IMG/VR virus record: IMGVR_UViG_3300008221_000022
Coordinates: 1 to 29,373 of that record
Direction: 5' to 3' (one strand)
From: a virus
DNA: 29,373 bases
Shown here: positions 1-29,373 of the stretch, piece by piece
Numbering within the stretch: position 1 is the stretch's first letter
How the letters are laid out: each line of letters opens with the position of its first letter
Position numbers and translations under genes: made by a program
The notes under the pieces: generated by a model
Told to the model about the DNA's origin: nothing
Seen by the model: only the letters and a program-made list of their open reading frames with translations
The model's database searches: none

Positions 1-3000
1 CGTATTCACCTAGTAATGCTCTGATTTCAGGTGATATGTCTTTGCGTGGTATTAGTGTAGATAAGTCTTTAGAGCCTAGCTTACTTTCGGCAATAAACGA
101 TCCCAAGCTGTCGTAAGCGGTGCTGGTTTTAACCATTTCGTTCATAGTTACTTGGGCTTTTTGCTGTGCTTCTTTTGCTGTTGCGCCGTCTTTTTCATAT
201 TGCTGCATTAAGTATGCACGTGCATCATCAATTACCTTAGTCGGTATTTTTTCAAACCATTTAGGATCGTCAAATGCTTTATAGCTGCGGTTTAAATATT
301 TGCCCATGTTACCTAGCATTTTTTCAAGGCGAGCCGACTCTTTAGGGTCAATATCGCCATCCTCTGCAACTCGCTGCTGAAGCTTGTTATTGACACTTGC
401 AACGTAATCTTTTGTCAGTCCATCGATATGTTCGCGCATTAGTATCAGCGTGTCTCGCTCACTTTGATTAAGCGCCTTGCCATCATTTTCACCTATTAAA
501 AATTGGTGGTACTTAGTCCATTGATCATCGGCTAATCTGTCAGGATTTATTTTGGCGGCTTTCATTGCTGAATTTAGCTTGCCTACCAGCATAGATACAT
601 CAAACTCATGTACAGCTACATCGCGATCACGGCCTCTCTTAGCTTGCTGGACGGTTTCAGGTAAGTTGCCACCTGGCATAAACCAGCGTGAAAGTTGGCG
701 TTTTATTTTATCGCCTGCGGTTTTGTCGGTTTCGCGTAGTTGTGCGTTTAGCGCCTCCCATTCTGGCACGCTTGATTTTTCAAAGCGGTCGCGGTTAAAC
801 GCCTTTTTTACTGATTCCGCTATTTTGTTTGGTGCTGGGCTAGTGTCGTTATTGGCTGTGCGGCTGAATTTTTTATCTGACTGACTATAAGCTATTTCGG
901 CTTCACTGCCAGCCATTGACTCACGCTGCGCTTTGAATCCTTTAACTATACTCTCAAGCATTTCACGCATTGCTGTTAGCTCGGTATCTTCGCTATAAGC
1001 CAGGCCTACTTTATCAAGCTGTGCACGTATAAAGCGTTTAAGTGCTTGCCACCAATATTTAAGCTCGCCTTTTGTGGGCTCGTTTTCTACAAAGCGTGCA
1101 AATATTTCTTCAGCTTTAACGTCCTCGCTTGCATCCCAATAATCGTTGTTCGCATCTTTCCAGTATTTCTCAAACGCTTTACGGCCCTTGGTCTTTTTAA
1201 TACGATCAATAAATTCTTGCTTAGCTTCTTTACCAATAACAGTATCAAGGCCACCATGAGCAATAGTTTCATGCGCTAAAGTTTGTTTAAGATCCTCTAT
1301 ACTATCCATGTTTTCAGCAATGATATAAACAGTATTGGACATTTCACTATAAGCGCCCTTAACTGTTGCACCTTCTAAACTCATGCGCCATAGTTTTTCT
1401 GCTGTGGCGGTATCTTCAAGTATATTAACAGTGATGCCGTTGGCGCCTTTTAAGTCTTTAACAAACTGATCAGCAATACGCTGCGCTTGCTCAGTGCTGA
1501 TTGATTTGCTGCTAGCTGGCTTTTTAGATTTTGACTTTGAAAACTTAACATCGCTAGCTATTTGTACTTCTGGCGCATCGCTTGGCTTCTCAATAACGAT
1601 TGCTTTAGTATTTACGTTTGTTGGGTTTAGCGAGCTTTTAAATGCGCCTTCTGGTAGCGTTTGCTGCTCTGCGTCTAAAGAATCTAGCCATGTGTTAAAC
1701 TCTTTGTTTGCTTTGTTGCTTCGCTCACCTGCCATGCTAGACGTTATAGCCACAAGCTTGCCGCCTGGGTTAAGCATTTTATATGCGTGTTCAACATGCT
1801 TAATATCTTGGTCATTGCTAAATGGCGGGTTCATTACTATACGGTCGTAGCCATTTTCTGGCGCAAACTCTAAGAAGTCATTACCAACTAGGTTATGCCC
1901 CTTTTCTTGTAGTATTTCTCTAAGCTGCCCGCCCATTTCAACCACGTCTACGGTCGCGCCTTGCTCTCTTGCTGCGTCGGCTAAAAGTCCGTTGCCTGCT
2001 GATGGTTCAAGCACACGCATGCCTGGCTCAATATCTGCCATTTCAGCAATATCGCTAGCAAGACTTTCAGGTGTTGGGAAAAAATCGTTAAATGCGTTTC
2101 TATTTCCTAACATTGTTCGCTGCAAGTCTCTTTCCATTTGACTTAGCTTGCTTGGTGCTTTACCTGTAGAGCTATTTTCGCTTAAATTCATGTACTCAAT
2201 TAATGCAGTTCTAAGTGTCGGCACATTAGTAATACCCATTCTATCTAGGCGCTTATAGTTTGCAGCGGCATCGCGTAGCATGTCGTATTGGCTAAGATTG
2301 TTTTCTATGTAATCAATATATTTAGGGATCAGGGTATCATCAACATCAATATAGTCTTGATCGCTCTTGCCTTTGACTAGCGCGTTCATCTTGCGACCCA
2401 GCAACACAAAGCCTTTAGTATCTTCCATATCGCGAGCAATTTCTTTTAGCCTAAATACCTTTGTGGTTTTTAAAGGCATTCTTGCGTGCTTTGCTCTTTC
2501 GGCCTTTGATACTTCGGCTTTAAATGTTCTTCTGCTGTTGCTGTCCTTATTCACTTGGCTTTCTGGCGCGCTATTAACTAGGCTTCTTGCTAGTGAGTCT
2601 AATAGCTCAACCTGCACTTTTTGAGTCGCATTTTTTAATACTATCGTGTCCGAACCTGGTAGCTCTCGCATGATCTTAGATAGCTCAATTTCCTTTTCAG
2701 CTTTTGCGGTTGCTGATTCTGCCTCACCAAGACGTTTAATAGTGTTTGTTTTTCTATCTGCGTTTAGGGCTTCACTTGCGCGCTGCTCCGCTTTCTCAGC
2801 CATAGCTTGCAGTTTGTCCGCATTTTTCTGACTTCTCGCCTCCTGCCTTTCAGCCTGTTTCTCTGTGGTGTCTACAGTTTCACCGTTAACCCACCCACTA
2901 AATAGCTCGGCATCTTCTACAGATTTAAAGTAAAAATTACTCCGGTAGTAACCGCCACCCATTGAACGCGCAAAGGCTGCTGCTTCTTTAAATGCGTCTT

Positions 3001-6000
3001 TTCCAAGTCGGCTAATTACATTTACATTAAATATCTTTTCGCCTGTTTTGCCATGCACGCCCTCAGTAGGCTCGCCCAACTCAACATCGCCACCTGTTTT
3101 AAGACCTTCTTTTTCGGTTGGCTTTTCATTTTTGCTGGCCATGGTTTCACCTGCAATTAGCTTGTCGTATTCTGCTTGTTGCTCGGTAGTTAGGCTGTCT
3201 TGTCCCTGCGCTTTGATCTTCGCTTTGAAGTCATCTAGTGTTTGAGGGTTTTTAAGTTTATCTAGGTACTGATCAAATCTTTCTTTTTGCGCGTCTATTT
3301 TTGCCTTTTGCTCTTGTGAATATTCCGCGACCTGCTGATCAGTCAAAGAGTCAACATGCTTTTTAGCCTCGCTTATTTTATCCTCTAGCTTGTAAGAGTT
3401 CGTGGTAATAAACTCGCTCTGTTCGCCTATAAATCTAAAGCGCGTGAACATATCGCGGTATGCGCTATCTACCAGCTCGTCTTTTTTGGTGTCACTCCAA
3501 ACATGACCGCTCACCAACCTAGTCAGTTGCTTTTTATTTAGCTTTCTAAGCTCGGCTTTTACAGAGTCTTTATTATCTGCCAGGTAATCAAGTACGCGCT
3601 TAACTTCTTGAACGCTACCAAGCTCGCCCTTACTCATTGCGTCTGTCATGCTGTCGTAAGCGTCCAAACCCGACTCGATAGGCGTTTGCTTGACTGGTGC
3701 TTGACTGGTGCTTGATTGCTCACCTCCCGTCACGGTTTCAATTTCTTTCCATAACTTACTGCGTGATCCAAGCACGCTTTTAAGCGTAGTCCCGCTATTT
3801 TTAAGTGCGCTTTCTATTTTATCTATTGCTTGTGCTGCCTCATCCCCATGAGTGCTTAAAATCCTATCCCATGCTTTTTTAGCTCTTGGCATAAACGCTG
3901 ATTTGTTTAAGCCTGGGGTTTGCATTGCACCTAGCTCGTTAGCAAAATCAATGATCGATTTTTGCTTATCGCTTTCTTTTTTCCTTTGTGTTGCCGCTGC
4001 TCTTTGATCTTCATTCATTACCGCCTCAACTCTAGCGGCTATGTTTTTCCTTTTTGAGTCTAAGCGTTCAAGCTCTTCACTAGACTCTCTTGCTTGGCGC
4101 TCTGCTTTGCTGTTGTACTTATCAAGATCAAGGTTATCTCTACCGGTTATGGCCCATGACGGATTGTTAGCGGCCCGATTAGATTCGCGATAAATGTATG
4201 ACTTACTATCTTCTAAATAACTCTCTATAACCTCTTTGGCTTTGCTCTTTCGCTCTGGCGTATCTAGCAGGCCCTTGTCGTTTAAATGTGTAAGTATAGA
4301 CTCTGCACTAATCCTTAACTCTTCGTTAAAGTCTCGGCCTCTTCCTCTGTGCGTAGCCATGTTGTATTGGCGCTCTGTATCGCTATCAATTGCAGGTACG
4401 CTAACATCAACGCCAAACTTAGATGTATTAGCGTTTTGAGCGGTTGAACTATCTGGAATTTCCGGATTGTTGGATTGAGCTGTAGGCTCTTGGTCAAATA
4501 GAGTCGGCTCGCTATCTCCAAACATATCAGGGCCATTTTCTTGCTCTACGCTTTCTGGCTCTACTGCTGTTTCTTCTACTTGAAACGTATCATCAATGCC
4601 AAATTCTTTACGCAGTTCGCTGTACGCTTGTCGGTTAATACTTTCTGGTGTATCACTATTAAACTCTTGATACGTTTCAAACGATGATTCAGCTAGGGCC
4701 TTATCAATGGCTGGTTCATAACCTTCTTCAATTTTAGCCATGGCAACATCAAAGCCAGGCGAGCCTTTTTTAAGGCCCTGCTCTTTGGCTTGGCTCTGTA
4801 ACCATTTGCGTTTAGTGGTTTTTAGTATTGGTGGTAGCTCGGCTGATTGTTCAGGATTAACAGCGTCTTGTTCACTATTTTCAAGTTTTTGCTCTGGAAT
4901 AACACTGTTTTGTTCATTTTTAACTTCAATTTGTTCATTCGTAACAGTCTGGCTATCCTGCGTTTCAGTGCTGGGCATTTCTTTAGCCAATGGCACTAGT
5001 TGTTCAATAGGCGCATTTAAGCGGATCACTTTTACTGGCTCGCCTTTTTCGCGGGCGGCTAGCCACTGGTGATGACCGTCGAGTACATAGTTATCATTCG
5101 ATACTAATATAGAACGGTTGCCGCCTTCAAACTCCATTGCCTTTTTAACCTTGGCTGGTGAAAACTCTTGCTGCGTTGGCTTTAATGACTGTGCTGGCAC
5201 TTCATCTTTTTCACTGTCGATGTCACGCGCTTTCATAAAATTAACCATAGCGCCACGGCTCTCAGCTTTGACTTGTGGCATTTCTGAACGTGGTATATTT
5301 TTGGTGCCGCTCTCCTTGGTAAAAGATTGCCATTCATCATCAATCATTTCACCTGCGATATTCTTACCTTCTTCGCTACTCACTTGTTCCGCGTCTACGT
5401 TTAACGATAACGCTTCACCTTCTTGTTGGGCTGGTTGCGCTTGATCGCCCTGTTCATTTTGCGCAACCGTATCAGTTTCAGGGCTTTGCTCCGCTGCTGC
5501 CTGTTCTGAATCTTGCTTAGTGCCATCATCGCCTTTAATCGTCCAGCCAAAACCATTATCAAAACTTACTGCTTTTGTTTTGTGGCCGGCTCTGCGTGCT
5601 GCTCGCGCTTCTTTACTTAATAGCGCATCGCGTTTGGTTTTAAATGCTTCACCATTTTTAGCCACGTTAACGCCGCTTTCGTTACCAGCAAAGATAATAT
5701 CTTTTTGTGGTAATAAGTTTTGCGAGTCTTTACCGGCTTGCTTAACCTGCTCTGCTGCGCGCTGCTGTGGTCGGCCATCTTCACCAAAAATAATATCTTT
5801 TTGTGCAATGCCTTTAGGCTGTGACTCAAGATCCGCTTGTGCTTGCTCGCGCATTTCACGGTTTTTAGTTTGCTCTGTTGTTGGCAGCTTGCCTTGCTCT
5901 GGTATTACTTGGCCGTCTATTGGTGCGTTTTCTATGCCTTGTGCGTTTTTAGCGTCTGGACCTAATAGCTCGCCTTCGTGCTGATACTTTATAGGACTAA

Positions 6001-7315
6001 AGCGATCCTCTGGCGTTGGTGACTTGTCAAACGCTGCCGCTTTTACTCGCTCGTCTACAGTAGGTGCGTTGTTGCCTGCTTCTAAGTCTCTTAGCGACTG
6101 TTGCGCTGGGCTTGTAAGCATATCACCATACTGGCCGGCTGCTTTTGCTGTCTGGTCAAAGCCTGCTTGTCTTGCGGCTGTTGGCGCATCGTAATCAATA
6201 TCATCATTTTTAAATACAGGCGTTTCGGTATCTTCTGGTATTGTTTGCGCTTGCTCTGTTTCTTGTGATCCCGGCTGATTTTGTTGGGCTGCGGCTGTAA
6301 ACAAAGGATCATCAATGCCGAATTTTTCTTTCATTGTACGGGCAACAATTGCTGACGCTTCAACCTCTGTAAAACCTTGCTTAATGGCTGAGTCGTATTG
6401 CTGCTTTTTAACTGTTTCAATGGCTTCTTCTGGTGCTGCGCCTGCTTCTACAAGCTGATCAACACCTTCCTTAACGGCTTCTGCTGATTTTTGCTGATAA
6501 CCCATAGCCTTTTGCGCCGTTTCTGAGCCGGTACGCATAACGCCACCAACCAAGAGGCCACCAACAAAGGCTTCGTCTAGCCCTTCAAATTCATCAACGC
6601 TTTTGCCAGCACCCCATTGCGCTAGTGCTTCTTGCCCTGTCTCAGTTAAACCCTCTGCGCCTGCGCCTTTCAGTATGCGCTTAGCAAAGGTTGGATCGCG
6701 TACCGCTTCGACCAGCTCACCACGGCCCATGCGTTTAGCCGTTTCGACTACGCCATCTTTTAAAATGTCTTTACCAAGTTGGCCCATGCTAACTTTGATA
6801 CCTAAACGCTCAAGTAACATTTGCCCGGCACCGGACGCAACCGCTTTAACTTCGTCTTTTTCGCCTTCTGGTTGTTTCTCGTAAGCTTCGTTAGCTAAGC
6901 CGCCCGCCATACCAAACGCACCAACACCGGTAGCCGCACCCGCCATGTAGGGCAGTGAGCCCGCAACTAGTTCGCCTGTGTAGCTACCTAAATCGCTGAG
7001 GCTTTCAATGTCCTTATATGATTTTACTGTCGGCTCGTACTGCTCTTGCTCTTTAACGTTACGATCAATGCCTTCTTGAGCCCACTGCGATAACGCTCCG
7101 CCTTGACCTATTGCACGACCTATAGCACCCGTTTGTTCTTCCTCTGGCACTCCAACGTCAGTAAAGCCCTTAACGGCTCGGTACCCAATCTCTTGTAACT
7201 TATCAACACCTGCCCCTAGTGCTGCAGACATACCTCCTTCAGCTTCTGGCTTTGCAAAGGGATCGATAAATTCAATTTCTTTATTAGTAAATGGGTCTAA
7301 TATTTTATTGGCCAT
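1..7315 (-). CDS. Giant polyvalent protein: ParB-like, adenine methyltransferase and zincin-like domains (3' end outside window)
   Basis: An open frame runs from ATG at 7315 to the left edge without a stop, giving at least 2438 residues. Seen in order: Gly/Ala-rich hydrophobic stretches near residues 108-140 and 250-260; two QKDIIF repeats near 508 and 541; a ParB-like domain near 700-775 with D746-G-H-H; a small element near 1435-1475 (FARSMGGGYYRSNFYF, then SVEDAELF) of a type seen in phage and plasmid polyvalent proteins; a methyltransferase near 1700-1900 with LEPSAGNG (1769-1776) and NPPF (1829-1832), the signature of N6-adenine enzymes; and a zincin-like AHETIAHGG with H2015, E2016 and H2020. 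Charged and coiled linkers separate them. The start overlaps the upstream gene by 11 nt. Family knowledge: such polyvalent proteins are probably packaged and injected, and protect incoming DNA. Delivery and activity here are inferred. Long shadow frames on the other strand are not genes. Confidence 0.9.
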   Translation of the reverse strand, partial: MANKILDPFTNKEIEFIDPFAKPEAEGGMSAALGAGVDKLQEIGYRAVKGFTDVGVPEEEQTGAIGRAIGQGGALSQWAQEGIDRNVKEQEQYEPTVKSYKDIESLSDLGSYTGELVAGSLPYMAGAATGVGAFGMAGGLANEAYEKQPEGEKDEVKAVASGAGQMLLERLGIKVSMGQLGKDILKDGVVETAKRMGRGELVEAVRDPTFAKRILKGAGAEGLTETGQEALAQWGAGKSVDEFEGLDEAFVGGLLVGGVMRTGSETAQKAMGYQQKSAEAVKEGVDQLVEAGAAPEEAIETVKKQQYDSAIKQGFTEVEASAIVARTMKEKFGIDDPLFTAAAQQNQPGSQETEQAQTIPEDTETPVFKNDDIDYDAPTAARQAGFDQTAKAAGQYGDMLTSPAQQSLRDLEAGNNAPTVDERVKAAAFDKSPTPEDRFSPIKYQHEGELLGPDAKNAQGIENAPIDGQVIPEQGKLPTTEQTKNREMREQAQADLESQPKGIAQKDIIFGEDGRPQQRAAEQVKQAGKDSQNLLPQKDIIFAGNESGVNVAKNGEAFKTKRDALLSKEARAARRAGHKTKAVSFDNGFGWTIKGDDGTKQDSEQAAAEQSPETDTVAQNEQGDQAQPAQQEGEALSLNVDAEQVSSEEGKNIAGEMIDDEWQSFTKESGTKNIPRSEMPQVKAESRGAMVNFMKARDIDSEKDEVPAQSLKPTQQEFSPAKVKKAMEFEGGNRSILVSNDNYVLDGHHQWLAAREKGEPVKVIRLNAPIEQLVPLAKEMPSTETQDSQTVTNEQIEVKNEQNSVIPEQKLENSEQDAVNPEQSAELPPILKTTKRKWLQSQAKEQGLKKGSPGFDVAMAKIEEGYEPAIDKALAESSFETYQEFNSDTPESINRQAYSELRKEFGIDDTFQVEETAVEPESVEQENGPDMFGDSEPTLFDQEPTAQSNNPEIPDSSTAQNANTSKFGVDVSVPAIDSDTERQYNMATHRGRGRDFNEELRISAESILTHLNDKGLLDTPERKSKAKEVIESYLEDSKSYIYRESNRAANNPSWAITGRDNLDLDKYNSKAERQARESSEELERLDSKRKNIAARVEAVMNEDQRAAATQRKKESDKQKSIIDFANELGAMQTPGLNKSAFMPRAKKAWDRILSTHGDEAAQAIDKIESALKNSGTTLKSVLGSRSKLWKEIETVTGGEQSSTSQAPVKQTPIESGLDAYDSMTDAMSKGELGSVQEVKRVLDYLADNKDSVKAELRKLNKKQLTRLVSGHVWSDTKKDELVDSAYRDMFTRFRFIGEQSEFITTNSYKLEDKISEAKKHVDSLTDQQVAEYSQEQKAKIDAQKERFDQYLDKLKNPQTLDDFKAKIKAQGQDSLTTEQQAEYDKLIAGETMASKNEKPTEKEGLKTGGDVELGEPTEGVHGKTGEKIFNVNVISRLGKDAFKEAAAFARSMGGGYYRSNFYFKSVEDAELFSGWVNGETVDTTEKQAERQEARSQKNADKLQAMAEKAEQRASEALNADRKTNTIKRLGEAESATAKAEKEIELSKIMRELPGSDTIVLKNATQKVQVELLDSLARSLVNSAPESQVNKDSNSRRTFKAEVSKAERAKHARMPLKTTKVFRLKEIARDMEDTKGFVLLGRKMNALVKGKSDQDYIDVDDTLIPKYIDYIENNLSQYDMLRDAAANYKRLDRMGITNVPTLRTALIEYMNLSENSSTGKAPSKLSQMERDLQRTMLGNRNAFNDFFPTPESLASDIAEMADIEPGMRVLEPSAGNGLLADAAREQGATVDVVEMGGQLREILQEKGHNLVGNDFLEFAPENGYDRIVMNPPFSNDQDIKHVEHAYKMLNPGGKLVAITSSMAGERSNKANKEFNTWLDSLDAEQQTLPEGAFKSSLNPTNVNTKAIVIEKPSDAPEVQIASDVKFSKSKSKKPASSKSISTEQAQRIADQFVKDLKGANGITVNILEDTATAEKLWRMSLEGATVKGAYSEMSNTVYIIAENMDSIEDLKQTLAHETIAHGGLDTVIGKEAKQEFIDRIKKTKGRKAFEKYWKDANNDYWDASEDVKAEEIFARFVENEPTKGELKYWWQALKRFIRAQLDKVGLAYSEDTELTAMREMLESIVKGFKAQRESMAGSEAEIAYSQSDKKFSRTANNDTSPAPNKIAESVKKAFNRDRFEKSSVPEWEALNAQLRETDKTAGDKIKRQLSRWFMPGGNLPETVQQAKRGRDRDVAVHEFDVSMLVGKLNSAMKAAKINPDRLADDQWTKYHQFLIGENDGKALNQSERDTLILMREHIDGLTKDYVASVNNKLQQRVAEDGDIDPKESARLEKMLGNMGKYLNRSYKAFDDPKWFEKIPTKVIDDARAYLMQQYEKDGATAKEAQQKAQVTMNEMVKTSTAYDSLGSFIAESKLGSKDLSTLIPRKDISPEIRALLGEY

Positions 7316-8570
7316 TTGATAAGTACCCTTGTTGGATAGCTATTTGCGTAGCTTGTTGTTCAGTAAGATTTTTGTTGACTTCCATAAATTTATTGATAAC
7401 ACCGCTTGCATCGACACCATCTATCTTGCTTATATATTTAGCTTTATTTTTTCCATTTCCTGCCTCTGGCGGTTCTTCTATGGCTTTTTTGCCATATATC
7501 TCACCTAGCTTATTCTTGCGCTGCTCAAATTGGCTCCTAACTGCCGCTATCGCTTCCTTTTTATCCGCTTCTTCACTTGAGTCTTTTTCAGGTTTTCCAT
7601 AGTTGTATTCTATTTCAGCAAGCGCACTAGATTCGTCCTCGATTATTTTTACCCTTGCCTTTCGGTACTCGGACTCTTGAGGGGCTTCTTTTTGCTGTAC
7701 GCTTCTTCTTCCAAAGTTTGCAGCAACTTCGGTCCCCATTTTGTCCCAATATTCAGGGCGCTCTATCATATCTGCCATCATTGCGCGTGTTTTGATGGTG
7801 CCAACCAACTCTTTAGGCGTGTAAGTCATTACAGGATCGTCGCCCTCAGACGTTCGCCCCTTAGTCATTGGCTTGATTTCTTTTGCGCCATTTTCATAGG
7901 TAACTTGTAACGCCAGGGCTACGCTTCCATCTTCACGTTCAGCCGGCACAAAGCCAGCAAAATCCACGCTCGCAATTTTTGACTTAACGGTTTCGTCATA
8001 CTGCCCAACGGATGAATTTATCTTGTCTTTAAATACACCGTTAAATAATTTAATTGTTTCAGGCGAGTTGGCTTCGGCCATATTTCCGCTTTTGATAACG
8101 GTATCAAGCTTTGTGCTTAATCCTTTTACCGCTTCACGATATTCAGGCTTCATGTAAGTACGCGGGTCCATGCCTTTATTGCGTGAAAGTACATCGTTTA
8201 AATCTTCAGGTATCTGGCCTGTTTCTCTGAATGACTGCCACGCTACAGGTATTGCCTGCTGATCTTTTTGCCACTGCGCCTGTTGTGATTGAAAATTTTG
8301 TTGCCACTGCCTTTGCTGTTTGTTTGCGTCTAGCGTTTCGTTGCGATAATCGTTAGCTGATTGCGCTTGGCTTTCACGCCATTTAACGTCCTGCTCGCGA
8401 TTTTGAACGCGCTCATTATCAAGTTGTGATTGTCTATCTAGTCCATCTTGATAACGCTGATCGTTTCGCTTATCCATATCAGCAAGGCGAGCTTTATTGT
8501 CCTTGCGTGCTTGATGGCGCTCCATCATTTCAAAGCCCTTTAACGCCCCGTCTACAAATGCGCCTGCCAT
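7305..8570 (-). CDS. Gln-rich coiled-coil protein, probable internal virion/ejection protein
   Basis: A 421-aa protein of unrecognised family. Residues 1-20 form a short Ala/Gly segment (AGAFVDGALKGFEMMERH). Residues 20-105 are extremely rich in Gln, Arg, Asp and Asn and should form a long coiled coil. The middle (about 120-270) looks globular, and 285-355 is again charged and helical. The C-terminal 45 residues resemble a small helical docking segment (VINKFMEVNKNLTEQQATQ). The start at 8570 has AGGGG seven bases upstream and follows the stop of the glycine-zipper gene by 10 bases. It overlaps the giant polyvalent gene by 11 nt, so the two are probably translationally coupled. Position and composition resemble the internal or pilot proteins that lie before giant ejected proteins in podoviruses. 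That role is inferred; no enzymatic motif is visible. Confidence 0.85.
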   Translation of the reverse strand: MAGAFVDGALKGFEMMERHQARKDNKARLADMDKRNDQRYQDGLDRQSQLDNERVQNREQDVKWRESQAQSANDYRNETLDANKQQRQWQQNFQSQQAQWQKDQQAIPVAWQSFRETGQIPEDLNDVLSRNKGMDPRTYMKPEYREAVKGLSTKLDTVIKSGNMAEANSPETIKLFNGVFKDKINSSVGQYDETVKSKIASVDFAGFVPAEREDGSVALALQVTYENGAKEIKPMTKGRTSEGDDPVMTYTPKELVGTIKTRAMMADMIERPEYWDKMGTEVAANFGRRSVQQKEAPQESEYRKARVKIIEDESSALAEIEYNYGKPEKDSSEEADKKEAIAAVRSQFEQRKNKLGEIYGKKAIEEPPEAGNGKNKAKYISKIDGVDASGVINKFMEVNKNLTEQQATQIAIQQGYLSNGQ

Positions 8571-8580
8571 ACATTACCCC

Positions 8581-8838
8581 TTAAAGTGAACCAGCAACTA
8601 AACCAATAGCGCCGCCTATAGCTGCACCCCAAGGCCCGCCAACCGAACCAGCTTGCGCACCTGCCATCCAGCCAACCATGGCACCGGTGCCAGCACCGCT
8701 AATTTGTGAGCTTTTTTGCTGCTGCTTTAGGTTTTCGTTAGTCATATCGCGGTTTTGCTCCATATCAGATAGAGATTTAAGCGAGCCTGTGGCCTTGTTT
8801 TTTGTACTTTGACCTGCTTGCAGTATTGAATAAGCCAT
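8581..8838 (-). CDS. Small glycine-zipper protein, probable membrane-active ejection protein
   Basis: An 85-aa protein in two halves. Residues 1-46 are polar and helical (Gln, Asn, Lys, Ser). Residues 47-85 are almost entirely Gly, Ala, Ser and hydrophobic residues in a GxxxG-like pattern (SGAGTGAMVGWMAGAQAGSV, then GGPWGAAIGGAIGLVAGSL). Such glycine-zipper hairpins insert into or oligomerise in membranes and occur in phage pilot and ejection proteins. No signal peptide is visible, so a virion-associated role is more likely than export. The start shares one base with the upstream stop (TAATG), indicating coupling. A holin-like role is an alternative, but the charged N-terminal half and the virion context argue against it. 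Confidence 0.82.
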   Translation of the reverse strand: MAYSILQAGQSTKNKATGSLKSLSDMEQNRDMTNENLKQQQKSSQISGAGTGAMVGWMAGAQAGSVGGPWGAAIGGAIGLVAGSL

Positions 8839-9272
8839 TATTTACCACCTATATCAGCTAGAGACTTAGGCGCGCCGCCTTGCCCCGTTAGAATTGAGTT
8901 TTGCAAATCGTCTACTGACTCGCGTGTTTCGTTGTTTACAGAGGCCGTTGTTAGGCTTTTTAATAAACCTGTATTGGCGCTGCTTTGCTTTGTTTCATCT
9001 GGCGTTAAACCGTATCGCCCCAAGCGTTGCGACTCGGCCACTTTCGATTGATTGAAAGAAGTGCTTATATTTTTTTCATTGCGCGCCATCTGTTCATTTA
9101 GCAACTTGTCGCTTGTCGCTAGGCCAAACAATTCCTCCTGGACCGGTAAGAAGCGCGTTTTATAATCTTCAAATTGCTGGCGAGTTAGATCGGCTAAGGC
9201 GTTTTGATATTTATCGGTTCTAATGCTTGAGCTATCAACACTGTAAATATCGTAATCAAAATCATCTTCCAT
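8838..9272 (-). CDS. Small helical virion protein, related in layout to the gene upstream
   Basis: A 144-aa protein with no recognised enzymatic domain. It begins with an acidic Tyr/Asp-rich tail, followed by a helical core with a FEDYKTRFLPVQEEL segment (about 34-48), then SFNQSKVAESQRLGRYGL (about 72-89) and a Gly-rich end. The order of aromatic-FxPxE helix, polar helix, and a short Gly plus Pro motif (RYGLTPDE) matches the order in the neighbouring 211-aa protein (YYQDSIVPFE ... EANGINPNSG). Such pairs occur in podovirus ejection modules. The start at 9272 is well supported by AGGAG seven bases upstream. It is followed directly by the glycine-zipper gene with a 1-nt overlap. An internal virion or ejection role is inferred from the neighbourhood. 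Confidence 0.83.
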   Translation of the reverse strand: MEDDFDYDIYSVDSSSIRTDKYQNALADLTRQQFEDYKTRFLPVQEELFGLATSDKLLNEQMARNEKNISTSFNQSKVAESQRLGRYGLTPDETKQSSANTGLLKSLTTASVNNETRESVDDLQNSILTGQGGAPKSLADIGGK

Positions 9273-9281
9273 AGATTTCTC

Positions 9282-9332
9282 CTATGTAGTCCAGTTGTTG
9301 GGGTCGTTATTGCTTGCTAAGTTGAAACTCAT
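9282..9332 (-). CDS. Possible 16-aa micro-ORF in the gap between two ejection genes
   Basis: The 61-base gap between two structural genes is filled by an ATG-started frame encoding MSFNLASNNDPNNWTT and ending in TAG. A strong GGGAGG Shine-Dalgarno, which also encodes the Gly tail of the upstream protein, lies eight bases before the ATG. The TAG overlaps the AGGAG of the next gene. The geometry suggests translation, either for a tiny Asn-rich peptide or simply to hand ribosomes to the next start. With 16 codons, chance occurrence cannot be excluded. Confidence 0.35.
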   Translation of the reverse strand: MSFNLASNNDPNNWTT

Positions 9333-9333
9333 A

Positions 9334-9969
9334 TTAACCGCCTCCCATTAGTGATTTATTTACATCGCTTGGCGTTGCTGCGTTAGCATTGATCACTGGG
9401 TCTGGCTTTGGAGGTGGTAAGTTTTTATAATAACTACCTGCGGCACCAGCCAGCGCACCCGCAGCGCCAATTATTGAGTCACTTTGGGCTCTGCTGTTTG
9501 CTGCATCATTAAACGCTTTTCGTTGTGAGCTGCCGGCAATATCGCTTAGCGTTGCTGTCGCTTCCTGTGACTGCCCTTGCCCCATAGCCATTACATTTGC
9601 CATCTTGCCTGTGTAGCGCTCCTGCCCCGCAACTTGTGAACTTGATTTTGCATCGCTTGTTACTGACGCTTCGTTGTCGGCCATATCACTAACAACGTTT
9701 TTGAACTTGCCGCTATTTGGGTTTATGCCGTTCGCTTCCATACTTGAAAGTGCGTTATTACTGGCATCTGAAAAGGATTTTTTATAACCAAGATTTGTAT
9801 TCTCGGCTATGTCATCGTAAACGCTTGCGTCATTGGCTTGCTTTGCTTCGTCAATAACTTGGTTTTCAAACGGTACAATGCTGTCTTGGTAGTAAGCCCA
9901 TTCTTCGCCGTATACTTTGGCAAGCTCTTTTTCGTACTCTGTTTCTTTGACTTTGTTGGACTTACCCAT
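9334..9969 (-). CDS. Helical virion protein with Gly/Ala C-terminal segment, probable ejection protein
   Basis: A 211-aa protein. A GTG at 9999 would add ten residues, but ATG at 9969 is preferred because it follows the upstream stop by five bases and has AGGGG ten bases upstream. Residues 1-65 are charged and helical and include WAYYQDSIVPFENQV. A KSFSDA segment and an NGINPNSGKF turn follow (about 80-105). The centre is Ala/Ser/Gln-rich. Near residue 170 a Gly/Ala hydrophobic stretch (IGAAGALAGAAGSYY) resembles the glycine zipper of the protein two genes downstream. A short Pro-rich region and a GGG end close the protein. The motif order is shared with the 144-aa neighbour. An internal or ejected virion role is inferred; the family is not recognised with certainty. 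Confidence 0.83.
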   Translation of the reverse strand: MGKSNKVKETEYEKELAKVYGEEWAYYQDSIVPFENQVIDEAKQANDASVYDDIAENTNLGYKKSFSDASNNALSSMEANGINPNSGKFKNVVSDMADNEASVTSDAKSSSQVAGQERYTGKMANVMAMGQGQSQEATATLSDIAGSSQRKAFNDAANSRAQSDSIIGAAGALAGAAGSYYKNLPPPKPDPVINANAATPSDVNKSLMGGG

Positions 9970-9974
9970 GAATG

Positions 9975-10391
9975 TTATTCCCCTAAAAAGTGTCGCCACA
10001 CGGTTAAACCATCACGCACGCCAGCGTGAGCCCAGCCATGTGAGGGAGCTACTTTGTTAAACCCGCGTCTAGCGGTTGCAAATTCGATAAATTGAGCCTT
10101 GCCGCACTTAGCAAGCCTAATGATGTGATGTAGGTAACGCTGCGTAGCATTTCCGCCGTGGCAAGACGCTACGGTTATTTCGATAAAGGTTTGGTTTTCA
10201 ATGTGACGAGGCCACAAAATAAAAAAACCATCTGGCACCAAAAACAAAAAAGCCCACTCGTTTGAGCAGGCTTTATTGATTTCTTGGTATAGGTGCGGGT
10301 CGTTTGCAATGTTGCCTATTCGAGTTATTGGCTCTTTAAGCCGATCACGGTGTTTATCCCATGATACGCATTGCAGATAAGACTTTTCCAT
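9975..10391 (-). CDS. GNAT-like small protein between tail and ejection genes
   Basis: A 138-aa protein. Its C-terminal half (about 70-136) reads like the late part of a GNAT acetyltransferase fold: a strand with FIEITVASC, a helix with RYLHHIIRLA, a strand with AQFIEFATARRGF, and a final GWAHAGVRDGLTVWRHFL segment. Small acetyltransferase-like proteins often sit between tail-fibre and internal-protein genes in short-tailed phages. A canonical acetyl-CoA loop (Q/RxxGxG/A) is not obvious, so activity is uncertain and a structural role is possible. Upstream lies a weak ribosome site and a 38-base gap with no clear signal. Oddly, codons 40-51 or so form a terminator-like hairpin with a T tract (10241-10272). 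Confidence 0.7.
   Translation of the reverse strand: MEKSYLQCVSWDKHRDRLKEPITRIGNIANDPHLYQEINKACSNEWAFLFLVPDGFFILWPRHIENQTFIEITVASCHGGNATQRYLHHIIRLAKCGKAQFIEFATARRGFNKVAPSHGWAHAGVRDGLTVWRHFLGE
10241..10272 (-). terminator. Terminator-like hairpin inside the GNAT-like coding sequence
   Basis: On the minus strand AGCCTGCTC pairs with GAGTGGGCT (nine pairs, two of them G-T wobbles) around a 4-base AAAC loop, and TTTTTTGTTTTT follows immediately. This is the layout of an intrinsic terminator, but it lies within an open frame, where it encodes KACSNEWAFLFL. Ribosomes translating the gene would be expected to mask it, so it could act only when translation is poor. Function is inferred from structure alone. 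Confidence 0.5.
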
Positions 10392-10429
10392 TGTGTAGAA
10401 ATACTAACCTATATTGGGGGGTTTATCCA

Positions 10430-13400
10430 TTATGAAATTGAGCTCGCCTTTTTAAACACAGAGCATCGTATATCTCCACCCACAGTAGGGAACCCATCCC
10501 TATAAGATGTAGACTGATTTAATTTTGCTGTATATGTTCTTGATGTATTTGCTGGTATGTCGTGGATAAAGTTACTAAATTCCTCACCCGCTGATGCCTT
10601 TTTTCTTGATACTATCGAGCTTGACCCGCTTCGATAAAAGTCAACGGTTCCGTATATGGGGCCGCCTTCATAAGCCGCGTAACCACTGCATTTTATGCCG
10701 GTTATCTCTACCTTTCTTGCAAATGGTTCAGGTGAAATGCTAAATGAAACAATAGTGTCTCCGCTGCTATTTATCGAAAGAGAAATACCCTCTTTTATAA
10801 GCACATCATATACATCACCTTCAAGATTTTGAGCATATACGGTGCCGTAAAAGCTCGCATTCTGCCCAAACAGCGAGTTGATATACGCCGTATCTATTTG
10901 CGCGCTACCAATAGCGCCATTGGCAATGTAGGTAGTTACATTTGAGCTCAATATTTTACTAAGTCCTGCGAATGGCCCAAGTGAAGGCTTGCCAGTTATG
11001 CTGTTGTAAGCGAGCGAGTTTAAGTAAGCTAGTGAGCCCAAGCTCGGCTTTCCTGTCACTTCGTTGTAAGACAATGAATTTTTAGAGGCTAGACTTCCAA
11101 GTGTGGGTCTGCCGCTCAAGTCTGAATAACCTAAACTACTTAAAAACGCGAAAGTTCCCAGGTTTGGCCTACCGCTAAGCTCGTTGTAGCCAAGCGAGTC
11201 TTTAGAGGCTAAGTTACCTAGCCCTGTCACTTTGGATGAAGGTATTGCGCCGGTGGATGACATTACAACGTTGCCGTTATTATCCTTAATCGTAACTGAT
11301 TCAAGTGTCGCGCTCTTTGCAAGCATGTTGCCGCCAGGATCAATTGAAAAGTTACTGCTTCGCGCCCCGCTAACTGGATTGTAATTAATAGACGGTGTTG
11401 TTAGTGTTGAACCAACAAGCAAGCGATTTGCAAGCAGATCATCAGTAACAAGGCTTTTTATAAATGCCTCGTCAATAATTGCAGTATTAATAACTGTCTT
11501 ACCATCTGACACCGCAAACACAGGTGTTAAGTTAGTAGGATCTTGATCTGTTATAACAGCAAGCTTAGCGCCTTTAACTGCGAATATAGGTTCAACACCA
11601 TCATTCACAAGACCAAGACTTGTTGTGAGTCCATTAACAGTAGACTTGACACCCCATAATGCGCTGTACTCACCTTGGTTTGTTGCTACAGTTTCGCTTA
11701 CTATTTGTAGTGAAGATCTTACGTTGTTTACTTCGGATAATAGCGTTTCAGACGCGGTTGCTATCGCCTGGTCTGCTTCCGTTTTTGTTGTGTAGTTACT
11801 AATAATAAGCGCGCCAATACTATCACCTTCGGGATCTTCGATAAGTGACCTAAGTACGTTAGTTGCCGAGCTTATTGCGCTATTTGTATCAGACTTTGTG
11901 TAATAATTTAATTGTAAATTCGCGCCTATGCTGTTGCCTTCGGGATCTTCAATAGTTGCACGTAGCGCAGTATCCGCACTGGCTATTGCTTCGCCTACTT
12001 TTGCGCTAGTTAAGTAGTTGTTTAATAGGTCAGCTGAAACATTATCAATATCACTATCTAGCTTTTCTATTATTTCTGCGGTTGCCTCTGTGCTACTTGC
12101 AAACGTTGATTGGAGTTCATACAGGGTTGCTCGGTTTTCACCCATTGCAGCATTTAAAACCGTTAGAGACTCAGCAAAAGCGCTTTGTTCATTAGCAAAA
12201 ACATTTTGCCTTTGTATTATATCCGCCTCGGCTATCGTCCTTCGCTCTTGCTCCAAGTCATTAGCTAAAGCGTTTTCAATTGCGGCTATAGCGCTTGTTT
12301 CATACTCCGCTCTTAATTGCTGATTTGTTGAAGCGCTTGATTGCTCCGCATCTGCTTTGGTTTCATACTCATTAAATAGCGTAGCGCCAAGGCTGTTGCC
12401 CTGCGGATCTTCAATTTCGCTTTTTAGTATTGTTGTGGCTTGGCTTATCGCTTGCTCTGTCTCTACAGAGGTTAAAAAGTTTTCGTAAATATCAGAGGTA
12501 GCCCCTTCTATTGCGCTTTGCATTGCGTTTGTTGCTTGGCTTATAGCGCTTTCTGTATCGACTTTTGTTAAATAATTAACTTCAAGGAATGCCTTGTTTT
12601 CATCTACCTTTGTATTTAGCTGTAGAATGTCACTTGCTGTTGAGCTGGTCGCGTCAGAGAATGCCGCGCTTAACTGCGTTAATTTTGATTCGCTTTCGAG
12701 AAAGTTTGTTTCAATAACCGTGATTGATTGCGCTAGCGCCTCTGTTTGGCTGGTTGTAGCCTCTTGGGTCCTTAGTATGCTGGCGGTAACAATTCTTTGT
12801 TGGTCTGCCTGCTGATCATTAGCTAGCGCGTTTTCAATAACAGCTTGTGCTAACGGCTCGTTTGCAAGCTCAACTTCACTGCTTAGCTGAAATATAGCTC
12901 TTGATACTGCTTCTTCTACGCTGGCCTTTGTGCTGTATTCGTGAAATAGCGTAGCGCCTATGCTGTTACCCATAGGATCTTCAATTTCAGCTTTAAGCAA
13001 TTGAGCCGATGATGTTATTGCTTCGTTGGTTTCTGTTTTGGTGTAGTAATCTTGCGTGAGTGTCGCGCTTACTTCTTCGTCTATCGTAGATTTAAGCTGC
13101 GTTGTTGCCTGGCTAATAGCTGAATTAGTTTCTACCGTAGTGCTGTAATCTTGTTTTATTAGCGAGCCTAGACTTTCACCGTCCGGATCTTCTATCTCAC
13201 TTTTTAACTGTAGGCCATAAGCTGCTATTGCATTGTCTGTCGCAGTTGATGTGTAGTAATCGTTAAATAGCGTAGCACCTACGCTGTCGCCTTCGGGGTT
13301 TTCAATTAATGATCTAAGCGTTTGCGTTGCAGCGGCTATCGCTTCGTCTGTAGTCGCTTTGGTGTAGTAGGTATTTGCAATGTCGCCACTTAACGCGGTT

Positions 13401-14443
13401 CCATTTTCCTCTATCATTACCTGTATGGTTTCTGCTGCAGCTGCTATGGCTTCATTTGCTTCTGTCTTTGTTAAAAACTCGGCTTCTATGCGAGCATTAA
13501 CATTACCAAGCTTAGATTCAAACTCGTACAGCTTAACCGCATTCGCCTCCCAATTTAGATCGCCAACAAGCGCGCTTTCAATTAACTGTCTAGCTAATGA
13601 GTCCGTATCAAAGTCGAGTGCTTCAACTCTGTCTATCGCGTCCTCGGCATCTTGTTTTGCCTGCTCCGTAATAGTATCTAGGCTTTCTATGCGCTCTTGT
13701 ATGCTGGGAATATCAATTAAATGCTGGTCAACATCGGCGCGTAACTCGTCTATATCTAAATCAAAGTTATCTATTTCGACTTTTAATGCTGGTATTTCAT
13801 TAAAAGCAACATCTTCAATTAAGTATTCCAGCCCCGGTATTTTATCGACTGCCGTTGATAGAAAATCACTCAAATGCGATTTCTCTATAAGCCCGCCAAT
13901 TTCACCAAGTATAAGTTCAGCTGACTTTTGCGTCTTTGCAAAAACACCGGCTGCGCCCTGAGTTGGTCCTTTTACATCGGCAATATTTACAAAGCGAACC
14001 CAATAGTAATATTCAGCTCCCATATTTACAGTATCGCTAAATACGTCCGCAACTTCTGTCGCTATTAGCGTGGCACTGTTAAATGAGTCTGTTTCGCTGC
14101 GCCATATTTCAGCGTAAGCATGGCCTCTATAGGTGGGGTGATCCCAGCTAACGGCTATAAATGTAAAGCCACCTGTGGCCGATAGGTTGACAGGCGCGTG
14201 CGGTCTTTCCACGCCACCTGTTGTAATTGGCAGTCCGCCATCATTGGTGCCGCCACTCGCATTATTAATAAGTGCCTGGCGCTTCATATCATCAAGATCA
14301 ACAAGGTCGCTCATTAATAAAGCTCTGTTATTACCTCGCTGGCCTGTTAGCAGCTCTATATTTTCAGTAATAGCGCTACTAGTGGGATCTTGCCGGCCTT
14401 TTCTTACTATGCCAGGGAATGTGCCTTTTTTTAATTTTGCCAT
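10430..14443 (-). CDS. Large repeat-rich tail protein with N-terminal FN3 domain (fibre or host-recognition protein)
   Basis: A 1337-aa protein. Residues 1-80 are a basic, polar N-terminus. Residues 82-170 form an FN3-like domain (VSWDHPTY, YYYWVRFVN). From about 320 to 890 the protein is helical with repeats: twelve units of the YYTKTETNEAI type and six of the IEDPEGNSIGATL type, plus a larger duplicated module starting IENALAND. Near 1067-1156 there are four full and one partial roughly 20-residue repeats of the form LGSLASKNSLSYNEVTGKPS. The last 150 residues are beta-rich and probably form the receptor-facing or trimerising tip. FN3 plus long helical repeats recall tail-tip proteins with a gpJ-like C-terminal half. 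The gene starts one base into the upstream stop (TAATG). Host recognition is inferred. Confidence 0.85.
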   Translation of the reverse strand: MAKLKKGTFPGIVRKGRQDPTSSAITENIELLTGQRGNNRALLMSDLVDLDDMKRQALINNASGGTNDGGLPITTGGVERPHAPVNLSATGGFTFIAVSWDHPTYRGHAYAEIWRSETDSFNSATLIATEVADVFSDTVNMGAEYYYWVRFVNIADVKGPTQGAAGVFAKTQKSAELILGEIGGLIEKSHLSDFLSTAVDKIPGLEYLIEDVAFNEIPALKVEIDNFDLDIDELRADVDQHLIDIPSIQERIESLDTITEQAKQDAEDAIDRVEALDFDTDSLARQLIESALVGDLNWEANAVKLYEFESKLGNVNARIEAEFLTKTEANEAIAAAAETIQVMIEENGTALSGDIANTYYTKATTDEAIAAATQTLRSLIENPEGDSVGATLFNDYYTSTATDNAIAAYGLQLKSEIEDPDGESLGSLIKQDYSTTVETNSAISQATTQLKSTIDEEVSATLTQDYYTKTETNEAITSSAQLLKAEIEDPMGNSIGATLFHEYSTKASVEEAVSRAIFQLSSEVELANEPLAQAVIENALANDQQADQQRIVTASILRTQEATTSQTEALAQSITVIETNFLESESKLTQLSAAFSDATSSTASDILQLNTKVDENKAFLEVNYLTKVDTESAISQATNAMQSAIEGATSDIYENFLTSVETEQAISQATTILKSEIEDPQGNSLGATLFNEYETKADAEQSSASTNQQLRAEYETSAIAAIENALANDLEQERRTIAEADIIQRQNVFANEQSAFAESLTVLNAAMGENRATLYELQSTFASSTEATAEIIEKLDSDIDNVSADLLNNYLTSAKVGEAIASADTALRATIEDPEGNSIGANLQLNYYTKSDTNSAISSATNVLRSLIEDPEGDSIGALIISNYTTKTEADQAIATASETLLSEVNNVRSSLQIVSETVATNQGEYSALWGVKSTVNGLTTSLGLVNDGVEPIFAVKGAKLAVITDQDPTNLTPVFAVSDGKTVINTAIIDEAFIKSLVTDDLLANRLLVGSTLTTPSINYNPVSGARSSNFSIDPGGNMLAKSATLESVTIKDNNGNVVMSSTGAIPSSKVTGLGNLASKDSLGYNELSGRPNLGTFAFLSSLGYSDLSGRPTLGSLASKNSLSYNEVTGKPSLGSLAYLNSLAYNSITGKPSLGPFAGLSKILSSNVTTYIANGAIGSAQIDTAYINSLFGQNASFYGTVYAQNLEGDVYDVLIKEGISLSINSSGDTIVSFSISPEPFARKVEITGIKCSGYAAYEGGPIYGTVDFYRSGSSSIVSRKKASAGEEFSNFIHDIPANTSRTYTAKLNQSTSYRDGFPTVGGDIRCSVFKKASSIS

Positions 14444-16053
14444 TAAGCCGCAACCTCTCTCATGGTTGTTGCAATAGAAACGCTGTGTATTGTGCCTTTG
14501 CCATAAACCTCAAATGACCACTTATCACCGCGATTAGGTGGCAATCTAAATGCCATGCTGGGTATTTGCCCTGGCGCTAAATGCAATATCTCTACTTCAT
14601 CGGCGTAAATGCGAACCCCTGAAAGCTCTGTATCGACTCCTTTTACCATTGCACATGCAAAGCTTAGGTCGCTCGCTGAAAAGTCCTTAGACTTCCATTC
14701 ATAGCTTGTAAGCTCGTTAGACTCACCCCATTTGCTCAAGTCCGCGCCTTGGCAAATATACAGAGTGTCATCAACAAGGCTGTTAAATCCGCAATCAGCT
14801 TTGGCCGTAAAGTGTCTAAAATCACCGGTATTCGGATCAAAAATAAACGCCTTGTCTAAGTTGGCGCCATAAAAAGCTAAATAACGGCCCTCTTGGTGGT
14901 ACGCCTCTATTGTTTCTGGTTCGTATTCTTGCCACTGCTCACGCGTTATTATCTGGTTAGTTAGCATGGTTAACCCGCCACTAGTTAAACCTATCAAACC
15001 GTCAGGGCTTGCATATATGAGCGTGCCGTTTACGATTACCGCTGAGCGTGCGCTTGTGCATGATTGATTAGACTCTAGCTTTTGGCCGGCCATTGCGTCA
15101 GGACTAATGCCGCTGAATAAGTAAGGGTAGCCTTTTGTTAAAACCGCTAGCGTATTGCCTAGTGCTGCAACGGTTACTATTTCGTGTTCAGTCGTTAACT
15201 GATAAGCGCTAGGCCAAGCGTAAGGAAGGTATGACTCACTAAAGCAAACAGTGCTATCAAAAAAGCCGGCCAAAATACCGTTTGCCATCGACGTTAAACC
15301 GATCATGTTTTCGTTCGGCATTTCATAGTCGTAAGTATCAAGCGATGATCCTAGCTCGTCTGTTGGAATATCATCAACAAATTGGTTTTGTGATATTGGT
15401 ATCTCTGCCACAAATAAATAATCTGCTATGCCTCCGCTGGTTGCCGTTCTGTATATTCTGCGATGCGTAATGTTTGACGCATTTACATTTGGCGGCGATA
15501 AAGCAAGCGTTACGTATGTGCCTTCTTCATCCGGGTATCTAATATCAATACGTTGTGACGCTTCGCCCGGCGGCCCTTCTTCACCCTGCTCTGTGACAAA
15601 CGTGTGCGTGTAGTAGCGTGTTTCATCATCGTTAGGATCTATTTCATCGGTAGCCGCATCGGTAACAATGGCGATTATCGGTACTTCTGGCGATTGAACG
15701 CCAAGTCGATAAGCACTAGCCGGCATATTAGAACCGCTAAAAATAGCGTTGTTAGTTACTTTTGGGTAGCCATCACCCGTAAAGTAAACGCGTTGCCAAG
15801 GGTCGTTTGCAATTGGGCTCGCTACGGCATTAACTGCTTTATTCCATGAAAACCAATACTGGTCTAAGTAATGGTAAATTGTTTTTGCGTTCGAGATCAC
15901 CGATACGTCTGTCAACTCAGGAAGTCTTAAAGGCGATAGGTTGCCATTATCAAAATGACAACCATAAGCTTTAGATGCTGATTCATTGGGAAGTAATCGC
16001 GGATCGATTTTAGGCCGTTCACCGGCAAAAGTTTTAACGGATATTGCAGGCAT
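14443..16053 (-). CDS. Tail structural protein, beta-propeller-like (podovirus hub/nozzle type)
   Basis: A 536-aa protein whose first 50 residues (FAGERPKIDPRLLPNESASK, then NGNLSPLRLPEL) match the opening typical of a family of podovirus structural proteins annotated as hub, stabilisation or nozzle-like proteins. The centre has repeated beta strands with Gly/Asp turns (YPYLFSGISPDAM, LIYASPDGLIGLTSGGL, YLAFYGANLDKAFIFDPNTG), consistent with a propeller. An FN3-like stretch is possible around 140-235 (THTFVTEQGEEGPPG, ITHRRIYRTATSGGI). The C-terminal 90 residues form another beta domain. It lies between the papain-fold enzyme and the large repeat-rich tail protein, as expected of a part that joins connector to fibre. 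Similarity to P22 gp10-type proteins is my recollection of general pattern; the exact family is uncertain. Confidence 0.75.
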   Translation of the reverse strand: MPAISVKTFAGERPKIDPRLLPNESASKAYGCHFDNGNLSPLRLPELTDVSVISNAKTIYHYLDQYWFSWNKAVNAVASPIANDPWQRVYFTGDGYPKVTNNAIFSGSNMPASAYRLGVQSPEVPIIAIVTDAATDEIDPNDDETRYYTHTFVTEQGEEGPPGEASQRIDIRYPDEEGTYVTLALSPPNVNASNITHRRIYRTATSGGIADYLFVAEIPISQNQFVDDIPTDELGSSLDTYDYEMPNENMIGLTSMANGILAGFFDSTVCFSESYLPYAWPSAYQLTTEHEIVTVAALGNTLAVLTKGYPYLFSGISPDAMAGQKLESNQSCTSARSAVIVNGTLIYASPDGLIGLTSGGLTMLTNQIITREQWQEYEPETIEAYHQEGRYLAFYGANLDKAFIFDPNTGDFRHFTAKADCGFNSLVDDTLYICQGADLSKWGESNELTSYEWKSKDFSASDLSFACAMVKGVDTELSGVRIYADEVEILHLAPGQIPSMAFRLPPNRGDKWSFEVYGKGTIHSVSIATTMREVAA

Positions 16054-16095
16054 AGGATTCGCTTATTTTGTATGGTTTTGTGAAGGTTTAACTAA

Positions 16096-16506
16096 CTATT
16101 CAATCGGTAGGCTCATAGCGTAGCATCGCTGCGGGGTGAAGCGTCCTACAAAATCTAGGTTTACATAGTCTAGGCAGTAAGCAACAAGCTCAGAGCAAAA
16201 CCACTTGTGCGGATCATTCCAAGCACTAAAGTAATGACCAATAGCACCGCCAAAATCATATTTTTGACCTAAAAGCGCATTAGCATCTGTAGAGTTTCCA
16301 TTCATCACGCGTATTTCGTGATCAGGGTAGTCGAGCTTGAATTTTTTAAGCGGCTCCTTAATAACGCCCTTAAATGCTTTTGCATGTATAACGTAGTCAA
16401 TGCCCTGCTCTTTCACAATGACACCGCAATGATGCCACTGTGACCATGTAACTAACTTAATCAACAGGCTAAACGGCATGTTGTTAGTGCAAAAAATCAC
16501 TCGCAT
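16096..16506 (-). CDS. YiiX / NlpC-P60-like permuted papain-fold enzyme
   Basis: A 136-aa protein matching the permuted papain-like (YiiX, LRAT-like NlpC/P60) fold. An N-terminal catalytic His lies in WHHCGVIV (H26 likely). A VIHAKAFKGVIKEPL strand pair follows. Near the C-terminus LLGQKYDFGG precedes the nucleophile segment KWFCSELVAYC with C104. The final RFTPQRCYAM fits the family's closing strand. Known members hydrolyse or transfer amide or ester bonds, often in peptidoglycan or lipids. In phages such genes sit among tail genes, where they could help penetrate the envelope or process virion proteins. No signal peptide or transmembrane helix is seen. The substrate is unknown. A 42-base gap to the next gene holds no evident signal. 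Confidence 0.78.
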   Translation of the reverse strand: MRVIFCTNNMPFSLLIKLVTWSQWHHCGVIVKEQGIDYVIHAKAFKGVIKEPLKKFKLDYPDHEIRVMNGNSTDANALLGQKYDFGGAIGHYFSAWNDPHKWFCSELVAYCLDYVNLDFVGRFTPQRCYAMSLPIE

Positions 16507-16507
16507 G

Positions 16508-17218
16508 TTAAGCGCTCCAATCTAGGTTGCTAACAAAATCACTTATTTCCTGCACGCTGGTTAGTGCTTCTAAGGCATCTTTAAACTCACGCGCCTTGTA
16601 TACCAAAAACTTTTTTCGGTTAGCGATGGTAAGTCCAAGCGATTTCATATCAGAAATGGTCATGTCAACTTGATAATTACCTGTAGTTAGCCAAACGGTG
16701 TCCGTATCGGTAACAATCGCACCCATAATATCACTAATTGATTGGGTATCCGTTTGGAACGTGTGGCCGTTATATTCAATGCCACTTCCATGAATCCGAT
16801 CTCGTTCGGTGTTTATGAATGTTTTAGCGTTGTCTTTTTTACTAGAAAGTAGCCCTGTTCTCTGGCTCTGATCTAAAAGGCCCGACACTGACCAGTTTAA
16901 ATCACTCACACTTGGCGTTGTCTCAGTGGTTACCCAATAGCTTTTAGGGATTACTTCTTGAGAACAAAAATCTTCATCTACAATGGCTTTGACAAAGCAG
17001 CCATCTAAAGGCTCTGTTTCGGGATACTCACCACCACTACCATCATCAATCATTTTCCCTGTCGCTTTTAAAGATTTTTCTCTGATTAGTAGCTCATAAG
17101 GATACGATTTATTATTGTGCTCAAAGTCGCCGCGAGTGATTAGCTCGTTATCTACACTTGGGAAAATATTATTAACTTCACTTATACTTTGAAATTTTAG
17201 TGTTAAAACAACTTTCAT
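16508..17218 (-). CDS. DUF4376-type tail-associated protein
   Basis: A 236-aa protein. A start at 17233 would add five residues, but ATG at 17218 overlaps the upstream stop as ATGA and has GGGGAG about eight bases before it, so it is chosen. The N-terminal half is beta-rich with a likely insertion of Asp/Gly (KMIDDGSGGEYPETEPLDG). The C-terminal half (about 120-236) resembles DUF4376: RDRIHGSGIEYNGHTFQTD, then VWLTTGNYQVDMTISDMKSL, and a final helix. DUF4376 domains occur at the ends of phage fibre-assembly and tail proteins and are thought to assist fibre attachment or folding. Its position next to the fibre gene fits a fibre accessory or chaperone role, which is inferred. Confidence 0.72.
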   Translation of the reverse strand: MKVVLTLKFQSISEVNNIFPSVDNELITRGDFEHNNKSYPYELLIREKSLKATGKMIDDGSGGEYPETEPLDGCFVKAIVDEDFCSQEVIPKSYWVTTETTPSVSDLNWSVSGLLDQSQRTGLLSSKKDNAKTFINTERDRIHGSGIEYNGHTFQTDTQSISDIMGAIVTDTDTVWLTTGNYQVDMTISDMKSLGLTIANRKKFLVYKAREFKDALEALTSVQEISDFVSNLDWSA

Positions 17219-19008
17219 TTTGGTGCTCCCCATGATGCAATTTCACTTTCACTTGCTGCGTAGTTTAAGACTTTCAGGTTCTTTAAATATCCATCACGGT
17301 TAATAAGGCCTGATCTTGTCGCAGACAAGTAGACAAAGCCGTTGGTAGTAAATGCAAGCCCATCGCCTTCATAATCTCGATCTATTATCTTTTCTCCATT
17401 GTGGAAAGTCTTTATATTCCCACCCTCTGATGTGGGGGTGTAAACAATAACTAGGCGATTCATTCCTGTCTCTGTGTTTTCATTAAAATCAAACGCTTCC
17501 CACGCGCCTAGTGAGTGTCTAAGTCGCGCAGTCCCAGCGCTATTACCTTCTAAGCCAAGGTAAGTAGTCGGATTTCCTAGCGTAAAAAAGCTCCCGTATT
17601 TTTCGTCACCTCGATCCATGTGCATATCAACGTCTATAGCAAATGTAAATGCCCCTCCATCCGTAGGAACGTTACCAGCAATTGGTATTGATATCCTAGA
17701 TTCTGGTGTGGTTACAGCGCTTCCAGCCGTGAAAACAAGAGGCCTCAAATATCTAGTTTTGGTTATTTGGGCGCCTACTATAAATACCGAGCTTGTGCCA
17801 TCCCCCATGTAAGATGAATCACTGTCTATCGTTAACTGAAATCTAAAGTCTATGTTTCCTGTAGCTGCCGCCTTTATTGAAAAGCTTATTCTGTACCAGC
17901 CATCAGAATACCTTTCAAGATCAACCATGCTGCCACTTTTAATGGTTAAAACACCCTCATCGCTAACGTTAAACCTAGCAGTTTCGTTTGTGCCGACGGA
18001 TCTTAGCATCACCCCCCTAGATCCTGGGCCACTACCCGCCTTTACAAAGGCTGAGATATTATAGTAATCACCCTCCACTGCAGATAAAGTCACAAGTTTA
18101 ACAAAGTGCTCATTCAGCTCATCATCTTCGACAATCTCGGTGCAAGTATTCCCTATGGGTGTGTATATCTCAGCCTCTGAAGTCGTTAGCCCTATGGTTG
18201 AAAGTAGGTGCATCTGGGTGTTGTTTGTCTGATAGTTGGTGTACTCGGCATTCAAATACAAGCCCTTTTCGGTTATTGCTGGCTCACCAGGGCTAAGTTC
18301 TTCAAAAATACCGGCCTTGTTGAAATTCCACCGCACGCCTAACGCGGTGTAACCTGCAGACTTTGTAGGTAAATCCACAACCAAACTACCATCTTGAGCG
18401 GCGCTAATGTCTAGCTTGTCATGAACACCATAGCCATGCTCAATGCGAATGCCATCGTTAAATGGGATGCTAAGCATTGGAGTTTCTGATGGTTTAATGT
18501 CGCTTGCTATGTTTAAAGCGCTATCAATTGCGGTTTGAATGTTTTCTGCCGCGTCATTCGCTCTGCTTTCAGCCAAGTTAGAAGCTCTATCGATCTCGGT
18601 TATTGTTCTTGTTTCTCTGCTGACACCGTGACTATCAGTAAGCGTTGCTGTTTCATCTTCTGAGGTTAGCCAGTTGCGCAACTCATCTAAAAACAATTGC
18701 TTTTGGTTAAATTGTACGGCTATTTGGCCGGCAATACGTGTAAGTATGGTTCCCGAAGTATTTCTTAGGATTGCATATTCAACATCGTTTGCTGTTGCGC
18801 CTTCAAAGCCACGATCAAGGGTAATGCTTGTATCGCTGTTTACCGCTATGACTTCATACCAGGTCTTTGCGTCAATGGTGAACGCATCACCAATGGCTAT
18901 TGCAATCACATCGTTTTGCCAATTACTGCCAACACCTACAATAGCTGCGCTACCATTTGTTACATTTACTGTTCCTACGCGATACCACGCGCCTGCGCTT
19001 GCTGTCAT
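17215..19008 (-). CDS. Tail fibre / receptor-binding protein with lectin-like C-terminus
   Basis: A 597-aa protein. Residues 1-90 match the common fibre adaptor that docks on the tail: GTVNVTNGSAAIVGVGSNW, then ITLDRGFEGATANDVEY. Residues 95-175 are helical (RASNLAESRANDAAENIQTA). From about 180 the protein is beta-rich. A carbohydrate-binding-like domain (about 300-420) includes SDGWYRISFSIKAAATGNID and SVFIVGAQITKTRYLRPLVF. The last 160 residues resemble a LamG/concanavalin jelly roll (AFTFAIDVDMHM, GSFFTLGNPTTYLGLEG, NLKVLNYAASESEI). It probably trimerises and binds surface glycans. The start has AGGGG seven bases upstream and lies just past the previous stop. No catalytic residues of a depolymerase are visible. 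Confidence 0.84.
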   Translation of the reverse strand: MTASAGAWYRVGTVNVTNGSAAIVGVGSNWQNDVIAIAIGDAFTIDAKTWYEVIAVNSDTSITLDRGFEGATANDVEYAILRNTSGTILTRIAGQIAVQFNQKQLFLDELRNWLTSEDETATLTDSHGVSRETRTITEIDRASNLAESRANDAAENIQTAIDSALNIASDIKPSETPMLSIPFNDGIRIEHGYGVHDKLDISAAQDGSLVVDLPTKSAGYTALGVRWNFNKAGIFEELSPGEPAITEKGLYLNAEYTNYQTNNTQMHLLSTIGLTTSEAEIYTPIGNTCTEIVEDDELNEHFVKLVTLSAVEGDYYNISAFVKAGSGPGSRGVMLRSVGTNETARFNVSDEGVLTIKSGSMVDLERYSDGWYRISFSIKAAATGNIDFRFQLTIDSDSSYMGDGTSSVFIVGAQITKTRYLRPLVFTAGSAVTTPESRISIPIAGNVPTDGGAFTFAIDVDMHMDRGDEKYGSFFTLGNPTTYLGLEGNSAGTARLRHSLGAWEAFDFNENTETGMNRLVIVYTPTSEGGNIKTFHNGEKIIDRDYEGDGLAFTTNGFVYLSATRSGLINRDGYLKNLKVLNYAASESEIASWGAPK

Positions 19009-19009
19009 G

Positions 19010-19663
19010 TTACTGCCCCTTCTCTTGCGCCATCATTGCAACGTCTGCTTGGCTTTTCTCGCCTAGCTGACTTTTAAATGCGTTCATGTGCATTTGGCTC
19101 TTATTCGGATTGGCCGCATATTCAGCATCTTTCATGTATGAGCGGTATAAAATCCATTCAATGATCGCGTTAACGTATATATCATCAAGCGCAATAACTT
19201 CGCCCGACTCGTTATCTGTTAAGCTGATAGCTGGCGGAGCTTTAGAATAAACCAGCGTTAGCTTTACGTTTTCTATAACGCCAGGGTAAACATAAAACGT
19301 CTTAGGGTTGCGCTCGTCATAGATATAAAGCTCAACTTCGCTTGCTTCTTTACCCGCATACCATGTGTCATAGTTATCATCGAGCACTTGTCGGTTATAT
19401 GGACCGCGAATGGCTTTGCCGCTTTCGTTACGTGTTACATCAATAAGTTTCAATGCGTCAACCGGCAAGAACTGCTTAGTGCCTTCTACACACGCAAAGT
19501 CATCGGTATCTACAGTGAAAGAGTCAGGACGGCGCAATACAATTGCACGCTGCGCGTCATTTAGATAATTAAGCAATTCTTCTTTGGTCCAACGTGTAAA
19601 GTTAGGATCGTTAAGGAGCTTATTAACCCGCATTAAAATTTCATTTGAGGAAACAATAGCCAT
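19010..19663 (-). CDS. Head-tail adaptor (DUF6682-type)
   Basis: A 217-aa protein with the characteristic N-terminus of a phage adaptor family: ILMRVNKLLNDPNFTRW, then ELLNYLNDAQRAIVLRRPDS (about 9-48). A beta region follows with a conserved-looking FYVYPGV (about 121-127). The C-terminal region has LDDIYVNAIIEWILYRSYMKD, a helix found in such adaptors, and ends in a Lys/Met/Gln-rich tail. Adaptors of this kind sit below the portal and form the ring that joins head to tail. The gene overlaps the upstream connector gene by one base (TAATG), so the pair is probably co-translated. Its assignment rests on motif pattern and gene order. Confidence 0.78.
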   Translation of the reverse strand: MAIVSSNEILMRVNKLLNDPNFTRWTKEELLNYLNDAQRAIVLRRPDSFTVDTDDFACVEGTKQFLPVDALKLIDVTRNESGKAIRGPYNRQVLDDNYDTWYAGKEASEVELYIYDERNPKTFYVYPGVIENVKLTLVYSKAPPAISLTDNESGEVIALDDIYVNAIIEWILYRSYMKDAEYAANPNKSQMHMNAFKSQLGEKSQADVAMMAQEKGQ

Positions 19664-20223
19664 TAGTAAAACACTCTTTGTTGTGTAGGTCTTTGCTCGT
19701 CTAGTGCCTCGATAGCAACTTGAAAAGCATCGCGGTAGCCATCGGTAAAACGGCGTTTAAAGTAATCAGACTTTGCAAGATCAGTCCATGCAGTATTAGG
19801 CATCATCAACAACGTTGACGCGGCACCATCTGCAATAGCATCTGCCCACCGATTAACAATGGTATTATCCGCATCAAAGTCATTAGGTAGCATGAATTGC
19901 GGGGCAATGTGGTAAAACACACGCACTTTAGGTGTCGTGTTGATCACGGTTACTGTGCCATTTGACGATACCAAGTAGTCATCTGAGCTTTTAAGCTCGC
20001 TACCATTGGCATCTAAAACAAAATCAACACTGACAAATACGTGATTATCATCAATGTTAAGTTCCCCGCTTTGCCCTTTCTCAATTTCTTGAGTGCGAGC
20101 TAAAAAACGAGACTCATAACAAAACTTTTGATAGGCGCGACCTAGCTGGTCTTTCGCCATTTGGTCAAGAACGCCCCCGCAGCGTTCGCGAACTAACGGG
20201 ATCAAGCTAGATAATAGCGCCAT
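19663..20223 (-). CDS. Probable head-completion / connector protein
   Basis: A 186-aa protein of no firmly recognised family. The N-terminus is a helical segment with IPLVRERCGGVLDQMAKDQL. The centre is beta-rich (NHVFVSVDFVLDANG, VRVFYHIAPQFMLP). The C-terminal 60 residues are helical (VNRWADAIADGAASTLLMMP, FTDGYRDAFQVAIEALDEQR), resembling the region by which connectors oligomerise. It is co-linear with the adaptor gene and follows the acidic HeH/LEM-like protein. Head completion or tail connector is the best guess from position and secondary structure. Confidence 0.68.
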   Translation of the reverse strand: MALLSSLIPLVRERCGGVLDQMAKDQLGRAYQKFCYESRFLARTQEIEKGQSGELNIDDNHVFVSVDFVLDANGSELKSSDDYLVSSNGTVTVINTTPKVRVFYHIAPQFMLPNDFDADNTIVNRWADAIADGAASTLLMMPNTAWTDLAKSDYFKRRFTDGYRDAFQVAIEALDEQRPTQQRVFY

Positions 20224-20225
20224 GA

Positions 20226-20681
20226 TTATTCGCCCTGGTCTGTATCTTCGTCAGCAACAGAAGCGCGGAACGCATCACGTACTTTTTTACAGTATGCTGG
20301 TACTGGCTTTTTAGCACCTTCAATAGTTAAGTCGTGCGCTTCAACGAATGTACTAAGTTGATTTGAGCTGTACTTGCCTAAGTCAATTTCTTCGCCATCA
20401 ACGGTGATTAACATACTTGCATCAAGCGCTTCTTGCTTTTCAGCTTCTTCGCGTGCAATGCGTTCTTTTTCGGCCTGTACTTCTAAGAACTTTTGGCGCT
20501 CGACAAAGGCTTTAGCATATTTTTCAGCAACCCAAACTTGGTTAAAGTCTAAGAATCGTTGAACAAGCTCAGACGGTACAGCCGTTGGCTCGCCTTGCTT
20601 GAAAATAGTACGGGTATTACATACGGTGTCTTTTTTAAAAGGCTTCTTACCGATATAAACGATATTTGTTGTATTGCTCAT
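20226..20681 (-). CDS. Acidic virion protein with HeH/LEM-like C-terminal helices
   Basis: A 151-aa protein. Residues 1-50 form a small beta domain of the form NIVYIGKKPFKKDTVCNTRT, then LVQRFLDFNQVWV, common in short phage proteins found next to head-tail connector genes. Residues 55-90 are a charged helix (QKFLEVQAEKERIAREEAEK). The C-terminal part (about 95-140) resembles a HeH/LEM or SAP-like helix-extended-helix (DLGKYSSNQLSTFVEAHDL, AYCKKVRDAF) and ends in an acidic tail. GGGG lies seven bases before the ATG. It is the first gene after the capsid terminator. It may bind DNA or the capsid; the role is inferred. Confidence 0.68.
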   Translation of the reverse strand: MSNTTNIVYIGKKPFKKDTVCNTRTIFKQGEPTAVPSELVQRFLDFNQVWVAEKYAKAFVERQKFLEVQAEKERIAREEAEKQEALDASMLITVDGEEIDLGKYSSNQLSTFVEAHDLTIEGAKKPVPAYCKKVRDAFRASVADEDTDQGE

Positions 20682-20695
20682 GGATATTCCCCAAT

Positions 20696-20720
20696 AAAAA
20701 GCCCCGCAATTAGCGAGGCT
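20696..20720 (-). terminator. Rho-independent terminator after the capsid cassette
   Basis: On the minus strand AGCCTCGC pairs with GCGGGGCT (eight pairs, one of them T-G) around a TAATT loop, followed by TTTTTATT. It lies 26 bases past the probable decoration gene and before the next start at 20681, so it should reduce readthrough from the highly expressed capsid genes into the connector genes. Confidence 0.85.
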
Positions 20721-20745
20721 TGATTTAAACGTGTACCGAAAAGGC

Positions 20746-21126
20746 TTAGTAACCTTTGTAGCGGTACTCTAATTGAAGTACAGCTTCTCCGGTTGCCGCA
20801 GAAGAACCCGTATTTTTAACAACTAAGTCGCTTGGACCTTCATCACCAATATAAACAGGCTTGATAAATTCGCCTGCATTACCAGCGCTAGCAGTATTAA
20901 AAGCGGCTAAGTCCTTTTCACCACCTGAATGATCAGCAACCTGAACTGTTAGCTCAGTGCCAGTACCTAGCGCATCATTAATAATACGAACGGCAGTGAT
21001 TTGCGTGCCAATAGGCAAACTTTCTGAGGCGATAGCTGTAGCATCAACTGCTAGAGCAGCAAGTGAAATCGTTGCTACGTGTAGCGATAGGTTACCAGCG
21101 GCACCTTTATAAAATGTTTCTTTCAT
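20746..21126 (-). CDS. Small protein adjacent to major capsid protein, probable head decoration protein
   Basis: A 126-aa protein. A TTG at 21138 would add four residues; ATG at 21126 is preferred because it is a standard start with GGA eight bases upstream. The sequence is small, beta-rich and low in charged residues, with Gly/Ala/Thr turns (SLPIGTQITAVRIINDALGT, VVKNTGSSAATGEAVLQLEY), a common look for capsid decoration or stabilisation proteins. Its position directly after the major capsid gene and before a terminator supports that role. It has no recognisable enzymatic motif. It could instead be a minor head fibre component. Confidence 0.7.
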   Translation of the reverse strand: MKETFYKGAAGNLSLHVATISLAALAVDATAIASESLPIGTQITAVRIINDALGTGTELTVQVADHSGGEKDLAAFNTASAGNAGEFIKPVYIGDEGPSDLVVKNTGSSAATGEAVLQLEYRYKGY

Positions 21127-21159
21127 AATTTTATCCAATTACTAAAAATTAAAGTGAAA

Positions 21160-21175
21160 GCCGGATTGCTCCGGC
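21160..21175 (-). other. Intergenic hairpin between major capsid and decoration genes
   Basis: On the minus strand GCCGGA and TCCGGC form a six-pair GC-rich stem around a GCAA (GNRA) tetraloop in the 57-base gap. TTTCACTTTAATTTTT follows, which is too interrupted for a strong terminator. It may stabilise the capsid mRNA 3' end or cause partial termination. Confidence 0.5.
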
Positions 21176-21183
21176 ATAAAGGC

Positions 21184-22398
21184 TTACTGTAGAGATACAG
21201 CCGTATCAATTACCATCGTGCCGTAATCGTTTACGCGACCTGTTTTGTCAGAGAAGCGTACTTTCTTACAACCATTCATCCATACGATAGCTGTTTCGTT
21301 CGCGTTGCCGTGGTCGGTTTTCTCTGTAGTCATAGAGAAGTGCGAGCCTGAATCAGACTTACCGTAAGCATTCGCAAGCGCTTGACCACCAAGTAAGATA
21401 GCGCGGTCAATGGTTGTGCCGGCTGTTACTTGCTTGGTTGTTGCTTGCTTATCGTTGTTAGATACTGTTACCGTATCGCCCGCGTAGAAACGTACTGGCT
21501 TGCGGTATTGGCGCACAAGAATGTTACGCCACATGATCACATCACCTTTGAATACAGGATGATTGAAACCTTGGCCGCGTTTCATGGCGCGAGATTGAAG
21601 CTCTTGTAACTTTTTATCAGTCGCAGAAGCATAAAGGTCACGCCATTGGCGAGGACTAACGAATAACAAGAAGAACGGCGACTCGTTAGCCATTTGGTCA
21701 GCTTCAAAGCTAATGTGCTTCATTGGATTAGCTTGCTCTTCCAAGATAAGCGCTAAGTCGTCCAGCTTTTCAAGCGTCATAATATCCGCAGCATCAATTG
21801 CTTCAAAGCTTGTCGCATCACCGCCAAACTGGTGACGGTCATACGTTGGTGCCATCACATCGTTAACCATGATTTCTTTAAATTCTTCATGATCTTCAAG
21901 TGGAATGATGATGTCATCAGGAGCAAATGAGCCGCGCGCACCGGCCAGGTGATACATAGCAACTTCATCTTTAAGATCGTTGTAGTAGTTACCTAGCAAC
22001 GTTTTAGCTGTGCTAAGCAAGTTGTGCTTAGTACGCTTTTGCGACATTTTACCGCCGCTATCAACCATCTTACGGCCTTGGTCAATACGCAATTCAAATA
22101 CTGTTTTGCTCAAGCTTTCGCCACGGCCTTCCAGTTTTTTATCGCCCATTGTTGGTAAACCGCTTAGGTTGTGGAATAAATCCATTTCAACCGAATCACC
22201 GGCTTGGCTTTGCAAGTCGTTGATCATAACCACTGGCGCGCCCTTTTCAGTTTGCTTTTTGCCGTGGGCCATATCAGCTTTAGCCGCTTTTGGGGCAGAA
22301 CCGGTTAACATGTTCACGAACGTATTTTGACGGCGTGTATGTGTAAACAGGGCAGCGCCAAACGCTTTAGCCGCTTGTGCTTTTGTAATTGTGCTCAT
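21184..22398 (-). CDS. Major capsid protein, N4 gp56 family
   Basis: A 404-aa protein with the layout of the N4 gp56-type HK97-fold capsid proteins: an N-terminal helix (QAAKAFGAALFTHTRRQNTF); a segment VVMINDLQSQAGDSVEMDLF followed by LSGLPTMGDKKLEGRGESLS, which carries the family's Gly-Asp and Leu-Glu-Gly signature; then a helix with RIDQGRKMVDSGGKMSQKRT; and a later FFLLFVSPRQWRDL (about 245-258). About 400 residues is usual for the family. The start has AGGA seven bases upstream. It is flanked by the scaffold-like gene (9-base gap) and a small probable decoration gene, the normal head order. There is no sign of an N-terminal cleaved delta domain. Confidence 0.92.
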   Translation of the reverse strand: MSTITKAQAAKAFGAALFTHTRRQNTFVNMLTGSAPKAAKADMAHGKKQTEKGAPVVMINDLQSQAGDSVEMDLFHNLSGLPTMGDKKLEGRGESLSKTVFELRIDQGRKMVDSGGKMSQKRTKHNLLSTAKTLLGNYYNDLKDEVAMYHLAGARGSFAPDDIIIPLEDHEEFKEIMVNDVMAPTYDRHQFGGDATSFEAIDAADIMTLEKLDDLALILEEQANPMKHISFEADQMANESPFFLLFVSPRQWRDLYASATDKKLQELQSRAMKRGQGFNHPVFKGDVIMWRNILVRQYRKPVRFYAGDTVTVSNNDKQATTKQVTAGTTIDRAILLGGQALANAYGKSDSGSHFSMTTEKTDHGNANETAIVWMNGCKKVRFSDKTGRVNDYGTMVIDTAVSLQ

Positions 22399-22407
22399 TT
22401 TAATTTC

Positions 22408-23421
22408 CTAGAGAAAATCTGACGCGCTTTCAAGCATCGCTTCAATTTGCGCTTCGGTCATACCTTCCATTTCTGCTGTGATAGTCGCAGCATCTTTGTC
22501 CAGTAAGTTTGCGTTAGCGCTCATATCGCTGGCTTGTGTGCCTACGTCAGTGGGGGTATTTGGGATTGGTGCAGAGTTTGCGTTGCTTGGCTTAGGCTTG
22601 TGCTGTTCACCAAAGGCGCTTTGTACGCGCTTTTCAACTTCTTTAAATCGCTCTGCTACAGATTTGTTTGCAAACGATGGGTCTTTTGCGAGCTTGTCAT
22701 CAATAACCTTTGCCATATCCCACTTATCAACGTCACTTTCCATCCACTGTTTTAAGTGCTGTGAATTAGAAAACGCGTCTTGCACTTCATTTTGTGAAGT
22801 AGGTTGTTGTGGTGCCGGCTGGTTTTTGGTGCCGTATTGCTGAATTTGGTTAGCAAGTTCACTAACTAATTCGCCTAGCTCTGGATATTCGTCCTTTATG
22901 CGTTCCATTAGCTCAGGATCTTTAAGCATTTCACCTGGTAGTTTGCGTGGATCTATTCCAGCCTCTTTAAGTTGGCTGCTATGTAGCTCGGCTACACGTT
23001 TAGATTCTGCAAACTGGCTTTCAAGTTCTGCTTTTTCGGTGGCTAGTCTTTCGCGTTCGGCTTCGGCTGCTGCTACACGCTCTCGCGTTTGAACAAGTAC
23101 GTCATACGGTAAACTGTGCTGACCGTTCTTGCTGCTTATATCCGTTGCTTCTACGTAATACTTACCGTCAATTTCAACAAAACCTTCTGGTGCTTCACCT
23201 TCTTTGGTTGACGACTCCCCTTCTACGTCTGTTTTAGCTGGTGTTTCGCTTACTTCCTGCTTTGGCTCTGCCGCTGGTGTTTCTTGTTTGATTTCTACTA
23301 CAGGCTCTTTTTCGCCATCTTCGCCACCAAACAACGTATCACCATCAATATCAAGACCAGCTAGTGCCGCCTCAATTTCTTCGTCAGTGCCATTTGCTAA
23401 TATCTCGTCTAGTTCGTCCAC
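22408..23421 (-). CDS. Scaffold-like protein preceding the major capsid gene
   Basis: A 337-aa protein if it starts at GTG 23421, which has GGGG seven bases upstream. Extending to an ATG at 23502 would add a basic stretch that lies right beside the upstream terminator and is unlikely to be translated. The mature sequence is highly acidic and Pro/Glu/Gln-rich. It begins VDELDEILANGTDEEIEAAL and has a low-complexity acidic zone (about 30-85), a VEIDGKYYVEATDI element, a long coiled coil (about 113-155), and a helical C-terminus (MTEAQIEAMLESASDFL). Coiled-coil acidic proteins immediately before the capsid gene are usually scaffolding proteins. No protease residues are visible. Confidence 0.82.
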   Translation of the reverse strand: MDELDEILANGTDEEIEAALAGLDIDGDTLFGGEDGEKEPVVEIKQETPAAEPKQEVSETPAKTDVEGESSTKEGEAPEGFVEIDGKYYVEATDISSKNGQHSLPYDVLVQTRERVAAAEAERERLATEKAELESQFAESKRVAELHSSQLKEAGIDPRKLPGEMLKDPELMERIKDEYPELGELVSELANQIQQYGTKNQPAPQQPTSQNEVQDAFSNSQHLKQWMESDVDKWDMAKVIDDKLAKDPSFANKSVAERFKEVEKRVQSAFGEQHKPKPSNANSAPIPNTPTDVGTQASDMSANANLLDKDAATITAEMEGMTEAQIEAMLESASDFL

Positions 23422-23493
23422 TTTATTACCCCATCGACCATTTAACGTATGGTTACGAAAATTAAAATTTAGGCGTATCGCTGCCCTTGCGAG

Positions 23494-23510
23494 TTTGTGC
23501 ATCGCACAAA
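23494..23510. repeat. Perfect 7-base inverted repeat next to terminator
   Basis: TTTGTGC and GCACAAA flank a 3-base ATC spacer, and the repeat's right arm overlaps the T tract of the terminator upstream of the scaffold gene. It could be an operator, an alternative hairpin that competes with the terminator, or chance. Confidence 0.4.
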
Positions 23511-23538
23511 AAAGCCGCCTTAATTTCTCAAAGCGGCT
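23508..23538 (-). terminator. Strong Rho-independent terminator before the capsid cassette
   Basis: On the minus strand AGCCGCTTT pairs with AAGGCGGCT (nine pairs, one T-G wobble) around an 8-base loop GAGAAATT, followed by TTTTTTG. It lies 31 bases past the RyR-domain gene. Since the scaffold and capsid genes begin about 90 bases downstream, they must have their own promoter or rely on readthrough or antitermination. I see no convincing sigma70 promoter in the intervening 23422-23507. Confidence 0.88.
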
Positions 23539-23568
23539 TCATTTCTGCGTAGTACGTGTTTTTTTTAT

Positions 23569-24294
23569 TTAGCCTGCGTGAATGGCTTGTTTGACAATAG
23601 CGCTAAAAATATGGTCTTTAGCTTGTTGCTCTGCTGGTAGGTGATGGAATGGCACCATGCATGGATGCTCTTTTTTCTTTGCATCTTTCACCTTGCCATA
23701 CTTCCAACCAGCAACCACTTTTTCAGTCATCCAGCTATCGTGAGAAGCGCTTGCCGGCGCATCAGGGTTTAAAATATGGAATGCTACGCCCTTGATGGCT
23801 GAATCAATTTGCCATTGTGGTGCCATTTCCCAACTTGGCTGATCTTCTCGCAGTGCTGCGCAGTATGCGCGGTTAACTTCGTGACACATTTTAGCAATGG
23901 CTTTAACTTGGCCCATATGCTCTTGCGGTATACCAAGTTCGTTATCACCACCTACATCAGCAAATTCAATTTTGTTATAGCCTTCTTCAAATACTTGCTT
24001 AGGGCTTATTGATACATAGTCATTTTCATACAGCACAATATAATCGCCGGCTACTGGTGTGTAGCGTGCTATTAGCGCCTGGCTAGCAAGGTAAGGTAAA
24101 TCAATGTCAGTTCCAGGTATGCCAATAATTAAGGAAAGATCAAGTTGTCCGTCCACTGTAGCTACCGATTTAATCTCAGCGGCTTGAACCACTTTAAAGC
24201 ACTGGTACTCGGCCATTACTTCGCGTATGTGGACTGTTGCGCCATCATCACCACAAAGCACCACGTTGATAACTTCTTTTGTTTCATTACTCAC
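23569..24294 (-). CDS. Phage protein with C-terminal RyR domain
   Basis: A 241-aa protein. A TTG at 24300 is possible, but GTG at 24294 has GAGGT about eight bases upstream and is preferred; it overlaps the upstream stop by 8 nt. The N-terminal 110 residues are a beta-rich domain ending in AGDYIVLYENDYVSISPKQV, a motif common in phage accessory proteins. Residues about 131-238 form a RyR (ryanodine receptor) domain: CHEVNRAYC (137-145), SHDSWMTEK (184-192), GWKYGKVKD (196-204) and EHPCMVPF (209-216). Bacterial RyR domains are proposed ligand, possibly nucleotide, sensors in conflict systems; their role in phage is not established. Here it lies in the head module. A terminator follows the gene. 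Confidence 0.85.
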   Translation of the reverse strand: MSNETKEVINVVLCGDDGATVHIREVMAEYQCFKVVQAAEIKSVATVDGQLDLSLIIGIPGTDIDLPYLASQALIARYTPVAGDYIVLYENDYVSISPKQVFEEGYNKIEFADVGGDNELGIPQEHMGQVKAIAKMCHEVNRAYCAALREDQPSWEMAPQWQIDSAIKGVAFHILNPDAPASASHDSWMTEKVVAGWKYGKVKDAKKKEHPCMVPFHHLPAEQQAKDHIFSAIVKQAIHAG

Positions 24295-24589
24295 TTTCAA
24301 CTACCTCGATACCAAGTACAGCCACGGTTGTTCCCTTAACTGTTGCTTTAATGCCTGCTGCGCTTGCGTTTGTTTCGTAGCGCCAGCCCTTATAATAAAT
24401 AGCTAAGCCGCCGTCATTAGAAGTCGGCTCACCGTCCGTTTCGTGGATAAACACATCAACTTCACTTTTGTTTTGTATTTTAAGCACTGTGCCTGCTGGT
24501 AGCTGCGGCAAGTTTGGCTGCTCATTAAGTAAAGCTAAAACATCGTTTGTGGTTTTAGGGTGAATTGTAATGTTTGGTCTAAACGGCAT
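24287..24589 (-). CDS. Small beta-rich protein in head module, unknown function
   Basis: A 100-aa protein of unknown family. The sequence shows TVLKIQNKSEVDVFIHETDG and GGLAIYYKGWRYETNASAAG, then IKATVKGTTVAVLGIEV, giving a beta-sandwich appearance without catalytic residues. GAGG lies shortly before the ATG, and the start overlaps the upstream gene by 11 nt, so the two are probably translationally coupled. It also overlaps the RyR gene. Presumed minor virion or assembly protein. Confidence 0.72.
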   Translation of the reverse strand: MPFRPNITIHPKTTNDVLALLNEQPNLPQLPAGTVLKIQNKSEVDVFIHETDGEPTSNDGGLAIYYKGWRYETNASAAGIKATVKGTTVAVLGIEVVESE

Positions 24590-24878
24590 TTTGCTCGTCC
24601 TCTACTGGTGTGAAGTGCGCAACAATTTCACGCGCTTGATTAATGTTGCAAATAAATGGGCCAATAATGCCTTGCTCCATTTGCTCAATCGTTTCGCTTG
24701 TTGACAGGTATTTAAAGTCGGCTTCTGAATACTCAGCCTCGATAGGTGCTAAATCAGAGCCAGCAAAAACTAGTAATTTATACCCGCCAAAGGTCGGTGC
24801 GTCAGGCCATCTTTCGGATAGTGAGCGCTCCCAGTCACCAACTGTAACTAACGCGTATTTTTGATTAGCTATTGGCAT
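24579..24878 (-). CDS. Small protein in head module, unknown function
   Basis: A 99-aa protein. An upstream ATG at 24932 lies inside the preceding gene; ATG at 24878 starts one base after the preceding stop (TAGTATG) with GGAG ten bases upstream, and is preferred. Visible parts are PIANQKYALVTVGDWE, a SERWPDAPTFGGYKLLVFAG segment, and a helical C-terminal part (SETIEQMEQGIIGPFICNI). No domain is recognised. It overlaps its downstream neighbour by 11 nt. Confidence 0.7.
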   Translation of the reverse strand: MPIANQKYALVTVGDWERSLSERWPDAPTFGGYKLLVFAGSDLAPIEAEYSEADFKYLSTSETIEQMEQGIIGPFICNINQAREIVAHFTPVEDEQNAV

Positions 24879-24879
24879 A

Positions 24880-25470
24880 CTATATTTGCTCCCATACGTC
24901 CGAGCTATAGTTGGGCATAAACGCATTAACATTGCCTACCGTTGCAAGCTGTGTAGCGCCTTGCTCTTTGTTGGTTAGTGGCATTTTGTATGTAATAACT
25001 TCATCGATCAATATTTCAAAATCGTACACGCACCCTTGCAAAAAGTAAGTTTGACCATTGTTATGCGCGCCTATGTCTTTTATATAGAAAGTATTAGCTA
25101 CACTAAGCTCAACTTGATGAGTAAGCCCGTCTAATGGGTACGATTCATCCATATCAATACCGTCAACAGTACCGGTTATATCCCCCTTTTGCTTCATGTA
25201 AGCAGGCCTGCCTTGAGTAGCGTCTAGGTATAACCTTGTTCTTACTGTGTCCCCCTCATCATGACCGAAAAGCACTTCTGAAATATATGGAACCTCAGTT
25301 ATTCCAGCCATCTTAAAGCGTATTTTAGCCCCTGCTGGCACCTCTAATATTTCACTAAAGCGCCAATACTGACTAAGCCCATCAAGTCTAGCCACCCACT
25401 TAATAGCAATAGCTATCTTGCTCTTAACAAAGCCCGCCTGCTCTAATGTTGGTGAAATTAAACCGCTCAT
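24880..25470 (-). CDS. Lectin-like minor virion protein
   Basis: A 196-aa beta-rich protein. The central segment (WRFSEILEVPAGAKIRFKMA, then VRTRLYLDATQGRPAYM) and the C-terminal segment (QGCVYDFEILIDEVITYKMP, then TNKEQGATQLATVGNVNAFM) resemble the jelly-roll modules that appear in carbohydrate-binding ends of phage fibres. The similarity is of pattern only. Its place between the portal and the capsid cassette is unusual for a fibre part, so it could instead decorate the head. It lies two bases after the portal stop. Confidence 0.65.
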   Translation of the reverse strand: MSGLISPTLEQAGFVKSKIAIAIKWVARLDGLSQYWRFSEILEVPAGAKIRFKMAGITEVPYISEVLFGHDEGDTVRTRLYLDATQGRPAYMKQKGDITGTVDGIDMDESYPLDGLTHQVELSVANTFYIKDIGAHNNGQTYFLQGCVYDFEILIDEVITYKMPLTNKEQGATQLATVGNVNAFMPNYSSDVWEQI

Positions 25471-25472
25471 AA

Positions 25473-27569
25473 TTACACCTGTATCGCGTCTAGTTGCTGT
25501 TGAATGTTGGCTTGTACGTTTGATTTCATTGCCGCTATTTCGGCATTGCTTCTGCGTACTTCACTTAAAATCTTTTCAGTTTCAGCTATCAACTTGTCGT
25601 CTTTAACTTCTTCTGTTTCAGTTTTCTTCTGTAATTCAATAATTTTTACTCTTAGCTGTTCGCGCTCAAGAGTTAGCTTTTCAAGATTGCCTTGAATTTC
25701 TTGCATTTGTAGCTGTTCCATTGCCTGTGCTTTTTCAGCTTGGGCTTTTGCTTGTGCAAGTTCTTCTTCGCTCATATCCTCTTGCGGCTTAGGAATATTT
25801 AACGCTTGGCGTAGAGTAGCTAAAAATTCCTCTTTATTCGGTAGGTCCATTAGTTCAACGAACATAGGCATTGTCGCTGCTTGTGCTTCTGGCGGTATTT
25901 GTGCCATTACATTGCTTAATAGCGTTGCTTGTTGTTGGCGATACGTTGGCGTAGCTTTAACCGGTGCTAATGCTAAGTGGCCTTTCCATCGTGCAACATC
26001 GTTATTGCGCTTGCCTTCTTCGTTAGGCTGGTTAAGTACAATTTGCTTGCGTTTGGCCTTGTCATCACGGTTAACGGTTACCGCCACATTGTTTTGTGGC
26101 TTTAAATCTTCAATTTGGTAAGCAAGTAGTACATCGCCCACTCTGTTACGTGAAAAATGAAAGTTATCGTTTACTTCAGCAAGTGTTGTTGTGCCTTGCT
26201 CAACCAAGTTAGAAATAGCAACACCACTTGTCGCATTACTGTCTTGGCCTAACATCGAGTTATAAACGCCGGCTGTATCTTGGATTAACTTCATATCGTT
26301 TTGCATGAGGTTAAATTGCTGCGCTGCTATGCCTACATCATTTTGAATGCTTAACGCGTCAGAGGCTTTTAGCTTATTTTTACGCTCAGGGTTTAATGGT
26401 ATGTAACCGTCCGGCTTTTCTACTTCTTCTTTTAGTCTGTCATTACTTAATTGTGTCGCATCTTCATCAGCAACAATTCTGCGAGCTTGCAGTAAGTAGT
26501 TAAGACGTATAACGCGCGCATTAATACCGTCTTGCGCTGGCACCATGCGACTAATAAGGCCGTAAGGTTCGCCGCTTGCATCTTTTTGGTAGCCAATGAA
26601 AGGCACTAAGTTATACATGCCGCCCGGCGCTTCACTAGGTCTGTCGATAATGCGATGAGGACCAACAAACCACGCTTCACGAACGTTAGGGAAAGAGGCG
26701 TATTCTAGTTGTACCTTGCCGCTTTGCACTGCTGCTTGGTGTATCTGATTTGTTTTATCGTATTCAATAATGCGCCCGTCACTCATTTTAATAACGTGTG
26801 CACGCTTCCATACTTTGTAGTAGATAACCTGCAGTAATACGCGGTTACGAGTTTGGTCTAGCCACTCGCTTTGCCCGCGTGTCCAACTTTGACTGTCGTG
26901 CCATGCTGAATGTAACGCGTGTTCTTCTACATGCTCTTTATCAACTGTGTTGTAAAAATCTTCCCACAAATTAACTGAGTTTTTTAAAATCTCTTTGTGA
27001 TCAGGGAAAGTTGCAAGTGCTTCGTCCAGATCCATCCATTTTTTACGCAGCATCCAACGTGCATCGCTGCGATCTGCCTCTTGTGCGTTCCAATCCCACC
27101 ACACTTCGCGGCGGTGAATAAACTTAACACGATAAGGTGCGGCAAAAGGAATAGGGTTTTTTGTGACTTCCACCCAGCCAATGCCGGCTTTTAATTGACT
27201 AGCATACGCATCTGAACAAGCACGATCAGCATGAGATAAACGCCAAGCGTCATTAAACTTCTCATTTAGGCCTTTTGCTAGTTCTTCGCCGTTTTCATCA
27301 TCGGCCACAATCATTAAATCAGAGCGTGAGCGAGCTTCTAAACCAAGTACGCCATCAATAGTAGGCCCAATCATGTTGTGCACTATTTCTGGCTGGCCGC
27401 GATCCTGCAACACCTTTCTAACAGCTTCACTTAATTGGTCGCCATCATAGTAAGCACATGCTTTAGTTGCTGGTGTGCGCCAATCCGGTTGACTATCTAT
27501 ATCGCCTAGTAGTGTTAACAGCTTATCTAGCGTAAAGCCGTCTTTATTTGATTTTACGTGATCAGCCAT
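25473..27569 (-). CDS. Portal protein, P22-like
   Basis: A 698-aa portal protein, the length expected for the P22-type family. The N-terminus has YYDGDQLSEAVRKVLQDRGQ followed by EIVHNMIGPTIDGVLGLEAR, a signature of this family. The wing region includes FIHRREVWWDWNAQEADRSD. The middle carries VPFIGYQKDASGEPYGLISR, and the later helical stem has AGVYNSMLGQDSNATSGVAI. The last 90 residues are a long Gln/Glu/Lys-rich coiled coil that would form the barrel or internal helices. Twelve copies form the ring through which the terminase loads DNA. It starts three bases after the terminase stop, giving the usual terminase-portal pair. Confidence 0.92.
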   Translation of the reverse strand: MADHVKSNKDGFTLDKLLTLLGDIDSQPDWRTPATKACAYYDGDQLSEAVRKVLQDRGQPEIVHNMIGPTIDGVLGLEARSRSDLMIVADDENGEELAKGLNEKFNDAWRLSHADRACSDAYASQLKAGIGWVEVTKNPIPFAAPYRVKFIHRREVWWDWNAQEADRSDARWMLRKKWMDLDEALATFPDHKEILKNSVNLWEDFYNTVDKEHVEEHALHSAWHDSQSWTRGQSEWLDQTRNRVLLQVIYYKVWKRAHVIKMSDGRIIEYDKTNQIHQAAVQSGKVQLEYASFPNVREAWFVGPHRIIDRPSEAPGGMYNLVPFIGYQKDASGEPYGLISRMVPAQDGINARVIRLNYLLQARRIVADEDATQLSNDRLKEEVEKPDGYIPLNPERKNKLKASDALSIQNDVGIAAQQFNLMQNDMKLIQDTAGVYNSMLGQDSNATSGVAISNLVEQGTTTLAEVNDNFHFSRNRVGDVLLAYQIEDLKPQNNVAVTVNRDDKAKRKQIVLNQPNEEGKRNNDVARWKGHLALAPVKATPTYRQQQATLLSNVMAQIPPEAQAATMPMFVELMDLPNKEEFLATLRQALNIPKPQEDMSEEELAQAKAQAEKAQAMEQLQMQEIQGNLEKLTLEREQLRVKIIELQKKTETEEVKDDKLIAETEKILSEVRRSNAEIAAMKSNVQANIQQQLDAIQV

Positions 27570-27572
27570 TTG

Positions 27573-29306
27573 TTATCTTGCCATCCAATGATTAGGGTTA
27601 TGTGGTGCAGGTGTGTCGTCTTTAATTAGTCGCTTAGGCATTCTTACTCGCATTTCTTGTGCAATTGCATAGCTCATTACTTGGTCGTCAAAGCCGCCTT
27701 GTTGCGCGCCCATTCGACCTTTTTTGTCGTAAACAAACGTATTAAGCTCGTTAACTGTACCGCGCCAAACAATGCCGTCTTTATCGTGAGTAAGCAGTTC
27801 ATCAAGCCCACTCGTTAAAATTGGCTTTGACTGTGCGCTTGTATGCCAGCCAACCTTGCGTGTTTCTTCGTCCGTATCTTCACGATCAATGTGTTCTTCC
27901 GTGTAAATCCGGCTAGTTGGGTAAATCTCAACAAGCTCTTGAAGTGTTGCATGACCGTGATTGTTTCGCTCAACGCCGATATAGGCCTTGTTATACATAA
28001 GTCCGATATGCTTGTTTATATGTGCAAACCGCTTAGGGTCTATATGACCGAACCAATGTGCTACCTGTCGCCCGTCCGATCTGGCAACAACGTCTAATGA
28101 GCTTCTGTCTCCGTGTTCCAATCCTTCGGCAACATCGGCACCGATTGCATAATCTTCGTTTTCGTCTGGTAATTCCCACACAAGAAAGAAACCAAGTGTT
28201 GATTGAGCCAGCTTATCGCCACCTTTAGCGCTTAAATCAACTTTGCCGTTCATTTTTTTGCGCTTGCCGGTGTATGGCTCAAGATCATAAACAAGTAACG
28301 GCTTAACGCATCGCCCTTCGGCACGCATTAAATCATCACTATCAAACACTTTACGGCCTGACGTTAAGAATGCTTCCATCGGTGTAGATGGATATTCCTG
28401 CTTCATCTTGCCTTTTTGGTTGCGTTCCTTGCCTATGTACCAGCTAATTTGCTCGTCTGTGAGTATTGCGCCGTTAGCTTTCTCAACCGCTTTAAAGTAT
28501 TTAGCTTTTTCCTTTGATAGCTTTAAGCCACCCGGCGGTACTGCTGCTACATACTTGGGATCATCAAACCAAGGATAAAAATGAAATTTAAAGTCTTGCG
28601 GACCAAGCATTAAGCCTGACGCTAAAAGCTCCATCGCATCGACTGACATATCAAAGAAGTTACCGCTTGCGCCTTCTGCTGTTGACTCTATAAAAATATA
28701 AGAGCCTTCATGTACCGCATTCAGTGAGCCCGACTGAACCTCGTCTGCTCGTAATGGGTAGTTAGCGCATATTTTGCCGTATTCAGATACGTGTAAAACC
28801 TGCAGTGTTCCCGAACGAAAAGAAACCGCAACTCGAATCCATGAGTCATTATTAAACTTAATGCCGGTGCCAGTTTTACTTTTAACTGAGCGCTTACCTG
28901 TTTTTAACCAACTTGGTAGTCGCTCGTAGGGATACAATATCTTTGATGAGAATATTGCCCCCGCTTCGTCCTTGCCCTGGGCGATTACCCCGCACTGCCT
29001 GTTGTCGTTAAACATGGCATGATCCAGGATAAAAACTTGTATTGCTGTACTAAACCCCAATTGACGCGCTTTTAAGATGATGTTTAAAAACCACATCGTC
29101 ATAAACAACACGGTTTGCGCTATACGACAACGAAATAAAACTTCACGGCCTTTCTCGTCCGCAATGATGTATAAGTTGTTTATTCGCCACCACCAACAAT
29201 CAAGGTATGGCTCGCAGCGCTCTAATAACTCAACTTCGCCTAATTCAAAGCGCTCTTCCGGTGTTAACCAAGTGCTTTTAGGGTATTTAGCTAGTTTGGG
29301 CTGCAT
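27573..29306 (-). CDS. Terminase large subunit
   Basis: A 577-aa packaging ATPase and nuclease. The ATPase shows a variant Walker A, KARQLGFST (79-87); Walker B LHVSE (171-175); and the coupling motif ESTAEG (207-212). The nuclease has the expected acidic residues in IGADVAEG (D391), VERNNHG (E446) and FDDQVM (D540/D541). The conserved motif order and about 580 residues are usual for the family. It hydrolyses ATP to pump DNA into the head via the portal and cuts the concatemer. The start overlaps the preceding stop by one base (TAATG). The small subunit would be the partner that recognises the packaging site. Confidence 0.94.
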   Translation of the reverse strand: MQPKLAKYPKSTWLTPEERFELGEVELLERCEPYLDCWWWRINNLYIIADEKGREVLFRCRIAQTVLFMTMWFLNIILKARQLGFSTAIQVFILDHAMFNDNRQCGVIAQGKDEAGAIFSSKILYPYERLPSWLKTGKRSVKSKTGTGIKFNNDSWIRVAVSFRSGTLQVLHVSEYGKICANYPLRADEVQSGSLNAVHEGSYIFIESTAEGASGNFFDMSVDAMELLASGLMLGPQDFKFHFYPWFDDPKYVAAVPPGGLKLSKEKAKYFKAVEKANGAILTDEQISWYIGKERNQKGKMKQEYPSTPMEAFLTSGRKVFDSDDLMRAEGRCVKPLLVYDLEPYTGKRKKMNGKVDLSAKGGDKLAQSTLGFFLVWELPDENEDYAIGADVAEGLEHGDRSSLDVVARSDGRQVAHWFGHIDPKRFAHINKHIGLMYNKAYIGVERNNHGHATLQELVEIYPTSRIYTEEHIDREDTDEETRKVGWHTSAQSKPILTSGLDELLTHDKDGIVWRGTVNELNTFVYDKKGRMGAQQGGFDDQVMSYAIAQEMRVRMPKRLIKDDTPAPHNPNHWMAR

Positions 29307-29373
29307 TACTGACTAACTACGGTATCTAAACCGCCTGTGCGCTTATCAATGAAATCATCGAGCTTGCTAGTGC
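29306..29373 (-). CDS. C-terminus of probable terminase small subunit (5' end outside window)
   Basis: The last 21 codons of a gene, ending TSKLDDFIDKRTGGLDTVVS plus Gln and then TAA, which overlaps the large terminase ATG by one base. Its position just before the large subunit suggests a small terminase. Only the tail is visible, so the family cannot be confirmed. Confidence 0.55.
   Translation of the reverse strand, partial: TSKLDDFIDKRTGGLDTVVSQ

Follow-up and report, generated by a model that had tools for sequence, protein, structure and literature searches.

On balance, we favor the reading that the giant gene in the window (the whole stretch of DNA analyzed here, a complete virus record of 29,373 bp classed as linear/fragment) encodes a packaged and ejected multi-tool anti-restriction protein of a Pseudoalteromonas podovirus-type phage, which would cut itself at joints carrying the tripeptide F-S-[RK]. 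The gene, its domains, the slots in which relatives exchange modules and the concentration of the motif beside the peptidase domain are established. Early protection of the infecting DNA can reasonably be expected by analogy with DarB of phage P1 and from the presence of an adenine methyltransferase.

The giant frame spans positions 2..7315 on the minus strand (as do all window features below), starts with ATG and continues for 2438 codons without a stop, being open at the window edge. Because the window is a whole linear record, this truncation reflects the end of the contig rather than biology. A longer record, IMGVR_UViG_3300009428_000011 (L007; 53,852 bases), is identical to the window over a 17,315-base overlap and extends the frame to its stop (remainder at L007:17315-19204), giving a complete gene of 3067 codons, of which the window holds codons 1-2438; L007 may come from the same sample or assembly source, so that its identity does not amount to independent sequencing. 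Relatives along the length of the protein are encoded by 19 viral contigs, and in the C-terminal part the comparison with one of these records, L009, gives 98% identity at the protein level versus about 91.5% at the DNA level, as expected under purifying selection. The open frame is real and not due to chance, and the initial annotation, which described one uninterrupted frame running off the window edge, is confirmed by the continuation in L007. In the late block, terminase-like, portal-like, coat-like, tail-fibre and small virion-type genes precede the giant gene, and since the genes that follow it in L007 sit on the opposite strand, it is the last of the block, which upholds its initial placement at the end of a virion operon. 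The gene thus stands beside late/virion genes, as described for the phage type of polyvalent proteins by Iyer et al. 2017. Its relatives point to the marine bacterium Pseudoalteromonas as the host, namely, phage vB_Pun_Y3 and a single prophage, detected in Pseudoalteromonas shioyasakiensis (strain JCM 18891 carries a relative) in one scan of genome contigs.

The protein opens with a module containing Gly/Ala-rich stretches (residues 1-360; 6236..7315), which shows 73-95% identity in close relatives and is replaced by alternative forms in others. Farther along, alignment, AlphaFold2 (AF2) modeling and Foldseek searches converge on a ParB/Srx-like domain (residues 660-800; 4916..5338) with the signature RSILVS..VLDGHHQW, in which DGHHQW is invariant. 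The AF2 model is confident over this domain, and each of its top 11 Foldseek matches is a ParB, Noc or sulfiredoxin structure, with probabilities of 0.60-1.00 and E-values of only 0.007-0.09; membership in the ParB/Srx superfamily is thereby supported at the level of the predicted fold. Assignment to the DdrB-like ParB family (PF18763) was rejected because the Pfam model has no match in the window protein at E<=1, unlike in the counterpart from phage Y3, which it matches at 2e-29; a profile of the domain retrieved nothing useful among PDB sequences. The ParB-like domain is followed by a conserved block (residues 845-960; 4436..4783; SSFETYQEFNSDTPESINRQ..) and a region of unknown function (residues 961-1215; 3671..4435) present in 14 sampled open reading frames (ORFs).

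The central enzymatic domain is an N6-adenine methyltransferase of the gamma, HsdM-TaqI type (residues 1641-1915; 1571..2395; placed by Pfam at residues 1750-1878) with the motifs FFPTP, EPSAGNG and NPPF, the first and last of which fit the TP and NPP[FY] motifs of the gamma class. Its profile matches the HsdM, TaqI and EcoKI M chains in the PDB, and the catalytic motifs are kept across phages from different hosts. A pre-methyltransferase module that frequently accompanies this methyltransferase class (residues 1217-1640; 2396..3667) precedes it; this module of about 430 aa is a possible target-recognition region. Pfam identified no helicase in the window protein, or in the 700 residues behind the methyltransferase in the 45 class members compared (0/45), in contrast to the methylase-helicase dyad that Iyer et al. 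2017 described as nearly always fused. Membership in the DarB-type dyad was rejected accordingly, the SF2/SNF2 helicase being missing behind the methyltransferase.

The methyltransferase is followed by a zincin-like metallopeptidase domain (residues 1936-2140; 896..1510) with the active-site motif HETIAH (residues 2015-2020; 1256..1273) and, in our alignment (A1), an invariant distal glutamate, the combination characteristic of polyvalent-protein zincins. The spacing corresponds to HEXXXH, a zincin variant noted by Iyer et al. 2017, and a reading as HEXXH was rejected; the zincin profile yielded no match among PDB sequences. The remainder of the protein is a domain of about 880 aa (residues 2190-3067; its start at 2..748, the rest in L007), which is predicted to be almost entirely helical and matches the virion structural PHROG family 22602. 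Its AF2 model is of moderate quality (mean pLDDT 67), and the fold resembles only the tails of many viral polyvalent proteins; the model has no fold match in the PDB, and the profile of the domain recovered nothing useful from PDB sequences. The profile and structure searches, which also covered the C-terminus missing from the window, support the ParB-like, adenine methyltransferase and zincin-like domains named in the initial annotation (by profiles and motifs and, for ParB, by AF2 and Foldseek) and add the helical C-terminus. With ParB/Srx, methyltransferase and zincin domains in one frame, the protein combines at least two disparate activities in a single polypeptide of a mobile element, which is the definition of a polyvalent protein given by Iyer et al. 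2017, and its initial designation as such holds.

Beyond the initial annotation, comparison of close relatives reveals a modular architecture in which both ends are kept and the middles are unrelated. At the DNA level, the sequences are about 68-91% similar as far as residue ~910 (or 958); similarity then disappears and returns, at 68-92%, from ~1928-1969 onward, which delimits an exchange slot (slot 1) with the conserved block of residues 845-960 at its left edge. Slot 1 holds the methyltransferase in the window protein and in Y3; LPD5 and LPD1/CLCA_X with a second, HEWWH zincin in eleven other relatives; and a methyltransferase with a helicase in contigs L012, L014 and L016. A second slot (slot 2) lies behind the zincin and ahead of the C-terminal domain; nothing occupies it in the window protein, and it contains MuF_C in L013 and L020 and ART-PolyVal in L014. 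The modules of 131 sampled giant proteins form nearly fifty combinations, in a largely consistent order. The ParB-pre-methyltransferase-methyltransferase-zincin set recurs among them, and the trio of ParB, methyltransferase and zincin, found in many contigs, is not unique; the initial suggestion of a possibly undescribed domain set therefore holds only in part, for the full eight-module set, seen once among the 131 sampled, but not for the trio. The slots offer a naturally occurring collection of exchangeable anti-defence enzymes, probably delivered in the virion, the borders of which are readable from sequence.

Known proteins provide a framework for the likely deployment of this architecture. 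Among the closest is WPJ21802 of Pseudoalteromonas phage vB_Pun_Y3 together with its downstream ORF, from the same phage type and the same gene position, which is 79% identical over the pre-methyltransferase and methyltransferase modules, 61% over the zincin and 84% over the start of the C-terminal domain, but differs in having the Pfam ddrB-ParB domain in the ParB slot and additional ART, LPD5/LPD1 and second zincin domains. In the Y3 genome (L002; OR779980.1), an exact 1,000-bp tandem repeat at 33394-35394, which may be an assembly artefact, splits the giant gene into two annotated ORFs; the ORF named ADP-ribosyltransferase consists mostly of the shared C-terminal domain. Gp60 of Pseudomonas phage H66 (F116 group), annotated as verified in the virion by mass spectrometry, shares the ParB (46% identity), pre-methyltransferase (29%) and methyltransferase (49%) modules in the same order, whereas the zincin and C-terminus of the giant protein are unmatched in it by BLAST. 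The 'DarB-like' gp69 of Burkholderia phage JC1, identified by 51 unique peptides in CsCl-purified virions (PMC9144972), is also colinear (ParB, 48%; methyltransferase, 30%; a weak C-terminal match) but has a divergent zincin (HEAFH) and, at 4515 aa, is much longer. Because these two colinear homologs were detected in virions, packaging of the giant protein is likely, and the initial proposal that it is packaged and injected draws its support from this homology. P1 DarB, a virion-borne protein with an adenine methyltransferase that protects incoming DNA in cis (PMC5512222; PMC9024508), also shares the methyltransferase, with only 22% identity over ~200 aa, but includes a helicase module and lacks the zincin motif, the opposite of the giant protein on both counts.

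Also beyond the initial annotation, the zincin is bracketed by two copies of a short motif, FSK at residues 1925-1927 (1535..1543), 90 residues before HETIAH and at the right edge of slot 1, and FSR at residues 2150-2152 (860..868), at the edge of slot 2. The proteins of close relatives contain one to three copies of F-S-[RK] per 2,500-4,200 residues, mostly at these bracketing joints, and where slot 2 is filled, by MuF_C or ART, FSR is found behind the cassette. Across 54 non-redundant proteins, 36 of the 105 occurrences fell into the two windows immediately flanking the zincin, compared with 6 of 42 for the scrambled control SF[RK] and 4 of 72 for [RK]SF. Since these flank windows had been chosen on the same set, they were tested on a new independent scan: of the 43 occurrences in 18 new proteins, 17 lay in windows covering 4.9% of the residues, against 2.1 expected (p 6e-12, on the assumption of independent occurrences, to which related linkers do not fully conform), with none for SF[RK], [RK]SF and FT[RK] and a mild excess for VS[RK] (5/18). 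Overall, the immediate flanks carry the motif in 43 of 81 zincin proteins and lack it in about half; among the degenerate zincins, only three in number, one retains it. The residues around the motif vary while the motif itself stays, and because its codons vary as well, what is kept is the protein motif. A single DNA-level recombination site at F-S-[RK] was considered unlikely for the same reason, codon variation, though the Ser codons are biased: the motif Ser is AGC or AGT at 23 of 28 flank sites in GC-rich relatives versus 44% of all Ser codons in these genes, so that a cause at the DNA level retains some plausibility. Literature searches returned nothing on the motif, and Iyer et al. 2017, who proposed that the zincin cuts its own polyvalent protein, name neither a cleavage site nor a linker motif in their text.

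These observations suggest the following course of events. The giant protein would be expressed late, as the product of the last virion gene, enter the particle and presumably leave it with the DNA, whereupon the helicase-free methyltransferase, perhaps with the ParB-like domain as an NTP-binding partner, could guard the newly delivered genome against restriction. The HEXXXH zincin may cut the chain at the flanking F-S-[RK] joints, at residues ~1925 and ~2150, which would release an N-terminal ParB-methyltransferase part of ~210 kDa, a peptidase of ~25 kDa and a helical C-terminal virion part of ~100 kDa; the same joints would bound the slots where relatives swap whole enzymatic cassettes. Cleavage at the motif is the most tentative element, in our estimate less likely than not, and F-S-[RK] is accordingly designated here a putative processing site from its distribution in sequences. 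The broader generalization, that it is a common zincin processing site of phage polyvalent proteins and a preferred cassette-exchange joint, is equally tentative. If true, these proteins would be cargo carriers that cleave themselves and take up anti-defence modules in plug-in slots, the phage equivalent of a polyprotein. A motif that marks the joints opens self-cleavage to a simple bench test.

The strongest competitor, to which we assign slightly less than even chances, is that the packaged polyvalent protein stays uncut, F-S-[RK] being an inherited linker with a structural or docking role, and that cassettes are exchanged by ordinary homologous recombination in the conserved flanks. Descent alone could conserve linkers beside a shared domain, and neither the many zincin proteins without the flank motif nor P1 DdrB, which is reported to be processed and, like P1 DarB, lacks F-S-[RK], fits cleavage at this site. 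The virion RNA polymerase (vRNAP) of phage N4, with a zincin and a helical C-terminal domain, is reported to be packaged unprocessed (PMC5512222), a precedent for an uncut chain; its zincin-flank windows are devoid of F-S-[RK], however, so that it also counts in favor of cleavage at the motif. An inherited linker is harder to reconcile with a tripeptide that persists while its neighbors vary, is found on either side of the zincin as well as behind inserted MuF_C and ART cassettes, and whose scrambled forms are absent from the flanks in the independent set.

N4 is also the basis of an alternative that we regard as unlikely, namely, that the giant protein serves chiefly in ejection or as part of a pore, on an N4-vRNAP-like chassis, with the methyltransferase and ParB domains as passengers of little use. 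N4 gp50 has the same order of an N-terminal part, an enzyme (an RNA polymerase as the payload instead), an HExxH zincin-like C1 and a ~110-kDa helical C2 subdomain (PMC12633501), and the helical C-terminal domain is common to virion PHROG 22602 and many polyvalent proteins. Passenger status agrees poorly with the conservation of the catalytic methyltransferase motifs across phages of different hosts, and the C-terminal domain shows no detectable homology to gp50 (hhalign probability 0.3%; hmmsearch about 1 bit), for which reason membership in the N4 vRNAP family was rejected. Least probable is a late intracellular enzyme that is never packaged and methylates progeny DNA in advance or targets superinfecting DNA; late expression by itself would permit this, but the virion-borne homologs, the virion PHROG match and the position in the virion block speak against it.

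Next to the giant gene in the late block, toward higher coordinates, lie a 421-aa protein (phrog_601; 7305..8570), an 85-aa glycine-zipper protein (8581..8838) with sub-threshold similarity to the C-terminus of the P22 ejection protein gp7, and proteins of 144 aa (phrog_596; 8838..9272) and 221 aa (phrog_611; 9334..9999), each with a weak virion structural PHROG match. Searches of the window for Rfam RNAs and tRNAs found none. The 138-aa phrog_610 protein adjoining the ejection-like genes (9975-10391) may be a modifying enzyme, an acetyltransferase being annotated at a similar place in Y3 and JC1. Farther along lie a 1337-aa tail fibre (10430-14443) with many YYTKTETNEAI-type repeats and a Phage_Tail_Tip domain and, between tail-type genes, a 136-aa permuted papain-like amidase (Peptidase_C92, E 8e-9; 16096-16506).
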